Source: Bacteroidota bacterium
GTDB taxonomy: Bacteria; Bacteroidota; Bacteroidia; Chitinophagales; Chitinophagaceae
Reading direction: 5' to 3'
Assembly (NCBI GenBank): GCA_013285905.1
Contig: JABDGU010000007.1
Span: forward strand, 1 to 64,000
Length of the DNA: 64,000 bases
The position numbers were made by a program, and so were the translations under genes. The notes under the pieces were generated by a model. It had not been told where the DNA came from. It searched no databases and saw only the letters and a list, made by a program, of their open reading frames with translations. Positions 1 to 64,000 of the stretch are shown piece after piece. Numbering within the stretch: the stretch's first letter is position 1; each line of letters starts with the position of its first letter.

Positions 1-581
1 TTAGGATGTGGCGCATCAAGTGTATTCTGATCGTTTGTATAAGCATGGATGGTGCTCATAAGGCCGGTAACAATGCCAAAAGAGTCATTCAATACCTTGG
101 CCATAGGGGCAAGGCAATTAGTTGTGCATGAAGCGCAACTGATAACTGTTTCGCTGCCGTCCAGTATATGATGGTTTACGTTGAAAACAACTGTTTTCAT
201 TTCGCCTGTGGCAGGAGCTGATATAACAACACGTTTTGCACCTGCTTTTATATGTCCTTCTGCTTTTTCTTTATCGGTAAAGAAGCCGGTACATTCCAAT
301 ACCACGTCTACATCATGCTGGCCCCAAGGTATCTGGCTCGGGTCTTTCTGGGCATATATGTTTATGGCATGGCCTTTAACAACTATGCTGTTGTCGGTAT
401 GGGTTACATCCACACCAAAACGGCCCTGTGCCGTGTCGTATTTTAAAAGATGTGCTAATACATTTGGTTTGGTAAGGTCGTTGATAGCAACTACATCTAT
501 ACCTTCCATATTGTAGATCTGGCGGAAAGCCAGGCGGCCTATACGCCCGAAACCATTGATGGCAACTTTTACTTTACTCAT
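1..581 (-). CDS. gap: Glyceraldehyde-3-phosphate dehydrogenase, type I (3' end outside window)
   Basis: This is the N-terminal 193 residues of glycolytic GAPDH, which oxidises glyceraldehyde-3-phosphate to 1,3-bisphosphoglycerate with NAD in the cytoplasm. The start is ATG at 581, and the protein opens with the Rossmann signature [11 protein letters not shown]. Further in, the reverse strand reads SCASCTTN, which contains the catalytic cysteine. The frame is open to base 1, so the catalytic domain's C-terminal half lies outside the window. A promoter-like TAGCTTTG lies about 45 bases upstream. The family assignment is certain; NAD versus NADP preference was not examined. Confidence 0.96.
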
Positions 582-624
582 TTTCTTTTGGGGAATTAAT
601 TTAAAAACTTTTTAAAATGTGGCG

Positions 625-632
625 CAAAGCTA
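625..632 (-). promoter_or_regulatory. Putative -7 element (TAGCTTTG) of gap
   Basis: On the reverse strand TAGCTTTG matches the Bacteroidota -7 consensus TAnnTTTG. It lies 43 bases before the gap start codon, which would leave a leader of roughly 35-40 bases. No clear TTG at -33 was found at the right distance, so this is an inference from one box. Confidence 0.45.
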
Positions 633-690
633 AGATTTTATGCTTAAAAGATAAACACTCAATTCGTTAAAAAATAATATGTTAAGGAAT

Positions 691-1710
691 TTAATTTAGT
701 GTATCCCTTTTTTCGTTCAGTGCTTGTTGGTAGAGATGGGCATTTTTCATTTGCTCCTCATAGCCCGCTGCAAAATTGTGGTAACCGCTGAAATCAGGCT
801 TAGCACAGAAATAAAGATAATTTGTTTGCGGCGCTTTCAGCACGGCTTCTATACTGCTTACTGAGGGCGTGCATATCGGACCCGGTGGCAGACCTGTATT
901 GGTATAGGTATTATAAGGCGAATTCACTTCCAGGTGGACACCTGTGATACGACGTATGGTAAAATCGCCAATGGCAAATTTCACTGTAGGGTCTGCCTGA
1001 AGGGCCATGCCCTTATGCAGCCTGTTAAGGTAAGTACTGGCTATATTGGGCTTTTCATCGTTCTTATTCGACTCTTCATCTATTATGGAAGCCAATGTTA
1101 TGGCCTGCACTTGTGAGAGTCCCTGGTCTTTCGCTTCCTGTTTACGTTCTTCGGTCCAGAAACGGCGATAGTTTTTAGCAATTTTTTTAAAGGCTGTATC
1201 TGCACGTGTGTTCCAGTAAAAATCGTAAGTATCCTGCATCACGGCACACATGATGGTATTGGTATCCAGATCGTAATTCGCTGCAAATGCAGGGTCGTTC
1301 AGCATCTGCAATATAACGGTAGAGTCTGCCTCCAGGTGTTTGCCTACCAGGCTGCTGAAGTCTTTTTTAGTACGTAGTTTATTGATGACAAGTTTCACAG
1401 GTGTTTGCCTGCCATTGCGCAACATGCGCAGCATATTGTAATTGCTCATACCCGGCTCTATCTTGTATTTGCCGGGATGCACATGAGCAGGGTATTTTGC
1501 ATAGCCCGCCAGCATATCAAAGCTCCATATATCGCTTACATAGCCGCCTTCGCTTAGTGCCTGCTTCACATCCTGATAAGTGGAGCCGGTGCGTATATAC
1601 AGGTACTCACCTCGCGACAAATTGCCTGTGTTAGGGCCAAAGGATTTGTAGGCAGCAAATGCGCCTGCCACAAGGGCTAATAAAAATAATATACTGAGTA
1701 TGCGTCTCAT
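691..1710 (-). CDS. mltG: Endolytic murein transglycosylase MltG (YceG-like)
   Basis: This 339-residue inner-membrane protein belongs to the MltG/YceG family, which cleaves nascent glycan strands and is thought to set their length. Residues 1-20 form the single N-terminal membrane anchor (MRRILSILFLLALVAGAF), followed by a LysM-like region. The catalytic domain holds the segment ITLASIIDEES, where the family's catalytic glutamate sits, and the family hallmark LQADPTVKFA. Length is normal for the family. It is transcribed away from gap's promoter side, with no obvious operon partner. The reading frame is intact. Confidence 0.93.
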   Translation of the reverse strand: MRRILSILFLLALVAGAFAAYKSFGPNTGNLSRGEYLYIRTGSTYQDVKQALSEGGYVSDIWSFDMLAGYAKYPAHVHPGKYKIEPGMSNYNMLRMLRNGRQTPVKLVINKLRTKKDFSSLVGKHLEADSTVILQMLNDPAFAANYDLDTNTIMCAVMQDTYDFYWNTRADTAFKKIAKNYRRFWTEERKQEAKDQGLSQVQAITLASIIDEESNKNDEKPNIASTYLNRLHKGMALQADPTVKFAIGDFTIRRITGVHLEVNSPYNTYTNTGLPPGPICTPSVSSIEAVLKAPQTNYLYFCAKPDFSGYHNFAAGYEEQMKNAHLYQQALNEKRDTLN

Positions 1711-1750
1711 GGGTTTAAATATAGTTAATTTGGCTTGAATGAAAAATCAG

Positions 1751-1782
1751 GGACCTCTCCCTGCCTCTCCAAAGGAGAGGTG
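1751..1782 (+). repeat. Palindromic repeat, CCTCTCC/GGAGAGG arms, intergenic copy
   Basis: This 32-base element contains a direct CCTCTCC doublet. The second copy pairs with GGAGAGG across an AAA loop (CCTCTCCAAAGGAGAGG). It matches 31 of 32 bases of the copy inside the T9SS gene at 3856-3887, and an inverted diverged copy is in the signal peptide coding region at 30006-30039. It lies upstream of mltG, outside any gene. Confidence 0.85.
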
Positions 1783-1859
1783 ATGTGGCGAGCATTGTTG
1801 TTTAAGCAAAAACAATGATAAGAAATTGGTGCATAGTTGATAATCATAACATATTTTCT

Positions 1860-1867
1860 TAATTTTG
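1860..1867 (+). promoter_or_regulatory. Bacteroidota-type promoter (-33 TTG at 1837, -7 TAATTTTG)
   Basis: TAATTTTG matches TAnnTTTG, and a TTG lies at 1837-1839 with a 20-base spacer. The -7 box ends only four bases before the ATG at 1872, so the transcript would have almost no leader. Confidence 0.6.
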
Positions 1868-1871
1868 TATT

Positions 1872-2051
1872 ATGCCTTCGCAGAAACAAACAGATAATAA
1901 ACCTGATGCTAAACTGCAAATTTCTGAGGAATCAGAAATGGAGCGCCTGCGCCGCGATGTTTTTCGCCCTGATATGGAAAAACTACAGCTATTCACAAAA
2001 ATGCTACGGGCCAATGCTTTATATAAAAAAGCAAAAGTGAGCCACAAATAG
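1872..2051 (+). CDS. Small conserved-type hypothetical protein, 59 aa
   Basis: This short ORF (begins MPSQKQTDNK) is charged and probably helical. Residues 22-55 (MERLRRDVFRPDMEKLQLFTKMLRANALYKKA) look like one or two amphipathic helices. There is no signal peptide or membrane segment. It is supported by a good TTG/TAATTTTG promoter immediately upstream and by non-random composition. A downstream in-frame ATG at codon 23 is an alternative start if a leader is needed. The sequence resembles small uncharacterised cytoplasmic proteins of this phylum, but no function can be given. Confidence 0.6.
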   Translation: MPSQKQTDNKPDAKLQISEESEMERLRRDVFRPDMEKLQLFTKMLRANALYKKAKVSHK

Positions 2052-2071
2052 GAAATACTTTTTAGGAGCTG

Positions 2072-2130
2072 AATACCTAAATCTCAGGAGATTTCTCACC
2101 CGAAGAAAAATCGGGTTCGAAATGACGATC
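2072..2130 (+). repeat. Double-hairpin intergenic element
   Basis: Two short inverted repeats lie in tandem. AAATCTC/GAGATTT is separated by two bases (2079-2094), and CCCGA/TCGGG by seven (2099-2115). The element runs on into TTCGAAATGACGA. Its layout resembles dispersed intergenic repeats of this phylum. It lies between the 59-residue ORF and the T9SS gene, where it could also act as a terminator, although no T-tract follows. Confidence 0.5.
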
Positions 2131-2186
2131 TTTACTTGGCACCTTCATTCCAATTATTCATTATCTTTATTACTAAATTACTGAAA

Positions 2187-4121
2187 ATGAAAAAGCTATC
2201 CATTGGCCTTATTGCTTTTCTTTCATTTATTTTTTTGCCTTGGGGTTTATTTGCGCAGGGGTGGAGTGAGTTGGGGACTGGGGCTAATGCCCTTAATGCG
2301 AATTTCTCTATAATAAGTGTTACCTCAGATATTGCAGGAAATGTGTATGCCGCTCAGTTCTCGGACTCTTTTGCTTTTAACCCCCTCGCGAATAACTACA
2401 TTACAAAATGGAATGGTAATAACTGGACAGAATTAGGCACAGGAATACATGCCCTTAATCCTAATAATTACGTTATAAGTCTTACTACTGACAAATTAGG
2501 TAATGTATATGCTGCGGGAGATTTCACTGATTCAAACTATAGAGAGTACGTCGCTAAATGGGACGGTGTTAACTGGACAAAATTAGGGACTGGAGTTAAT
2601 TCCTTAAATGCATGGGGCCAAATAAATATTATTACTACTGATAAATTTGGTAATGTATATGCTGCGGGTGGATTTACTGATTCTGGTGCTTTGCCAAATG
2701 GTCATCCTTATGTCGCCAAATGGGATGGTGTTAGTTGGACAGAACTAGGCACAGGTCCCAACGCATTAAACCCGAATAAAGACATATATAGCATGGCGAT
2801 AGATAATTTCGGCAACGTATATGTGGCAGGTGGTTTTACGGACTCAACGACTTGGTTGCCCAATGGGAATCATTATGTTGCCAAATGGAATGGTGTTGGC
2901 TGGACAGAATTAGGTGCAAGTCTCAATGCATTGCACGCAGATGGCGCAATCAATAGTATTGCAGTTGATAATATTGGAAATGTTTATGCAGAGGGGCAAT
3001 TTATGAATTCGAATGGTGAATATTATGTAAGCAAATGGGATGGCAGTACATGGTCTGAATTAGGCATTAATAATAATAGTTTAAATCCTAATAGTTGGAC
3101 TGGGACACTTACGTTGGATGATTCTGGATATGTGTACGTTACAGGCGATTTTACAGATTCAAATGGGCATTACTATGTGGCTAAATGGAATGGTAACATT
3201 TGGTCTAAACTAGGTACAGGTAGTAATGAATTGAATGCAAATGGTCCGGTTGTGTGCTTAACAACAGATGTTTTAGGAAATATTTACGCTGGTGGTTCTT
3301 TTACGGATTCAACTGGTAAATATTATGTGTGTGAATATTCCCAGTATATTTCTATTTTCTGCCATAATTATTCCAGCGGACTAGGCCTCGACTCCACAGA
3401 CATCGGCCGTTTCATTATAGGCCCTGACACTTTCGGCTCGGTATATTCTCATCTTGCTAATCCTGCTGCATTTCATTCTTATACTTTTAATTCCGCCGAT
3501 ACCATTCAATTATCTGTTGACAGCAGCTACCATATACAGGAGGCCGGCATTATGAATACTATACATGATGCAGATGCCAAAGTAACTTTGTTTATAGACT
3601 ACAATGCCAACGGGCATTATGATATACCGGAAGAAAGGGTCTGGACAAGCTATTCCAAAGCTTTCTATTATTATATCCTTGATACAAACATTATCATTCC
3701 ATCTACTGTTGCCGTAGATACGCCCTTGGGTATGCGGCTAATTATTAACAATGACACCGGCGCCAGTGCCGCGTCGGATTCTGCATGTGGAACTTATGTA
3801 TCCGGTGAGACGCAGGATTATGTTGTTATTTTCAGGAATGGGATGGAGGGGATAAGGACCTCTCCCGGCCTCTCCAAAGGAGAGGTGACAGTATGGCCCA
3901 ACCCGGCTGAAAATAACCTGAGTATTAAGATTGTTGGTCAGGCGACCACCAATCTTAATGCAGTGAAAATATTTGATTTGGTAGGCAGAGAAGTGTATAG
4001 CAATGCTGTAAAAGGGAATGCCCTTAACATTAATGTTTCAGCTTGGAGCAATGGAATGTATATATGCAGGGTGTCGTGTGCAGGCGGGGAGATGGTTAGG
4101 AAGTTTGTGGTGAACCATTAG
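2187..4121 (+). CDS. T9SS-exported protein with seven propeller-like repeats
   Basis: This is a secreted protein of 644 residues. The start at 2187 gives a clean signal peptide (MKKLSIGLIAFLSF to FAQ); an upstream in-frame ATG at 2136 would only add a non-signal prefix. About 390 residues follow as seven repeats of roughly 50, each of the form W(T/S)(E/K)LG.G...LN...GN(V/I)Y..G.FTDS...YYVAKW.G, consistent with a seven-bladed beta-propeller. A non-repeat region follows (CHNYSSGLGLDSTDIGRF), then a T9SS type A sorting domain beginning VTVWPNPAENNLSIKI and ending MVRKFVVNH. A palindromic repeat at 3856-3887 encodes the linker just before that domain. The ligand is unknown. Confidence 0.88.
   Translation: MKKLSIGLIAFLSFIFLPWGLFAQGWSELGTGANALNANFSIISVTSDIAGNVYAAQFSDSFAFNPLANNYITKWNGNNWTELGTGIHALNPNNYVISLTTDKLGNVYAAGDFTDSNYREYVAKWDGVNWTKLGTGVNSLNAWGQINIITTDKFGNVYAAGGFTDSGALPNGHPYVAKWDGVSWTELGTGPNALNPNKDIYSMAIDNFGNVYVAGGFTDSTTWLPNGNHYVAKWNGVGWTELGASLNALHADGAINSIAVDNIGNVYAEGQFMNSNGEYYVSKWDGSTWSELGINNNSLNPNSWTGTLTLDDSGYVYVTGDFTDSNGHYYVAKWNGNIWSKLGTGSNELNANGPVVCLTTDVLGNIYAGGSFTDSTGKYYVCEYSQYISIFCHNYSSGLGLDSTDIGRFIIGPDTFGSVYSHLANPAAFHSYTFNSADTIQLSVDSSYHIQEAGIMNTIHDADAKVTLFIDYNANGHYDIPEERVWTSYSKAFYYYILDTNIIIPSTVAVDTPLGMRLIINNDTGASAASDSACGTYVSGETQDYVVIFRNGMEGIRTSPGLSKGEVTVWPNPAENNLSIKIVGQATTNLNAVKIFDLVGREVYSNAVKGNALNINVSAWSNGMYICRVSCAGGEMVRKFVVNH
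3856..3887 (+). repeat. Palindromic repeat in frame inside T9SS gene, before the sorting domain
   Basis: The element matches the intergenic copy at 1751-1782 in 31 of 32 bases. In frame it encodes R-T-S-P-G-L-S-K-G-E-V, immediately upstream of TVWPNP, the first strand of the sorting domain. The reading frame continues through it. Confidence 0.85.
3930..3948 (+). repeat. Palindrome ATTGTTGGTCAGGCGACCA inside the sorting domain
   Basis: The core TTGGTC-AGGC-GACCA can form a hairpin. The 19 bases are identical to 32084-32102 in another T9SS gene, at the equivalent position of its sorting domain. They encode I-V-G-Q-A-T in both. Confidence 0.75.
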
Positions 4122-4153
4122 AAGGCTTCATCATATCATCTCTTATAAATTTG

Positions 4154-4161
4154 TATCTTTG
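4154..4161 (+). promoter_or_regulatory. Putative -7 element TATCTTTG
   Basis: An exact TAnnTTTG match upstream of the nucleotidyltransferase gene. It overlaps the longest possible start codon (TTG 4159), which argues for a start further downstream. Confidence 0.45.
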
Positions 4162-4206
4162 TATAACATTCCCTTTACCAGAGATAAACAATTGAACTAT
4201 CCATTT

Positions 4207-4524
4207 GTGATAAATGACAATTCCATACAAAAGCAAATAAAGCAAGCGGTTAGAGAAACCGATGACTCGGCTATGGTCATTTTATTTGGTTCCAGAGCCA
4301 GGGGTAATTCCAGTCCGGGATCCGATTGGGATATTCTTATCTTAATAAATAAACCAAGCGTTTCGGTTAAGGACGAACAAATTTTCAGGCATAAATTATA
4401 CGACCTTGAATTAAAAATAAATGAGCCTATCTCCACCTTTGTTTATTCACTAAAAGACTGGAATAGTAAACTATCAGGAATGCCCCTTTATAAAAACATC
4501 CAGAAAGAAGGAATTATACTTTAG
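4207..4524 (+). CDS. MNT-type nucleotidyltransferase domain protein
   Basis: This is a small cytoplasmic protein of the polymerase-beta-like minimal nucleotidyltransferase family. Motif I reads LFGSRARGNS and the metal-binding motif SDWDILILIN supplies the two aspartates of the hG[GS]-DxD active site. The frame is open back to TTG 4159, but a promoter -7 box covers that codon. GTG 4207 gives the usual 20-odd residues before motif I and was chosen; TTG 4192 is also possible. Such proteins often pair with a HEPN partner as toxin-antitoxin systems, but no HEPN gene is adjacent here. The substrate is unknown. Confidence 0.8.
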   Translation: MINDNSIQKQIKQAVRETDDSAMVILFGSRARGNSSPGSDWDILILINKPSVSVKDEQIFRHKLYDLELKINEPISTFVYSLKDWNSKLSGMPLYKNIQKEGIIL

Positions 4525-4533
4525 CATGGCTGA

Positions 4534-4770
4534 TTACTTCTTAAAATATAAGCCGATAATCATCAAAGCCAGTCCGACAAAAAGAGAAACAAACCATTTT
4601 ATCAAATCTACTTTGGCATTTACAAGATCTTCTTTCGTTGCTAATATGTCTTTCTTTTCCTGAAATTTGTTTTCGGTCTTAGATTCAAAATATTGGATAA
4701 CAGTTTCAGCTTCCTCCTCGCTGAAACGTTTTTTGAATAGCTCGTAAACTTTTAATTCTAAAGATGACAT
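4534..4770 (-). CDS. Small coiled-coil protein with C-terminal membrane helix (DUF1640/CCDC90-like)
   Basis: This 78-residue protein starts MSSLELKVYELFKKRF at 4770. It has a helical, charged N-terminal half (EEEAETVIQYFESK), a K/E/D-rich heptad-like middle (KKDILATKEDLVNAKVDLIKW), and a single C-terminal transmembrane segment (FVSLFVGLALMIIGLYF) ending in KK. This layout is typical of bacterial DUF1640-like proteins of unknown function. The longer frame starting at 4800 is unlikely because a -7 box (TATCTTTG) sits eight bases upstream of the chosen ATG. It is convergent with the nucleotidyltransferase gene. Confidence 0.7.
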   Translation of the reverse strand: MSSLELKVYELFKKRFSEEEAETVIQYFESKTENKFQEKKDILATKEDLVNAKVDLIKWFVSLFVGLALMIIGLYFKK

Positions 4771-4778
4771 ACCTGTTA

Positions 4779-4786
4779 CAAAGATA
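4779..4786 (-). promoter_or_regulatory. -7 element TATCTTTG, eight bases from the start codon
   Basis: An exact consensus match on the reverse strand, with eight bases between it and the ATG at 4770. Transcription would begin at or just before the start codon. Confidence 0.55.
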
Positions 4787-4881
4787 AGACTACTTCTCAA
4801 AAAACGAAGTAAAATTTATATAGAAAATTCGCCTTTATGCGTATACAGCCGTCTGACCGCAGGGCTGTACTGATGGCTATG

Positions 4882-6777
4882 CTACCCCACTTCAACCCCC
4901 AACTCCTCGGCCAGATCTTTCTCCACTTTCAGGTTCTGGATGATAAATACCTGCCTATCGGGCGTGTTTTTGCCCATATAATATTCCAGCAGTTTTTGTA
5001 TGTGTGCATCCTGGCTAAGCAGCACAGGGTCTTTGCGAATATCATCGCCAATAAACTGCGCAAACTCTGCCGGGGATATTTCACCCAAGCCTTTGAAACG
5101 TGTTATCTCGGGTTTTGTGCCCAGTTCTGCTACTGCATTTCTTCTTTGTTCTTCGCTGTAACAATAAATGGTCTTTTGCTTATTGCGCACACGGAATAAA
5201 GGGGTCTGCAATATATATATATGCCCAGCCCTAACGAGGTCGGGGAAGAATTGCAGGAAGAAAGTCATGATGAGGAGGCGGATGTGCATACCATCCACAT
5301 CGGCATCTGTAGCAATAACTATGTTGTTGTAGCGCAGGCCTTCCAGTCCCTGCTCAATGTTGAGGGCATGTTGCAGCAGGTTGAACTCTTCATTCTCATA
5401 CACCACTTTCTTGGTAAGGCCATAGCAGTTTAGCGGCTTACCCCTAAGACTGAAAACAGCCTGTGTCTCTACCATGCGGCTTTTGGTTATAGAGCCCGAA
5501 GCAGAATCACCCTCGGTTATGAATATGGTTGACTCCAATTGTTTTTGCATGAACTCTTCGCGGCCCTTTGTGGGCGGTTCATCGTTCATGTGAAAGCGGC
5601 AATCGCGGAGTTTTTTATTGTGCAGGTTGGCTTTTTTGGCACGCTCGTTGGCCAGTTTGCGTATGCCCGAAAGTTCCTTGCGCTCATGTTCGCTTTGCTC
5701 AATGCGTTTCTTCAGTGCATCGGCAATAGCCTGGTTTTTATGCAGAAAATTATCCAATTCTTTCGCAAGGAAATCGAGGATAAAAGATTTCATAGATGGG
5801 CCATTCTCGAAAACATATTGAGAACCCAGCTTGGTTTTTGTCTGCGATTCAAACACAGGTTCCTGTACACGTACCGATATAGCAGCTACAATACTCTGGC
5901 GCACATCTGCTGCGTCATAGTCTTTTTTGTAAAAATCGCGTATCACCTTCACAAAGGCCTCACGAAAAGCACCATGGTGCGTGCCGCCCTGTGTGGTATG
6001 CTGCCCGTTCACAAAAGAATAAATATCCTCGCCATAATCGCCGTTGTGCGTCAGGGCCACTTCTATGTCTTCGCCCTTCAGGTGTATGATAGGATAACGC
6101 AGGTCATCAGGATTGGTTTTGCGTTGCAGGAGGTCGAGCAGTCCATTTTTAGAAACATAATTTTTGCCGTTGAAATTGATCTGCAAACCCGCATTCAGGA
6201 AGCAGTAATTCCATACCTGGTTCTCTATATATTCCGATAGGTAGTGATAATTTTTAAAAACAGAATCGTCGGGAATAAAAGTAATAAGCGTGCCATTAGG
6301 TTCGGTACTTGCAGCTTCCTTATGTTCTTTAATTAGATTGCCTTTGTCAAACTCTGCCACTTTGGTGCGGCCCTCACGGAAAGCAGCCACTTTAAAATAG
6401 GAGCTTAAAGCATTTACGGCTTTCGTACCTACCCCATTCAGCCCAACCGACTTTTGGAAGGCTTTACTATCGTATTTGGCCCCTGTGTTTATTTTACTAA
6501 CCACATCAACCACTTTGCCTAAAGGTATGCCGCGGCCATAGTCGCGAACCGTAACGGTACCTTTATCAATTTTTATTTCCACGCGCTTGCCGTGGCCCAT
6601 GGTGTATTCGTCAATGCAATTGTCTATCACTTCCTTAAGCAACACATATATCCCATCGTCCATACTGGTGCCATCGCCCAGCTTGCCTATATACATACCG
6701 GGGCGAAGGCGTATGTGCTCGCGCCAGTCCAGGGAACGGATACTTTCTTCGTTATATTGATTTAACAGATCAGCCAT
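4882..6777 (-). CDS. parE: DNA topoisomerase IV subunit B
   Basis: This is a type IIA topoisomerase ATPase subunit of 631 residues that decatenates daughter chromosomes together with ParC. The GHKL ATPase motifs are visible: EVIDNCIDE (residues 48-56), DYGRGIP, and [13 protein letters not shown]. The TOPRIM domain has [11 protein letters not shown] and [12 protein letters not shown], with the metal-binding acidic residues in place. Length and the opening RLRPGMYIG fit ParE of Bacteroidota better than GyrB, but the two are close, so GyrB is the alternative. parC is not adjacent in the visible sequence. A TACTTTTG -7 box lies 16 bases upstream. Confidence 0.92.
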
Positions 6778-6793
6778 CTTATAAGTAAAAAAG

Positions 6794-6801
6794 CAAAAGT
6801 A
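6794..6801 (-). promoter_or_regulatory. Putative -7 element TACTTTTG of parE
   Basis: A consensus match 16 bases before the parE ATG. A TTG on the same strand lies about 17 bases further upstream, within the broad spacing seen in this phylum. Confidence 0.5.
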
Positions 6802-6829
6802 AAAAATTGCTTGTGGGCAAAAGTAAATT

Positions 6830-6861
6830 AAAAAACCTCCTGCTGATGCAGGAGGTTTTTT
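6830..6861 (-). terminator. Rho-independent terminator after the FadL-type porin gene
   Basis: A perfect 14-base stem, AAAAAACCTCCTGC paired with GCAGGAGGTTTTTT around a TGAT loop, ends in a T-tract on both strands. It follows the stop codon of the reverse-strand gene by about 20 bases and separates it from parE. Confidence 0.92.
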
Positions 6862-6883
6862 ATATGTGTATGAGATGTTATTA

Positions 6884-8395
6884 TCAGAATTTAAAACCCA
6901 CTGTCATAGATGCATTGTTAAAGCTGTTTCCTAAAGTAGCGATAGGCACTGCTGCATAAGATGGATCGGAAGGATAAGGCTGTTCAACACCATTATACAT
7001 AGTATGTGCAAAAGCAGCGTCTAGGTACCAACGATCAAAACGGAAACCAAAGCCACCCGAAATAGTATTACTTGCGGTATTTATGCCACTGCTGGTTTTA
7101 TAGGGGCTGCCCATAAAGCTGTAACCGGCCCTAAGGCTAAAGAAATTAGTTATGCGGCCTTCTATGCCCACACGAATATTGGATGCTGCCTGCAAATTAG
7201 TTTTAATATCGTTATTAACCTGGGTTTGCATAACCTGGTAAGCAGGATCGAAGCTATAGGATGCAGAACTGTAATCCACATATTCATAGTCAACTGTAAT
7301 GAAACCATGTGTACCAAGGAAACCTGTTGCACTTAGTACTGCCCTCCATGGCGTAGTTAAATTATAATCAAGCGGAATACTAACTGCGTTTGCCGTGTAG
7401 GGATTTACACCTGCAGGTACTGTAGATATATCACTGCTGATAACATTGCTGTAATCATCATGCATGGTATAAAAAGTAGGCGAGTGTATGGCAAAACCAA
7501 AACGGAAATAATCTGAGGCTTTATAGATAATGCCCAGTTTCAGGTTGATACCCGAACCGCTTGTGTTAAGCGTTTCATTGTAGGTATAGGAATTAAAACC
7601 TGTGCTGTCAGCACCAATGGCCGTTTCAGAATAAACAGAAGAACGGGAATAATTTATTATCGGGATACCGATAGTAGCGCCAAGCAACAATTGGTCCATA
7701 TAATTACCGCCAAAAGAGATGACCATTTCATTAATGCCCCCTCTTTCGCTTACCGAACGGAGTTGCTTTACTCCTTTCGAGGGATCAACAATAGACTCAA
7801 AAACACCGTTTACAGAATCATAATTGGTAAGGTATGCCTGATAACCCGCATAACCATATAATGCAGGATTAGGATTATTAGGGTCGCTGCCGGTGCCGTT
7901 TATATTATTGTCTGCTGCATAGGCCTGCGTGGCGCTGCTGCTGTAATTATTACCACTATAGGTATAATCCCTGTTGAAATCCGCAAGGCGGTTCACTCCT
8001 ATACCAAAAGAGAATGATTTCCACTGGCTTCTCCGTGCCCTGCGCCCCTTTGGCGCAGAAGTAAATACAATACCTGCATTATTAAAGTTGAAATGGGTAC
8101 TGCTGGTACTGGTGCTGTTACCAAGATAATCGCCCGAAACTGAATTGATCTTGAGTGATGGTGTGAACATTACTTCTGAAGACTTATAAACTGCTATGCC
8201 GGCAGGGTTAATGCTTAAAGACGAAAAATCGCCACCAATGGAACCAACTGCGTCTCCAATGCCCATTGCCCTTGCCGTACCTGATGGTGATAAATAAGAA
8301 TATCGAAGCGCATCAATATAACTCTGCGCAAATGCTGCCGACGCTGTACTTGTAATTAATATGCCTGCCAGTAATAACGATTTGGTATTGCTCAT
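6884..8395 (-). CDS. Outer membrane protein, OmpP1/FadL/TodX type
   Basis: This 503-residue outer membrane beta-barrel has a signal peptide (cleavage after AAFAQ, about residue 24). The mature N-terminus reads [33 protein letters not shown], which is the FadL-type hatch and N-P-A-G-(I/L)-A signature. The remainder alternates hydrophobic and polar residues and ends in SMTVGFKF with an aromatic terminal residue, as expected for BAM-inserted barrels. Family members transport long-chain fatty acids or other hydrophobic compounds. Which substrate applies here cannot be read from sequence. It has its own terminator. Confidence 0.86.
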
Positions 8396-8493
8396 AAATC
8401 CGATTTTGTATTTGACAAAGATTTAGTAAAAATGTTTAAAAAAATTGACAAAATAAATGGTGCAAAAATTATACCGACAATTTCTCTAAAAAG

Positions 8494-8520
8494 AACACCA
8501 CGCCTTGTAAGCGTGGTGTT
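8494..8520 (-). terminator. Hairpin terminator of the Gly/Tyr-rich secreted protein gene
   Basis: AACACCACGC and GCGTGGTGTT form a perfect 10-base stem around a seven-base loop. On the reverse strand a T-rich stretch (TTCTTTTTAG) follows, 30-60 bases beyond the stop codon. Confidence 0.85.
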
Positions 8521-8552
8521 GAATAATATATTGTGTTGCAATATTGTTAAAA

Positions 8553-9647
8553 TTACCTGCGTCCTCCTCCGGAATGCCCGCCGCCGCCGCTTGAACGGCC
8601 TCCGCCACCACCGGAACGGCTTCCACCACCGCCATAAGAATGATAAGAGCCGCCGGAACGCATTCCGCCGCCGCTATTATAAGAGCGCTGTGCAGTACCA
8701 TTATTACCCGGGCTATTCATTTGCCTTATATTACTACCCACTCTTTGCATAAATCCGCTTCTTTGGGAATTTTGCCCCCCGCGCATCTGCTGGGCTTGCC
8801 CACGACCCGGGTTCACCTGGCCATTTGAGTTTTGGCGAATATTAGCTCCATTATTGTAATTGTTGCCATTGCTATAAGAACGCCCTGTATTGGAAGCAAC
8901 AGGTGATGAATACCCACCTATACGCTGCCCTGCAACTAAACGTTGACTATTACCTGAAACACCGCCCGTGTAAGCTGCCCTGTTACCAAAGGCACGTACA
9001 CCAGACCCGTAATAATTGCCGGTCGCACCCCTTGGCCCGTATGCAAACACACGTCCAGGTGTGCCATAAGCTCCTTCATGATAACCGCCACCGTAATAGC
9101 CACCATAATAACCGCCATAGTAGCCGGCATAAAACGGATAACCATAATAAGAGCCAAAACCAGGGTAGCCATACCAATTATACCAACCGCCATAAGGATT
9201 ACCCCAACCGAAACCTACACTGATGCCCGGGCGATACCAGGGACTCCAGCCCCACATCGGGTCAACCCACATTGGATTGTACCAGTATGGATTATAAAAA
9301 GTGCTGTAATAACCCATATTATAATATGGATTATCAAAACGGTTTATATGAGACGCATAATAATTATCGTCGTCATAATCTATATAATCGTCACCTGTTG
9401 CACCCTGCTGGTTGTCCTGCCCATTATAGACGTCGTCAGACGGGTTTGTTTGCTGCTGGTTATTGTTCTGGTTATTATACCTGCCATTCTCGTTGCCATT
9501 ATAGCCATTATTGGCCTTATTGTAATTGTTCGAGTTGTCCGGCTCGCTTTTTTTATGGGTGTCAGGATAAACGTCGTCCTGGGCATAGGAGGCTATGCCT
9601 GTTGTTGCCATAAAAAGACACATTAATATGAGGCGTTTCATTGTCAT
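8553..9647 (-). CDS. Low-complexity Gly/Tyr/Asn-rich secreted protein
   Basis: This 364-residue secreted protein has a signal peptide ending IASYAQ. After it come an Asn/Gln-rich segment (about residues 36-85), a Tyr/Trp/Pro/Gly-rich core with tandem GGYYGG units near residues 175-190, and a Ser/Gly/Arg-rich tail ([21 protein letters not shown]). No catalytic domain is recognisable. The composition suggests an intrinsically disordered or aggregating surface protein. ATG at 9641 is an alternative start two codons downstream. Similar poorly conserved proteins occur in this phylum without assigned function. It is divergent from proS. Confidence 0.72.
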
Positions 9648-9684
9648 AATTTTTTAACTCTGAAATATTACTTAGTGAAATTAC

Positions 9685-9692
9685 TACATTTG
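9685..9692 (+). promoter_or_regulatory. -7 element TACATTTG of proS
   Basis: A consensus -7 match that lies inside the longest proS reading frame (GTG 9675). It therefore supports ATG 9741 as the real start, with a leader of about 40 bases. Confidence 0.55.
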
Positions 9693-9740
9693 CCTGATTT
9701 CACCAACAATATAGACAACGAAAAGTGTGCCAAGTTTATT

Positions 9741-11219
9741 ATGTCAAAAATTTTAACAAACAGGGCCGATGATTACGCCCAGTGGTATAATGATATTGTA
9801 CTGAAAAGCGGCCTGGCTGATTATTCTGCAGTAAGAGGTTGCATGGTAATAAAACCTCATGGATATGCCTTGTGGGAAAATATGCGCGATGTGCTGGATA
9901 AGATGTTCAAAGATACCGGGCATCAGAATGCATACTTCCCTTTACTGATACCTAAAAGTTTTTTAAGCAAAGAGGCTGCCCACGTGGAAGGCTTTGCGAA
10001 AGAGTGCGCGGTGGTGACCCACTACCGACTTAAAAACGACCCCAATGGCGGTGGTGTTATTGTTGACCCTGAAGCTAAACTGGAAGAAGAATTAATTATA
10101 AGGCCCACTTCCGAAACTATTATATGGAGTACCTATAAAAACTGGGTGCAATCTTACCGCGACCTGCCTTTGCTCATTAACCAATGGGCGAATGTGATGC
10201 GCTGGGAGATGCGCACCCGCCTGTTTCTCAGGACTGCCGAATTTCTCTGGCAGGAGGGCCATACGGCCCATGCTACGAAGCAAGAAGCTGTGGAAGAAAC
10301 AGAAAGAATGCTGGAAGTGTACGCCACTTTTGCAGAAGAGTATATGGCTATGCCTGTGATACGCGGTGTAAAAACTGCCAACGAGCGTTTTGCGGGTGCA
10401 GAAGACACTTATTGCATAGAGGCCCTGATGCAGGATGGCAAGGCACTACAAGCGGGTACTTCGCATTTCCTGGGGCAGAATTTTGCCAAAGCTTTTGATG
10501 TAAAATTCAGCGATAAAGAAAACAAACTCGATTACGTATGGGCTACATCCTGGGGGGTATCAACCCGCCTGGTTGGGGCTTTGGTAATGGCGCACAGTGA
10601 TGATGAGGGACTGGTATTGCCACCTCGCCTTGCGCCTTTGCAGGTAGTTATTGTGCCTATATATAACAAAGATGAAGAGGCCCGTAAACGCATAAACGAC
10701 AAATTACTTGCCCTTGTAAAAGAACTGAAGGCAAAAGGCATAAGAGTGAAACTGGATGACGATGACAATAACCGCCCGGGCTGGAAGTTTGCAGAATATG
10801 AACTAAAGGGTATGCCGGTTCGTATAGCTCTGGGTGCGCGCGATCTTGAAAATAATGTAGCGGAAGTAGCCCGCAGGGATACTAAAGAAAAAGTGCAGCT
10901 CTCCTTAGACGGTCTTGCCGAAAACATTGAGAAATTGCTTGCAGATATACAAAGCAATATGTATCAGTGCGCCCTCAAATATCGCGATGAGCATATTACC
11001 AAGGTTGACACCTGGGATGAGTTTGTAAAAGTGCTGGAAGAAAAAGGCGGCTTTATTTCTGCCCATTGGGATGGTACGCCCGAAACAGAAGAAAAGATAA
11101 AACAAAGCACTAAAGCAACCATACGCTGCATTCCACTTAACAATGTGCAGGAAGAAGGCAAATGCATCTTAACAGGCAACCCATCTAAAGAAAGGGTTTT
11201 GTTTGCAATAGCATATTAA
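9741..11219 (+). CDS. proS: Proline--tRNA ligase, archaeal/eukaryotic type
   Basis: This class II aminoacyl-tRNA synthetase of 492 residues charges tRNA-Pro. The class II motif 2 region reads RPTSETIIW...[27 protein letters not shown], and motif 3 reads [29 protein letters not shown]. An anticodon-binding domain and the C-terminal extension typical of the short form (ending ERVLFAIAY) follow. The form lacks the bacterial editing insert. The frame extends upstream to GTG 9675, but a -7 box falls in that extension and [18 protein letters not shown] is the usual N-terminus, so ATG 9741 was chosen. Confidence 0.95.
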
Positions 11220-11280
11220 TTCTGTTCTTCTATTTCATATTATGGAAGCGGTCTTGTTATTTTGAGATTAAATAATAGTA

Positions 11281-11733
11281 ATGGACGACCCAGACTATCT
11301 TACTGACGAGCGCGATCACTGGGAAAACACTTACCAGCGTATTTTAAACATCGATGATTTTACTTTCGAAAATCTGAAGCAGATGGCTCGTTGGGGATAT
11401 TATCTGTCTTTAGCTGCATTCGCCTTGTTGTTTTTAACCACCCTGGCATCTGCGCTTATCTTGGTCTTAACACCGCATTTTTGGCCCATTCGGTTTTTTG
11501 GTATTATCGGCTTTATTGCTATTTTATTTCTATTTATTGGCATTTTTAGTTACCCGGCTCATGAACTCTACCAATTCTCCACCTTAATGAAATCAGCCTT
11601 AGCCTACCCCCACCAGGGGCGCTTTAATACGGCCATGCAGCATCTTAAAAACATGCTCAGGTATATGGGCATCCTTGCAATTGTTTTTTTGTCGTTTTGT
11701 ATTTTGATATTTGTTGGTTGGCTGGCGCTATAA
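11281..11733 (+). CDS. Integral membrane protein of unknown function (DUF5362-like)
   Basis: This 150-residue inner-membrane protein has an acidic cytosolic N-terminus (MDDPDYLTDERDHWE), two closely spaced transmembrane helices (YYLSLAAFALLFLTTLASALILVL and FFGIIGFIAILFLFIGIFSY), an amphipathic stretch, and a last helix (MGILAIVFLSFCILIFVGWLAL). The middle segment (LYQFSTLMKSALAYPHQGRFNTAMQHLKNMLRYMGI) resembles the DUF5362-type family found in this phylum, though that match is from memory. It stands alone between proS and the acyl-CoA synthetase gene. Confidence 0.65.
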   Translation: MDDPDYLTDERDHWENTYQRILNIDDFTFENLKQMARWGYYLSLAAFALLFLTTLASALILVLTPHFWPIRFFGIIGFIAILFLFIGIFSYPAHELYQFSTLMKSALAYPHQGRFNTAMQHLKNMLRYMGILAIVFLSFCILIFVGWLAL

Positions 11734-11849
11734 TACCGATCGGACATCCAAATTTGGTATTATAGATTTTCCCGCAGAAACTCGCTGAATTTGTGACGAC
11801 CAAAGTTATAAGTGAGTTTCACAGATACTCGCAGACTTTATATATTCAG

Positions 11850-11886
11850 ACATTGAGCAATTGAGCCATTAAGCCATTGAGTCATT
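11850..11886. repeat. Degenerate ATTGAGCC tandem repeat overlapping a gene end
   Basis: About four imperfect 8-9 base units of the form ATTGAGCC/ATTAAGCC run in tandem. The last units encode the C-terminal N-D-S-M-A and stop codon of the reverse-strand acyl-CoA synthetase gene. Confidence 0.6.
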
Positions 11887-13656
11887 ATACATAGCGTCTA
11901 TTTCCTTAGCATACCGCTGCATTATTACTTTTCGTTTCAGTTTCAGGGTAGGCGTTATTTCCCCGCTGTCAATGGTCCATTCATTGGGGAGCAAGGTAAA
12001 CTTCTTCACCTGCTCGGGATGGCTGAAAAGTACATTGTATTTGTCTATGACACTTTGTATGTGTTTTTGTACTTCCGGCAGTTTCAGCAGTTCGCTTTTA
12101 TCTACAGGTATTTTCACATCAGGGTGATCGTCTTTTAAATGCCTTTGCAAATGTATAATGCTTGGCACTATCAAAGCGCTCACAAATTTTTTACCATCCC
12201 CTATCACCATCATCTGCTCGATGAAGGCGCTTTCCTTCATTTTATTTTCTATCACCTGTGGGGCTACGTACTTACCGCCCGAGGTCTTGAAAATTTCTTT
12301 TTTACGGTCAGTAATTTTTAAAAACCGCTCCTCTACCCATGTTCCTATATCGCCGGTATGGAACCACCCGTCTTTCATCACCTCAGCAGTCTGTTGCGGC
12401 TTTTTATAGTAGCCCATCATGATGTTGCCACCTTTACACAGTATTTCTCCATCATCTGCTATCTTTACCTGCACATTGTCTATAAGAGGCCCCACGGTGC
12501 CAACACGGCGGTTCTCTTTTTCATAACGGTTCACAGATATTACGGGGGATGTCTCTGTTAAACCATAACCCTCCATGATGATAAGATTAGCAGAAGTGAA
12601 AATCCTTATCAGGCGCTCCTGGCATGCAGCAGAGCCAACTACTATGGCTTTTACATTACCACCCAGGGCCTCCCGCCATTTATTAAAAATTATCTTGTTG
12701 GCGAGGGCCAGTTGCATCCTGTAAAAGAGGCTGCCTTCATCTACATTATCATACTTCATGCCCAAGTTCAAAGCCCAGAAAAATAATAATTTCTTTATGC
12801 CTTTCAGTTCCAGCCCTGCACCTACTATGCGCTCATATACTTTCTCAAGCAGGCGCGGCACGGTAGTAAACACCATAGGTTTCACTTCTTTCAGGTTCTG
12901 TCCTATGGTGTCCATGCTTTCGGCATAATAAATTGCCACCCCCGCATTAATATAGATATAAGAAACGGTGCGTTCAAAAATATGGTTCAATGGCAAAAAG
13001 CTAAGGGCCCGCTCGCAATTATGTGCAAATGTAAATGCAGGCATTGAGTCGTGTATATTGCTTACAATATTATGATGGCTCAACATCACACCCTTAGGGT
13101 CGCCGGTGGTGCCGGAAGTATAGATAATGGTAGCCAAGGTTTCGGCTTTTATCTGCGAGACAATATTCGTGTCAGCCTGGCGGCCGCCATCAATCAGTTC
13201 TTTCCAGTTATTTACGGCTTCTATTTTATCAAAGGAATAAACATATTTTAAACTAGGCACCTGGGCCGCGATCTCCCTGAAGCGCTCATACAGTTCGGCG
13301 TTAGCGAGGAACAATATCCTTACGCCCGTATCATTTAAGATGAAAGCAAGTTCTGCAACACTAATGGTTGGATATATGGGTGTTAATACGGCCCCAGTCA
13401 GTTGCACTGCCAGGTCCGTAATGATCCATTCCGGCCTGTTGGGAGAAATAATGGCAATTTTCTCCTGCTGTTCAGGCTCCAGTTTACTATTTGCAATACC
13501 CAATTGCAGTATGCCCCCTGCCAGCATTTGTGCAGTATTCCACACTTCCATATTACTATAAGTGCGCCACTGCCCGCTTTCCTTAGCTGCCAGCATCACA
13601 GCATCGGGCTCGTCTTTAAAGCGTTTCTCGACAATATCAAAAAGCCGTTCTATCAA
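11869..13656 (-). CDS. Long-chain acyl-CoA synthetase (AMP-dependent synthetase/ligase)
   Basis: This is an ANL-superfamily ligase of 595 residues that activates long-chain fatty acids to acyl-CoA via an acyl-adenylate, peripheral to the inner membrane. The P-loop-like motif IIYTSGTTGDPKGVMLSH is near residues 175-195. GYGLTETSP and GWFHTGDIG are the adenylate-binding and hinge motifs, followed by the C-terminal lysine-bearing domain. The start codon is TTG at 13656, and an in-frame TAG lies three codons upstream, so no longer form is possible. The gene's end runs into a tandem repeat. The class fits the FadD15/FAA1 type. The exact substrate range is unknown. Confidence 0.9.
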   Translation of the reverse strand: MIERLFDIVEKRFKDEPDAVMLAAKESGQWRTYSNMEVWNTAQMLAGGILQLGIANSKLEPEQQEKIAIISPNRPEWIITDLAVQLTGAVLTPIYPTISVAELAFILNDTGVRILFLANAELYERFREIAAQVPSLKYVYSFDKIEAVNNWKELIDGGRQADTNIVSQIKAETLATIIYTSGTTGDPKGVMLSHHNIVSNIHDSMPAFTFAHNCERALSFLPLNHIFERTVSYIYINAGVAIYYAESMDTIGQNLKEVKPMVFTTVPRLLEKVYERIVGAGLELKGIKKLLFFWALNLGMKYDNVDEGSLFYRMQLALANKIIFNKWREALGGNVKAIVVGSAACQERLIRIFTSANLIIMEGYGLTETSPVISVNRYEKENRRVGTVGPLIDNVQVKIADDGEILCKGGNIMMGYYKKPQQTAEVMKDGWFHTGDIGTWVEERFLKITDRKKEIFKTSGGKYVAPQVIENKMKESAFIEQMMVIGDGKKFVSALIVPSIIHLQRHLKDDHPDVKIPVDKSELLKLPEVQKHIQSVIDKYNVLFSHPEQVKKFTLLPNEWTIDSGEITPTLKLKRKVIMQRYAKEIDAMYNDSMA

Positions 13657-13859
13657 GCGTTTCTATTTAGATAAGACCTTAAATTTAGTAAAAAATAAAT
13701 TGTCTGTATCCATTGCTTTCCAAGATAGTAAACCGGTAAATAAGACGGCTTATTTGAAATTTAGCATATTATGTTTTATAATGGCATTACTTTTGAATGT
13801 AATTGTTTGTGAAGGAGCTATTTGTGTTTTAGGTTTATTTATGCATTTTACCTTGTTAT

Positions 13860-14505
13860 ATGAATTTATCAGTACGTCAATTAATTCCTATCCCCCTAAA
13901 GGAAAAAATACTTGCCAAGAAATCCGGCATCTGGAACGAAACCCTAACCTTTAATAAAGGTGAGCACATTTTTTGTACGAGCACCCTCGGGAACCGGCAA
14001 AACCACCCTGGTACATATATTATACCATCTTCGCAAAGACCATGAAGGCTCTGTGCAATGGGGGGATATTAATATGTCTGCAATAGGCCCGGAAGAACTG
14101 GCAGCATTGAGATCAAACAATATCAGCATTATTTTCCAGGATATGCGATTGTTCCCGGAACTGACAGCATGGGAAAACCTTGACATAAAACGCAGGCTTA
14201 GTAATACAGTGAGCCCGGAGCAGGTAGAAGAATGGATGACAAGGCTGGGCATACAAGACAAAAAGAATTCTTTAGGGCGCACCCTTTCTTACGGCGAGCA
14301 ACAACGTGTTGCCATTATCCGTGCCTTATTGCAGCCCTTTGACTGGTTGCTGATGGATGAACCCTTCAGCCACCTTGACCACTCCAATACTGACAAAGCG
14401 AGAAAACTGATAGAAGAAATAGTTGCGCAGCACGGTGCAGGCATGATATTGGCCGACCTGGACGAGAATGAATATTTCAAATACACTAAAACCATTGTAC
14501 TGTGA
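13860..14505 (+). CDS. ABC transporter ATPase, interrupted by a +1 frameshift in a T6 run
   Basis: This would be a 214-residue LolD/FtsE-like ATP-binding subunit. The first frame gives MNLSVRQLIPIPLKEKIL to KGEHIF; the next frame resumes VRAPSGTGKTTLVHILYHL (Walker A). The signature LSYGEQQRVAI, Walker B WLLMDEPFSHLD and the D-loop follow, all intact. The break is at 13969-13974, where six Ts stand where five would keep the frame (HIF-VRAPSG). Either the gene is disrupted, or the base is a sequencing error, or expression is slippage-dependent. It overlaps the downstream permease gene by four bases, so the two are translationally coupled. Confidence 0.8.
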
Positions 14506-15707
14506 GCGCTAAGACACAAATAGAGATGTTAAGAAAACTGCTTATTGGCAACAAAAGCAGGTCGCGCTTATGGGGGGCATTGTTTGCTTTGTTTATGGGT
14601 ACTACCATGCTCTTGCTTACAGTGATGATATGGTGGAATTTTAATGAATTGCTTTATGGCAAAAGCCAGTATGATACACTTGGCAGCACTTTTTTGGTAA
14701 TAGGCAAAAGGATAACACAGGAAAATGTTAGCGCATCACATACTTTCAGCCAGCAGGATATTGACTCCCTAAAACAGGTACCCGAAGTACAGGACCTTGG
14801 CATACTGACCTCTAACCACTTTCCGGCCTATGCAAGGCTTGGAGGCAAACTGGCCTTTAACACAGACATATTTATGGAGGCTGCTCCTGACCGTTTCCTT
14901 GATAATATGCCATCTGAATGGAAATGGGAACCGGGAAGCAATGACCTGCCTATTATATTGTCCTCGCAGTTCTTAGATCTTTACAATTATCTTTTTGCGC
15001 CGGGCCAGGGTTTGCCTCAATTATCAGAGTCTTCCATAAAGGCTATAGCAGTAAATATTGAAGTTGGCACCGGGCCGGGCATGCTGCGATATACAGCACA
15101 CGTAGTCGGCTTTTCAGACCGTATCAGTTCGGTATTGGCGCCTGCATCATTTATAGAGTACAACAACAAAATATTCGGCAAGCCAGGGGACGTAGAAGCC
15201 TCCCGCCTGATACTGAAAGCAAAAGACCCTTCCAATACCAAATTTGCAAGCTATATAGAAAGCCACGGCTATACGACCAATTCACAAAACATGCGCTGGA
15301 GCAAAATAAGGTCGATAGTAGAGGTGGTGACCACCGCCACGGGTTTTCTTTCCATTGTACTGATGGGTATAGGGGCCCTGGTGTTTATCCTGTTTATAGA
15401 ATTGACCATAGCAAAGGCACAGCATTCCTTAACACTTTTGCTGGAGTTGGGCTATAGCCCTAAATACCTTGGCAAATTCATGATGAGCCGTTTTATGCCG
15501 CTTGTGTTGATTACTATTGTCATATCCATGTGTATTGCTATTGCGTCGCAACTTGTGGCGTCTGTAATGGTAAAACAATTATTGCTTACGCTTCCGGTAT
15601 TCCCGGGCTGGCCCGTATGGCTTGCTTTGATCATAAGCAGCAGCATATTATTTACATTGGTCGGCCGGGCAATTATGAAGGCTGTAAAGAATGATGTGTT
15701 AAGCTGA
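14502..15707 (+). CDS. FtsX-like ABC transporter permease
   Basis: This 401-residue permease has the MacB/FtsX layout. It has an N-terminal transmembrane helix (LWGALFALFMGTTMLLLTVMIWW), a large periplasmic domain of about 230 residues, and three C-terminal helices (IVLMGIGALVFILFIELTIA, FMPLVLITIVISMCIAIASQLV, WLALIISSSILFTLVGRAIM). GTG 14502 overlaps the stop of the ATPase; ATG 14526 is an alternative start. Together with that ATPase it would form an exporter or mechanotransmission ABC system. The substrate is unknown. If the ATPase is really broken, this permease lacks its partner. Confidence 0.82.
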   Translation: MSAKTQIEMLRKLLIGNKSRSRLWGALFALFMGTTMLLLTVMIWWNFNELLYGKSQYDTLGSTFLVIGKRITQENVSASHTFSQQDIDSLKQVPEVQDLGILTSNHFPAYARLGGKLAFNTDIFMEAAPDRFLDNMPSEWKWEPGSNDLPIILSSQFLDLYNYLFAPGQGLPQLSESSIKAIAVNIEVGTGPGMLRYTAHVVGFSDRISSVLAPASFIEYNNKIFGKPGDVEASRLILKAKDPSNTKFASYIESHGYTTNSQNMRWSKIRSIVEVVTTATGFLSIVLMGIGALVFILFIELTIAKAQHSLTLLLELGYSPKYLGKFMMSRFMPLVLITIVISMCIAIASQLVASVMVKQLLLTLPVFPGWPVWLALIISSSILFTLVGRAIMKAVKNDVLS

Positions 15708-15709
15708 TC

Positions 15710-15741
15710 ATTTTCTTAAAATTTGCTATTTTTAAGAAAAT
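15710..15741 (+). terminator. A/T-rich perfect hairpin between the permease and a small ORF
   Basis: ATTTTCTTAAAA pairs with TTTTAAGAAAAT (12 bases, loop of 8). It starts three bases after the permease stop and ends ten bases before the next ATG. It is probably a weak terminator or leader structure; no T-tract follows outside the stem. Confidence 0.5.
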
Positions 15742-15750
15742 AAGACCATC

Positions 15751-16128
15751 ATGGCGACCGCTAAAAAGAAGAGTGAAATACCTGCAGAACAGTTATCTCA
15801 GTATAATAAACTCATAGCAAGTATTCCTGAAATAGAACGTAAGGGAGATACTGTGCCCTATACTTCGCTGAACGGCAATATGTTCAGCTACCTATATAAT
15901 GACGGCACAATGGGCCTGCGCCTGGCGGAGAAAGACAGGGAAGATTTTCTTAAAAAACATAAAGCCACATTAATGCAGGCTTACGGCGTGGTGCAGAAAG
16001 AATATGTAGCAGTGCCTGAAAAAGTATTGGCCGATGCCAAGGAAATGAAAAAATACCTGAAGCTTAGTTTTGAATATGTAAAGACCTTGAAGCCTAAGGC
16101 GACAAAGAAAGCCGGTAAAAAGAAATAA
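15751..16128 (+). CDS. TfoX/Sxy N-terminal-domain-like small protein
   Basis: This is a 125-residue cytoplasmic protein. The central segment (YTSLNGNMFSYLYNDGTMGLRLAEKDREDFLKKH) resembles the TfoX N-terminal fold, in which a surface-exposed glycine/hydrophobic loop is followed by a small sheet. The segment FEYVKTLKPK is also family-like. The N-terminus (MATAKKKSE) and C-terminus (KATKKAGKKK) are lysine-rich tails. Family members include competence regulators, but most short homologues have no known role. It is the first gene after an A/T-rich hairpin. Confidence 0.6.
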   Translation: MATAKKKSEIPAEQLSQYNKLIASIPEIERKGDTVPYTSLNGNMFSYLYNDGTMGLRLAEKDREDFLKKHKATLMQAYGVVQKEYVAVPEKVLADAKEMKKYLKLSFEYVKTLKPKATKKAGKKK

Positions 16129-16135
16129 AAAAACG

Positions 16136-16843
16136 ATGCAAAAACGTCCCTACTTCAAACTTTACATTTTTGTATTGTTTTTGATATTAAGCAATACTTG
16201 CAGCGCAACCATTACCGAATATCATCTAAATGCACACTTTAGCAAAACAGATCATAACACAACTCTATCTACCCAATTATATTTTTTTGAAGACAGCTCC
16301 TTTGCAATGCAAATAATTGCGATGGTCGCTGATGTGGGTTGGTCCTTGGAACTCGCAAAAGGAAAGTACATGTTTAGAAATGACACAATAATCCTGGTTG
16401 ATGGTTGCTCTAATGCATATTTCTATTTGAAAAGAAAAAACGACTCGCTACAGGTTTTGAAATCATTCCGCTATATGCAGAAAATGTATTTTACAAACCG
16501 CCGGTATACGGAAAGTATCGTTCCAGAAATCTCTAAAAATCAAAAATGCTGCGACCCGCATCAATGCGACATTACATACACGATATCGCCCACAGGAATC
16601 TACAGCAGTAGTAAGGATCATCGAGGTTCATATTGGTTCCATTTTCGGTCAAATAAATTTGAGTTCTATTTTGGTGACTTGCTCTTTTTATCGGGCACAT
16701 GGGATTCAGAAGATGATCATTTAATTCACTTACACGATAGCAATATTAAAGTAGATTTTACAATAAAAGTCAACAACAAAAATGAAATTTTTTTAGTAAA
16801 TTTTTTGGGGGTTAATCATTGCAAATACTATCCTGTCAAATAA
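16136..16843 (+). CDS. Secreted hypothetical protein
   Basis: This 235-residue protein has a signal peptide (LYIFVLFLILSNTCSA). The mature part is beta-rich and has six cysteines, including a CCDPHQCD cluster near residue 140. It was not recognised as any family. It starts seven bases after the preceding small gene and may share its transcript. Base composition is more A/T-rich than its neighbours. Confidence 0.65.
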   Translation: MQKRPYFKLYIFVLFLILSNTCSATITEYHLNAHFSKTDHNTTLSTQLYFFEDSSFAMQIIAMVADVGWSLELAKGKYMFRNDTIILVDGCSNAYFYLKRKNDSLQVLKSFRYMQKMYFTNRRYTESIVPEISKNQKCCDPHQCDITYTISPTGIYSSSKDHRGSYWFHFRSNKFEFYFGDLLFLSGTWDSEDDHLIHLHDSNIKVDFTIKVNNKNEIFLVNFLGVNHCKYYPVK

Positions 16844-16864
16844 CAATACACAAATCATCAATCC

Positions 16865-17377
16865 ATGCAAAAACCACAAGCATCCGAACATAATCCTTAT
16901 TTTTCGCGCTATATAGACCTGGTGCCTGCTGGTAATTACGCCGAGTTGCTACAGCAAAACACAGACAAAGCAATAAAGAGTTTCAAAAGTATTGCGCCTG
17001 AAAAACACAATTATGCTTATGCCAAGGGCAAATGGACTGTGAAAGAAATGCTGATGCATATGATAGACACTGAAAGGGTGATGGCTTACCGTGCCCTCGT
17101 TGCTGCAAGAGGCGATAGCAAAACACAATTATATGGCATGGATGAAAACGCTTATGCCCAAAATGTAAATGTTACAAACAGGACAATGGATGACCTGCTG
17201 GAGGAATTTAGTGCCGTAAGAACCGCCACGAAAAAATTGTTTGAAAACCTGGACGAAGAACAGAGTAAACGTACATCTCATATTGTAAACCACCACACAA
17301 CTGCCAGGGCACTCGGCTACCTGATAATAGGGCATGTTGAGCACCATATCAATATACTGAACGAACGGTATCTATAG
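16865..17377 (+). CDS. DinB family protein
   Basis: This 170-residue protein has the DinB/YfiT four-helix metal-binding fold. The three histidine ligands are visible: H65 in EMLMHMIDTER, and H157 and H161 in GHVEHHINIL. Family members include bacillithiol or mycothiol S-transferases and many uncharacterised stress-induced proteins. It is likely cytoplasmic. In this phylum such genes commonly stand alone, as here, so the thiol substrate cannot be assigned. Confidence 0.88.
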   Translation: MQKPQASEHNPYFSRYIDLVPAGNYAELLQQNTDKAIKSFKSIAPEKHNYAYAKGKWTVKEMLMHMIDTERVMAYRALVAARGDSKTQLYGMDENAYAQNVNVTNRTMDDLLEEFSAVRTATKKLFENLDEEQSKRTSHIVNHHTTARALGYLIIGHVEHHINILNERYL

Positions 17378-17423
17378 GGGCTTGTCTTCTGGCTTATGAA
17401 TAAGCCCAGACAATCTTTTCTGT

Positions 17424-18602
17424 CTATTTATTAAAAAGGCTGTATTTAATCTGCACCTGGAAATAGTTCCTGTCGAAATATTTATTGGTGTTTGATAAAA
17501 AATTGTTCATGCCTTCGCGGTATTGAAGTCCCGCTTTCAGCCTTGATGATACCGCATATTCTGTTTTGCCTATTATGCCATAGTCCAGGTCGGGCATTAT
17601 TTTACCTGTTTCTGAAGCCATCCCGTTTGAGAATGCAGATGAGGAAGTGGTAGGGGCATTGGCCTGTAATAAACGTTGAACGTCTGCCCCAACGCCTATC
17701 GCGATCTTTTTATGGATGTGGTAACCTAGAGACGGGCTTAGCTGCAAATAGCTGAGGGAATTTACATTTTCTTTTGAGCTGGCTGCCAGCGCCGGTGCAG
17801 TATTGGCGTTGCCAACAAACATGGACGTGTTATAAGCATTCACTGTTCTCTGGCTGTTGCTGTTAGTATATGCCAAATCACCTTCTACATATAACTTGTT
17901 GCTAAGATTCTTTCTTACAGAGGCGCCGAGCAAATAGCCCTGGCTGGCAGCGCCATAATTCAATCCACCGGCTAAACTAACATTCAAGCTCCTGTCAATC
18001 TTTATATAATCTTTCCATAAAGGCTCAAGTTCACTAACACCGGAAACATTATGCGATGGAGGCGCGTTTAAAGACGAAAGTAAAAATGCTTCATTCCCGA
18101 TGGGAAAAACGTTAATATCTGCTTTTTGTACTCCGTTTGACGGCATACTATCCGCTTTGTTATTTGGCACGGTTTGTGTTGTAGCCTTTTTTTGATAAGT
18201 GATACCAGAAATACCATTTCGCTGTGGGATAATGTTTTGTTTTGGAGTTCTGTCTGTTTGTTTTGTCGCGGTGACAGTTGCGATATTTGTGATTTCAGGT
18301 TCTTGCTGTTTTTGTTCCGTAAGTGGGCTATTTGTAGTTTGGGATGGCATAGGTTTAGCAATGACCTCTTTGCTCGCTAATTGTCCATTGTAGCTACTAT
18401 TGGTTGACAAAGCAGATATTACTATGACGATAAGCATACAAGCCGCGATGCCTGTAAGTAATAACCACATCTTTCTTGAAGATTTACCTTCCCTTGCAGC
18501 CAGTAGCTGTGCATTCATGGCATGGTAATCTTCATTAGCGTAAGCAAAATCCGCTTCCCCTAATTTGCTTTTAATGAGTTCATCAAATTCTTTTGCGCTC
18601 AT
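17424..18602 (-). CDS. Single-pass membrane protein with PorT-like beta-barrel domain, sigma-factor partner
   Basis: This 392-residue protein has a cytosolic N-terminus of about 45 residues (MSAKEFDELIKSKLGEADF). A transmembrane helix follows (MWLLLTGIAACMLIVIVISAL), then a Thr/Gln/Lys-rich linker of about 120 residues. The C-terminal region alternates like an outer membrane barrel (SLNVSLAGGLNYG..., YLQLSPSLGYHIHKK, NYFQVQIKYSLFNK). It overlaps the ECF sigma gene by 20 bases, so the two are co-translated. The position and N-terminus suggest an anti-sigma-like role, but no zinc-binding anti-sigma motif is visible. A barrel behind an inner-membrane anchor is topologically odd. Confidence 0.75.
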   Translation of the reverse strand: MSAKEFDELIKSKLGEADFAYANEDYHAMNAQLLAAREGKSSRKMWLLLTGIAACMLIVIVISALSTNSSYNGQLASKEVIAKPMPSQTTNSPLTEQKQQEPEITNIATVTATKQTDRTPKQNIIPQRNGISGITYQKKATTQTVPNNKADSMPSNGVQKADINVFPIGNEAFLLSSLNAPPSHNVSGVSELEPLWKDYIKIDRSLNVSLAGGLNYGAASQGYLLGASVRKNLSNKLYVEGDLAYTNSNSQRTVNAYNTSMFVGNANTAPALAASSKENVNSLSYLQLSPSLGYHIHKKIAIGVGADVQRLLQANAPTTSSSAFSNGMASETGKIMPDLDYGIIGKTEYAVSSRLKAGLQYREGMNNFLSNTNKYFDRNYFQVQIKYSLFNK

Positions 18603-19164
18603 ATAATTGATTTTCAGAATTTTTATTTTTTATTTTTTTTTGAAGGACACTACGGGCATGATGTACATGCCAATAAGAAGTTCCTTCGCTTATGTTCAAT
18701 TGGGCTGCTATTTCTTTGTGTGTATATTCTTCAAAAACAAAAAGATTAAAAACAGTCCGGGTAACGGCCGGCAACAATTGTATCATAGCCACCAACTCCT
18801 TAAATTCGATATTCTGCAAGCCTTCATTGTATGTAAGCGGGCTGCTTTGTTCTATCATACTTTCACTTAGCTGCATGGTCATAGAATTTCTCAGGTAATT
18901 ACTTTTTACATAGTCCAGGCAAATATTCACCATCGTTTTCCTCATCCATCCTTCAAAAGAACCTTCCTGCCTGAAACTCTTAATATTCATGAATATCCTT
19001 ACAAACCCATCATTCAATAATTGTTTGGCATCAGGCATATCTTTAGCATACCGCGCGCACAATGCAAGGAATACATTATAGTACATTTTGTACAGGTACT
19101 CCTCATACAGTGGATTGCGGTTTCGGCAACCATTTATTATTTCCTGCTCAGTATATCTAAGCAT
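18583..19164 (-). CDS. ECF-type RNA polymerase sigma factor
   Basis: This 193-residue sigma-70 family protein has region 2 (EYLYKMYYNVFLALCARYAKDMPDAKQLLNDGFVRIFMNIKSF) and region 4 with its helix-turn-helix (FEEYTHKEIAAQLNISEGTSYWHVHHARSVLQKKI). It lacks regions 1 and 3, as ECF sigmas do. It would redirect RNA polymerase to a specific regulon, probably linked to the cell envelope given the overlapping membrane/barrel gene. The usual R-SxL-x-R motif after region 4 is modified to WHVHHARS, a form common in this phylum. Confidence 0.9.
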   Translation of the reverse strand: MLRYTEQEIINGCRNRNPLYEEYLYKMYYNVFLALCARYAKDMPDAKQLLNDGFVRIFMNIKSFRQEGSFEGWMRKTMVNICLDYVKSNYLRNSMTMQLSESMIEQSSPLTYNEGLQNIEFKELVAMIQLLPAVTRTVFNLFVFEEYTHKEIAAQLNISEGTSYWHVHHARSVLQKKIKNKNSENQLYERKRI

Positions 19165-19235
19165 AAAAGGCCTTGGTTCTCATCAGCATATATCAGCCAT
19201 CCTTGTTTATTTAAGCAACACTCTAAATTAGATCA

Positions 19236-19721
19236 TTATTGTATCATCTGGTCAAAGACACTGTTCATCTGTGCAACATAAGCTCTTATAGCTACTGGCA
19301 GGCTTGCTGTGTCATGGTCTATGTCCCATGTTTTCACCTGCCCGTTTTCTGTGGATTGAATATGCAGTGTCCAATGTGTAATACAGTCTGTATTACCATA
19401 TACTGTGTTTGGATTATTATGAAGATATACCGGGAAATTGTTGATGAGTGAAGACGCTGCCTCGTATTTAGTAAGGCTTAATGGTACAACGGAAAACACT
19501 TCCGGCCCAGGATAACCGGACAGGCGCATACTGTCTGCATAAACCTGGTTTGCTTTAATTTCATAAAACAAAAAACACCTGTCAGGAGGTACCCGGTTAT
19601 CCAGGCAAGCGTGGCAATAACCAAACACAAAGGAGCTGGGATGTATTGCAATCGTGTTCTGTTCTTTCATACAAGAACTTAAAAATAGGGTTACGGATAA
19701 TAAAAATGCTATGCCTTTCAT
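19236..19721 (-). CDS. Lipoprotein, paralogue of the one at 21092-21553
   Basis: This 161-residue protein has a lipoprotein signal (LFLSSC, acylated Cys about 17). Its C-terminal half shares a pattern with the 153-residue lipoprotein 1.4 kb away: KY..A..L.NNFP.YL.N, a TW.I strand, then DT...P..IRAYV.Q.N.V..Q. The N-terminal half is cysteine-containing (FGYCHACLDNRVPPDRC) and differs. No known family was recognised. It lies 18 bases downstream of the beta-helix T9SS gene and upstream of the sigma gene, all in the same direction. Confidence 0.7.
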   Translation of the reverse strand: MKGIAFLLSVTLFLSSCMKEQNTIAIHPSSFVFGYCHACLDNRVPPDRCFLFYEIKANQVYADSMRLSGYPGPEVFSVVPLSLTKYEAASSLINNFPVYLHNNPNTVYGNTDCITHWTLHIQSTENGQVKTWDIDHDTASLPVAIRAYVAQMNSVFDQMIQ

Positions 19722-19739
19722 AAATTTTCCTGATTTTGT

Positions 19740-21062
19740 TTACTGAATTAATAATTTCCCTTTTGCAATTGTACCATTGCCCTTACTTAGATTGTAAAAA
19801 TAAAGTCCGGTAGGTAATTCATTTTTTTCTACAGTTAAGGAGCTTCCCGAAACATCATTATAGGTCCTCACTGTTTTGCCCAATTCATTAACTATTACAA
19901 GCTGGTAGCTGCACATATCGCAATAGTCAAACTGAATAACGGAATAATTATTAAATGGATTGGGTGATGCACTGACAGTAATTGAATTGTTGCTACCGCT
20001 ATTGTTGTTACCTGAATTACTGCTGCTATTATTATTGTTATTGTTACTACCTTGCACACAGCTTGTATCATTAAAACTATAGCTCACCAGCCCATACGCA
20101 GCATTGACATAACCATCGCGGATAGTTGACCTTATATAAACTGAATCTAATGAACACCAGCAATTCTGCGACAGGTCGGCATTAAATGAAAAGTCATATT
20201 GCACATTCCATGTAGTATTGTGGCAAATTTTGTTGTAGTTGAAAACAATACCCTGCTCATTCCAAAACCTGAATATTTCTACCCCAATAGTATTATCGTG
20301 AATATAATTACCTGTCATGGTTGTGCTGGCATGTCCATCCCATTGTACTCCTATATTGTTATTATATACTTCGCAATTGGTAAGGGATGTGTAAGCAAAA
20401 ACAGCAATTTGCGTATTACCTGAAAAGGTACAATGGTCTGCAGTTGCCACTGACACTGCTCCATTTTCGTTATTGACAAAGTTGCAATAAGTAAGATGGG
20501 TATCGCCTCCATTCAATGCCTGGTGATTTGATTCAAAAGTACAGTGATCATAATTGATAGCTCCATAGTCTGCCCCATTTGCATTGACATACGTATTATT
20601 ATTAAAGGTGCAGTTAGTAAAATTAAACGGGCCTTGGGCAGACATCCCCAGGTTCATAAACTCCTGTGCATACGATACGTTGCAATAGTTAAGTGTTATT
20701 TGGTTCGTTATATCGCCAACTTGCCCAACATAACCTGTTACTTTAAACCCTCCATATATACCCCTTACAGGGTTTGCATTATTTGATGTAATGGTGATGG
20801 GAGCAGATTGGGTTCCATTTGCTATGAGTATTCCCCTGAAATCTACAATAATCCCATCACCGAATTCTACAACAACACCGGGATCAATAGTAAGTGTTGC
20901 GCCTTCAAAAACTACAATGTTTGAAGTGATAATATAGGGGCTGCCCGCGGCTGTCCATGTTGTACTACTATAAATAGAGCTATTAATAGTTGTTTGCGCT
21001 GTTAATTTATTGCAACAGCATACCAGTACAACAATAAAGGACAATGATAAAATGTGTTTCAT
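19740..21062 (-). CDS. T9SS-exported right-handed parallel beta-helix protein
   Basis: This 440-residue secreted protein has a signal peptide ending KLTAQ. Residues 25-330 carry short repeating coils rich in N, T, C and G (NYCNVSYAQEF, NFTNCTFNNNTYV, NYDHCTFESNHQAL, THLTYCNFVNNENGA), characteristic of pectate-lyase-like beta-helix surface proteins. An Asn/Ser linker near residues 338-362 connects to a T9SS sorting domain (SASPNPFNNYSVIQF ... ELPTGLYFYNLSKGNGTIAKGKLLIQ). No enzymatic residues could be assigned; an adhesive or polysaccharide-binding role is inference. It is bracketed by two paralogous lipoprotein genes. Confidence 0.87.
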   Translation of the reverse strand: MKHILSLSFIVVLVCCCNKLTAQTTINSSIYSSTTWTAAGSPYIITSNIVVFEGATLTIDPGVVVEFGDGIIVDFRGILIANGTQSAPITITSNNANPVRGIYGGFKVTGYVGQVGDITNQITLNYCNVSYAQEFMNLGMSAQGPFNFTNCTFNNNTYVNANGADYGAINYDHCTFESNHQALNGGDTHLTYCNFVNNENGAVSVATADHCTFSGNTQIAVFAYTSLTNCEVYNNNIGVQWDGHASTTMTGNYIHDNTIGVEIFRFWNEQGIVFNYNKICHNTTWNVQYDFSFNADLSQNCWCSLDSVYIRSTIRDGYVNAAYGLVSYSFNDTSCVQGSNNNNNNSSSNSGNNNSGSNNSITVSASPNPFNNYSVIQFDYCDMCSYQLVIVNELGKTVRTYNDVSGSSLTVEKNELPTGLYFYNLSKGNGTIAKGKLLIQ

Positions 21063-21091
21063 AGATCGTTTTTTATTTCAGAATGATTTCT

Positions 21092-21553
21092 TCAAAGTTG
21101 TGAGACTACTGTATTAACCTGTTGTATGTATGCCCGTATCTGTGTCGGCACATAGAGTGTATCAGGCGGAATATTCCATGTTACTGTATGGCCATTCCGG
21201 GTATATTCCAGGTGTAACACGCCCATTCCTACCGGAAAAAGCGTATCGTTAACATAACCTCCTGCACCATTGGCTAAGTATTGCGGAAAATTATTTAGTA
21301 GGGGGAGGGCAAGCCGGTACTTAGCAGAATCTGAGACAGGGTATGTAAAACTAAAATTTGTTGCATAGCCGGTCATGGTATCAATAAAAAGCCGGTTGTT
21401 AGTTATCATATACGCATAAGTCGTCGGGGGAACAAAATCAGATGTATAATACCATACCAAGCTAGCATCGGCGGGAGGGGCCGGGCTGTTGTTCTTTTTA
21501 CAGGCGCTAAAAATTATCATAGTAAAAAGAAAAAAAATGCCAATCTGTTTCAT
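21092..21553 (-). CDS. Lipoprotein, paralogue of the one at 19236-19721
   Basis: This 153-residue lipoprotein (IIFSACKKN, acylated Cys about 18) has a Pro/Ala spacer and then a domain whose end (LLNNFPQYLAN ... TVTWNIPPDTLYVPTQIRAYIQQVNTVVSQ) matches its downstream paralogue. No known family was recognised. The gene begins the close array lipoprotein, beta-helix (29-base gap), lipoprotein (18-base gap). The conserved part is probably one small beta domain anchored to a membrane. Confidence 0.7.
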   Translation of the reverse strand: MKQIGIFFLFTMIIFSACKKNNSPAPPADASLVWYYTSDFVPPTTYAYMITNNRLFIDTMTGYATNFSFTYPVSDSAKYRLALPLLNNFPQYLANGAGGYVNDTLFPVGMGVLHLEYTRNGHTVTWNIPPDTLYVPTQIRAYIQQVNTVVSQL

Positions 21554-21656
21554 AATGTATTTTTAGTGTTAATAAGGTGTTTCTTCTACTATAAGAAGAG
21601 TATAGAAGGCTAAACCTTGGGTGGGGAACTAAAAATATCTTTGGGGGCTTTATTTC

Positions 21657-22172
21657 TCAACATTTTCTTTTCATCAGCAGATCCGTCTGTGCATCCTTGC
21701 CTAACTGAAAAATTTGTTCTCCAAATACCTCAAAACCCCATCGCTTATAAAATGTTATTGCCTTTTCATTATGCGACCAGACACCTAACCATAAAATTTC
21801 AAAACCATTCTTAATAACATGGCTAATACAATAACTCATTAATGTAGCGCCTACTTTCTGCTCATGATATTCTTTAAGCACATATAAGCGTTCCATTTCG
21901 ATATTGCTTAGCCCTTTTAATTGAGCGCATTGGTTTACAGTGCTCAGTTTCACATAGCCCACAACCACTTCATCAATAACAGCCAGGAGCAGCGTATTTC
22001 TACTGTCATTTATTTCATCCTGTATATGCGCCGGTTGAAAATTCTTATTAATATACAGGGCCATATTCTCCACCGTATTCATAGCCGCGTAGCTTTCGGT
22101 AAATGTATCAATGCTAAGTTTTGATAATATCTCTATATCCTCATTTTTTGCGCGCCTGATGGTAATGTTCAT
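21657..22172 (-). CDS. GNAT family N-acetyltransferase
   Basis: This is an acetyl-CoA-dependent acyltransferase of about 171 residues. Motif A reads IEMERLYVLKEYHEQKVGATLMSYCISHV, a variant of the R/Q-x-x-G-x-G/A pyrophosphate loop. Motif B reads WLGVWSHNEKAITFYKRWGFEVFGE, the typical N-x-x-A-x-x-F-Y-x-x-x-G-F end. ATG 22172 was chosen over GTG 22178. A TATCTTTG -7 box lies 28 bases upstream. The acceptor substrate is unknown. Confidence 0.88.
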   Translation of the reverse strand: MNITIRRAKNEDIEILSKLSIDTFTESYAAMNTVENMALYINKNFQPAHIQDEINDSRNTLLLAVIDEVVVGYVKLSTVNQCAQLKGLSNIEMERLYVLKEYHEQKVGATLMSYCISHVIKNGFEILWLGVWSHNEKAITFYKRWGFEVFGEQIFQLGKDAQTDLLMKRKC

Positions 22173-22200
22173 TCCCACTTATTTTCTTTTTAGAAGTAAA

Positions 22201-22208
22201 CAAAGATA
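22201..22208 (-). promoter_or_regulatory. -7 element TATCTTTG of the GNAT gene
   Basis: An exact consensus match on the reverse strand, 28 bases before the GNAT ATG. Confidence 0.55.
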
Positions 22209-22301
22209 TTCTCCTTTTTATAAACTGTCCCTTTCGATTGTTTTTGTTACATTTGAAGAAGGGTCACAGCCTTTAATATTCACGGTCCTCATTTGCAGCT
22301 T

Positions 22302-22787
22302 ATGAAAAAAGTATTGTTTGCTCTCAGCATTATTTCAAGTCTTTCCACGCTGCAATCCTGCAAAAAGATGTGTGATCATAGAAATGAAACGCCTACACCT
22401 ATAGTGCAAAGTGTGGATGTTGCTATAAATGAAAACGCAAATTATAGCTATACATTGCCTGCAGGCAGTAATTTCCGTATAAGTTCCGAGGCCGCTCATG
22501 CCCTTACGAGCCAATTAGTAGTTGACGGCGCTACGGGTAGTTTTGTTTATCAATACACCCCGGCTGCAAATTATGTTGGCACGGATGAGATAGTACTATC
22601 TTCTGAGGATCAGCAAGGCGGACCCGGCAATTGCATACACCCTACTAATGGCAAACCCAATCCCAATGGGCCGGGATGCCAGGGACCTCATAATGCGCCG
22701 TATATCATTACTATCCACCTTATGGTAAACAATACCGCCACAAAAGCGGCAAAAATATCTAATATCTCTTGGAGCAAGGCAAATTAA
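22302..22787 (+). CDS. Lipoprotein with a cadherin/VCBS-like beta domain
   Basis: This 161-residue protein starts MKKVLFALSIISSL. Its lipobox TLQSC puts the acylated Cys at about residue 20. A single beta-sandwich-like region follows (VDVAINENANYSYTLP, TGSFVYQYTPAANYVGTDEIVLSSEDQ). The wording Y.YTP.ANYVGTDE is like bacterial Ig-like/VCBS domains that follow D-x-N-x-D loops. The segment GPGNCIHPTNGKPNPNGPGCQGPHN is Pro/Gly/Asn-rich with two cysteines. The function is unknown. A TTG start at 22293 is less likely. Confidence 0.7.
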   Translation: MKKVLFALSIISSLSTLQSCKKMCDHRNETPTPIVQSVDVAINENANYSYTLPAGSNFRISSEAAHALTSQLVVDGATGSFVYQYTPAANYVGTDEIVLSSEDQQGGPGNCIHPTNGKPNPNGPGCQGPHNAPYIITIHLMVNNTATKAAKISNISWSKAN

Positions 22788-22875
22788 GCTCGGGAACACA
22801 TAGATTATTAACCAATCTGAAATAATTGATAAGCTTATATTTAAAAGCTATTTTTCATTTTCCGAACTCTTGCCT

Positions 22876-22883
22876 TATCTTTG
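22876..22883 (+). promoter_or_regulatory. -7 element TATCTTTG of guaB, three bases from the ATG
   Basis: An exact consensus match separated from the guaB start codon only by CAC. Transcription would begin on or beside the start codon. Confidence 0.6.
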
Positions 22884-22886
22884 CAC

Positions 22887-24356
22887 ATGGCAATAAAATC
22901 TAAGTTCTACGGCGAAGGCCTTACATTTGATGATGTACTCCTTGTGCCTGCTTACTCAGAAGTTCTACCACGCGATGTAAGTATTGTTTCCCAACTCACA
23001 AAAGATATTAAGCTGAATATCCCTATGGTATCTGCTGCTATGGATACAGTAACAGAAGCTCCACTAGCGATAGCACTTGCCCGTGAAGGCGGTATCGGCA
23101 TTTTGCATAAGAATATGAGTATTGAGCGCCAGGCCGAACAAGTGCGCAAAGTAAAACGTTCGGAAAGCGACCTGATCGTTGACCCCATCACCCTAAGCCC
23201 CGATGCCACCGTTGCAGAAGCCGTTAAATTAATGAGGGATAATAAAATAGGTGGTATACCCATTATAGACAATAACAAATACCTCGTCGGCATCCTTACC
23301 AACCGCGACATGCGTTTTGAAAAAAACATGAAAAAGAAGGTAAAAGATGTAATGACCAAAGACCACCTCGTAACTGCCCACACAGGCACCAGCATGACCC
23401 AGGCCGAGTTGATACTGGAAGAATATAAAATAGAAAAACTGCCAATTGTAGATAAAAAAGGAAAATTAATAGGCCTCATCACCTTTCGCGACATCATGCA
23501 TTTGAAAAGCCACCCTAATGCGGCTAAAGATGCCATGGGCCGCTTATTTGTAGGAGCCGCGGTAGGTATTACGGAAGACGTATTAGACCGTGTAGATGCC
23601 TTAAAGAACGCCGGTGTGGATGTTATTACGCTCGACAGCGCACATGGACACTCTAAGGGCGTGATAGAGGCAGTGAAGAAAGTAAAGAAGGCATTTAAAA
23701 CATTACCACTTATAGCAGGCAATATTGCTACTGCAGCAGGCGCCAAAGCCCTTGCAGATGCAGGTGCTGATGCAGTAAAAGTAGGCGTAGGCCCAGGCTC
23801 TATCTGTACTACCCGTGTGGTAACAGGCGCAGGCGCACCGCAACTTACGGCTGTAATGGAAGCAGCCCAGGCCCTTAAAAAAATGGGTATCCCGGTTATT
23901 GCAGATGGCGGCATACGCTATACAGGCGATATGGTGAAGGCACTTGCTGCAGGTGCATCTTGCGTGATGGCAGGCTCTATCTTCGCTGGTACGGAAGAAA
24001 GCCCGGGGGAAACGATCATTTATGAAGGCCGCAAATTCAAATCATACCGCGGAATGGGCTCTGTAGAGGCCATGCAGGAAGGCTCTAAAGACCGCTATTT
24101 CCAGGACATGGAGGCAGATATTAAGAAACTGGTGCCTGAAGGCATTGTGGGCCGTGTGCCTTATAAAGGTGCATTGAGTGAAGTAGTACAACAGTTTGTG
24201 GGCGGCCTGCGCGCAGGTATGGGCTATTGTGGCGCAAAAGATATGGCTACTTTGCAAAACGAAGCACAATTTATTCGCATCACTACAGCCAGCATGGCAG
24301 AAAGCCATCCCCATGATATTGTTATAACCAAAGAAGCGCCAAACTATAGTCGATAG
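22887..24356 (+). CDS. guaB: Inosine-5'-monophosphate dehydrogenase
   Basis: This 489-residue enzyme oxidises IMP to XMP with NAD, the committed step of GTP synthesis. The TIM barrel opens [17 protein letters not shown]. Two CBS domains occupy about residues 95-215 ([53 protein letters not shown]). The catalytic loop [13 protein letters not shown] carries the active cysteine, and the flap [18 protein letters not shown] contains the catalytic arginine/tyrosine region. ATG 22887 was chosen over a TTG six bases earlier that overlaps the -7 box. Confidence 0.97.
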
Positions 24357-24419
24357 GTCAATGAACAACGGACACTTGAGGTGTCTTATTAATGGAATAT
24401 TATTCTTTCAATATTTTTC

Positions 24420-26012
24420 TTAGCTCAGTGCTACCATCTTCATATCTGAACTCCAACAAGAGAGTCCCGGCATAAACATAGCGGTATTAATAAGTCCTTT
24501 TTGATTATTAAGGATACCACTATAAACTTCTCTCCCGACAATATCAAAGATGTGAAAGCTACCGTGCATAGAAGATGCGATGTTCAATTCATTTGTAAAA
24601 GGATTTGGATACGCTTTCAGTGCATTGCTTTTCCCCATCTTAGGGCTTACTACTCCTAATGGCAGTCCCGCACTATCGCATACGCAGGCTGTTCTGTGTA
24701 TATCTCTGCGGAACATTGTCCAGTCGGGACCATTGCCTATACCCCATGAAAGGCAATATGCACGCCCATAATCTATAACTGTATTCGGGTATCGCGTTTT
24801 GCCGCCAATGATAAAGAGGTCTAAAACACCGTCGTGGTCAAAATCTGCAATGATGGGAGCATTGTCAATTTCGAATGTATCATTATATACAGAGTCCAGC
24901 CTGATGGACCTTATCGCATTCCCCGTCAGGCCATCTAAGGAAATAACATCGCCCATACTTGTGCCAAAACTAACATCGAGGATACTGTCGTTATTTACAT
25001 CCGCTACCGTTACCCCTCTGAAAGCCGTACCGTTTCGGGGAATAGCATATGTCCATAATAATGAACTATCATGTTTTAAGGCAGTAACATTATAAGCGTC
25101 ACAGTAAATAATATCCAGGTAGCCATCTCTGTCAAGGTCTGCAAGTGTTGTAGGGGCGCCAACATAATAATTGCCCGTGGCCCTCCAGTTCTGGCTGCCA
25201 TCTTCTCCATTCAGGCTATAAACATAGCCATTGTAATCCCCGATAGTCAATTCGGGTTTCCCGTCCCTGTCTATATCTCCGCAGGCGGGGCCATGATAAA
25301 CAAGATCGGCAACGGGCTTTTTCCATATTAAATCATGCGTCTGCCCATTATAACAAGCCACAAAATTGCTGTCGTAGTGATTGGTAACAGAATTCATATA
25401 AGTAAGGTTCCATGTCCCCACAGCAAAATCGGGCAGGCCATCATTATTGGCATCGAAGATCAATGGTTCGGACTCTATGGCTGAATTGGTGTCTATGAGT
25501 TTAGACCACTTAACAGCACCCGTTTTCCCATTGAGGCATATCACATGACCATCAAAAGTGCCATGTAGTACTTCCAGCTCTCCGTCATTGTCTATATCCG
25601 CAGCTGTAGGTGGTGAGTCTCCCCCACCGCTAACTGTCTTCCATTGCACATAGCCGGAATCCGCATCCAGACAAAAAGTAGTGTCCATGCAGGAGCCGGG
25701 AATAACTATTTTGTAATTACCATTGTGGAATGGATCAAAGATCAAAGGGCCTGCATCATTGCAGCCACCTAATGGACCGGGTTGCTGGTGCTTCCATTTT
25801 AAAGAGCCATCCTCGGCATTGAGCATATAAACATTACTATCGTTCCAGTAAGTACTGAAAACAAGCTCCAGTTTGCCATCGTTGTCCACATCCATTGCAG
25901 AGGTTTGCCCGAAAGAAACATCATGCAGATCATAATACCACTTTACACTTGGTGTTTGGGCCGACGCTGCAAATATTATTAAACAGGCTAAGAAAGTAAG
26001 ACTAACTTTCAT
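24420..26012 (-). CDS. T9SS-exported FG-GAP/VCBS-repeat protein, sorting domain frameshifted at the end
   Basis: This 530-residue secreted protein (signal peptide to SAQ) is built of repeats like DVDNDGKLELVFSTY, DIDNDGELEVLHGTF and DLDRDGYLDIIYCD. The D-x-D/N-x-D-G loops typically bind calcium in integrin-like or quinoprotein-like propellers. The sorting domain starts ALKAYPNPFTNELNIAS. The annotated end reads MPGLSCWSSDMKMVALS, but the other frame from 24459 continues LLEFRYEDGSTELRKILKE and stops at 24400, a normal sorting-domain ending. One base is missing near 24460-24461, where a Tyr codon would restore GLYLLEF. Either export is impaired or the base is a sequence error. Confidence 0.85.
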   Translation of the reverse strand: MKVSLTFLACLIIFAASAQTPSVKWYYDLHDVSFGQTSAMDVDNDGKLELVFSTYWNDSNVYMLNAEDGSLKWKHQQPGPLGGCNDAGPLIFDPFHNGNYKIVIPGSCMDTTFCLDADSGYVQWKTVSGGGDSPPTAADIDNDGELEVLHGTFDGHVICLNGKTGAVKWSKLIDTNSAIESEPLIFDANNDGLPDFAVGTWNLTYMNSVTNHYDSNFVACYNGQTHDLIWKKPVADLVYHGPACGDIDRDGKPELTIGDYNGYVYSLNGEDGSQNWRATGNYYVGAPTTLADLDRDGYLDIIYCDAYNVTALKHDSSLLWTYAIPRNGTAFRGVTVADVNNDSILDVSFGTSMGDVISLDGLTGNAIRSIRLDSVYNDTFEIDNAPIIADFDHDGVLDLFIIGGKTRYPNTVIDYGRAYCLSWGIGNGPDWTMFRRDIHRTACVCDSAGLPLGVVSPKMGKSNALKAYPNPFTNELNIASSMHGSFHIFDIVGREVYSGILNNQKGLINTAMFMPGLSCWSSDMKMVALS

Positions 26013-26351
26013 ACGGAAGCTTTTATCTCCTATAAAATTATAAAAAAAATGGTGGCGTGTATATAATACAAAAAGGCAACAAATGACCGCTCCCGAAGAA
26101 GTCGGGATTTCGCGAAAAGCTCAATTTATGGCCGCTAAGAAAAACAATTATATGAGCTATGGTAAATATTTTCAGGAAGGTGTTGCCTTAATTTAACCCC
26201 CGCATATTGCGTGGGAAGCTGCAAAGGACAACGCCGATGGCGGGCAGGCAGCAGAGGCGCAAAGGTCGATGCTGAGTGAATTTTCTTTATCCCATCTTTA
26301 TCCAGTGCAGGGTGTTTAGGGCATATTATTATTTGGTGGACATTTTTTTTT

Positions 26352-26432
26352 AAACCGGACATTGAAATGTAGCGTTTTGATTGTAAGTCATTGATTATCA
26401 ATTTTTATTAAACTTATCAAAATGTCCGGTTT
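26352..26432. repeat. Perfect 12-base inverted repeat AAACCGGACATT/AATGTCCGGTTT
   Basis: The two arms (26352-26363 and 26421-26432) are exact reverse complements 57 bases apart. They look like the ends of a tiny non-autonomous insertion element or remnant IS ends. No transposase is encoded between them. Confidence 0.65.
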
Positions 26433-26462
26433 GTGTCTTTTTTTATACAGTAAAAGGACAAA

Positions 26463-26507
26463 TGCCTCGTCCTGATTTTGGTTTACACTTTGGTTAGATA
26501 ATCCTGT
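26463..26507 (+). repeat. 45-base direct repeat, copy 1
   Basis: Identical over 45 bases to 26805-26849 (TGCCTCGTCCTGATTTTGGT ... ATCCTGT). It lies downstream of the transposase fragment. Confidence 0.88.
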
Positions 26508-26566
26508 TAAAAGTTGACACTGTAAAATTAATTAAAATACCCTATCACTGAAAACTAAAAGCTTGT

Positions 26567-26804
26567 TCAAATTAAGAGTTCCTCATTATTCCATTCCCGT
26601 ATCCTGTGTTTCCTTAATTTCCACCTGGCTGCAATCTTTCCTTGTTGCTGGTCCGCTTGCTGAGGTGTCAGGTAATTGATACTTGCATGAGGCCTCAATG
26701 TATTATAAATCGTTATGACATCTTCCACTTTCTGAGCTGCCTGTTCAAAGCTGTCGAACTTGTTATCTAGTCCAAATTCAGATTTTAATATCCCATTGAC
26801 CCTT
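26567..26804 (-). pseudogene. IS3-family transposase (orfB), C-terminal fragment
   Basis: The reverse strand encodes about 78 residues from RVNGILKSEFGLD through the integrase-core end (YNTLRPHASINYLTPQQA) to NEELLI and a stop. The last catalytic glutamate region (ERVNG...LKSEF) and the YN-RPH motif are typical of IS3 orfB DDE transposases. The upstream part is missing and the break coincides with the start of the second 45-base repeat at 26805. It cannot encode an active transposase. Confidence 0.88.
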
Positions 26805-26849
26805 TGCCTCGTCCTGATTTTGGTTTACACTTTGGTTAGATAATCCTGT
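26805..26849 (+). repeat. 45-base direct repeat, copy 2
   Basis: Identical to 26463-26507, and placed exactly where the transposase frame breaks off. Confidence 0.88.
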
Positions 26850-26902
26850 AATGGTTTGACTGTTTTTTGATTTTTATTGTTCTTCATTTTTGGTATGCCG
26901 GG

Positions 26903-26970
26903 GGTTTATATGGCTACTTTATGCCGCAAATTTTGTGCCGTTTTTGTGCTGTGGCAGAAAGAATTTACGA
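26903..26970 (+). repeat. Imperfect ~65-base direct repeat, copy 1
   Basis: Shares with 27109-27174 the series GTTTATA-GGC, GC-GCAAATTTTGTGCC and GTGGCAGA-A-AATTT in the same order and spacing. Confidence 0.6.
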
Positions 26971-27108
26971 GTGAATTTTGAGATAGCTGCTTGTTTGCTT
27001 AGATTGTATATCTTACTCTCAACTCTGAAGATTTGACCCCACCACGACGGAATCAGAGATTACCGCCGAACAATATTTTTTTTAGTTTTGGAAGACTACG
27101 GGCAACTG

Positions 27109-27174
27109 GGGTTTATACGGCATAATAATGCGGCAAATTTTGTGCCATTTTGGGTTGTGGCAGAGAAATTTGCG
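27109..27174 (+). repeat. Imperfect ~65-base direct repeat, copy 2
   Basis: Second copy of the element at 26903-26970. Both have the segment GCAAATTTTGTGCC followed by a GTGGCAGA block about ten bases later. Confidence 0.6.
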
Positions 27175-27204
27175 CCATTTTTTTGGGAGAGATAAAAATA
27201 TTTT

Positions 27205-27867
27205 TTATTTACTACTGGGGGGGGGGATTGTTATGATCTCTGTGGTGATGGCATAGTAAATAAGTTGTTCTTTACTATGCAGATCAAATTTTAAGAACAT
27301 CTCTTTCTTGTGGCCAATAACAGCTTCTGTTGTGATTGCCAGGCTGGTGGCTATATCTTCGTTACTAAAACCCCGGCAGAGCATTTCCAGTATCTGTTTT
27401 TTTCTTTTAGTAATGGGAGGTTGCGGTTTTTGTTTTTGCAGTTTATCAAAAAGTGCCTTGCCGGCTATGGCGGAATAGTAATACCCGCTATTATGTATAG
27501 AATATAATGCCTCAATTATCAAAAATCCATGGCTGCGGGCAAGGTAGCCATTAGTGCCGGCACGTATCATTTTGCTGATATTGTCCTTATCGCAGTAAAC
27601 CGACAGTGAAAGCACTTTGATGCGGGGAAACAGTTTTTTCAGTTTTATCAATATTTCCTCACCGTTCATCAGGTACATGGCATTGTCGAGGACAACAATA
27701 TGGGGCAACTGGAGTGAGCGGCTTAGCTGCTGAAAAAAATCCTGCCCGGAACGGGCTTCTATTATTATGTTGAATTCTGTATGGCCTGCCAATATTGATT
27801 TTAATCCCAAGCTCGCCAGGTTATCATGGACCACTATGGCAATAAGTACCTTATTGGTGTTTTGCAT
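27205..27867 (-). CDS. LuxR/NarL-family response regulator with degenerate receiver
   Basis: This 220-residue protein has an N-terminal receiver (residues 6-125) and a C-terminal LuxR helix-turn-helix (ITKRKKQILEMLCRGFSNEDIATSLAITTEAVIGHKKEMFLKF). The receiver keeps the phosphoacceptor aspartate (VVLDNAMYLMNGEE), but the usual acidic pair is V-H-D-N and the conserved lysine region reads GTNGYLARS, with Arg for Lys. Phosphorylation-dependent control is therefore doubtful. A C10 run close to the end encodes the last prolines. No histidine kinase is next to it. It is divergent from the T9SS gene at 28092, a plausible target. Confidence 0.85.
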   Translation of the reverse strand: MQNTNKVLIAIVVHDNLASLGLKSILAGHTEFNIIIEARSGQDFFQQLSRSLQLPHIVVLDNAMYLMNGEEILIKLKKLFPRIKVLSLSVYCDKDNISKMIRAGTNGYLARSHGFLIIEALYSIHNSGYYYSAIAGKALFDKLQKQKPQPPITKRKKQILEMLCRGFSNEDIATSLAITTEAVIGHKKEMFLKFDLHSKEQLIYYAITTEIITIPPPSSK

Positions 27868-27962
27868 AGGGTTATAGCGGTTTTCATTTCATTACCAGCA
27901 CAATATAACAGGTTCTTTTTCAAATGCATAGCAATAAAAACAAAACGGCAGTTTATTTTATA

Positions 27963-27988
27963 AAACACCCCCTTTTTGGGGGGTGTTT
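27963..27988. promoter_or_regulatory. Hairpin AAACACCCCC/GGGGGTGTTT in the divergent intergenic region
   Basis: A perfect 10-base stem with a T-rich loop lies between the response-regulator start and the -7 box of the T9SS gene (28025). It is upstream of that promoter, so it is more likely an operator-like or repeat element than a terminator; this is inference. Confidence 0.5.
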
Positions 27989-28024
27989 GGCAAAATACCG
28001 CTATAAAAAGAGAAACCACCTTTA

Positions 28025-28032
28025 TAGTTTTG
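28025..28032 (+). promoter_or_regulatory. -7 element TAGTTTTG of the T9SS gene at 28092
   Basis: A TAnnTTTG match 59 bases before the chosen ATG. It argues against the longer reading frame that begins at 27924. Confidence 0.5.
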
Positions 28033-28091
28033 GCCTCAGAAGATCGCGATTCTCTGTCACAATTTTTTTTAAATTAAAAAAAACGAAAATT

Positions 28092-29774
28092 ATGAAACAT
28101 TCAAACATTTTCAGCGCAAGGCCAGGATGGCTCTTGTTATTACTTTGCCTTTTTGCAACAAACCATATACATGCCCAGTGGGTGCCCGCAAGCACTACAG
28201 CAGATTATCAATTAGTTACCTCTGTTCCCAGGGCTTATGGCTTGCCTATGCGCTGCGCAGCTATTGATTATAGCAATGTAAGCACTTGCAGCGGCTGCGC
28301 AAACCCGCAACAAGTATATGCACTTACTTATGGCTCCAGCAGCAACGGCAGCACATGGACTGCCAATCTTATTATAGCCGATGATGGCTTCTCGCCCGCC
28401 ATTACCATTTCACCAAGCTCCTGGACTTATGACGGTGGGCCTATTGGAGTTGTTATTGGTAATGATGCGAATACCTCTAATACCGACCTCTTAGTGGGCG
28501 TAGTATATGCAAATGGTGGAAATATTCATTTAGTTGTTTACAGTGTTAGCAATATAGGCACAGGCAGTGCTCTTTCTATTTCGACGTATTCTTCAAATAC
28601 TATAATTTCGGGGAGCTATTACGGAACCTGTATGGACATTGTACCTGAATATAACAACCCATTTGTAAGTACAAGCAGCAGCACCAGTTTGCCCTATTGC
28701 AGCAAGGCGATGATAGCTTATTCTGATGCTACACGTTTACATGTATTGCAGGAAGACCTGAATACTTATGTCTCTTCACCAACCATAAACACAATATCAA
28801 CCGGCACATCGGGTGGCATGATGATGGATATATCGGGTGTGCAGGTATATAATGGGGCATCGGTTGAAAATCATGCGCTATTCCCTTTCTTTAATATTAC
28901 TGGTCCTAATGCCCTGAGCTTATATGATTGGGACTATAACACAAATACGGTAAGCGGGCCTACTTTTATTGCAAACGCACCGGGCTGCAAGAGAACGGCC
29001 ATAGATGCTATAAAAGATGTAAATATTTACGGCACAGGGCTGGCGGACTGGATGGTGGCTTACATGGCCAACAGCGGGAGCTATGAACAGGTATTTGAAT
29101 ATAACAATATAAGCGGCGGCCAGAATGTAACGGCTGCAGGTGGTTTTAATTTGTCGGGCTACGATAATATATATCCCGATATTGCCATAGCGCCGGGCAG
29201 CATCAGCATCAGCCAGCCTAACTATTATACAATAGGCTATGTTACTGCTTATGCCTCCCTTGGCTCGGACATAGCGGCCCAGGAGGTGGACATGACAGGG
29301 ACTGTAAGCAATTCGATTAATTACGAGATCCCCATGACCATTAATACAAATGATGATGATGTGGTAATGGCCACTTCCTGCAATACCAATGGATGTTCTA
29401 CCGGCAACCAGCCTTATTTATATACTTTTTGGTCTAATTATAACGGAACAACTGATGATATTTATGTAAAAAGCAGTGGGGACCCATTGGCCTTCAAGGC
29501 CACGGCCGTGCCTAAAACACTGAATAATAAGGATTGGCTGTTGGGGCCAAACCCTGCCACCAATTACTTCACGCTGAGCGCACCAATGAGCTATGATCTT
29601 AACAGCGCAAACAACTATAAGATAACAGATATACTGGGGCGACTTATGGCCACATCTGGCATCAACAGCAGCAGCCAGCAGATAAATATAAGTGGGCTGC
29701 AAGATGGCTTGTACCTGCTGCACATTTATGAAGCGGGCAATGAAGTGAAAACGATGAAGTTTGTGAAAGAATAA
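28092..29774 (+). CDS. T9SS-exported protein, unrecognised N-terminal region
   Basis: This 560-residue secreted protein starts MKHSNIFSARPGWLLLLLCLF with a signal peptide ending NHIHAQ. The body (about 460 residues) has many Ser/Asn/Thr/Gly turns and strand-like alternation (VYALTYGSSSNGST, LVGVVYANGGNIHLVVYS) and could be a beta-propeller. No family was recognised. The C-terminal T9SS sorting domain is clear (LGPNPATNYFTLSAP ... DGLYLLHIYEAGNEVKTMKFVKE). The frame upstream to 27924 is open but would place the signal peptide internally. It has its own promoter and a hairpin downstream. Confidence 0.82.
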   Translation: MKHSNIFSARPGWLLLLLCLFATNHIHAQWVPASTTADYQLVTSVPRAYGLPMRCAAIDYSNVSTCSGCANPQQVYALTYGSSSNGSTWTANLIIADDGFSPAITISPSSWTYDGGPIGVVIGNDANTSNTDLLVGVVYANGGNIHLVVYSVSNIGTGSALSISTYSSNTIISGSYYGTCMDIVPEYNNPFVSTSSSTSLPYCSKAMIAYSDATRLHVLQEDLNTYVSSPTINTISTGTSGGMMMDISGVQVYNGASVENHALFPFFNITGPNALSLYDWDYNTNTVSGPTFIANAPGCKRTAIDAIKDVNIYGTGLADWMVAYMANSGSYEQVFEYNNISGGQNVTAAGGFNLSGYDNIYPDIAIAPGSISISQPNYYTIGYVTAYASLGSDIAAQEVDMTGTVSNSINYEIPMTINTNDDDVVMATSCNTNGCSTGNQPYLYTFWSNYNGTTDDIYVKSSGDPLAFKATAVPKTLNNKDWLLGPNPATNYFTLSAPMSYDLNSANNYKITDILGRLMATSGINSSSQQINISGLQDGLYLLHIYEAGNEVKTMKFVKE

Positions 29775-29874
29775 GTCCGACCTTGATTCGCTTGATTCAA
29801 GGATTACCATGACTTGTGCATTTGTAAAGCACTATTCTGTAAATTCCAAAATCCTGTGAATTCCGATTCAGACA

Positions 29875-29910
29875 ATTATCCTGTGGCAGCCAAAACTGCC
29901 ACAGGATAAT
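29875..29910 (+). terminator. Perfect 15-base hairpin downstream of the T9SS gene
   Basis: ATTATCCTGTGGCAG pairs with CTGCCACAGGATAAT around a CCAAAA loop, 100 bases beyond the stop codon and before the next T9SS gene. It lacks a long T-tract but is a very stable structure. Confidence 0.75.
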
Positions 29911-29953
29911 TTAAAATATATTGCTTATATTTATAAAATATAAAGGATAGCTG

Positions 29954-32284
29954 ATGAAACAATACACATCCATCCGGCAAATTTGCTATTTTCTTTTTAT
30001 GCTCTTCCTCCTCGCTTTTGGAGAGGCCAGGAGAGGTCTTTATGCCCAATTACCTGTTTGCAGCGGGCCGGGCAGCGGAATTATATATTTTACTAAAGTT
30101 AATGGGGATACTATTTTCAATTATGACCCTTCACAGCCTGCTTCGGCCACTAATCCATCTGTAAATACCATTCATTTGCCGGCAGGTGCAAGCCTACAGG
30201 CCCAATTAGCCGTAAGCGAGAACCTGAACGCAGCAAGCCCTTCGCCCACTTTTTATACTATAATGCATAATAGCACTAATAACCAGAACTATTATTACTA
30301 TTACGATGGCGCTAATTGGGTAAATACGGGGCATACCGCAGGGCCTTCTTTTGTAAGTGGCCACTATTTCAGCCTTGGCGCCGGTGGAGGCTATATTTAT
30401 AGCTCAAATTCATGGTTGGACGATGATACCGTATGGAAATATGATGGCAGCGGCAATGCAAGTATCTTATTTTCTGATATATTAGACGGTAATGCCTTAA
30501 TAGGAGATATAGCTGTGGACTGTGAGGGCAATTTTTATCAATTGTCACAAGAAGGCGCTTATTTTGATGAATACGATCCGGGTGGCAATTTAATTAATTC
30601 CTGGGGCCTTACGCTTGGCCCATCATCAGGAAGTGATGGGCCCGGTGGCTTAGCCATTATCGGCGACAGTGTATATATAGCGCAAACCCGTAATTTTTAT
30701 TCAGCTTATATAAGCGGAGGCAACCTTGTCATTTCCGCTAATATATATAATACTTCTATTTCAACCGAACCGATCGCTAATTTCGGCACATGCCCCCAGG
30801 CCATAGTAGTGGCACATACCAGCCCCGATACGGTATTTCATTGCCCCGGCGCAGCCGCAGATACCCTGTATGGCAGCGGGCAGGGCACACTGACCTGGAG
30901 CGTGCTGAATGGGCCTGCCACTCTAAACGGCAACGGAGATACTATAACCGTAAGCACTACGGGCAATGCCGCTGTGGTGTTAAGCAGCAGCTATACGGAT
31001 TGCCCCATACATGCAGACACTGTAACAATATTAAGTCTGCAGGCCCATGCAGGCTCTGCAAATAGTGCGGTATGCGCAGGCGACAGCCTGCACCTGCAGG
31101 CAAACGGGCAGCCCGGCACGGCTTATAGCTGGCATGGCCCTGCTAATTATACTTCTATAGCGCAGGATACCTTTAGGGCCAATATGGCGCTTAATGACAG
31201 CGGCTATTACGTGGTAACCGAGAACTATGATAATTGCAATAGCACAGATTCTGTGCATGTTGCAGTGCAGGCGCTCCCCGCAGCACCCGTAGCAAGCAGT
31301 AATAGCCCGGTGTGTGTGGGAGACAGTTTGAAACTGAATGCCACACTTACTGCAACGGCCCAAAGCTGGCAATGGGCAGGCCCCAATACCTTTAGTAGTG
31401 CCTTGCAAAATACCTTCAGAGCAGCCACAGTGTTTGCAGATTCAGGTAATTATACGGTTACCGCTACAATAGGTGTATGCAAAGCAAGCGATACCATCCA
31501 TGTGCTGATAAAACCTGTGCCCGGCCTGCCTATAGCAACGAGTAATGGGCCCATATGTTTAGATAGTAATTTGGAATTGGGAATCGGGAATTTGCAGGTG
31601 GGGGTGAACTACCAATGGACAGGGCCATTTACATATACTGCCGGCATTGCAAACCCTGTAAGGACGAATGTTATTTTAAGCGACTCGGGAAAATATATTG
31701 TTAAGGCCATTCTGAATGGCTGCCCTTCTGCCGCAGATACTATTGATGTTATTATCAATGCACCGCTCATACCTACAGTAAGCATCACATCGCCAAGTAT
31801 TATTGCAGGGCACACCGATACTTTTACGGCGCATGTCGTTAATTGCAGCAATCCCCTTTATCAGTGGTATATCAACGGCGGCGCCATACCCGGCGCCACA
31901 GGCAATCCTTTTCCTGCCACTTTATTTAATGGCAATACAATATCGGTAAGTGTGCATTGCAGCGGCTGTGTAAGCCCGGATAGTGTGGGGAGCAATGTGC
32001 TGACAACAGGGATACCCCCCAGCCCCCTAAAGGGGGAGTTCTCAGTGTGGCCTAATCCCTTTAATGATGAACTCACAATTGAGATTGTTGGTCAGGCGAC
32101 CAATCCCGCCGTTGGTGGGAGCTTTGGTTTGAAGATTTTTGATATTGTGGGGAGAGAGGTTTATAGTGATATGGTGAGTGAAAATAAAATAACCATTTCT
32201 ACGAAAGATCTTTCTGCGGGTACTTATATTTTACGTCTTAGCGGTAGTGATGGCACTGTGATGATAAGGAAGATCATCAAATAA
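29954..32284 (+). CDS. Large T9SS-exported protein with Ig-like repeats
   Basis: This is a 776-residue secreted protein. The signal peptide hydrophobic core (YFLFMLFLLAF) is followed by an unusual charged GEARRGLYAQ, encoded by an inverted palindromic repeat. Residues about 40-290 form a propeller-like domain (SQEGAYFDEYDPGGNLINSW). Then come at least three Ig/PKD-like repeats of about 85 residues with the pattern VC.GDSL.L...........W.GP..........F.A....DSG.Y.V. A T9SS sorting domain (FSVWPNPFNDELTIEI ... VMIRKIIK) ends the protein, preceded by another palindrome that encodes PPSPLKGE. An adhesive role is inference. Confidence 0.87.
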   Translation: MKQYTSIRQICYFLFMLFLLAFGEARRGLYAQLPVCSGPGSGIIYFTKVNGDTIFNYDPSQPASATNPSVNTIHLPAGASLQAQLAVSENLNAASPSPTFYTIMHNSTNNQNYYYYYDGANWVNTGHTAGPSFVSGHYFSLGAGGGYIYSSNSWLDDDTVWKYDGSGNASILFSDILDGNALIGDIAVDCEGNFYQLSQEGAYFDEYDPGGNLINSWGLTLGPSSGSDGPGGLAIIGDSVYIAQTRNFYSAYISGGNLVISANIYNTSISTEPIANFGTCPQAIVVAHTSPDTVFHCPGAAADTLYGSGQGTLTWSVLNGPATLNGNGDTITVSTTGNAAVVLSSSYTDCPIHADTVTILSLQAHAGSANSAVCAGDSLHLQANGQPGTAYSWHGPANYTSIAQDTFRANMALNDSGYYVVTENYDNCNSTDSVHVAVQALPAAPVASSNSPVCVGDSLKLNATLTATAQSWQWAGPNTFSSALQNTFRAATVFADSGNYTVTATIGVCKASDTIHVLIKPVPGLPIATSNGPICLDSNLELGIGNLQVGVNYQWTGPFTYTAGIANPVRTNVILSDSGKYIVKAILNGCPSAADTIDVIINAPLIPTVSITSPSIIAGHTDTFTAHVVNCSNPLYQWYINGGAIPGATGNPFPATLFNGNTISVSVHCSGCVSPDSVGSNVLTTGIPPSPLKGEFSVWPNPFNDELTIEIVGQATNPAVGGSFGLKIFDIVGREVYSDMVSENKITISTKDLSAGTYILRLSGSDGTVMIRKIIK
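30006..30039 (-). repeat. Inverted palindromic-repeat copy inside a signal peptide
   Basis: On the reverse strand it reads AGACCTCTCCTGGCCTCTCC and then AAAAGCGAGG, a diverged copy of the elements at 1751 and 3856. On the coding strand it supplies the residues LLAFGEARRG before the cleavage site YAQ. Confidence 0.75.
32011..32040 (+). repeat. Palindrome GCCCCCTAAAGGGGGAG in frame before the sorting domain
   Basis: C-rich and G-rich arms flank TAAA. In frame it encodes I-P-P-S-P-L-K-G-E-F, directly before SVWPNP. This is the same site as the CCTCTCC/GGAGAGG palindrome in the T9SS gene at 2187-4121. Confidence 0.8.
32084..32102 (+). repeat. Palindrome ATTGTTGGTCAGGCGACCA, copy 2
   Basis: Identical to 3930-3948 over 19 bases. 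Here the palindrome extends to GATTG-TTGGTC-AGGC-GACCAA-TC. It codes for IVGQAT in the same strand of the sorting domain. Confidence 0.8.
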
Positions 32285-32334
32285 GCCAGCCTAATTTTTT
32301 TTGCGTAAATAGCTAATCCCTAATGCCAGGTAAA

Positions 32335-33885
32335 TTATACCAGCGCTTTCTGTAAATGGTTCTGCTCCAGGAAACGCTCCCAGTCTTTTAATTGCTGTCC
32401 CTTTAACACACGCGGAAATTTATTCATAGCTCCTTCTTTGCCTTTGGAGCGCAGGTAATCGTAAAAAATACTATTGGGCAGTATTTCCACAAAAATATCC
32501 TTCAATGCCGATGTGCGTTCCACGGCATAGTCATCATTCAGCTTGCAAAGTGTCTCATCCAGTATATCCCTCACTGCGTCTGCGCCAACATTACAATCGT
32601 CGCAACCTATATACCAGCGGTGCGCAAAAAGGTTTTGATACTTAAAGCCTGCCACAGTAAATTCACGTATGGTAACTCCCAGTTTTTTAGAAAGTGTATC
32701 TATTGCCTTGTTCATATTGTCGATAGACATGTGCTCTCCGCAAAGGCTTAAAAACTGTTTAGTACGACCAACTATCGCTATCTCATGTTCTGCCGCGTTC
32801 GTAAAGCGCACCACATCACCAATAATATAACGCCATACACCCGAACAGGTACTTATCATCACCGCATACTCCACATCTTCTTTTACCTCATGTACCAGGT
32901 AAGTGTCAGGATCGGATTTGGGATTTCCCTCTTCATCAAAAAACTCGCTCGTGAAGGGCACAAATTCGTAAAATATCCCGGCGTTCAGTACCAACTTAAT
33001 GCCGCCGTCCGGCCTCGCCTGGAAACCAAATGAGCCTTCGGAAGCCATATAGGTCTCAATATAAGTAACCCTATCGCCCAATAGTTTTTTAAAACTTTCC
33101 CTGTATGGTTCTATCGATACACCGCCGTGAATATAAATGCCGAGGTCGGGCCATATATCATGTATGCTCTTAAGATTATAGGTGTCGATGATCCTTTCCA
33201 AAACTATCTGTACCCAGGCAGGGACACCACAAATCATACTTACATCCCACTGCGGCGCATTTTCAACTATCAGCTTAATACGCTCTTCCCAATTAGGCTT
33301 ACGGGATATTTTCTGACCAGGTTTGTAACGCAGGGATGAAATCCATTTAGGCATGTTTTTGGCGCTTATGCCACTCATATCCCCCTCATAATAGTCCCCT
33401 TTCTCGAACAAAGAAGTTGAACCGCCCAACATTAAAATACCTTTTTCAAAAACCGAGGGCGATAATTTGAAATTGGCCATGCTGTATAATTGCTTGAAAC
33501 CAACATTTTTTATGGACCGTATCATGTCCTGGGTAACGGGTATATGCTTGCTGGCAGCTTCTGAGGTGCCGGAACTAAGCGCGAAATACTTCACCTTCCC
33601 GGGCCATGTAACATTCTCCTCGCCTTTCTGGCAACGATACCACCATTGCTTGTACATTTCGTTGTAAGTATGTACCGGCACTTTCTTGCGAAAAGCATTA
33701 ACGAAATCCACCTCCTGGCTCATAATCTTGCTAAAGCCGTAGTGTTTGCCGAAAGAAGTATATTGTCCACGTTCCAGTAACTGGCGCAGTGCATGTCTTT
33801 GGTATGTCTGCGGAGGTGCTACCCTGAGTTTAAATTGTTTCCGGAGTTGTAATGAACGAGCTATGAGATTACCCAATAATGCCAT
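32335..33885 (-). CDS. GH3 auxin-responsive-promoter family protein
   Basis: This 516-residue cytoplasmic protein of the GH3 branch of the adenylate-forming enzymes is related to plant acyl-acid-amido synthetases and widely present in Bacteroidota. The ATP-binding motif 1 is FALSSGTSEAASKHIPV (near residue 103). Later family landmarks include YMASEGSFGFQ and the Y-x-x-G-D-V-V-x-F loop (WRYIIGDVVRFTNAAEHEIAIVGRT). Bacterial members have no established substrate. An amide- or thioester-forming role is inferred from the fold. It is monocistronic, and ends near the T9SS gene that is convergent to it. Confidence 0.88.
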   Translation of the reverse strand: MALLGNLIARSLQLRKQFKLRVAPPQTYQRHALRQLLERGQYTSFGKHYGFSKIMSQEVDFVNAFRKKVPVHTYNEMYKQWWYRCQKGEENVTWPGKVKYFALSSGTSEAASKHIPVTQDMIRSIKNVGFKQLYSMANFKLSPSVFEKGILMLGGSTSLFEKGDYYEGDMSGISAKNMPKWISSLRYKPGQKISRKPNWEERIKLIVENAPQWDVSMICGVPAWVQIVLERIIDTYNLKSIHDIWPDLGIYIHGGVSIEPYRESFKKLLGDRVTYIETYMASEGSFGFQARPDGGIKLVLNAGIFYEFVPFTSEFFDEEGNPKSDPDTYLVHEVKEDVEYAVMISTCSGVWRYIIGDVVRFTNAAEHEIAIVGRTKQFLSLCGEHMSIDNMNKAIDTLSKKLGVTIREFTVAGFKYQNLFAHRWYIGCDDCNVGADAVRDILDETLCKLNDDYAVERTSALKDIFVEILPNSIFYDYLRSKGKEGAMNKFPRVLKGQQLKDWERFLEQNHLQKALV

Positions 33886-34120
33886 GGGGAAATTGCAATA
33901 GATTAATAATCAATGATCTTCTAAAAGCCTTTTGTACTACCAAATAAGAAAGACCTATTTTAATACAAAAATCAATACTTTATGATGCAAACCTAATTAA
34001 AATCTGTATTTCAAATTGTTAAAAATCGCCTCTTCAAAGTTTATATTATTCATATTATTATCTATAAATTAGTTTTCGCTTTGTATCAGCATGAAATAAT
34101 AATTTTAGGTGGCAATCTAT

Positions 34121-34128
34121 TACCTTTG
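34121..34128 (+). promoter_or_regulatory. -7 element TACCTTTG of dut
   Basis: A consensus match 12 bases upstream of the dut ATG, giving a leader of about five to seven bases. Confidence 0.55.
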
Positions 34129-34140
34129 CGCGCACAATAA

Positions 34141-34581
34141 ATGCCTGTACAAATACAAATAATAAACCATTCGCCACATGCCTTGCCGGCCTACCAAACC
34201 GGCGGCTCATCGGGGATGGACCTGAGGGCCTGGCTGCCTGAACCCATCGCCTTGCAGCCCATGGAACGAAAATTGATACCTACAGGACTATACATTGCAT
34301 TGCCGGAAGCTTATGAAGCGCAAATACGTCCACGCAGCGGGCTGGCAATAAAGAGGGGGCTTAGCATGGTCAATACACCCGGCACGATAGACAGTGATTA
34401 CCGGGGCGAGATCATGGTTGCGATGATAAACCTATCGAATGAAGTACAAATAATAAACGACGGCGAACGCATAGCCCAGATGATCATTGCAAAATATGAG
34501 AAAGCTGAATGGGAACAGGTTAATGAATTAGATGTAACGACACGTGGTGAAGGTGGATTTGGCCACTCCGGCTTACATTGA
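34141..34581 (+). CDS. dut: Deoxyuridine 5'-triphosphate nucleotidohydrolase (dUTPase)
   Basis: This 146-residue trimeric enzyme converts dUTP to dUMP and pyrophosphate, keeping uracil out of DNA and feeding thymidylate synthesis. All five dUTPase motifs are present: [10 protein letters not shown] (I), [10 protein letters not shown] (II), [11 protein letters not shown] (III), [12 protein letters not shown] (IV), and the flexible C-terminal [13 protein letters not shown] (V). It is the first gene of a run with a nucleotidyltransferase, TPR protein and DUF4292 lipoprotein on the same strand, an arrangement common in this phylum. The start is set by a close -7 box. Confidence 0.96.
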
Positions 34582-34616
34582 TAAATGATTTTGACTAAAA
34601 AGTAATAAAGACATTT

Positions 34617-35624
34617 ATGAATATTATTATTCCTATGGCGGGTATGGGCAAACGAATGAGGCCGCATACACTTACTACAGCCAAACCATTGCTTCCGATC
34701 GCCGGTAAACCGATCGTGCAAAGATTGGTAGAAGATATCATTGCTACCTGCAACACAAATGTTGAAGAGATCGCCTTCATTATAGCTCCTAATTTCGGAA
34801 AAGAAGTTGAAGCACATCTTTGTAAGGTTGCAGAAACTTTAGGCGCCAAAGGAAAAATCTGTTACCAGGACACCCCATTAGGCACGGGCCATGCCATTTT
34901 GTGTGCTGCTGAGAGCCTGAAAGGAAATGTATTCATTGCTTTTGCCGATACTTTGTTCAAAGCGACCTTTAGTATAGACACTAATAAAGATGCCATCATA
35001 TGGACACAGAAAATTGAAGATCCAAGCGCTTTTGGGGTAGTAAGGCTGAATGCTGCGAATGAAATAACAGAATTTGTAGAAAAGCCCAAAGAATTTGTAT
35101 CGGATCTCGCGATCATAGGCGTTTATTATTTTAAAGATGGTGAAAGGCTTAAAAAAGAACTGCAGAGGCTTATTGACAATGATATAAAACTGAAGGGTGA
35201 ATACCAGATAACGGACGCGATGGAACACATGCTGAAAAATGGCGTGAAGTTCTATACAGACCAGGTGGACGAGTGGCTGGACTGCGGCAATAAAGACGCC
35301 ACCATTTACACTAATCAACGCATCCTTGATATAAAAAAAGGTACTGAGGCCCTGGTATCTCCAACCGCAAAAATCGAAAATTCGCATATCATTCCACCCT
35401 GCTATATCGGGAAAAATGTAAGCATTAAAAATTCAGTGATCGGGCCCTATGTTTCGCTGGAAGAGGGTGTTGAAGTCGAGGATAGCCGCATTAGCAACAG
35501 TATTGTGCAAGCACAAACTGTTGTTAAGAATAGCCGGTTCGAAAATTCGATGTTAGGGAAAAACGTAACTTACATAGAGAAGCCAAAGGAATTGAGCCTT
35601 GGTGATTTTTCGACACAATTATGA
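34617..35624 (+). CDS. Sugar-1-phosphate nucleotidyltransferase with left-handed beta-helix tail
   Basis: This 335-residue protein has an N-terminal Rossmann-like transferase domain opening MNIIIPMAGMGKRMRPHTLTT (the G-x-G-x-R-x-x-P loop), with KPLLPIAGKP following. FADTLF occupies the position of the family's metal-binding aspartate. The C-terminal 90 residues are hexapeptide repeats (IGKNVSIKNSVIGPYVSLEEGVEVEDSRISNSIV). It probably makes an NDP-sugar (RmlA/GlmU-like), but the sugar cannot be assigned. Its stop overlaps the start of the TPR gene by four bases. Confidence 0.85.
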   Translation: MNIIIPMAGMGKRMRPHTLTTAKPLLPIAGKPIVQRLVEDIIATCNTNVEEIAFIIAPNFGKEVEAHLCKVAETLGAKGKICYQDTPLGTGHAILCAAESLKGNVFIAFADTLFKATFSIDTNKDAIIWTQKIEDPSAFGVVRLNAANEITEFVEKPKEFVSDLAIIGVYYFKDGERLKKELQRLIDNDIKLKGEYQITDAMEHMLKNGVKFYTDQVDEWLDCGNKDATIYTNQRILDIKKGTEALVSPTAKIENSHIIPPCYIGKNVSIKNSVIGPYVSLEEGVEVEDSRISNSIVQAQTVVKNSRFENSMLGKNVTYIEKPKELSLGDFSTQL

Positions 35625-37348
35625 AGTGCTTACACGGAAAAAAAATTATAGGTACATCATTATTCATGGTGCTGATCATTATTTCTGCCGCAGGGCAGGA
35701 AAACGAAGCATATTCTATGACCGCCAATGATGCTGTAGCAGATGGCATTTACTACGATGCTGTAAAGGCTAATATCCTGGGCGATAGTAAAATGGCCGAC
35801 AGCTTATTCCTTGCATTTGCAAAAGCCAAACCGGATGTTGCCGCTACCTACTACGAACTATCTAAATTGAATATCAAACAAAATAAAGAAGAAGCCGCCA
35901 CTGACTATATAAAAAAAGCAATAAAACTGGATGGCGGTAACAAGTGGTATAAAATGCAATACGCAGAGATATTAGCCGCACGCAATGAATATGAAAAGGC
36001 CGCCGACATTTATGAAAGCATAGCAAATGAGGAAGAAAACAATGCGGACTATTTATTTAAAGCTGCTTCCTATTATAAATTAGCGGGAGAAAATAAAAAG
36101 GCCCTTGCCCTATTGGATAAATTAATGTTGCGGGAAGGCCCCGATGAAGATATACTGATACAGAAACAGCAGATATACCTAAAAATGAATGACCTTGACA
36201 AAGCAGCCGGGGTGATAGAACAGTTAATTGCACAAAACCCTAAAGACCCTAAATATTACGCATGGCTGGGTGAGATGTATGATAATAATAAACAAAACAA
36301 AAAGGCTGAAGAACTTTTTAAGAAAGCTGAACAATTGTTTCCCGATGAAGCAGCGATACAGTTAAGCCTTGCAGAACATTATAAAAAACAAAACGATACT
36401 GTTAAATACAAGGAGTATGTTAGAAAGGCTATAATGAACAGAGACCTCGATGTTGAAACACAAATACAACTCATGGTCCCATATCTGCAAGATATAAGCA
36501 ATGATTCCATAAGGCGTGTGGAGGGGATCGACCTTGCAAAACAGTTGTATGAACAACATAGCAATAATGCCATAGTAATAGCGGTATACGGTGAAGCTCT
36601 TGGCTTGACCGGGCAACATGATAGTGCTATGATAGAATACAAAAGATCGCTTGCTATTGACCAATCACGTTTTGCGGTATGGGAAAAATTGTTTGAAGGC
36701 TACTCTGACAAAAAGGAAGCGGATTCGCTGGTAAAATATACAGAAAAGGCAATGCGCTTATTCCCCAACCAGGCATTGGTATATTTTTACAATGGCATCG
36801 GGCAAATGAACCTGAAAAACTACCCGGCCGCCGTGAAAGCAATTGATCGTGCTATTGACAACGAACCCGAAGATGAGCGCCAGATCCTTGCCAATATGTA
36901 TTCAACACTCGGCGATATCTATAACACCACAAAACAATTTGCTCTATCCGACAGTTGCTTCACTAAGTCAATCAGCCTGTTTCCTAACGACCCCTTTGTG
37001 CTAAATAATTTTAGTTATTTTTTGTCGGAAAGGGGTGAAAAGCTGGATGATGCGGAAAGAATGTCTAAACGCTCTCTTGAGTTAAGGCAGGAAGTTTCGT
37101 TTCTTGATACCTATGGCTGGATATTATACAAAAAAGGCCAGTACGAAAAGGCCAGGGAATATATACAGAAAGCCATAGACCATAATCCCATAAATGCAGA
37201 TGGGGCGCTATATGAACACCTCGGGGATGTGTATTACAAACTGAACGATATTGACAAAGCTGTAGAATCCTGGAAAACAGCGAAAGAAAGGGGTTACACT
37301 GACTCCACTATTGACAAAAAAATACAGGAAAGAAAGCTATATGAATAA
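35621..37348 (+). CDS. Tetratricopeptide repeat protein, exported
   Basis: This 575-residue protein has a signal peptide (GTSLFMVLIIISAAGQ) followed by about a dozen TPR helix pairs with the W-x-G-Y-A-F-A-P consensus (for example YAEILAARNEYEKAADIYESIANEEENNADYLFKAASYYKLAGENKKALALLDKLM). It lacks an enzymatic domain and probably acts as a periplasmic scaffold. It is translationally coupled on both sides: ATGA with the nucleotidyltransferase, and an eight-base overlap with the DUF4292 lipoprotein. In this phylum these three genes often cluster with cell-wall genes, suggesting an envelope role (inference). Confidence 0.85.
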   Translation: MKCLHGKKIIGTSLFMVLIIISAAGQENEAYSMTANDAVADGIYYDAVKANILGDSKMADSLFLAFAKAKPDVAATYYELSKLNIKQNKEEAATDYIKKAIKLDGGNKWYKMQYAEILAARNEYEKAADIYESIANEEENNADYLFKAASYYKLAGENKKALALLDKLMLREGPDEDILIQKQQIYLKMNDLDKAAGVIEQLIAQNPKDPKYYAWLGEMYDNNKQNKKAEELFKKAEQLFPDEAAIQLSLAEHYKKQNDTVKYKEYVRKAIMNRDLDVETQIQLMVPYLQDISNDSIRRVEGIDLAKQLYEQHSNNAIVIAVYGEALGLTGQHDSAMIEYKRSLAIDQSRFAVWEKLFEGYSDKKEADSLVKYTEKAMRLFPNQALVYFYNGIGQMNLKNYPAAVKAIDRAIDNEPEDERQILANMYSTLGDIYNTTKQFALSDSCFTKSISLFPNDPFVLNNFSYFLSERGEKLDDAERMSKRSLELRQEVSFLDTYGWILYKKGQYEKAREYIQKAIDHNPINADGALYEHLGDVYYKLNDIDKAVESWKTAKERGYTDSTIDKKIQERKLYE

Positions 37349-38228
37349 GTCTGTTGCCTTTGTCCTTTTATCTTTTGTTTTTTTGTCGGGGTTTACAAGT
37401 TGTAAACTATTAAAACATCCTGCCGGCAAACAAGCAGATATAGACTCTATAAGTATTTCTCATGCTTTTATCGGCCCTGTATATGATAAGCCTGACGTTG
37501 CTACAAAAAAAGATAGTGTCCTGGTACCTGTAATAAGTGTTGAAAAGAAGATGCTTATGGATAGCGTCTTATCCGTATGGCAGCATCCATATAATTACAC
37601 TTCATTTACAGGCAAAGCCAGGATGCATTATGAAGAAAAGGATAATCAACAGGAGTTTACTGCGCATTTCCGCATAAAAAAAGATAGCCTCATCTGGATC
37701 AATATTACTGCACTGGGTGGTATGGTGCCTGTGGCCAGGGTCTTTATAACAGCTGATAGCATCAAAATAGTAAATCATTTAAGCAGGGAGGCTATACTAA
37801 TGCCTATCAGCCAGGCAGTTCATTTATTGCCGGTACCCGCAGATTTTTCTGTTTTACAGAATTTCATCCTGGGACAGGCTTTGAGAAACTCAGGAACAGT
37901 AACAAACGCAGGTAATACCGGCGACAGTATATCTATTCAAACGGAAGATATTAACTATATCCAGGGACTTACTTATAACAAATCAGATAGTACGTTACGT
38001 AGCGAACAAATGCACACGCATCTTGCCAGTGGCTTGCAAAGCATGTTTGAATACAAAAAATACCTGTTGATCCGGAGTAACAAATTTTCCTTCGTAAGGT
38101 CCGTGTATATACAAAATGCGGGTGCGGCCTATAAGCTTGAAATGGATTTTACAAGTGCTGATTTTGACCAGGAACTGGACTATCCTTTTTCAATTCCCGG
38201 GAATTATACTATCAATCCGGGTAAATAA
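37341..38228 (+). CDS. DUF4292 lipoprotein (LolA/LolB-like fold)
   Basis: This is a 295-residue protein. The start at 37341 gives a lipoprotein signal (VFLSGFTSCKLL, Cys about 17). The body resembles DUF4292, a LolA/LolB-like half-barrel family: NYTSFTGKARMHYEEKDNQQEFTAHFRIKKDSLIWINITALGGMVPVARVFITADSIKIVNH. A role in carrying or inserting hydrophobic molecules at the envelope is inferred from the fold. It overlaps the TPR gene end by eight bases. The peptidase gene sometimes found next is absent; a sugar-nucleotide operon follows. Confidence 0.82.
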   Translation: MNKSVAFVLLSFVFLSGFTSCKLLKHPAGKQADIDSISISHAFIGPVYDKPDVATKKDSVLVPVISVEKKMLMDSVLSVWQHPYNYTSFTGKARMHYEEKDNQQEFTAHFRIKKDSLIWINITALGGMVPVARVFITADSIKIVNHLSREAILMPISQAVHLLPVPADFSVLQNFILGQALRNSGTVTNAGNTGDSISIQTEDINYIQGLTYNKSDSTLRSEQMHTHLASGLQSMFEYKKYLLIRSNKFSFVRSVYIQNAGAAYKLEMDFTSADFDQELDYPFSIPGNYTINPGK

Positions 38229-38318
38229 GAATTATTTTATAAAATGATAATATTCTAAATATTATCCTAAAATAAACTCATTATCTGATTAATTAGTTTT
38301 TTACTTGCCCAGTTCTGC

Positions 38319-38326
38319 TATTTTTG
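38319..38326 (+). promoter_or_regulatory. Putative -7 element TATTTTTG of the CDP-sugar operon
   Basis: A consensus match 27 bases before the rfbF ATG, in the 125-base gap that separates it from the DUF4292 gene. Confidence 0.45.
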
Positions 38327-38353
38327 TTGCTGTATTAAAAAAACAAATTCCTG

Positions 38354-39127
38354 ATGAAGGTAGTCATCTTTGCCGGCGGCCGCGGCACACGAATATCCGA
38401 AGAATCATCCCTGAGGCCAAAACCCATGATCGAGATAGGAGGGAAACCCATATTGTGGCACATTATGAAAATATATGCCGCTTACGGGCATACCGAATTT
38501 ATTATTTGCCTTGGCTATAAGGGCTGGGTGATAAAGGAATATTTTGCTAACTATTTTCTGCACAATGCAGATATAACTGTTGACCTGTCAAGCAACTCAC
38601 TGCAAGTGCATAATAATTATGCAGAACCTTTTAAAGTATCGTTGATCGATACCGGGCTTGATACTATGACAGCGGGCCGACTGAAACGTGTTTTGCCTTA
38701 TGTAGGCAATGAGCCATTCCTGCTAACTTATGGCGATGGTGTTTGCGATGTGAACATTAATGAACTGGTAGATTTCCATAAGAAAAGCGGTAAAATATGC
38801 ACCATGACAGCCATCCAGGCTACCAGCCGTTTTGGAGTTATAAAAATGGAGGATAGCGGTGTTATCGATAGTTTTGAAGAAAAACCTGCAGATTCCGGCA
38901 CATGGATAAACGGAGGCTTTTTTGTAATAGAGCCCGGCATTGCAAAATACTTGCCTGCCGATGCAGACGATATAATGTGGGAACGCAAACCAATGGACGA
39001 CCTGGCGCATGATAAACAGATAACCGCTTTCAGGCACCACAATTTCTGGAAGTGCATGGATACTTTAAGGGATAAAGAGGAATTAGAATCACTGTGGCAA
39101 ACTGAACCTTTATGGAAAAAGTGGTAA
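38354..39127 (+). CDS. rfbF: Glucose-1-phosphate cytidylyltransferase
   Basis: This 257-residue enzyme makes CDP-glucose from glucose-1-phosphate and CTP. It opens with the nucleotidyltransferase loop MKVVIFAGGRGTRISEESSLRPKPMIEIGGKPILWHIM. The segment LTYGDGVCDV carries the metal-binding aspartate, and EKPADSGTWINGGFFV is highly characteristic of RfbF. It overlaps rfbG by 16 bases. The product feeds 3,6-dideoxyhexose or other CDP-6-deoxysugar pathways. Confidence 0.94.
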   Translation: MKVVIFAGGRGTRISEESSLRPKPMIEIGGKPILWHIMKIYAAYGHTEFIICLGYKGWVIKEYFANYFLHNADITVDLSSNSLQVHNNYAEPFKVSLIDTGLDTMTAGRLKRVLPYVGNEPFLLTYGDGVCDVNINELVDFHKKSGKICTMTAIQATSRFGVIKMEDSGVIDSFEEKPADSGTWINGGFFVIEPGIAKYLPADADDIMWERKPMDDLAHDKQITAFRHHNFWKCMDTLRDKEELESLWQTEPLWKKW

Positions 39128-40209
39128 ATGCGGCTTACCTGCATTCGGTATTTAATGGCAAGCGCGTTTTTGTTACCGGGCATACCGGTTTTAAAGGCTC
39201 GTGGTTAATACAAATTTTGCAGTGGTTGGGTGCAGATGTGAAAGGTTTTGCCTTAGCACCCGAAAAAGATATAGACCTTTATAACCAGGTAGAAGGGGAC
39301 AAACTTTGTTTTGAGTCTGTATTTGCAGATATGCAGGACCTTAATGCATTGCATGGTGAGATCATTCGTTTTGAGCCTCATTTTATTTTCCACATGGCTG
39401 CCCAGGCTTTGGTGCGCCGTAGTTATGATATTCCCGCTGAGACATTTATGGTTAATACGCAATGCACTGCCCACGTGCTTGATGCCTTACGGGGTATGAA
39501 GCATCCTTGTGTTGCTGTAATGATCACCACAGACAAAGTATATGAAAACCCGGAAAGAGGCACACCCTTTACCGAAGATGACAAACTGGGAGGTTATGAC
39601 CCCTACTCTGCCAGCAAAGCCGCAGCAGAAATAGTTATAGAATCTTATCGCAGGTCTTTCTTTAATCCTGCCAGTTATTCAAAACATGAAAAAGCAATAG
39701 CGTCCGTAAGGGCTGGGAATGTTATTGGCGGTGGCGATTATTCCGATGATCGTATTGTGCCCGATATTTTCAGGTCTTTGGAGTTCAATGAACCTGCGGG
39801 TTTACGCAATCCGAAATCTATACGCCCCTGGCAGCACGTATTGGAACCTCTTGGCGCTTATTTATTACTTGCAGCGAAGATGAGTGAAGACCCTGTAAAA
39901 TATAGTACTGCATTCAATTTCGGGCCCCGGCCTGATGATATGCTGACCGTTGAAGACCTGACCAAGATATTCCTGGAAAGTTTTAAAGGCGGCAGCTACC
40001 AGAATTTGTCTGTAGAAGGTGCCGTGCATGAGGCCAAATTATTGCTGCTTGATAGCAGCAAAGCAAAAAAACTTTTAGCCTGGGAACCAATACTGGATGC
40101 CAAGACAGCTATACAATGGACGGCCGATTGGTATGCAAACAAGACTCACAGTGCGAATGAAAAATGCATGACGCAGATTGAAAATTATTTTGGTAAGATA
40201 AAGGGATGA
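39112..40209 (+). CDS. rfbG: CDP-glucose 4,6-dehydratase
   Basis: This is an extended short-chain dehydrogenase of 365 residues that makes CDP-4-keto-6-deoxyglucose. NAD-binding motif GHTGFKGSWL lies near residue 24. Conserved TTDKVYENPE holds the catalytic threonine, and the catalytic Y-x-x-x-K is in YDPYSASKAAAE. The overlap with rfbF (16 bases) and the four-base overlap with the following epimerase gene indicate one operon. No rfbH (dehydrase) homologue follows, so the classical 3,6-dideoxyhexose route is not complete here. Confidence 0.94.
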   Translation: MEKVVNAAYLHSVFNGKRVFVTGHTGFKGSWLIQILQWLGADVKGFALAPEKDIDLYNQVEGDKLCFESVFADMQDLNALHGEIIRFEPHFIFHMAAQALVRRSYDIPAETFMVNTQCTAHVLDALRGMKHPCVAVMITTDKVYENPERGTPFTEDDKLGGYDPYSASKAAAEIVIESYRRSFFNPASYSKHEKAIASVRAGNVIGGGDYSDDRIVPDIFRSLEFNEPAGLRNPKSIRPWQHVLEPLGAYLLLAAKMSEDPVKYSTAFNFGPRPDDMLTVEDLTKIFLESFKGGSYQNLSVEGAVHEAKLLLLDSSKAKKLLAWEPILDAKTAIQWTADWYANKTHSANEKCMTQIENYFGKIKG

Positions 40210-40751
40210 AAGAAATCCAAGCCATATCACTAGAAGGTGCCTACCTGCTTACCTTACCTTCCTCGCAAGATGCAAGGGGCACTTTTATCAAAACCTTTCA
40301 TGACACTAGCCTTCAACAAGCCGGTATCAATTTTACACTAAAAGAAAGCTATTTTTCTTCTTCCAAAAAAGATGTGATAAGAGGCATGCATTTTCAATTG
40401 CCGCCTCACCAGCATTCTAAAATTGTTTTTTGTCCTTATGGCGCGATTTTGGATGTAATCGTTGACCTGCGTAAAGGTTCCTCAACTTATGGACAGCATT
40501 TTGCGCATGAACTATCAGAACAAAATCATAAAGCATATTATATCCCCGAAGGCTTTGCACATGGTCTTAAATCTTTAACAGAAGGGGCCGTCACTTATTA
40601 CCTCGTATCATCCGAATACAGCAAAGACCATGATACCGGCATTTTATATAGCAGTATCGGATTCGATTGGGGAGTGGATAAACCCATAGTTTCGGAGAGA
40701 GATTTATCGTTTGTGAGTTTGGGGGATTTTGAGAGCCCGTTTGTTATTTAA
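40206..40751 (+). CDS. RmlC-like dTDP-4-dehydrorhamnose 3,5-epimerase family protein
   Basis: This 181-residue cupin of the RmlC family has RGMHFQLPPHQHSKIVFCPYGAILDVIVDLRKGS in the position of the active-site histidine segment, and YYIPEGFAHGLKSLTE matching the second conserved block. The C-terminal block is divergent (IGFDWGVDKPIVSERD). Next to RfbF/RfbG its substrate is probably CDP-4-keto-6-deoxyglucose rather than the dTDP sugar, which is inference. It overlaps rfbG by four bases. Confidence 0.85.
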   Translation: MKEIQAISLEGAYLLTLPSSQDARGTFIKTFHDTSLQQAGINFTLKESYFSSSKKDVIRGMHFQLPPHQHSKIVFCPYGAILDVIVDLRKGSSTYGQHFAHELSEQNHKAYYIPEGFAHGLKSLTEGAVTYYLVSSEYSKDHDTGILYSSIGFDWGVDKPIVSERDLSFVSLGDFESPFVI

Positions 40752-40762
40752 GATTGCCCCAA

Positions 40763-41311
40763 ATGCTAACATATCCTGACTTTTTAAAACCAACTGACAT
40801 AGAAGTTTTCTCTCTGGAAAACACAACTATTGCAATCCCTAAATGCATCATTGCTTTTGAAAAATGGAGTGGTAGTCCTATAAAAAATACTTTTGGTGGG
40901 AAACCTGTAGTCTGTGTAAATAACCAACCCATGTTTGCGGAACTTGCAATCATGACATATTTTATTTCAGAAGGTTGGGATAGCAGATGGATTGAAACTT
41001 ATGGTAAAAGCAATAAAGAACCTATTTACCTTTCTAATTGGAAGGACGACAAATATAAAAACCAGGAGCATACACCAATACGCAATGAGCGAATTTTGAA
41101 ATTGCTCAATGGCATTGCCATTCATAATGATAATTCTTTTTCAGGATGTTGGGATGTATTGGCCTGGCATAATGAAAACATCATTTTTGCAGAATCAAAG
41201 CGAACAAAAAAAGATAAAATCAGGCAAACGCAGGTAAATTGGCTTAATGCAGGCTTAAAATCAGGCTTAAATTCTAATAACTTTCTTGTTATACAGTGGG
41301 ATTTGGAATAA
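40763..41311 (+). CDS. Putative PD-(D/E)XK/VRR-NUC-like protein
   Basis: This is a protein of about 182 residues. The C-terminal part reads GCWDVLAWHNENIIFAESKRTKKDKIRQTQVNWLNAGL. It has an aspartate, then E-x-K on the next strand and a downstream Q-x-x-W, as in VRR-NUC/PD-(D/E)XK nucleases (D, E-S-K, Q). The N-terminal 120 residues are unrecognised. ATG 40763 was chosen; TTG 40754 is possible. It begins 11 bases after the epimerase gene but seems unrelated to sugar metabolism. The nuclease call rests on the motif pattern only. Confidence 0.5.
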   Translation: MLTYPDFLKPTDIEVFSLENTTIAIPKCIIAFEKWSGSPIKNTFGGKPVVCVNNQPMFAELAIMTYFISEGWDSRWIETYGKSNKEPIYLSNWKDDKYKNQEHTPIRNERILKLLNGIAIHNDNSFSGCWDVLAWHNENIIFAESKRTKKDKIRQTQVNWLNAGLKSGLNSNNFLVIQWDLE

Positions 41312-41588
41312 CATATCAAATTCTTTGCATAGAGCCCTTTAAAAAGATACCCACAAAAATCTCTACGCCTCAAACGCAACACCATCAACTATTTCAGGCA
41401 TTTTAAGCTCTTAAAATGTGCATATCCCTGTTTGCACTCAATCATTTTTGCAATTAACTTTGTTCAAAAATTGGAAGTCATCGCATGCCATAGCTTTAGC
41501 GATGACAGGATTTAAAACCGTAAAACAATGAAAACACTTTATCAAAACAATATTGCAAATCATATATCACAAATCAAAAATAAATGAA

Positions 41589-41660
41589 TCTTCCTTAGGA
41601 ATTTAGGCATCAAATCTAAAAAAGTCTTCCTTGAGGATTCGGGCTTCAAAAAGAGAAAAA
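41589..41660 (+). repeat. Two imperfect tandem 36-base units
   Basis: Each begins TCTTCCTT-AGGA, continues with a GGC-TCAAA block and ends with a poly-A/G stretch. The first unit spans 41589-41624 and the second 41625-41660. Confidence 0.6.
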
Positions 41661-41750
41661 GGTAAGGGCCAAGCATTATTCTAAGAAAATATAATACAGG
41701 CCACTCCTATTGAGTTCATCTATTTTGTAGTACAATTTGCTATCAATAGC

Positions 41751-42020
41751 ACGTCCTTCCGGGACCTTTATTTGTTATACCAATTAAACATTAGAAATGG
41801 CCCGAAAATTCCGTAGGAATGCACTGTTTATAGCAATCAGAACGAATTGGGTTGAGCTCCTTAGGAGCGTCCTGTTATTGCAACAATGATCTGTTTTATA
41901 TTTCTAAATCGTATTGTATATGTCCCAATAATGTTATCGTGAATAAATTCCGTAGGAATGACCTGTTTATAGATTGAGATATACTTTTTGCCTTAGCTCT
42001 ATAGGAGCGACCTGATATGC
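41751..42020 (+). repeat. Cluster of five REP-like hairpin elements
   Basis: Copies at about 41751-41775, 41807-41833, 41855-41880, 41946-41972 and 41994-42020 share the layout arm-CC(G/T)TAGG-arm followed by GACCTGTTTATAG or a variant. The arms vary but stay complementary (ATTCC/GGAAT, GCTCC/GGAGC). The first copy is the most diverged (GTCC-TTCC-GGGAC). Confidence 0.8.
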
Positions 42021-42059
42021 CAAATACTTATTTATTAGCCTTTTGGCTGGACAATTGCA

Positions 42060-42263
42060 TTACATATATTCTTTAAAATCCTCTAACGGTTCATCAAAAT
42101 CGGGAGAAATAGTAAAAAAACCTTTTGCGCAACCGAATTTTCGCTCTTTGATTTTTTTCTCTGATTTTATTTTTTGTTGAAGAAAGGCAACAAAATCCGA
42201 CACCTCATTTTTAAGAGCATCAGGCAGAGCAGCTATACTGGAATATAATTGGGTATTATCCAT
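42060..42263 (-). CDS. DUF2281 protein, orphan antitoxin-like
   Basis: This 67-residue protein (MDNTQLYSSIAALPDALKNEVSDFVAFLQQKIKSE...) has the N-terminal helix pair and the conserved C-terminal motif FDEPLEDFKEYM of the DUF2281 family, usually the antitoxin of VapBC- or RelE-like modules. The position immediately downstream, where the toxin gene would be expected, is occupied by the hairpin repeats, so no partner toxin is present. It may be a relic or act alone. Start ATG 42263. Confidence 0.8.
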   Translation of the reverse strand: MDNTQLYSSIAALPDALKNEVSDFVAFLQQKIKSEKKIKERKFGCAKGFFTISPDFDEPLEDFKEYM

Positions 42264-42356
42264 TGCAATGCAAAATCAAGAAAAATACCCAAATGAAGTA
42301 TCAATTTCATTCCCTCCCCAATAAAACCTAATTTCACACTCTCAATTTCTGGCAAT

Positions 42357-43889
42357 ATGAAAATGGACAATATTTTAAGCAAACTGGGCATAAATAAAGT
42401 AAATGAAGGTGCTTCTACAGGTACCAAATGGATAAAAGCCGGTGGAGACCCGATAAAATCATTTTCCCCCGTGGACGGGAAAGAAATAGCCTGGGTAAAA
42501 TCTGTGAACCGCAAAACTTATGATGCCGTTATTGCGAAAGCCGAGGAAGCCTTTGTAGAATGGCGCACCTGGCCTGCTCCAAAACGCGGAGAAGTGGTGC
42601 GACAGGTAGGCGAAGCGCTACGTAAGTTCAAAGAACCCTTGGGCAAACTGGTATCTTACGAAATGGGTAAAAGTTTACAGGAGGGATATGGAGAAGTGCA
42701 GGAGATGATAGATATATGTGACCTGGCAGTAGGTATGAGCAGGCAATTATATGGCCTGACCATGCATAGCGAAAGGCCTTTACATAGGATGTACGAACAA
42801 TGGCACCCGCTTGGTGTTGTTGGTATCATCAGCGCATTTAATTTCCCTGTTGCTGTGTGGAGCTGGAACAGTATGATAGCATGGATATGCGGCAATACCT
42901 GCGTATGGAAACCATCAGAAAAAACACCTTTGTCTGCAATTGCCTGCCAGAATATAATATCGGAAGTGTTTAAAGCTAATAATGTACCCGAAGGCGTTTG
43001 TGGCCTTGTAGTTGGCGGCCGCGAAACCGGGGAATGGATGAGTAATGATACATGTGTTCCACTGGTATCAGCTACAGGTTCCACACGTATGGGCAAGGCA
43101 TTGGCCAGCGCAGTTGCCAGCCGATTAGGAAAATCTTTATTGGAATTGGGAGGTAATAATGCAATTATAGTTACAGAACATGCTGACCTGAATATTGCTT
43201 TACGTGCCGCTGTGTTTGGGGCTGTGGGTACCGCAGGACAACGTTGCACTACCACACGTCGTCTCATCATTCATGAAAAGGTATATGATGCGATGAAAAA
43301 GAAACTTGTGGCTGCTTATAAACAATTAAGTATCGGTGATCCATTGGATCAGAAGAACCATGTGGGACCGCTTATAGATACTGATGCCGTAAACAATTAC
43401 TTAGACACCATAAAAGAAATAAAAAAAGCAGGCGGCAAAGAAATAACTGCTCCCGGTGTATTGAAAGGCAAAAACTATGAAAGCGGCTGCTATGTAAAAC
43501 CGTGCGTTTACGAAGCACAAAATGAATGGCCGATAGTGCAACATGAAACTTTTGCTCCCATTCTTTATATCATGAAATATAAAAAACTGGAAGAGGCAAT
43601 TGCTATGCAAAACGGTGTTCCGCAGGGTTTGTCATCTTCTATAATGACCTTGAATATGCGTGAGGCCGAACAATACCTGTCTGCTATGGGCAGCGATTGC
43701 GGCATAGCCAATGTAAACATCGGCACAAGCGGTGCGGAAATCGGCGGGGCCTTTGGTGGTGAAAAAGAAACAGGCGGCGGACGCGAAAGCGGCTCTGATA
43801 GCTGGAAGGCCTATATGCGCAGGCAAACCAATACAATTAACTGGGGCGATACACTGCCATTGGCGCAAGGGATAAAGTTTAGTGTATAG
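42357..43889 (+). CDS. amaB: Aldehyde dehydrogenase, ALDH7 (AmaB/antiquitin) type
   Basis: This 510-residue NAD-dependent dehydrogenase is related to alpha-aminoadipate semialdehyde dehydrogenase of lysine catabolism. The catalytic glutamate lies in LLELGGNNA and the catalytic cysteine in [12 protein letters not shown]. The cofactor-binding segment [17 protein letters not shown] and the ALDH7 motifs [41 protein letters not shown] are distinctive. No other lysine-degradation gene lies nearby. The exact substrate is inferred from family similarity. Confidence 0.88.
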
Positions 43890-43939
43890 TGGGAAGCCGT
43901 TGTTGGTCGTCTGATCAACAATGGTAGCATTTAACCCAA

Positions 43940-44563
43940 CTAAGAAGAATAAATTGTTGCTAATAATATCAATGTAGCGAAAATTATACAAATCACTAAA
44001 GGCAACCAAAATGGCCTAGTTCTATATTTTGTATCCTTGCCAATATATTTTTTCCAGAAAAATCGATGTAGCACAAGTGCACCAAGGCCATTAAATCCAA
44101 TCGTTAAACCGGACGTTGACTTAGTTTTTTCAGAAATTAATCCAATAGCCCAGATTGCGAAAATCGAATAGATAAATCCAAAAAAGAAAGTGAGCAAGGA
44201 GGCTTTCTTATTTTTCAATTTATTAAGATTAAGGGACAGCAGTATGCCACCAGTAACAACTCCAAACAGTATAGAAAAATACCAAATAACTCTTTCCGAG
44301 TAAAATAATGGAGCGTCAATATCTGTAACAATATTTTTCTTCCAATCAAAAGCCCAATTGTTCGTGTTCTCATTCACCTTTTTTTGTTCAATCTCAGAAT
44401 TAATTTCTGCCAACTGAACATCGCTAAAAAAAACTCCGCGTTTTTTCAATTCATTAATTGCGGCATTAATTGCTTCGGGAGTATATCTTTTGGCATCAGT
44501 AATATATTTTTGCAAATCTTCTTCAGATTTGCCGCCCATTAATTTTTCGAGATCAATTTCCAT
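43940..44563 (-). CDS. Membrane protein of unknown function with helical N-terminal domain
   Basis: This 207-residue protein has a cytosolic, charged N-terminus (MEIDLEKLMGGKSEEDLQKYITDAKRYTPEAINAAINELKKRG) that resembles the helical repeats seen at the N-termini of other phylum membrane proteins. About four transmembrane helices follow (VIWYFSILFGVVTGGILLSL, LLTFFFGFIYSIFAIWAIGLI, LTIGFNGLGALVLHRFF, WLPLVICIIFATLILLATIY). No family was recognised. It is downstream of the PfkB kinase gene on the same strand with a 30-base gap. Confidence 0.65.
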   Translation of the reverse strand: MEIDLEKLMGGKSEEDLQKYITDAKRYTPEAINAAINELKKRGVFFSDVQLAEINSEIEQKKVNENTNNWAFDWKKNIVTDIDAPLFYSERVIWYFSILFGVVTGGILLSLNLNKLKNKKASLLTFFFGFIYSIFAIWAIGLISEKTKSTSGLTIGFNGLGALVLHRFFWKKYIGKDTKYRTRPFWLPLVICIIFATLILLATIYSS

Positions 44564-44593
44564 ATAGTCCCCAATATAGAAATAAAGCGTTTA

Positions 44594-45517
44594 TTACACC
44601 AAACTAATATCAAAATCAACCAAGTCAACAAACTCACTTATCCGCCCGGTGATATCATCTTTTGATATTTCTTTCATGCGGATAGGCCCGAATTTTTCTA
44701 CGCAAAAGGATGCTAAAGCAGAACCCACAATAATAGCTGTTTTCATATTGTTGAAAGAGATATCCCTGGTATGAGCAATATGGCCAATGAAACCACCGGC
44801 AAAAGTGTCGCCTGCGCCGGTTGGGTCGAAAACATCCTCGAGTGGCAAGGCAGGGGCAAAGAATATTTGTTTGTCATGAAATAAAAGGGCGCCATGTTCC
44901 CCCTTCTTGATAATAAGATATTTGGGGCCCATCTGTTGTATCTTAAGGGCAGCTTTAACTATCGAATATTCACCGCTTAGCTCACGGGCCTCACTATCAT
45001 TTACCATCAGCACATCCACCATTGTCAGCACTTTTTTCAAGTCGTCCATGGCGCTTGCCATCCAATAGTTCATAGTGTCCATAACTATAAGCTTAGGCCG
45101 CTTTTTCAGCTGATTGATAACGCTTATCTGCACAGCAGGAGCCAGGTTACCAAGCATTAAAAATTCGCAGTCCTGGTAGCTATCCGGCAATTTGGGATCG
45201 AATTGAGCTAATACGTTAAGGTCCGTAACAAGAGTATCCCGGGTATTGAGGTCAGTATGGTAACGGCCACTCCAGAAAAAACTCTTACCATCGGGCACGA
45301 CTTCCACACCTTCAAACTGCACACCTCGTGCTTCCAAGGCCGTTATTTCCTCTTTCGGGAAATCACCGCCTATTATGGAAACCTGCTTTATGGGTTTTGT
45401 GAAATTTGAGGCTGCCCAGGCAGCATATATAGCTGAACCGCCAATGATTTTGTCAACCTTTCCAAAAGGAGTTTCCAGTGCATCAAAGGCCATAGTGCCT
45501 ACTACTATTAAAGACAT
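44594..45517 (-). CDS. PfkB-family carbohydrate/nucleoside kinase
   Basis: This 307-residue ribokinase-like kinase starts at ATG 45517 (MSLIVVGTMAFDALETPFGK). The N-terminal PfkB signature region is IIGGSAIYAAWAASNF. The C-terminal active-site signature DPTGAGDTFAGGFIGHIAHT carries the catalytic aspartate in the GAGD anion hole. The sugar or nucleoside substrate is unknown. The longer frame starting at 45538 overlaps a TATATTTG promoter box. Confidence 0.92.
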   Translation of the reverse strand: MSLIVVGTMAFDALETPFGKVDKIIGGSAIYAAWAASNFTKPIKQVSIIGGDFPKEEITALEARGVQFEGVEVVPDGKSFFWSGRYHTDLNTRDTLVTDLNVLAQFDPKLPDSYQDCEFLMLGNLAPAVQISVINQLKKRPKLIVMDTMNYWMASAMDDLKKVLTMVDVLMVNDSEARELSGEYSIVKAALKIQQMGPKYLIIKKGEHGALLFHDKQIFFAPALPLEDVFDPTGAGDTFAGGFIGHIAHTRDISFNNMKTAIIVGSALASFCVEKFGPIRMKEISKDDITGRISEFVDLVDFDISLV

Positions 45518-45535
45518 ATAATGTAAAAATTTGCG

Positions 45536-45543
45536 CAAATATA
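45536..45543 (-). promoter_or_regulatory. -7 element TATATTTG of the PfkB kinase gene
   Basis: A consensus match 18 bases before the chosen ATG on the reverse strand. It supports 45517 over the longer frame. Confidence 0.55.
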
Positions 45544-45546
45544 ATG

Positions 45547-45580
45547 GATTCCAGATACTTGATGCTGGATATTAGATGAC
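45547..45580 (+). repeat. Degenerate CCAGATAC/CTGGATAT repeats upstream of the four-helix gene
   Basis: ATTCCAGATACTTGATG and CTGGATATTAGATGAC contain CCAGATAC and its near inverse, echoing the tract downstream at 45992-46035. Confidence 0.4.
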
Positions 45581-45599
45581 TAATATTTATGTTTGTGTT

Positions 45600-45977
45600 A
45601 TGAGCTATAAAAAATTAGAGATATGGCAATTGGCGAGAGATGTAGTGAATGATATTCACCCTATGACACTTAAAATGCTGCCCGCACATGAAATGTATGA
45701 AGAAGGCCAACAAATAAGAAGGTCTTCGAAATCTGTGAAAAGCACTATTGTGGAGGGGTATGGAAGAAGATATTACAAACAGGAGTTCATAAGGTATCTT
45801 ATATTTGCTTTGGGCAGTAATGATGAAACGATGGACCACCTGGAAACATTATATGAGACAGGTTCTTTAAAAGATGAGATTGTATTTACGAAGCTTAAAG
45901 ATAAAATTGATTTATTAGGTAAGAAAATAAACAGTTTTCTTACAGCAGTTCAACAAAACCATCAAAGCGAAAGATGA
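45600..45977 (+). CDS. Four-helix bundle protein (23S rRNA intervening-sequence/Avd-like family)
   Basis: This 125-residue protein starts [19 protein letters not shown]. It carries the family marks [50 protein letters not shown] and [13 protein letters not shown]. The fold is a four-helix bundle, related to proteins encoded in 23S rRNA insertions and to Avd of diversity-generating retroelements. No reverse transcriptase is nearby. It is flanked on both sides by degenerate TATCCAG-type repeats. The function is unknown. ATG 45600 fits the family start. Confidence 0.88.
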
Positions 45978-45991
45978 AGAATCCGAATATA

Positions 45992-46035
45992 ATATTCCGT
46001 ATCCAGTATCAAATATCCAAAATCCAGTACCCAGA
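45992..46035 (+). repeat. Degenerate TATCCAG tandem tract
   Basis: Four to five imperfect units (GTATCCAGTATC, AATATCC, AAATCCAGTACCCAG) fill the gap between the four-helix gene and the next ATG, immediately before the nucleotidyltransferase gene. Confidence 0.5.
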
Positions 46036-46749
46036 ATGAAAGCCATGATATTTGCCGCCGGCCTTGGCACTCGCCTTAAACCCTTTACAGACCACCATCC
46101 TAAAGCTCTGGCAGAAGTCAACGGGCTAACGCTTTTAGAACATAATCTCAAATACCTGCAGCGTTTTGGTATTTATGAAGTAATTGTAAATGTTCACCAT
46201 TTTGCCCAACAGATAGAAGATATACTATTTGAGAATTCAGAATTCGACAGCAATATCATTATATCAGATGAAAGAGATCTGCTATTAGATACGGGTGGAG
46301 GACTGAAAAAAGCCGCATGGTTCTTTGAAAATGAACAAAATTTCGTGGTGATGAATGTCGATGTGCTCACCAGCCTGGATCTTGCAAAAATGATACAGCA
46401 CCAGGATGCAAATGATTCAGTGGGAACGCTTGCCGTGATGAAACGTGATTCATCCCGCCAGTTTTTATTTGATGAATATATGAATCTTTGCGGATGGGCA
46501 AACAACAAAACAAACGAACAAAAAATATCGCGGGAAGTAAGTTGGATGCAACCGCTCGCATTCAGTGGCATACAGGTATTAAATACATCTGTTTTTAGCG
46601 ACTGCCCCTTCGAAGGTAAATTCTCAATTGTTGATTGGTACCTGCACCTTGCAAAAAAAAATGTCTTGAAAGGCTATGACCATACCGGCAACATATTTAT
46701 AGATGTTGGCAAACCGGAGAGTTTGGAGAAAGCTGGTTACCTGTTTTAA
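46036..46749 (+). CDS. NDP-sugar nucleotidyltransferase (MurU/HddC-like)
   Basis: This 237-residue nucleotidyltransferase opens MKAMIFAAGLGTRLKPFTDHHPKALAEVNGLTLLEH, with the G-x-G-T-R-x-x-P and P-K-x-L motifs. LLLDTGGGLKKA and MNVDVLTSLDL hold the sugar-binding and metal-binding residues. It lacks the hexapeptide tail found in the enzyme at 34617. It could activate N-acetylmuramate-1-phosphate or a heptose-1-phosphate; which one is not decidable here. It converges with, and overlaps by four bases, the oligopeptidase gene. Confidence 0.85.
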   Translation: MKAMIFAAGLGTRLKPFTDHHPKALAEVNGLTLLEHNLKYLQRFGIYEVIVNVHHFAQQIEDILFENSEFDSNIIISDERDLLLDTGGGLKKAAWFFENEQNFVVMNVDVLTSLDLAKMIQHQDANDSVGTLAVMKRDSSRQFLFDEYMNLCGWANNKTNEQKISREVSWMQPLAFSGIQVLNTSVFSDCPFEGKFSIVDWYLHLAKKNVLKGYDHTGNIFIDVGKPESLEKAGYLF

Positions 46750-48476
46750 TTCAGCCCCATCTCCAATAACCTTTCTTTTACAAAAGTTCCAAGTTCGTTA
46801 ACGTAGGCAGGAGAAAAATCGAATTTTATTCCTGCTGTGGAGTATAGCTCTTTCAATGTTTTTGTATAGCCAAGGCTCAATGCACTCATGTAATTGTCGA
46901 GTGCCTGTTCTTTATTGCTCCTGTATTGCCTCCACATTGCTATTGCCCCTAATTGAGCAATGCCATATTCTATATAATAGAACGGCACTTCATACAGGTG
47001 CAGCTGTTTCTGCCATAGGTGGGCACGGTATTCTTCAAAACCCGTCCAATCTGTTATGCCCGTTGAGAATTCCTTCAGAATCTCCATCCACGCTGTCTTT
47101 CTTTCCTCGTCGCTATGCCCAGGGTGAGTATATAACCAGTGCTGGTATTTATCTATAGTCGCTATCCAGGGCAACACGCTTATCACACGTTCCAGTTCCT
47201 CCAATTTGGCGCGATGCAGTTCTTTCTCATCATTGAAGAAAACATCCCAATGCTCCATAGAGAAAAGCTCCATGCTCATACTCGCCAATTCGGCAATTTC
47301 CATCGGGTATTCTTTGAACGCATTCAGCTTGAGTTTATGGGTAAGGAAGGAATGAACTGCATGACCACCTTCGTGCATCATAGTGATCACATCACCCATT
47401 GTCCCGGCAGCATTCATAAATATAAATGGCACCCCGGTTTCTGCAAGCGGACAGTTGTAACCGCCCGGAGCTTTGCCTTTGCGGCTTTCAAGGTCCAGTC
47501 GGTGCATATCCTGCATGGTATTCAGGCAGCCACTGAAATAAGGCCTGAGGTCATTAAATACTTCCATTGCTTTTTCAGACAGCTCTTTGCCTGTATGGAA
47601 AGGTTGCAGAGGTTTAGAACCTTCCGGCTCTGCGTCGCCATCCCATGGCCTCATTACCTCAAGCCCTAATCTTTGCTTGCGATAATTTACCAACATTGCC
47701 TGCAATGGTAAAATATATTCTTTAACAGCGGTATGAAATGCAAAACAGTCATCGGGAGTATAATCAAAACGCCCCAATTCCCTGAATTTATAATCCCTGT
47801 AATTTTCAAAACCGGCATTTGTTGCAACTTTTTGCCTCAACACCAGCAGTTTATTAAACAACTCATTGAGTTGTTCCTTGTCTGCCATGCGGCGAACAGC
47901 TACTTTATTAAACACAGACTCTCTCAACACCCTATCAGGCTGCTGTAAGAATTTGGCAGCTTGTTGTAAAGTATATTCTTTGCCATCCACCTCTATGCTC
48001 ATCTTACTGCTCAACACACCATACTGTTGAGCCAGTATACTCATCTCCGCCTGCAATTGTACATTCTCTTCCCGATACAATTTTATCGCATTCTCAACGC
48101 TCCGCAAATAGGGGAAATATACAGACCTATCCAGCTCTACGGTATATGGACAAGCAATCAATTTTTTATTCAGCTCAAAACCATAAGGTTTCATTTTAGG
48201 CTCTATCTCTAAACAGAAATAAGTGAAGGCTTCCTCAAATTCCCTATTAGTCGTATCACAGGTCATGTTGATCTGCCGCCAACATGCATCTTCACTTATT
48301 ACAGCTTCCAGCTCGCTTATATCCGCCAGCCATTTTTCCAACACTGTTTTATTATTTATTTCTCTTTGCAGTAATTCCTCAAAATAGGGCTGTAAAGCAT
48401 CCCATGTACTCACTTTAAAATCTTCTGGTAAAAACTGCCTCTTTACTTTTTCTAATGGAGCAAAAGCCTTATTCAT
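46746..48476 (-). CDS. M3-family oligoendopeptidase (PepF-like)
   Basis: This 576-residue zinc metallopeptidase of the M3 family has the motif MHEGGHAVHSFLTHKL (HExxH). The third zinc ligand is likely the glutamate in the downstream EIAELASMSMELFS. The long helical N-terminal region is typical of cytosolic oligopeptidases that trim peptides. No signal peptide is present. Length fits PepF-type enzymes in Bacteroidota. Confidence 0.92.
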   Translation of the reverse strand: MNKAFAPLEKVKRQFLPEDFKVSTWDALQPYFEELLQREINNKTVLEKWLADISELEAVISEDACWRQINMTCDTTNREFEEAFTYFCLEIEPKMKPYGFELNKKLIACPYTVELDRSVYFPYLRSVENAIKLYREENVQLQAEMSILAQQYGVLSSKMSIEVDGKEYTLQQAAKFLQQPDRVLRESVFNKVAVRRMADKEQLNELFNKLLVLRQKVATNAGFENYRDYKFRELGRFDYTPDDCFAFHTAVKEYILPLQAMLVNYRKQRLGLEVMRPWDGDAEPEGSKPLQPFHTGKELSEKAMEVFNDLRPYFSGCLNTMQDMHRLDLESRKGKAPGGYNCPLAETGVPFIFMNAAGTMGDVITMMHEGGHAVHSFLTHKLKLNAFKEYPMEIAELASMSMELFSMEHWDVFFNDEKELHRAKLEELERVISVLPWIATIDKYQHWLYTHPGHSDEERKTAWMEILKEFSTGITDWTGFEEYRAHLWQKQLHLYEVPFYYIEYGIAQLGAIAMWRQYRSNKEQALDNYMSALSLGYTKTLKELYSTAGIKFDFSPAYVNELGTFVKERLLEMGLN

Positions 48477-48486
48477 AATATTGTTT

Positions 48487-48912
48487 TTAATGTTTTTGTC
48501 TTAAGTATTTTTTTAAAAAAATCTCAGGCTCCATCACTTCGAGGTCGGAGAAATAAAAATCATTTGTGTCACTGGTTATAATACAATTACATTTTGCATT
48601 GAGTGCGGAATAATATTCAAGCCCGTCCTCAAGATCATTTACTTTTTTATTTTTTATAGCTAATGCAGCTTCTTTTTTTCCGCAATCGGTTATATCAATA
48701 TGTTCTAACAGGAGATCAATTTTGTTTTTAGCAGGTAATCTGCCATACTTCTTTTCAGCAAAATACCACGCTATTGCCAGGCAAATGGCAGATGTAGTTA
48801 AAGTAAATCCTTTTTGTTCTGTTAAACTTAAAATACGTGCTGAATAAGGGAAAACAGGATATTCTTTGTTTAGTACAGATACCAAAACATTAGCGTCAAG
48901 AAATAATTTCAT
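48487..48912 (-). CDS. PIN-domain toxin (VapC-like)
   Basis: This 141-residue PIN-domain ribonuclease has MKLFLDANVLVSVL carrying the first catalytic Asp. VNDLEDGLEYYSA and IITSDTNDFYFSD supply the later acidic residues that bind magnesium. It overlaps the preceding antitoxin gene by four bases. As in other VapC toxins the target would be tRNA or rRNA, but the target is not known for this one. Confidence 0.87.
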   Translation of the reverse strand: MKLFLDANVLVSVLNKEYPVFPYSARILSLTEQKGFTLTTSAICLAIAWYFAEKKYGRLPAKNKIDLLLEHIDITDCGKKEAALAIKNKKVNDLEDGLEYYSALNAKCNCIITSDTNDFYFSDLEVMEPEIFLKKYLRQKH

Positions 48913-49175
48913 TTTTTACTATTGAAATATTCGTCTTTCATAGTTTTACGCTTCTTGGCTTTAGTCTGGTATTCAACTTCGCCTTCTGATACTTGCATCA
49001 CCCAATCCGCAATGGGCATATCTTCTATATCCCTGTAATTGCCGGCTACCACTTTTCTTAGCAATACTTCCGTAAGCCTGCTTAGGCTAATGCCTTGCTG
49101 GTAAGCGTATTCTTTGGCCGTTTCTATTATTTGTGCGTCAAAACTTAGTGTTATCTTGGCGTCCATATTTTTCAT
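48909..49175 (-). CDS. Antitoxin partner of the PIN toxin (DUF6364-like)
   Basis: This protein of about 88 residues starts MKNMDAKITLSFDAQIIETAKEYAYQQGISLSRLTEVLLRKV. That is a ribbon-helix-helix-like fold with a strand and two helices. A flexible lysine-rich tail that would wrap the toxin follows (KAKKRKTMKDEYFNSKK). ATG 49166 is an alternative. A TATTTTTG -7 box nine bases upstream excludes the longer frame starting at 49214. It overlaps the toxin by four bases. Confidence 0.85.
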   Translation of the reverse strand: MKNMDAKITLSFDAQIIETAKEYAYQQGISLSRLTEVLLRKVVAGNYRDIEDMPIADWVMQVSEGEVEYQTKAKKRKTMKDEYFNSKK

Positions 49176-49184
49176 TTTATACGA

Positions 49185-49192
49185 CAAAAATA
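49185..49192 (-). promoter_or_regulatory. -7 element TATTTTTG of the toxin-antitoxin operon
   Basis: An exact match nine bases from the antitoxin ATG. The transcript would have a leader of a few bases at most. Confidence 0.55.
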
Positions 49193-49232
49193 ATATTTCT
49201 ATACGTATATTCAAAAATTTTTAACAATTTTC

Positions 49233-49814
49233 TTATTTCTCGGCTAAAAAGTAAGGTATTTCAGACCAGTTCTTTAATAACTGCAAACCCAATTCCGTAC
49301 CAACCGACTCGGGATGAAACTGAACGCCCAAACAGGGATATTTTTCATGGGCGAGAGCCATAATAATTCCATCATCCGAATGAGCTATTGCCCGCAAGCC
49401 AGTACCTGCAAATTCATCAACAGCAAGAGAATGGTAACGCATAGCTGTAAACGGAGAGGAGATATTGTTGAATATTTTATGACCATTATGAGTTACCTGG
49501 CTGGTTTTGCCATGCATAGGATAGGAAGTGTGTATCAGTTTCGCGCGGAAATACATACCTAGTGCCTGGTGGCCCAGGCATACGCCAAGAATAGGAATGC
49601 TGCTGTGAAAATGATTTATCGCATCCATACAAATGCCTGCCTGCAAAGGTGTTTCGGGACCCGGAGAAATAATTAAACGAGAGGGTTTAATATCTATTAG
49701 CTGTTGAAGGCTTAATTCATCATTACGATACACAACGCATTCATTGCCTGTTTGCAAAAGGTAATGGTGCAATATATAAGTGAAGGAATCGTAATTGTCA
49801 AGAAGCACCCACAT
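49233..49814 (-). CDS. Glutamine amidotransferase subunit of anthranilate/aminodeoxychorismate synthase
   Basis: This 193-residue class I glutamine amidotransferase supplies ammonia to a chorismate-using partner (TrpE or PabB). The catalytic cysteine is in ILGVCLGHQALG, and the His-Glu pair is in VQFHPESVGTELG. The oxyanion segment is SPGPETP. It was not determined whether it serves folate (pabA) or tryptophan (trpG), and no synthase gene is adjacent. It overlaps the CvpA gene by 17 bases. Confidence 0.92.
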   Translation of the reverse strand: MWVLLDNYDSFTYILHHYLLQTGNECVVYRNDELSLQQLIDIKPSRLIISPGPETPLQAGICMDAINHFHSSIPILGVCLGHQALGMYFRAKLIHTSYPMHGKTSQVTHNGHKIFNNISSPFTAMRYHSLAVDEFAGTGLRAIAHSDDGIIMALAHEKYPCLGVQFHPESVGTELGLQLLKNWSEIPYFLAEK

Positions 49815-50352
49815 GTTTTGGCACCGGTTGGTTTACATGCTGAAAAAATTGTTCCAATTCGCTAAGAATATTTTTCACAAATGGTATCAGTCTTCCTAAA
49901 CGTTCAAACACCCACGGAGCAATAGGTGCAAAGAAATGATAGGTTTTTGAATCAGCAATTGACTGAACAGAAACGATATGTGCTTGCGTACTTATCCATA
50001 GCAGGATACTCCATACAAAAGCGCCTAATACAGCATATAATACCCCACCGACAATTTTATTTACAGTGCCCAGCAATACCGCTTCAAGGGCCGTTTGTAT
50101 AGCTTTGGCAATGAGCCTGACAAGCAATACCACCACTATGAATAAGACAACATAACTTACTATCTGGGCCGAGCCTGAAGTAATGATGCCCTTATCATAT
50201 AAAAAAACAGCAAGAGTATGAGATAATTTTAATGCACAGATAACACCTAAAACAATGGCCAGCACTGAAAATGCAGCTAATATAACGCCCTTCATATAGC
50301 CACGTATAAAAGATGCGATTACGATCAGGATACCAATTATATCAAGTATCAT
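49798..50352 (-). CDS. cvpA: CvpA family membrane protein
   Basis: This 184-residue inner-membrane protein starts MILDIIGILIVIASFIRGYMKGVILAAFSVLAIVLGVICALKLS, the family's conserved beginning with the F-x-R-G-x-x-K-G loop. Four helices (the others include IVSYVVLFIVVVLLVRLIA and VNKIVGGVLYAVLGAFVWSILLWI) are predicted. Family members are linked to colicin V production and envelope or purine-related phenotypes; the exact function is unclear. It lies between yqeY and the amidotransferase gene. Confidence 0.9.
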   Translation of the reverse strand: MILDIIGILIVIASFIRGYMKGVILAAFSVLAIVLGVICALKLSHTLAVFLYDKGIITSGSAQIVSYVVLFIVVVLLVRLIAKAIQTALEAVLLGTVNKIVGGVLYAVLGAFVWSILLWISTQAHIVSVQSIADSKTYHFFAPIAPWVFERLGRLIPFVKNILSELEQFFQHVNQPVPKHVGAS

Positions 50353-50355
50353 GAA

Positions 50356-50814
50356 TTATGCACCTTGAGAAAGCAATTGTTTCACAGCTTCAGATATGGC
50401 TTTTCCATCGGCCTTGCCTGCCAGTTGTTTGGTAGCTGCGCCCATTACCTTGCCCATATCAGCAGGCGTTTTTGCACCAACTTGTTCCATTATCTTCTGC
50501 AATTCTGCTTTCAATTCATCGGCAGACATTTGTTTAGGCAGAAAACGCTCAATTATTTGCAACTCTTCTCTCTCTTTGGCCGCCAGGTCTTCCCGGTTTT
50601 GTTTTTCAAATATATCCAAAGAATCGCGGCGTTGTTTGGCGAGTTTTTGCAGCATTTTAGCTTCATCGGCTTCGCTTATCGTACCTGTTGCGCCTTCAGC
50701 GGTCTTTTCTATTATAATAGCTGCTTTAATGGCCCGTAAAGTACGCAAAGCAGCGTCGTTCTTCGAGCGCATGGCATCCTTCAATTCGTCCATTACTTTT
50801 TGTTCGAGAGACAT
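50356..50814 (-). CDS. GatB/YqeY domain-containing protein
   Basis: This 152-residue cytoplasmic protein consists of the YqeY domain found at the C-terminus of the amidotransferase subunit GatB. MSLEQKVMDELKDAMRSKNDAALRTLRAIKAAI is the first helical part. The helical tail carries ADMGKVMGAATKQLAGKADGKAISEAVKQLLSQ, the family's G-x-V-M-x-x-x-x-x-x-x-x-x-A-D-G segment. Free-standing YqeY probably binds tRNA-like substrates. It is four bases from cvpA. Confidence 0.93.
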   Translation of the reverse strand: MSLEQKVMDELKDAMRSKNDAALRTLRAIKAAIIIEKTAEGATGTISEADEAKMLQKLAKQRRDSLDIFEKQNREDLAAKEREELQIIERFLPKQMSADELKAELQKIMEQVGAKTPADMGKVMGAATKQLAGKADGKAISEAVKQLLSQGA

Positions 50815-50897
50815 ATAAATTCAATATTAAAAAGTCAAAAGAATTAAATTTCAAATCCTAATTTACAATCTTAAATCATAAATCGAAAAACTGCAAA

Positions 50898-51233
50898 TTA
50901 TTTAGCTTCTTCAGCGGTATTGGCCTTTTTGAGGAAATTTTTCGCGAATTCTTTTATTTCCTTTGACAACTCGGCGTTTTTAGTAGCACGCAGATAGGTA
51001 TCTGCCATGCCGAAGAAAGTCTGGTAAAAAAAATCATTCATTTCATCTACCATCATTTTTGCTGTCCATAAATCGATGCGTAAAGCCGATTTTTCTTCGC
51101 CATCCCAAAGGCCCAGCAAAAGTGCCTTTGCTTTTTGCATGCCTTCCACACCGCCGTCCGGGGCATTCCACTCGATCATTTCCGGCATTTTGTCTTCGGC
51201 CAGTTGTACTTGTATGTTAATGTTTGATCTCAT
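50898..51233 (-). CDS. gldC: Gliding motility protein GldC
   Basis: This 111-residue protein matches GldC in its characteristic segment (EWNAPDGGVEGMQKAKALLLGLWDGEEKSALRIDLWTAKMMVDEMNDFFYQTFFGMADTYLRAT). GldC is a conserved Bacteroidota protein that supports gliding motility and T9SS in some species, though it is not essential in all. Its presence supports the phylum call and goes with the T9SS cargo elsewhere in the window. No other gld gene lies beside it. Confidence 0.9.
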   Translation of the reverse strand: MRSNINIQVQLAEDKMPEMIEWNAPDGGVEGMQKAKALLLGLWDGEEKSALRIDLWTAKMMVDEMNDFFYQTFFGMADTYLRATKNAELSKEIKEFAKNFLKKANTAEEAK

Positions 51234-51278
51234 TGAATTAAAAATTTGATGTGCAATATCGTTTGTTTTCTTTTAATG

Positions 51279-52007
51279 TCAATTTGTTTGAGGCTGCCAC
51301 TTATTTAATTGCTTTATGCAGGCAGCAATATCTTTAGGCAAAGGCGCCTCTGCTTTTATTTCCGTGCCGTCTTCTTTTTTAAATTGTAAACGGGACGCAT
51401 GCAATGCAAGACGGCTTAACAATGGTTTTTCAGTTTCTTCTTTGTCGGATAACCTGTATTTGCGTTTTATTGCAGAAACTAAAAAGGGTTTGCCGTCGCC
51501 ATACATTTCATCACATATCAGGGCATGCCCTATTGATTGCATGTGAACCCTTATCTGGTGGGTGCGGCCTGTATATATCCTGAATTCCACCAAGGAGTAG
51601 AGTGGCCATTGTTCCAACACTAAATAATCTGTTACCGATGCTTTACCTTTTTTTGCCACGATCATCTTACCTTTCACTGCAGGATGTTCGGCCAAAGCCT
51701 TTTCAATCCGGCCTTCAGCGGGTATAACCAGGCCGTTTACAAGACCAACATAATATTTCGTAACTTCTCTGTTTTCAAAAAGCTGTGATAAATAACGGTG
51801 GCTTGTCTCATTTTTTGCAAAACAAATTACACCACTTGTTTCTCTATCAAGGCGATGTACCACCCATATTTTCTGCCCTGTTTTTGCTTCCAGCATACGG
51901 CCGAGGCTCGGGATTTCTGCATTAAAACGGTCTGGTATGGCCAATAAGCCCGGAGGCTTATTTACAATTACCAGGTCTTCATCTTCATATAATATGTCAA
52001 TCTGCAT
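51279..52007 (-). CDS. RluA-family pseudouridine synthase
   Basis: This 242-residue RNA pseudouridine synthase has VVHRLDRETSGVICFAKN, which includes the catalytic aspartate (H-R-L-D). RTHQIRVHMQSIGHALICDEMYG follows as the family's later motif. No S4 domain precedes it. The modified RNA position is not known. It overlaps ybeY by 11 bases, which suggests a shared transcript for RNA-modifying functions. Confidence 0.93.
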   Translation of the reverse strand: MQIDILYEDEDLVIVNKPPGLLAIPDRFNAEIPSLGRMLEAKTGQKIWVVHRLDRETSGVICFAKNETSHRYLSQLFENREVTKYYVGLVNGLVIPAEGRIEKALAEHPAVKGKMIVAKKGKASVTDYLVLEQWPLYSLVEFRIYTGRTHQIRVHMQSIGHALICDEMYGDGKPFLVSAIKRKYRLSDKEETEKPLLSRLALHASRLQFKKEDGTEIKAEAPLPKDIAACIKQLNKWQPQTN

Positions 52008-52443
52008 TCAGCTCTTTTTTAAAATATTCTTTCAGGCAAAGATTTTCCTGGTGACGCATTTCTTTTTTGTCGGTTTCTTTTTTGTCTTTAAACCCACAAA
52101 GATGCAAAGCTCCGTGAAATATTACACGATGCAACTCCTGGTTGTAAGACGTTATAAATTTTTCCGCGTTTTCCCTCACCCTGTCCTCACTGATATATAT
52201 TTCTCCAGACAATTCATTTTCTTTTTCGCTAAGATTGAAAGTTATAATGTCGGTATATGTATCATGGTCTAAAAATTCTTTATTGATATGCAGCAAATAA
52301 TCGTCACTGCAAAAAACATAATTCAAGTGAACTGTTCTAACCCATGTTAAATGCCTGCGTACAAGCCCATCTAGGAAAATAGATAATTCTCTCTTATTTT
52401 TCAGGTCTGTTTTTACATCCTGTATATAAAACTTTGCCGGCAT
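51997..52443 (-). CDS. ybeY: Endoribonuclease YbeY
   Basis: This 148-residue single-strand endoribonuclease is involved in 16S rRNA 3' maturation and ribosome quality control. The zinc region reads VIFHGALHLCGFKDKKETDKKEMRHQE, giving H-G-x-L-H-L-x-G with the D-H region replaced by KDKKETDKKEMRHQE, as seen in this phylum. The segment LHINKEFLDHDTYTDIITFNLSEKENELSGEIYIS is the other conserved block. It overlaps the pseudouridine synthase gene. Confidence 0.93.
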   Translation of the reverse strand: MPAKFYIQDVKTDLKNKRELSIFLDGLVRRHLTWVRTVHLNYVFCSDDYLLHINKEFLDHDTYTDIITFNLSEKENELSGEIYISEDRVRENAEKFITSYNQELHRVIFHGALHLCGFKDKKETDKKEMRHQENLCLKEYFKKELNAD

Positions 52444-52498
52444 CAGCTATGCAAATTTTGGCGAAGTTCGTATTTTTCAGCGACTCGTGTTTTAATAG

Positions 52499-52506
52499 TA
52501 TTTTTG
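52499..52506 (+). promoter_or_regulatory. -7 element TATTTTTG of the FeoA-domain gene
   Basis: An exact consensus match five bases before the ATG at 52512, so the mRNA should begin at or beside the start codon. Confidence 0.58.
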
Positions 52507-52511
52507 CAGCA

Positions 52512-52766
52512 ATGGATGTGCAGGCAGAAACATTGATGCGGCTTTCGGAATTACCAACCGGTAAACGGGCAATTATAAAAAGCCATGATGAGAGCGAGTT
52601 TCAATTAACACTTATGGAAATGGGCTGCATCCCCGGAGAACCTATCTGGGTGGAAATGATAGCCCCAATGGGCGACCCCATGGCCATACAAATAGCCGGC
52701 TACTACTTAAGTATCCGCAAAAATGATGCTGACAAGATATGGGTGGAACTTATTTTAAAAGTTTAA
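52512..52766 (+). CDS. feoA: FeoA domain protein
   Basis: This 84-residue protein has one SH3-like FeoA domain (LSELPTGKRAIIKSHDESEFQLTLMEMGCIPGEPIWVEMIAPMGDPMAIQIAGYYLSIRKNDA). It contains the family's G-x-P-G and P-M-G-D-P-x-x-x-x-x-x-x-x-x-L-x-I-R blocks. FeoA usually assists the ferrous iron transporter FeoB; no feoB is next to it. ATG 52512 was chosen; an upstream ATG at 52434 would cover the promoter. It is divergent from ybeY. Confidence 0.9.
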   Translation: MDVQAETLMRLSELPTGKRAIIKSHDESEFQLTLMEMGCIPGEPIWVEMIAPMGDPMAIQIAGYYLSIRKNDADKIWVELILKV

Positions 52767-52851
52767 TCTTCTCAATATTCTATATCCTGAATTGATTAAA
52801 TATTCATAAATTAATATTATAGACCCTGGAAATTAAGGCTCGGTTTTTTCT

Positions 52852-52859
52852 TAGTTTTG
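52852..52859 (+). promoter_or_regulatory. -7 element TAGTTTTG of nadD
   Basis: A consensus match six bases before the nadD ATG (52866). The longer frame from TTG 52857 overlaps this box and is rejected. Confidence 0.57.
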
Positions 52860-52865
52860 TTCCCT

Positions 52866-53438
52866 ATGCACATCGGATTGTATTTCGGCAGTTTTAACCC
52901 CATTCACACAGGCCATTTGATAGTTGCAAATCATGTTTTAGCATATACTGAAGTAGACAAGATATGGTTCGTTATCTCACCTCACAACCCATTAAAAGAC
53001 TCACATTCATTACTAAACGAATATGATCGTCTACATCTTGTAAAATTAGCCATAGAAGATAATACCAAATTCAGGGCTAGTAATGTTGAATTTCAGTTGC
53101 CTAAACCCTCCTATACAGTAAACACACTGGCATACTTGACGGAAAAGTTTCCTTTGGAGCGGTTTTCTATTATTATGGGAACAGATAGCTTCCAAAACAT
53201 TCACAGGTGGAAAAATTTTGAACACCTCATTGAGAACTACGCTTTCATTTTGTATGCCAGGCCTGGCTTTGAAATAAAAGAAACCCAAAATGCCAAGCTT
53301 ACTATTTTAAATGCCCCATTGCTTGATATTTCTTCTACATATATACGCAAACAGATAAAGGAAAAAAAATCTATAAAATATATAGTCCCTGCAAATGTTG
53401 AGGAATACATACTTGCCAACAGGTATTACCAGAAATAA
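52866..53438 (+). CDS. nadD: Nicotinate-nucleotide adenylyltransferase
   Basis: This is a NAD biosynthesis enzyme of about 190 residues that adenylylates nicotinate mononucleotide. It opens with GLYFGSFNPIHTGHLIVANH, the (H/T)-x-G-H motif of the superfamily. The second signature is the ISSTYIRKQI motif near the C-terminus (ISSTxIR). Length is normal for bacterial NadD. Immediately downstream is the small-protein trio beginning with YtxH. Confidence 0.94.
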   Translation: MHIGLYFGSFNPIHTGHLIVANHVLAYTEVDKIWFVISPHNPLKDSHSLLNEYDRLHLVKLAIEDNTKFRASNVEFQLPKPSYTVNTLAYLTEKFPLERFSIIMGTDSFQNIHRWKNFEHLIENYAFILYARPGFEIKETQNAKLTILNAPLLDISSTYIRKQIKEKKSIKYIVPANVEEYILANRYYQK

Positions 53439-53502
53439 GCTTGTATATGCTTGTTATTGCATAATTAACAAATCGGGGCAATGATGTTCGTCATTGTATC
53501 AG

Positions 53503-53510
53503 TATCTTTG
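53503..53510 (+). promoter_or_regulatory. -7 element TATCTTTG upstream of the YtxH-like gene
   Basis: An exact consensus match 39 bases before the ATG at 53550, presumably driving the three-gene run. Confidence 0.5.
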
Positions 53511-53549
53511 TATTAGTATTTTTATAGCAAAATCCATTTAGTAAATATT

Positions 53550-53768
53550 ATGGCAAAGACGGGTAAAACAATAGCTACATTATTAATTGGCGCGGCAGCA
53601 GGTGCAGTTGTAGGTTATTTGTTAGCAACAGATAAAGATAAAAGAGCAGAAGACATGGAAAAACTGAAAGGACGTATAAACGACCTGAAAGATGACCTGA
53701 AAACAAAATTAGAAAAAAAGAGGAATGATATTGAACATGATATCGAGCATGACATATACAAATCCTAA
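53550..53768 (+). CDS. YtxH-domain protein
   Basis: This 72-residue protein has a glycine/alanine-rich N-terminal membrane helix (TIATLLIGAAAGAVVGYLLAT) and a charged helical tail (KDKRAEDMEKLKGRINDLKDDLKTKLEKKRND), the layout of YtxH-type stress proteins. It is 11 bases upstream of the holin-like gene, and the three small genes form a run. Their shared role is unknown but such trios recur in this phylum. Confidence 0.85.
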   Translation: MAKTGKTIATLLIGAAAGAVVGYLLATDKDKRAEDMEKLKGRINDLKDDLKTKLEKKRNDIEHDIEHDIYKS

Positions 53769-53779
53769 GCCTTAAAAAA

Positions 53780-54133
53780 ATGAATATATTCAGTAAGCTA
53801 AGAGACCGGGTAGTTGAATACATTGATGTAAATATAAAACTGCTTAAACTCAATCTTATTGAGCAGACCTCAAAAATATTTGGGTATTTTATTTATATCG
53901 TTGTTATTCTTTTTATTCTTTTAGGGGCTTTACTTTTTGCAGGTTTTGGTATGGCCGAATTATTTACCCAGTTGGTTAATTCAAGGTGGCTTGGTTACTT
54001 AATTACTTTCGTTATTTATCTTCTTATGCTGTGGGTATTTATTGCCCATAGGAGGAAAATTGTAAAGAAAATAAGTAATGCTTTTATCAGGGTGGTAACG
54101 GAGCCGGATGAAGATGAGGGTGATGACAACTGA
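53780..54133 (+). CDS. Phage-holin-superfamily-like membrane protein
   Basis: This is a 117-residue protein. An amphipathic N-terminus (LRDRVVEYIDVNIKLLKLNLIEQTSKIFGY) is followed by two transmembrane helices (FIYIVVILFILLGALLFAGFG and LGYLITFVIYLLMLWVFIAH). This matches the small holin-like (DUF1469/Holin_X) proteins that accompany YtxH genes. It is not a phage lysis gene on context: no phage gene is nearby. The C-terminus is acidic. Confidence 0.78.
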   Translation: MNIFSKLRDRVVEYIDVNIKLLKLNLIEQTSKIFGYFIYIVVILFILLGALLFAGFGMAELFTQLVNSRWLGYLITFVIYLLMLWVFIAHRRKIVKKISNAFIRVVTEPDEDEGDDN

Positions 54134-54175
54134 AAACAATAGCCCGGTAAAATTTTTGTTATCCCACAATGAGCT

Positions 54176-54589
54176 ATGAGACTATATCCGAAACAAATAA
54201 ATAGCCTGGAAGAGCTGAGGCTCGAAAAACAAAAGCTATTAGATGAATCCAGACAAACGGATATTAAAAAGATATTGTCATTTGATAATATAAATTTCAC
54301 AAAAGGACCTACGTCGGAAACCCGTGATCATGATAATTCATCCTTACTGACCGGTATCCTTAAAGATAGTTCGCTACAAGAAACAATAGTTAGCTTAGGA
54401 ATGCCTCTTTTGCAAAAAGCGGGTGTCAAAGTAGGGTCAGCAGGGAAAGAACTTGGTAAAAAAATAATAGTATCGTCTGCAAAAGAAGTGTTAGGGGGGT
54501 ATTTAAAATGGAAGGCTGCAGAATTAACAATAAAGGGGCTTTCACACCTGGTCAAATCCAGAAAGAAAAATAAACACGCTAAATCCTAA
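54176..54589 (+). CDS. Hypothetical protein, third gene of the YtxH/holin run
   Basis: This 137-residue protein is cytoplasmic or peripheral and helical (LEELRLEKQKLLDESRQTDIKKILS), with a lysine-rich C-terminus (VKSRKKNKHAKS) and a glycine/valine-containing middle (LLQKAGVKVGSAGKELGKKIIVSSAKEVLGGYL). No family was recognised. It lies 42 bases after the holin-like gene on the same strand and probably belongs to the same transcript. Confidence 0.7.
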   Translation: MRLYPKQINSLEELRLEKQKLLDESRQTDIKKILSFDNINFTKGPTSETRDHDNSSLLTGILKDSSLQETIVSLGMPLLQKAGVKVGSAGKELGKKIIVSSAKEVLGGYLKWKAAELTIKGLSHLVKSRKKNKHAKS

Positions 54590-54607
54590 GTTTACTTCTT
54601 ATACTTT

Positions 54608-55432
54608 CTATTTTCCAACTTCATGCAACGCCAACAATGGAATTTTGCTGTTGTGTATCAATTCCACTGTATGACTTTTATGAAATAGGCGTTCGAAAAA
54701 AGAATGCTTATGCGGTATAACAACCAGCCAATCCATGCCGTTCGACTGTAAAAACAGTTTTATAGCAGCATCAGTATCGGGATTATCAATAAAATGATAC
54801 TGTGGTTGTGCCTGCGATAGGATGGCATGTATCTGTTTACTTTTTTCAGAAGTATCGTGATCCGCTTGTTTCCATTTATGATCTACGCTAAGCACATGTA
54901 ATTCAGCATGCAGCAATTGTACTATACCTAACAAATTCTGCAATGGACCAAAGTCATTTATATGACTGAAATCGCAGGCAAAACATAATTTTTTAACGGG
55001 GCTGTAAATTGCGCCATGTGGCACCGCAAGCACCGGATATTGCATTTCTGTAAGCGCATCCAGAACGGTGCTGCCCGGAAAAATTGAAATGTCACCACTA
55101 TTGCCAAACACTATTAATTCTGGCGATATTCCACCATCAATAAATTCTTCCAAGTCATCAAAAAGTTCTCCATAAATTACCTTAGCGGAAACATCAAGGT
55201 GCGGGAAAAATTGTTTTGTTTGTTCCAGCAATTCAGCCATCCTTTCATCCGCAATTTTCTGCCTTTCGTCAATGGGAATGATCGGCATTGGCGTATCCGA
55301 AAAAGTAACAGGCACGATGAATGAATGGAAAATGATTACGGAAGCTTTCAAATCGGTAGCAAGGCTACAGGCATAATTTACTGCGTTATTGCCAATCTCA
55401 GAAAAATCAGTTGCTGCAATAATTACCGGCAT
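54608..55432 (-). CDS. Universal stress protein, tandem UspA domains
   Basis: This 274-residue protein has two UspA-like domains. The first starts MPVIIAATDFSEIGNNAVNYACSLATDLKASVIIFHSF and runs to about residue 145. The second starts KKLCFACDFSHINDFGPLQNLLGIVQLLHAELHVLSV. The second domain's canonical ATP-binding G-x-x-G-x(9)-G-S/T is not obvious. The function is stress-related in other bacteria; no specific role can be given. It converges with the small-protein run. Confidence 0.87.
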   Translation of the reverse strand: MPVIIAATDFSEIGNNAVNYACSLATDLKASVIIFHSFIVPVTFSDTPMPIIPIDERQKIADERMAELLEQTKQFFPHLDVSAKVIYGELFDDLEEFIDGGISPELIVFGNSGDISIFPGSTVLDALTEMQYPVLAVPHGAIYSPVKKLCFACDFSHINDFGPLQNLLGIVQLLHAELHVLSVDHKWKQADHDTSEKSKQIHAILSQAQPQYHFIDNPDTDAAIKLFLQSNGMDWLVVIPHKHSFFERLFHKSHTVELIHNSKIPLLALHEVGK

Positions 55433-55496
55433 ATTTTCATATTTAGCTAAAAGTTAAATAAAATATGAAGAATGGCAAAATTATCCTAAAAAATCA

Positions 55497-56252
55497 CTAA
55501 GCTACCTGACTTTTCTTTTTTGCAAAAACGTGTAAGAACTTTCCAAAAACATGCCCAACTGTTATGAGAAATATTTTAAAATCAAGCCACACACTCCTGT
55601 TTTTCAGATAATAAATATCCCATTGGATGCGTTTGCGAAGCTCCCTCTCAATGTTAATCTCACCTATATAACCTTTTATTTGCGCCATACCTGTCATGCC
55701 GGGCTGCACTTCGTGACGCAGATTATAATACGGTATACGCTGACTGTAATACGCCGTATGGTATAGCATATGTGGCCGGGGGCCGATAATGCTCATATCA
55801 CCAAGTAATACATTAAAGAATTGCGGGGTTTCATCAAGGTGAGTTAAACGGAGCAATTTTCCAATAAAGGTAATACGACTGTCGTTATTAGTAGCCTGTT
55901 TCGTATGGGCATCGTCATTAACATACATTGTTCGGAATTTGAAACAATCAAATTCAACACCTTTATAGCCTGTACGTTTTTGAATAAACAATACAGGTCC
56001 TTTTGACGTTATTTTAATTAGTAAAGCAATAATTGGGAACAACCAAGACATAATAAGCGTAATAAATATCATTGAAATAACAATATCCATTGCTCTTTTT
56101 ATAGAATAATAATATGAAGATGGCTGATATACAATGTAACGCTGATTCATTTCCTGAAACATTTCGCGCATTTCTGCAATATCAGACAGTGGCGGCGCGG
56201 TTTGGCGTATTTCGCGCTCCAGAGGAAAATTTATAACGATGGGTTGTTCCAT
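55497..56252 (-). CDS. Initiating sugar transferase (undecaprenyl-phosphate sugar-1-phosphate transferase)
   Basis: This 251-residue polyprenyl-phosphate sugar transferase (WcaJ/RfbP family) starts the lipid-linked repeat unit of a surface polysaccharide. It has one membrane-associated helix (AMDIVISMIFITLIMSWLFPIIALLIKITSKGPVLFIQKRTG) and the family sequence FKFRTMYVNDD. RLTHLDETPQFFNVLLGDMSIIGPRPH holds the catalytic D-E pair, with T-H where many members have S-L. The sugar is unknown. It is divergent from the universal stress gene side and opens the polysaccharide locus. Confidence 0.9.
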   Translation of the reverse strand: MEQPIVINFPLEREIRQTAPPLSDIAEMREMFQEMNQRYIVYQPSSYYYSIKRAMDIVISMIFITLIMSWLFPIIALLIKITSKGPVLFIQKRTGYKGVEFDCFKFRTMYVNDDAHTKQATNNDSRITFIGKLLRLTHLDETPQFFNVLLGDMSIIGPRPHMLYHTAYYSQRIPYYNLRHEVQPGMTGMAQIKGYIGEINIERELRKRIQWDIYYLKNRSVWLDFKIFLITVGHVFGKFLHVFAKKKSQVA

Positions 56253-56348
56253 TTATATGTTAGATGCAATTAAGATTCTAAAGTTTATTGCAGCAAAAAT
56301 CGTGTCAAACTTTTAAGAAAGTGCAAAATTGAACATTTTTTTCAGAAA

Positions 56349-57641
56349 TTAAGTGCCTATTGATAGATTTTTAACATTTGAGTTCCATATATTATAAAAT
56401 ATGCAGTAAAAGAATACATAGTATATAATTCCTGCCTGCGTTTGAAATGAGGACTCCTGTAGCATCAATAGCAAAAATGATATATTAAAAATTAAAAACA
56501 TATTCATACAACTCAAATCCTTCACATAATAAAAGGGATAAAGTACTATAATAAGAAGAGAAATTAAACCTATCACCCCCAACATAAATAAGGTCTGTAA
56601 ATATTGGTTATGCATATTAAATTCCCAGACACCGGGCTCAGACCGATCATTATTAAATTTATAGTCGTAAGAAGTGATCTTTTTTCTTTGGTACAATTTG
56701 ACATCTCCAATGCCGCAACCCGCAATCCATAGATTGTTCTCTTTTATATTTTCTATTGCTATTCTCCAGATAAACAACCTGAGGGTCAAATTATTAAACT
56801 TGGGGTCCTTATTGTTTATATCCGGTAGTAAGTATTCCATTTTATGATTCTGAAATATTTGCTCATACCTTGACCGAATTGGATTCCTGGTGCTTGAAAT
56901 GAATACTATTGCTATTACCAATGATACTAAAGCAAATCTTTGTTCCTTTAAAATGCTCTTTTGTTTAAGTATTTTCTTAAAATAAAATGGGGCTATTAAA
57001 ACAACCAATAATATCAGAAAAGTTTTGGAGGATAAAAGAATGTAAAACAGAATTTGTATAAATATTACTGCATAATACAATGCCTTTTTCTTAAATACTG
57101 ATTTGCTGCTCCATGGATATAATAGCAACATGGACAATGATAATAAAGTATATAAAGAAAAATAAATAGCATTGGCGCTAAAACAATGCACCAGATTGTG
57201 ATAGAAAAACTGGCTGGTTATACCGCTATGCTTCCAAATAATTATAGCCCTTGTAAAACATTCTAAAGCGGCAAAAGTCGTACCAAATACATAATAAATA
57301 AATATGTTTTCCAATTCTCTATATCCTATCCGAGGACCACAACCAATGACAAGTGGTAAAACAATAAACGACAGTTTTTGTTGTAGGTCAAAAAGGCCTT
57401 GTCGTTTGTCGATACTATAAAAATAGCCAACTATATGCAAAAAGTAAAATATTACTAATGCCCATAAAGCTTTATTTTTTTTTATATTATATACAAGCTG
57501 TTTTGCATTCAGTTGCAAAAGCCAGCTTACACTAAGCAGGATAATTAATATGGGAGCGAGAAAGAAATACGTTGGTATAACTAAGGCCAGTATGCATAAC
57601 AGAATATAGTAAATTTGTCGTGATTTGTTGTGCAGAAGCAT
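56349..57641 (-). CDS. O-antigen ligase/polymerase family membrane protein (first)
   Basis: This 430-residue protein has about ten transmembrane helices. The large periplasmic loop includes the characteristic WIAGCGIGDVKLYQRKK and EFNMHNQYLQTLFMLGVIGLI, close to the H-N-x-x-L-x-x-x-x-x-x-G-x-x-G of the Wzy/WaaL family. It would polymerise or ligate lipid-linked repeats. It is co-directional with the initiating transferase and divergent from the flippase gene. Confidence 0.85.
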   Translation of the reverse strand: MLLHNKSRQIYYILLCILALVIPTYFFLAPILIILLSVSWLLQLNAKQLVYNIKKNKALWALVIFYFLHIVGYFYSIDKRQGLFDLQQKLSFIVLPLVIGCGPRIGYRELENIFIYYVFGTTFAALECFTRAIIIWKHSGITSQFFYHNLVHCFSANAIYFSLYTLLSLSMLLLYPWSSKSVFKKKALYYAVIFIQILFYILLSSKTFLILLVVLIAPFYFKKILKQKSILKEQRFALVSLVIAIVFISSTRNPIRSRYEQIFQNHKMEYLLPDINNKDPKFNNLTLRLFIWRIAIENIKENNLWIAGCGIGDVKLYQRKKITSYDYKFNNDRSEPGVWEFNMHNQYLQTLFMLGVIGLISLLIIVLYPFYYVKDLSCMNMFLIFNISFLLLMLQESSFQTQAGIIYYVFFYCIFYNIWNSNVKNLSIGT

Positions 57642-57787
57642 GGCTGCATATTTTATTTTATAGTTGTTTATTACTGACCTTAGTTTGAGTTGCTGTTTTA
57701 TCTTCGCAGCAATTAATACCCTTCCTGATATAATTTTTGCTCGGTTGTTTCACAAATGTATGTTTGTAAAAGTAATTGATTTGAGAG

Positions 57788-57795
57788 TAAATTTG
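57788..57795 (+). promoter_or_regulatory. -7 element TAAATTTG upstream of the flippase gene
   Basis: A consensus match 28 bases before the GTG start at 57824. Confidence 0.45.
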
Positions 57796-57823
57796 TGAAC
57801 ATTCTTGGAGACTATTTTATAAA

Positions 57824-59245
57824 GTGAAAAATAACTTAATTAAAAAAATTTTTTCCTCTGGTCTCCAGGCTATAGCAATCCAGGTTTTTGGCACTGCTTT
57901 CTTTCTTCTTATTTCGCTTTATCTTTCTAAGGATGATTTCGGTATCATCAGCTGGTCTAATGCAATATCGACCTTCATTACAATGTTGCTCAGCTTTGGC
58001 CTGGAGCAAAGTGTGGTAAGGAGAATAGCCATTTCAAAAAATTCGGATTGGACAGTTACCGCATATTTGTGCCACGCCATAGCCGGCTCTCTGCTCTCCT
58101 TGCTAATATTATTCGTAATCAAGAGTATTGTTAAAGATGAAAATTATTCCATGCATATATTGCCATGGGTATTTTTAGCTCAAAGCATTATCTATATGGC
58201 TTCGCCATTTAAACAATACCTTAATGCAAATGAGAAATTCGCGCCGTATGGGCTTATTTCTTTTCTGAGCAACCTTATTAAAATTATTTCAGCAATTGCT
58301 TTTATCTTCTTCGCCTTATTTTCAATTCAAGCTGTTATATATATATTGATAGGATGCGCTTTATTCGAGTTTTGCTCTTTGTTCCTGTTCGTTGTTTATA
58401 AAACTAATTTGCGTTTTGTTTTCAAATTCTCTCTCTACATTAAATTGGTAAAAGAGTCTTTGCCGTTGTATATAGCAGCACTGTTTGATACCAGCCTTGC
58501 ACGCATGGATTGGATATTATTGGGAATCCTCTCTACCAAAGCAATTACTGCGGATTATAGCTTTGCATATAGGGCCTACGATATCGCAAAACTTCCTGTA
58601 TTTATTCTAGGTCCGGTTATTTTACCAAAATTTGTTCGCGCATTTTCTTCTGGCGGCTTTGTAAATGAATCGAAAAAAAAAGAAATAAATAGTTTATTTG
58701 CTATAGAAACATTTGTAGCCGTAGCGATCGTTTTATGTATGAATATTATCTGGGCTCCTGGAATAAATTTAATAACAAGCGGCAAATATGGTCATACAAA
58801 TTCCTTTGTTTTTTTTATCATCTCTTTATGCCTTCCTTTACATTTTTTCATTAACCTGCTTTGGACAATAACTTATTCCGAAAAAAAATACAAACACATA
58901 TCCCTGATCACTATTATTACGGCTTCCAGTAATGTCCTGCTAAATCTTGCACTGATTCCCTTTTTCGGTGGCATAGGCGCAGCATTTGCCTACCTGGCAT
59001 CCACTCTTATCCAGGCAATTGCATATTATATAGTAGTGTGCCGCTCATCCTTATATATCTCATACCTCCCGATAATAATAATGTCGGCAATTGGCATTGC
59101 AGCTTATTATACCAGTTTATATATAAGTCGCGTGGTAGCTATACAACTTTCAGTTGCTATTGTTTTATTTTTCGCAATTTCCTTACTGCTAAAACAAATT
59201 AATTCAAGCCATTTGCGTACAGTAAAACTATACCTGAAAAGATGA
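57824..59245 (+). CDS. Polysaccharide flippase (Wzx/MATE-like)
   Basis: This 473-residue integral membrane protein has about twelve helices of the MVF/PST superfamily, moving lipid-linked oligosaccharide across the inner membrane. It opens KKIFSSGLQAIAIQVFGTAFFLLISLYLSKDDFGIISWSNAIST, the family's amphipathic and first helix. GTG is the start. It overlaps the downstream glycosyltransferase by four bases (ATGA), so the two are translationally coupled. Confidence 0.9.
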   Translation: MKNNLIKKIFSSGLQAIAIQVFGTAFFLLISLYLSKDDFGIISWSNAISTFITMLLSFGLEQSVVRRIAISKNSDWTVTAYLCHAIAGSLLSLLILFVIKSIVKDENYSMHILPWVFLAQSIIYMASPFKQYLNANEKFAPYGLISFLSNLIKIISAIAFIFFALFSIQAVIYILIGCALFEFCSLFLFVVYKTNLRFVFKFSLYIKLVKESLPLYIAALFDTSLARMDWILLGILSTKAITADYSFAYRAYDIAKLPVFILGPVILPKFVRAFSSGGFVNESKKKEINSLFAIETFVAVAIVLCMNIIWAPGINLITSGKYGHTNSFVFFIISLCLPLHFFINLLWTITYSEKKYKHISLITIITASSNVLLNLALIPFFGGIGAAFAYLASTLIQAIAYYIVVCRSSLYISYLPIIIMSAIGIAAYYTSLYISRVVAIQLSVAIVLFFAISLLLKQINSSHLRTVKLYLKR

Positions 59246-60444
59246 ATATCTTATACCTATGTGATGAATACCCTCCGGGGAGGCATGGAGGAATAGGGAC
59301 AGTCGTACAATCACTTGCCCGGCAAATGCTTAAAAGGGGACACCGGGTTATCGTTGTTGGCTTTTATGATTGGGGCTACGGGGGCAAAGACGAATTCGAT
59401 GACCAAGGTGTAAAAGTTTATCGTTTCCGACGAAAGTTAGATTCGTCATTTTTTGCAAAAAAAGATGCACTTATTGTACGTGCGGCTTATCGTTTACTTT
59501 ATGCTGCCGGTATCTTTCAGTGGGATATATCTGCAAGCCTGATAGAATACAAGTTTTTTTTAGAAACATTAATTGAAAGATTTAATATTGAGATCATCGA
59601 AATGCCTGATTTCAATGAATACGTTCAGTATTGCCGACGGTACACACCTTTTCCAAAACTAAGCAAACCTACCATTGTAAAATTGCATGGCACTATAGCC
59701 TATTTTTTAAAAGAAACAGGGCAGGACGTTCCATCCCTTATTTGGGAAATGGAAAAAACAACGATAGAGCAATCCACTGCCCTTACCAGCGTAAGCAGCT
59801 ACACTGCCCGCAAGACAGCTGAGTACTATAGCTACAAAAAACCCATAACTGTTCTATATAATGGTATTGACTCATCTATCACACTCTCCAATGTAAATAA
59901 AAAAGAATTGCAGGTGGCTTTCAGCGGATCGCTTGTTGCCAAAAAAGGCATTTTCCAGCTAATTAAGGCCTGGAATATAGTTCATGAGAATATTCCCAAT
60001 GCCAGACTTTTGATTTTTGGAAAAGGTGTGCTTAAGCGTGTGAAAAAATATTTGAAACCCGGCGTAGAATCGTCTGTTTATTTTAAAGGTCATGTACCGG
60101 GCGATGAATTATATAGAAATCTTGCCGAATCACAATTAGCTGTTTACCCCTCTTATGCAGAAACTTTTGGGATGACTGTTCTCGAAGCCATGAACCTGGC
60201 GACACCGGTTATTTATACTACGCGAGCCACAGGGCCGGAAATAATCTCCGACGGGATAGATGGTGTACTGGTCGACCCGGATAATGTTGATGAATTAGCA
60301 GGAAAAATAATTTACTTACTTAACAATCCCGAAATCTGCAGACAACTCTCAACCAATGCTAAGCTCTCTGTAAAAACAAAGTTTGATATAAGCATTACAA
60401 CGCAAAAAAATATTTCATTCTATGAAACCATCTTAAAAAAGTAG
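59242..60444 (+). CDS. Glycosyltransferase family 4
   Basis: This 400-residue GT-B glycosyltransferase has the N-terminal motif MNILYLCDEYPPGRHGGIGTVVQSLARQMLKRGHRV. The C-terminal donor domain has FSGSLVAKKGIFQLIKAW and the family's E-x(7)-E region PSYAETFGMTVLEAMNLATPVIYT. It would add a sugar to the lipid-linked repeat. Donor and linkage cannot be read from sequence. It is coupled to the flippase. Confidence 0.92.
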   Translation: MNILYLCDEYPPGRHGGIGTVVQSLARQMLKRGHRVIVVGFYDWGYGGKDEFDDQGVKVYRFRRKLDSSFFAKKDALIVRAAYRLLYAAGIFQWDISASLIEYKFFLETLIERFNIEIIEMPDFNEYVQYCRRYTPFPKLSKPTIVKLHGTIAYFLKETGQDVPSLIWEMEKTTIEQSTALTSVSSYTARKTAEYYSYKKPITVLYNGIDSSITLSNVNKKELQVAFSGSLVAKKGIFQLIKAWNIVHENIPNARLLIFGKGVLKRVKKYLKPGVESSVYFKGHVPGDELYRNLAESQLAVYPSYAETFGMTVLEAMNLATPVIYTTRATGPEIISDGIDGVLVDPDNVDELAGKIIYLLNNPEICRQLSTNAKLSVKTKFDISITTQKNISFYETILKK

Positions 60445-60452
60445 TATAAGTC

Positions 60453-61454
60453 CTATTTTAATTGCCAGACTGCACTTAGCTCATGTCCGTCCAATTTGTT
60501 CTCTGATATCCACTTTTCTTCTTGCTCTCTGAATGAGGGCGGCAATAGCATTTTCAAATCGCCAAAAAAGCGATAAGATCTCCTCGATATACAGTTATAA
60601 GAACTGAGTTGGTTTTGAAGAAACGCAAATGAAATCCCTTTGCCATAATGATTCGGCAAATCTTCGACATGCAGGTCTGTTACGCTCCATATTTCAACAT
60701 CCGTCATTGGGGTTTTTATTATTCCTTGTTCCATTAGTTTTTCATTCACTTCGTCTATGTAGTCTTTTTTGCCGATGCCAGTAAATCTCTTAATTTTGCC
60801 TTTTATTTTATCAATCAGGATTTTGCTAAAATAACCCGGCAAATTCTTTGTTTTTTTAAAATTTCTTAGCTCGTTTTTTCTATTTACGTAGTTTTCTGTA
60901 AATACCGAATCCCCATTGGAATCATGAAGATGAATAAAGAATCCCCTTTCTTTTTGCAGCGACGCTATCTTGCCTAAAAAAACGTCAAGATTCGGTATAT
61001 GATGTAATACCGAGCAAGTTAAGATAAGGTCGAATTTCGCATTTTTCAGGGAAAATATATCATCTTCTATTACTTCAAAAGGTATACCCCAATTTACCGC
61101 TTTCGCAGCACACTGTTTAAGCATTCCCTTTGATGTATCCAGGAGATAAACTTTCGAAATATATTTGCCCAATCGTGTTTTAAGCAATTTATCTGTGCTC
61201 ATTCCCGTTCCGCAACCCACATCAAGCAGAATAAATTGACCAGGTACGTTAGGGGCTATTACCTTTAAAATATCGTCAGCTAAAAGGTCAACTTGTTCCT
61301 GCAGACTGCTATCCATATCATGATGAAGCGTGTCATAATACTTCGATTCTACATCATGAAAAATAGTATTAACCGCTTTATGAAATACCTCTTGACTTAC
61401 TTTAACACCTCTTTTGCTCATCAAAGGCTGCAGATTTTCCAAATCATTTTTCAT
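60453..61454 (-). CDS. Class I SAM-dependent methyltransferase
   Basis: This 333-residue protein has the SAM-binding motif I VDVGCGTGMSTDKLLKT (in ILLDVGCGTGMSTDK), followed by YLLDTSKGMLKQCAAKAVNWGIPFEVIEDD and LILTCSVLHHIPNLDVFLGKI. The N- and C-terminal extensions are long compared with small-molecule methyltransferases. It probably methylates a sugar or glycan in the locus, an inference from context. It runs against the neighbouring glycosyltransferases. Confidence 0.88.
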   Translation of the reverse strand: MKNDLENLQPLMSKRGVKVSQEVFHKAVNTIFHDVESKYYDTLHHDMDSSLQEQVDLLADDILKVIAPNVPGQFILLDVGCGTGMSTDKLLKTRLGKYISKVYLLDTSKGMLKQCAAKAVNWGIPFEVIEDDIFSLKNAKFDLILTCSVLHHIPNLDVFLGKIASLQKERGFFIHLHDSNGDSVFTENYVNRKNELRNFKKTKNLPGYFSKILIDKIKGKIKRFTGIGKKDYIDEVNEKLMEQGIIKTPMTDVEIWSVTDLHVEDLPNHYGKGISFAFLQNQLSSYNCISRRSYRFFGDLKMLLPPSFREQEEKWISENKLDGHELSAVWQLK

Positions 61455-61460
61455 ACCTAT

Positions 61461-61598
61461 TTATCTTTTAAAAGTAACACCCTCAGCCCCAATATATCCA
61501 ACAAAACTTGCGTTCTGTTCAAACCATCCCAACGGGCATACAAAATAAGACAGCTGTTTTACAATCCGCTTGATTTTTCCAGAAAAAGATGAGTGCAT
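61461..61598 (-). CDS. Possible small ORF, 45 aa, upstream of the methyltransferase gene
   Basis: This short reverse-strand frame ends six bases before the methyltransferase ATG. It reads MHSSFSGKIKRIVKQLSYFV, then CPLGWFEQNASFVGYIGAEG and VTFKR, with a basic N-terminus and an aromatic/glycine core. No clear promoter is visible. It could be a real small protein, a leader peptide, or a remnant of a larger neighbour. Coding support is modest. Confidence 0.3.
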   Translation of the reverse strand: MHSSFSGKIKRIVKQLSYFVCPLGWFEQNASFVGYIGAEGVTFKR

Positions 61599-61692
61599 AG
61601 TAGTAAAAGGCATATTTTTATGGCCTTAAGCAAATGCTAAACTCTGAAATAAAAAATTTGTAATACAAACTGTCTAAGTTTTATAAACCAGC

Positions 61693-63084
61693 ATGTTGAA
61701 GAGAAATATATATCTTGATAATGCAATTAGATTATATAGATCTATTGACATTTTCCTAATTGTGTTTTTACTTTTTTTCACCATGGATATGGTGGTTATA
61801 AAACCAATTGTTCTGATTGCCGCCTTGATTTGGCTAAAAGGAAAAATATCAATAAAAAACCTGAACGGCTATCCTCTCTTTTATCTCTTTATACCCCTAA
61901 TTGAAGTATTCAGGTTTTGTTTTTTTAATGGAGATTTCTCAAAAGGACATGCTGTATCCTTCTCCTTAGGCATTTCCTACTGGTTAATGTCTTTGATTGC
62001 ATTTTTGATAGTAAAGAACCGGGTCGACAAGTGCGATTCAGACAAAACTGACAATTCCCTAAGAATATTTTTCTATATAAATCTTGCATGCACCCTGTTA
62101 AATTTGCTAATTGCCGTATTGCGATCACATAGTCTTAACCCTTACGGATCAGAAGCTATGGCTTTTGGCAATTCTACCGGCGACTATATGAAGGGCGTAT
62201 TTCTCGGCCCCAGCTATATTAATATGTTCGTAAATTCGTTTTACGCGTTTTACTTCTTACATAAGAAAAGATATTGGCTTGTACCCCTTGCCGCTTTTGC
62301 CGCTTGCCTTACCGGCAGCAATTTTGCCAATTTATTCTTTATTCCTATGCTTATCCTGGCCTTCTTCATTATCAAAGACAGGAAATCAAAAATTGTCATA
62401 ACAGTTTCTCTGCTTGTCTTTGCTATGTTCTATATTGTCATATCAAAAGGGAACCGCAATTATATAATCGACTCCATTCTCAACGATAAAAAAAAGGATA
62501 GAATGGAAAATGTTTCCAGGCTTTCCAGGCACGCGGGGCATAAGGGCCTTCCGCCAGGAAATGTTTCCGGCAGTTTTAAATATGGTAAAGTACTTTCCTT
62601 CAAGGAAACCCTTGATTATTTGGGGACTAGTCTACCCCATTTCCTATTCGGCGCAGGGATCGGCAATTTTTCATCACAACTTGCGGTGCGCACATCCGAT
62701 ATCAGTACGATAAAGAAATCAAGACTATTTAGGATGATGCCCGTATACGTGTCGACCGATTTTTACAACAACCATTACCAGATATTCCACACGCTATACA
62801 GCATGCCACCTGAATACCATTCTGTTAAACATCAGCCTAATTCTTTTCTTAACCAGCTATTCGGAGAATACGGTTTCATCGGGTTTCTTTTGTTTCTTTT
62901 ATTCTATGTTTTCTTTTTTCTTAGAGACTATAAAAAACTCAGTTATAGTCTCTATATCATGGCACTTTTAGGTGGCTATCTTTTATTTGACTACCTTTTT
63001 GAATATCTTTCAGTCGTACTCTTTTTTGAATTATTTTTCTTGTTGGATAAAAAGTCTAATAGCCTAAATAAAGCCTTGGTATAA
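61693..63084 (+). CDS. O-antigen ligase/polymerase family membrane protein (second)
   Basis: This 463-residue protein has around ten to eleven transmembrane helices (for example IFLIVFLLFFTMDMVVIKPIVLIAALIWL and FLLFLLFYVFFFL). The large hydrophilic loop includes LGTSLPHFLFGAGIGNFSSQLAVRTSD and EYHSVKHQPNSFLNQLFGEYGFIGFL, again like the Wzy/WaaL H-x-x-x-x-N-x-x-x-x-G-x-x-G region. It is unrelated at sequence level to the first such protein at 56349 except in fold. Two such proteins may divide polymerase and ligase roles, or serve two glycans. Confidence 0.82.
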   Translation: MLKRNIYLDNAIRLYRSIDIFLIVFLLFFTMDMVVIKPIVLIAALIWLKGKISIKNLNGYPLFYLFIPLIEVFRFCFFNGDFSKGHAVSFSLGISYWLMSLIAFLIVKNRVDKCDSDKTDNSLRIFFYINLACTLLNLLIAVLRSHSLNPYGSEAMAFGNSTGDYMKGVFLGPSYINMFVNSFYAFYFLHKKRYWLVPLAAFAACLTGSNFANLFFIPMLILAFFIIKDRKSKIVITVSLLVFAMFYIVISKGNRNYIIDSILNDKKKDRMENVSRLSRHAGHKGLPPGNVSGSFKYGKVLSFKETLDYLGTSLPHFLFGAGIGNFSSQLAVRTSDISTIKKSRLFRMMPVYVSTDFYNNHYQIFHTLYSMPPEYHSVKHQPNSFLNQLFGEYGFIGFLLFLLFYVFFFLRDYKKLSYSLYIMALLGGYLLFDYLFEYLSVVLFFELFFLLDKKSNSLNKALV

Positions 63085-63092
63085 GTATTACT

Positions 63093-63920
63093 ATGATGAC
63101 AACAGAAACACAGCCGCTTGTCTCCATAATCGTGCCCTGCTATAATTATGGCAAATTCTTAGCCGATGCGCTAAACTATGTTCTTTCACAAACACATAAG
63201 CGTTGGGAGTGTATAATAGTAGATGATGGGTCAGAAGATAATACTCCTGAAATTGCTGCTCAATTTATTACTAAAGATAACAGGTTTACTTATGTTTACC
63301 AGGAAAACGCAGGCTTGTCCGCAACAAGAAATACCGGGCTACGAAACTGTAAGGGTAAGTACATACAGTTCTTAGATGCAGACGATTTAATATTAGCCGA
63401 CAAAATAAAACTACAAGTTCAGCACCTGGAACTAAATAATGAGATTGATATACTATATGGTGATTCTGTCTTTTTTAACACAGACAAACCCACTGAGCTT
63501 TTAAAAGGTCGTGAAAAAGGACAATACAATAAAATAAAATCGCTGAAAAAGTCCGGCAAGGGCAACGGTATGATAAAAAATATCACCGTTAATAATTTTA
63601 TTACAGTTTCCAGCCCCTTAGTAAAAAAGGAACTCATTGACAAGGTAGGTTTTTTTGATACTTCCTATCATTCTTATGAAGATTGGCAATACTGGTTTAG
63701 ATGTGCTCACGAGGATGCTTTTTTTCAATATTGGCCCCAGGATGGTACAGAAACCTGCATTAGAATAGGGCATACAAGCATGATGACTAATAGTGGCAAG
63801 ATGGTGAATGCGGGAATAAAAATCAGAAAATACATGATGCCATTTTTACCGTTGCACTTAAAGATTTACAATCTATACAGGCTCGTTAAACTATTTACCC
63901 GAAAAGCTTTGCTAAATTAA
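63093..63920 (+). CDS. Glycosyltransferase family 2
   Basis: This 275-residue GT-A enzyme opens LVSIIVPCYNYGKFLADALNYVLSQTHKRWECIIVDDGSEDNTPEIA. It has the D-D-G-S donor motif and QFLDADDLIL, the D-x-D metal motif. HSYEDWQYWFRCAHED contains the likely catalytic E-D segment. The acceptor is unknown. It starts eight bases after the polymerase-like gene, and the next glycosyltransferase follows 13 bases on. Confidence 0.93.
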   Translation: MMTTETQPLVSIIVPCYNYGKFLADALNYVLSQTHKRWECIIVDDGSEDNTPEIAAQFITKDNRFTYVYQENAGLSATRNTGLRNCKGKYIQFLDADDLILADKIKLQVQHLELNNEIDILYGDSVFFNTDKPTELLKGREKGQYNKIKSLKKSGKGNGMIKNITVNNFITVSSPLVKKELIDKVGFFDTSYHSYEDWQYWFRCAHEDAFFQYWPQDGTETCIRIGHTSMMTNSGKMVNAGIKIRKYMMPFLPLHLKIYNLYRLVKLFTRKALLN

Positions 63921-63933
63921 TGCCGCTAGTATA

Positions 63934-64000
63934 ATGACGGAAACCTATGTATTGATAATAAACTGGAACAACGGCCCTGATACGGTATCCTGTATCAATA
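63934..64000 (+). CDS. Glycosyltransferase family 2, N-terminal fragment (runs off the window)
   Basis: The first 22 residues, MTETYVLIINWNNGPDTVSC and on, match the opening of GT2 enzymes (V-x-I-I-N-W-N-N). It is the next gene of the polysaccharide locus. The rest lies outside the window, so the assignment depends on this short stretch and context. Confidence 0.7.
   Translation, partial: MTETYVLIINWNNGPDTVSCIN

Follow-up and report, generated by a model that had tools for sequence, protein, structure and literature searches.

A palindromic DNA repeat set in frame, at constant length, in the cargo–sorting domain linkers of T9SS genes in a Bacteroidota lineage

A short palindromic repeat that is scattered between the genes of a Bacteroidota genome also lies in frame in proteins, and in ten T9SS genes it occupies an identical position in the linker between the cargo and the sorting domain (CTD), where it has replaced the native linker at constant length rather than being added to it. 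The repeat family, its in-frame copies, the empty sites, the identical placement in ten genes, the constant length, and the discreteness of the unit are directly established. To account for them, we favor, with a probability of about 0.62 for the account as a whole, an RPE-like family whose protein copies survive in loops, a linker filtered for length, and in-register copying between paralogues after the founder insertions.

The window, a stretch of 64,000 nucleotides whose features are collected in Table 1, belongs to a draft genome (G000; a MAG with 129 contigs, a total length of 2.5 Mb, and a completeness of 61%), and the sister species (G001, 89% complete) is represented by the congener MAG CAIYVS01, “uncultured Bacteroidetes bacterium T7_bin-146”. 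The first-pass annotation had called the product of the carrier gene (2187–4121) a T9SS protein, and this holds: the Por_Secre_tail profile (PF18962) matches residues 569–642 with 51.6 bits, compared with its curated cut-off of 27, as in type A cargo. The function of the carrier protein is a putative one, assigned via homology, and its export, cleavage by PorU in the linker, and anchoring are predicted from work on related systems (PMC4804311, PMC11969387). The cargo part contains a six-fold, SBBP-like repeat of 50–55 residues (2385–3310). The unit sits between the GEVED and sorting domains, is followed by T-V-WPNP, and begins 36 nt 5' of the first codon (W/Y) of [WY]PNP, or 33 nt 5' of the V/I codon that opens the Pfam domain. 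Alignment bore out the reported identity of 3856–3887 with 1751–1782 at 31 of 32 positions, as well as the intergenic position of the latter copy, and the reading (I)RTSPGLSKGEV directly before TVWPNP, in an unbroken frame, was correct; the repeat described at 3856–3887 is real, but the unit common to all carriers spans 3858–3888. A further comparison of the window copies (family D8) gave 32 of 33 identical positions. The 17-nt core, CCTCTCCAAAGGAGAGG, forms a hairpin with a minimum free energy of −14.3 kcal/mol in the 3869–3885 copy, where z is only −1.4 (−2.2 for the intergenic copy), and with up to three mismatches it matches the window five times versus 0.06 expected from shuffles. In an AlphaFold model whose overall confidence is low (mean pLDDT 61) and which was used for linker disorder only, residues 109–121, which hold most of the unit, have pLDDT values below 50, and the linker carrying the unit is predicted to be disordered between two strands.

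Table 1. Positions of the repeat, its carrier gene, and related features in the window.
Feature	Position	Strand	Basis
Intergenic copy of the unit	1751..1783	+	alignment to 3858-3888 unit
T9SS cargo gene carrying the unit	2187..4121	+	SBBP repeats, GEVED, Por_Secre_tail
GEVED domain, 5' of the linker	3582..3827	+	aa 466-547
31-nt palindromic unit ACCTCTCCCGGCCTCTCCAAAGGAGAGGTGA, in frame as TSPGLSKGEV in the cargo-CTD linker	3858..3888	+	six T9SS genes at 31/31, four others at 24-30/31
Palindromic core CCTCTCC-AAA-GGAGAGG	3869..3885	+	hairpin
Type A sorting domain (PF18962), begins VWPNP	3891..4112	+	profile match
Imperfect palindrome GATTGTTGGTCAGGCGACCACCAATC, in frame, 3' of the first CTD strand (IVGQAT)	3929..3954	+	repeated in other CTD genes
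Decayed intergenic core copy, 2 mismatches	30010..30026	-	core pattern match
Different palindrome CCCCCTAAAGGGGGAG in the linker slot of a second T9SS gene (GIPPSPLKGEFSVWPNP)	32023..32038	+	sequence
Sorting domain of the second T9SS gene	32045..32278	+	profile match

The first-pass proposal of an RPE-like, genome-wide repeat lying in frame in a protein is borne out by about 38 copies in G000, and the further genomic copies whose absence would have spoken against it are many. Like repeats of the RPE kind, the unit is palindromic, forms a hairpin, and is present in many copies per genome: with two mismatches allowed, the core is found at 38 places in G000, compared with one for a reversed control pattern. 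Exact cores with any three-base loop number 28 in G000 and 32 in G001; four other genera have 10, 8, 7, and 5, and the remaining relatives 0 to 2, most of them none. Common to the copies are a left arm, (A)CCTC(T/A)CCCC(G/A)(G/A)(C), and the core; the right end is one of several (TGAY, AGGTGTT, GAGATGTTGCGCAA, or AGAAGCTAAACTGCGTGTTG), with units of ~31 to 45 nt around the 17-nt core. The unit is open in five of its six reading frames, but only one serves at the T9SS slot. Assembly error is an unlikely source of the pattern, since two separate MAGs show it within open frames.

A profile search of G000 gave 124 PF18962 matches, and the linkers of 122 were examined. Ten of these genes carry the unit (six at 31/31, two at 30/31, one at 28/31, and one at 24/31), invariably at the 36-nt distance given above, in one orientation and one frame, so that the junction reads TSPGLSKGEV-x-V-[WY]PNP. 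In G001, the unit stands at junctions on contigs C59, C602, and C131 and in diverged form on C632 and C524; placement at the sorting-domain junction, which had been raised as possibly common, hence recurs in ten genes of G000 and three to five of the sister species. The [WY]PNP motif has W in 7 of 10 carriers versus 5 of 104 others (Fisher p = 2e-6, uncorrected for kinship). None of the 394 other genomes sampled from the phylum had the pattern at a real junction; among 60 relatives there was a single near-miss outside the genus, and within the named genome collection only the sister MAG has it. An insertion would add 10–11 residues, yet linkers with and without the unit are equally long, which identifies the event as replacement: from the last GEVED strand to PNP there are 19 residues with the unit and 17–19 without it, Ig-type cargo linkers have 19–22 versus 20, and a tandem pair on C104 has 13 versus 12. 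The nearest homologues lack the peptide. Replacement of the linker at native length goes beyond the first-pass annotation, as does the presence of the family in housekeeping proteins and in loops of the CTD. In several carriers T-T-G-[LVI] directly precedes the unit, so that on cleavage the peptide it encodes is probably lost together with the CTD. Short tandem repeats fill some linkers (NVGNVVNVVNV and NVRNVGNVRNV; C104:2086 in G000, and L221 and L222, that is, C732 and C422, in G001).

Within the sorting domains, copies occur in the loop after the first strand (LTLSLSEGEGTARV; C62, C106, and C33 in G000, C408 and C542 in G001), in the central loop, both forward (C295 and C408 of G001, read as ASPGLSKGEVT) and reversed (C632 of G001, read as TSSPLERPGEV), and near the last hairpin (C24 of G000). 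As with RPEs, the proteins that contain in-frame copies are diverse, namely T9SS proteins, IleRS, LeuRS (two copies), and NuoL, and relatives preserve empty synthetase sites. The first LeuRS copy of G001 corresponds to 17 residues where relatives have 10–11. The second, GEPFPVIY-RSLTPALSKGEGDVAQESI-PY, represents a gain of 15 residues (45 nt), and the empty sites read IIY-VDDV-PY in G000, IIY-RDGI-PY in G007, and IVY-KNNI-PY in G002. The IleRS segment has 43 residues in G000 versus 19 in G001, and NuoL contains a partly decayed copy common to both genomes. Reverse copies were also observed in frame near the end of a cyclase-type-looking gene (SSSPLEKSGEV; L023, C25:6825 of G000) and at the C-terminus of an RdgB-like-looking gene (TSSPLERPGEV; L012, C34:7474 of G000), and the LeuRS of another genus of the family (L335, G009) contains a different palindrome peptide, LTPNPSPKERG, in frame.

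The slot is also used by at least three other palindromes. Four further G000 junctions hold different palindromes or palindrome-like repeats, with CCCCCAGCCCCCT(A/G)AAGGGGGAG at two of them (and at three exact and one decayed junction in G001), CCCCTCTCCATACATGGAGAGGGG at one, and TCCGCCGCGGCAGA at another; two of the three G000 copies found of CCCCCTNAAGGGGGAG lie at such T9SS junctions. The remaining 108 of the 122 CTD genes have a slot without a recognized palindrome. Other repeats recur inside the domain itself. The palindrome TTGGTCAGGCGACC(AA), which follows the first CTD strand in frame (IVGQAT) at 3929–3954 of the window, is also present at L102 (the CTD at C7:32045 of G000), L239 and L298 (the C295 CTD of G001), L067, and L294, and a central CTD loop, RDCFVPRNDG (CGAGATTGCTTCGTTCCTCGCAATGACG), is found at C33:14996, C29:15345, C1:51644, and C76:4768 of G000 and on C811 of G001; it looks like yet another inserted repeat family.

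Carriers occupy at least six places in a tree of 121 CTDs, each with element-free neighbors, and the tree led us to reject duplication of a CTD with its linker within one clade. Copies from different clades are near 1.00 identical within the unit, third codon positions included, while identity drops to background at both borders at once, the synonymous sites of the following codons included, so that the unit behaves like a discrete object. The CTDs at C33:14996 and C1:51644 are 86% identical, yet have different palindromes and different cargo. Within one cargo family (L221–L230 and C33:14996 of G000), mean identity is 60% for the cargo and only 32% for the CTDs, a discrepancy that suggests exchange of sorting domains between cargo genes.

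The reading that we favor is as follows. A short palindromic family of this Bacteroidota lineage has copies both between genes and in frame in proteins, where they would survive solely if the chain forms a free loop. The cargo–CTD linker would be the best loop available, in that it is disordered, is cut by a sortase that ignores sequence, and mostly leaves with the CTD. In RgpB of P. gingivalis, the linker before the CTD is disordered and cleavage by PorU is sequence-independent; insertion of a hexapeptide into it yields a soluble, non-anchored protein, whereas substitution of the same six residues gives a wild-type phenotype (PMC4804311). In Prevotella intermedia, the preferred cut, PT/GI, lies in that flexible linker (PMC11969387). 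Under the length rule, which derives from one protein (RgpB) of another genus, linker sequence would be nearly free while length would matter for anchoring, and copies matching the native length would be retained. After one or few founder insertions, filled linkers would then have been copied in register between paralogous CTD genes, presumably by short-patch gene conversion or template switching, and ongoing copying may maintain the uniformity of the unit. In-register copying accounts for the shared position, frame, and orientation and for the unchanged length, but fails on the sharp borders: shared synonymous sites would be expected beside the unit and none remain, which points either to old events, with uniformity preserved in the unit only, or to movement of the unit by itself. 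The 45-nt gain in LeuRS also counts against it, as insertion with net gain does occur, and no transposase or recombinase could be linked to the repeat.

That gain is clean, and together with the sharp identity borders, the random flanking synonymous sites, the spread of carriers over many CTD clades, and the excess of W over Y in [WY]PNP (uncorrected for kinship, as above), it is what would be expected if a non-autonomous mobile element, served by an enzyme that recognizes the start of the CTD coding region (GTNTGGCC...), had inserted independently in each gene, always at one place and in one orientation, and the old linker had been lost. Such targeting is a possibility that we hold only tentatively. 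It sits poorly with T9SS linkers that show no net gain in length, with other palindromes in the same slot, and with intergenic copies that lack the supposed target; no target duplication was seen, and neither G000 nor G001 yielded a cognate Y1/RAYT gene with the unit beside it. We have given in-register copying about twice the weight, because the RgpB data imply that lengthened linkers should be lost. Of the original suggestion that the repeat tolerates, or targets, linkers, tolerance of sequence is well supported, by the published linker experiments and the several palindromes in the slot; the identical offset, frame, and orientation go beyond tolerance combined with random landing, but are as compatible with copying between paralogues as with targeted insertion. 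A rather improbable extension is that the palindromes in the linkers serve as joints for recombination among T9SS cargo genes, their hairpins being kept for promoting exchange of CTDs and linkers, in line with the 86% identical CTDs that bear different cargo and with the unequal identity of cargo and CTDs.

Chance landing followed by survival in neutral DNA, with linkers being neutral and nothing more, is in keeping with the use of linkers and loops and with the RPE and REP precedents. With permitted DNA taken as 0.3 Mb of intergenic sequence (assumed) plus the linkers, however, ~0.5 copies would be expected in linkers at any position and orientation, whereas 9 of 38 core copies lie at one exact position of 122 linkers (p ~3e-9), so something concentrates copies there; moreover, one frame is used although five of six are open. 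We consider this explanation very unlikely, and equally so a role of the hairpin as such, in DNA or mRNA, under which selection, for example for a translational pause before the sorting domain, would keep the unit identical: the hairpin potential of the unit, the several palindromes in the slot, and the sub-threshold matches of both window copies to Rfam whalefall-1 would agree with it, but not the modest z of the linker copy or the 108 CTD genes without a recognized palindrome there. The view that TSPGLSKGEV is a conserved functional linker peptide, with the DNA likeness secondary, accounts for the identical peptide and place in ten genes but is rejected and has a negligible probability, given that within the unit third codon positions show the same conservation as first and second ones, that intergenic copies are identical, and that the nearest homologues lack the peptide and offer no version of it with diverged codons, a degenerate search for PGLSKGEV[TI] in 199 genomes of the order having returned no other codons, only G000 and one G549 match that is the same DNA between genes.

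These observations extend protein-coding palindromic repeats to Bacteroidota. In the open-access literature we found no report of in-frame palindromes in this phylum, which is weak evidence, and no description of what is new here, namely that copies gather in a secretion-signal linker without changing its length and that several palindrome families use this slot. They suggest that repeats can enter proteins wherever only length matters, and the rule of free sequence and fixed length, known from a single P. gingivalis protein, becomes visible as an evolutionary pattern. Nature has in effect run an experiment with one DNA repeat and one linker in at least ten exported (predicted) proteins, and whether RPE-like elements choose sites in proteins or are filtered there can now be tested. 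For annotation, LSKGEG, SPLERPGEV, or TSPGLSKGEV in a Bacteroidota protein should be taken as repeat DNA and not as a domain.

Among known systems, whalefall-1 (RF01762) is a candidate RNA known only from whale-fall metagenomes. On the minus strand, window positions 1752–1783 and 3857–3888 both match it below the gathering score, with a similar stem, CUCUCCUU(G/U)GGAGAG, and the arm GGGNGAGG, but they score 22 and 19 bits versus the required 37 and lack the central 23 model positions; whalefall-1 might itself be such a repeat. Like MITEs, which are non-autonomous short repeats able to add peptides to proteins (PMC10969869), the unit is short and adds an in-frame peptide; unlike them, it is too short for terminal inverted repeats plus a body, and no parent transposon was found for it. 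The aligned copies have no terminal repeats beyond the hairpin, and no target duplication is visible at the empty sites, which have diverged. The GTAG/CGTC REPs are single stem-loops of 20–40 bp that lie between genes and at times in frame within genes such as those of tRNA synthetases (PMC3733652), and the unit is of similar size and has the same arrangement. It differs in having no regular GTAG or CGTC end tag (GTAG lies near a handful of the 73 listed copies only). A RAYT link finds no support in G000 (61% complete) and G001 (89%), whose five PF01797 genes each adjoin other hairpins, none being flanked by the unit. RPEs are palindromic repeats whose copies lie between genes as well as in the reading frames of unrelated proteins, including housekeeping ones, with several families per genome (PMC10969869, PMC3733652), and the present repeat is likewise both intergenic and in frame in unrelated proteins, some of them housekeeping. 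The reviewed RPEs are of ~150 bp and the RPE-4 and RPE-6 repeats end in CGTC, whereas this unit has 31–45 nt and no such tag, CGTC occurring only sporadically near copies; it also belongs to Bacteroidota and gathers, with linker length unchanged, in a single slot of one class of proteins. By this comparison, we do not assign the repeat to the RPE families, but regard it as of one kind with RPEs and intragenic REPs and as working in the same way.
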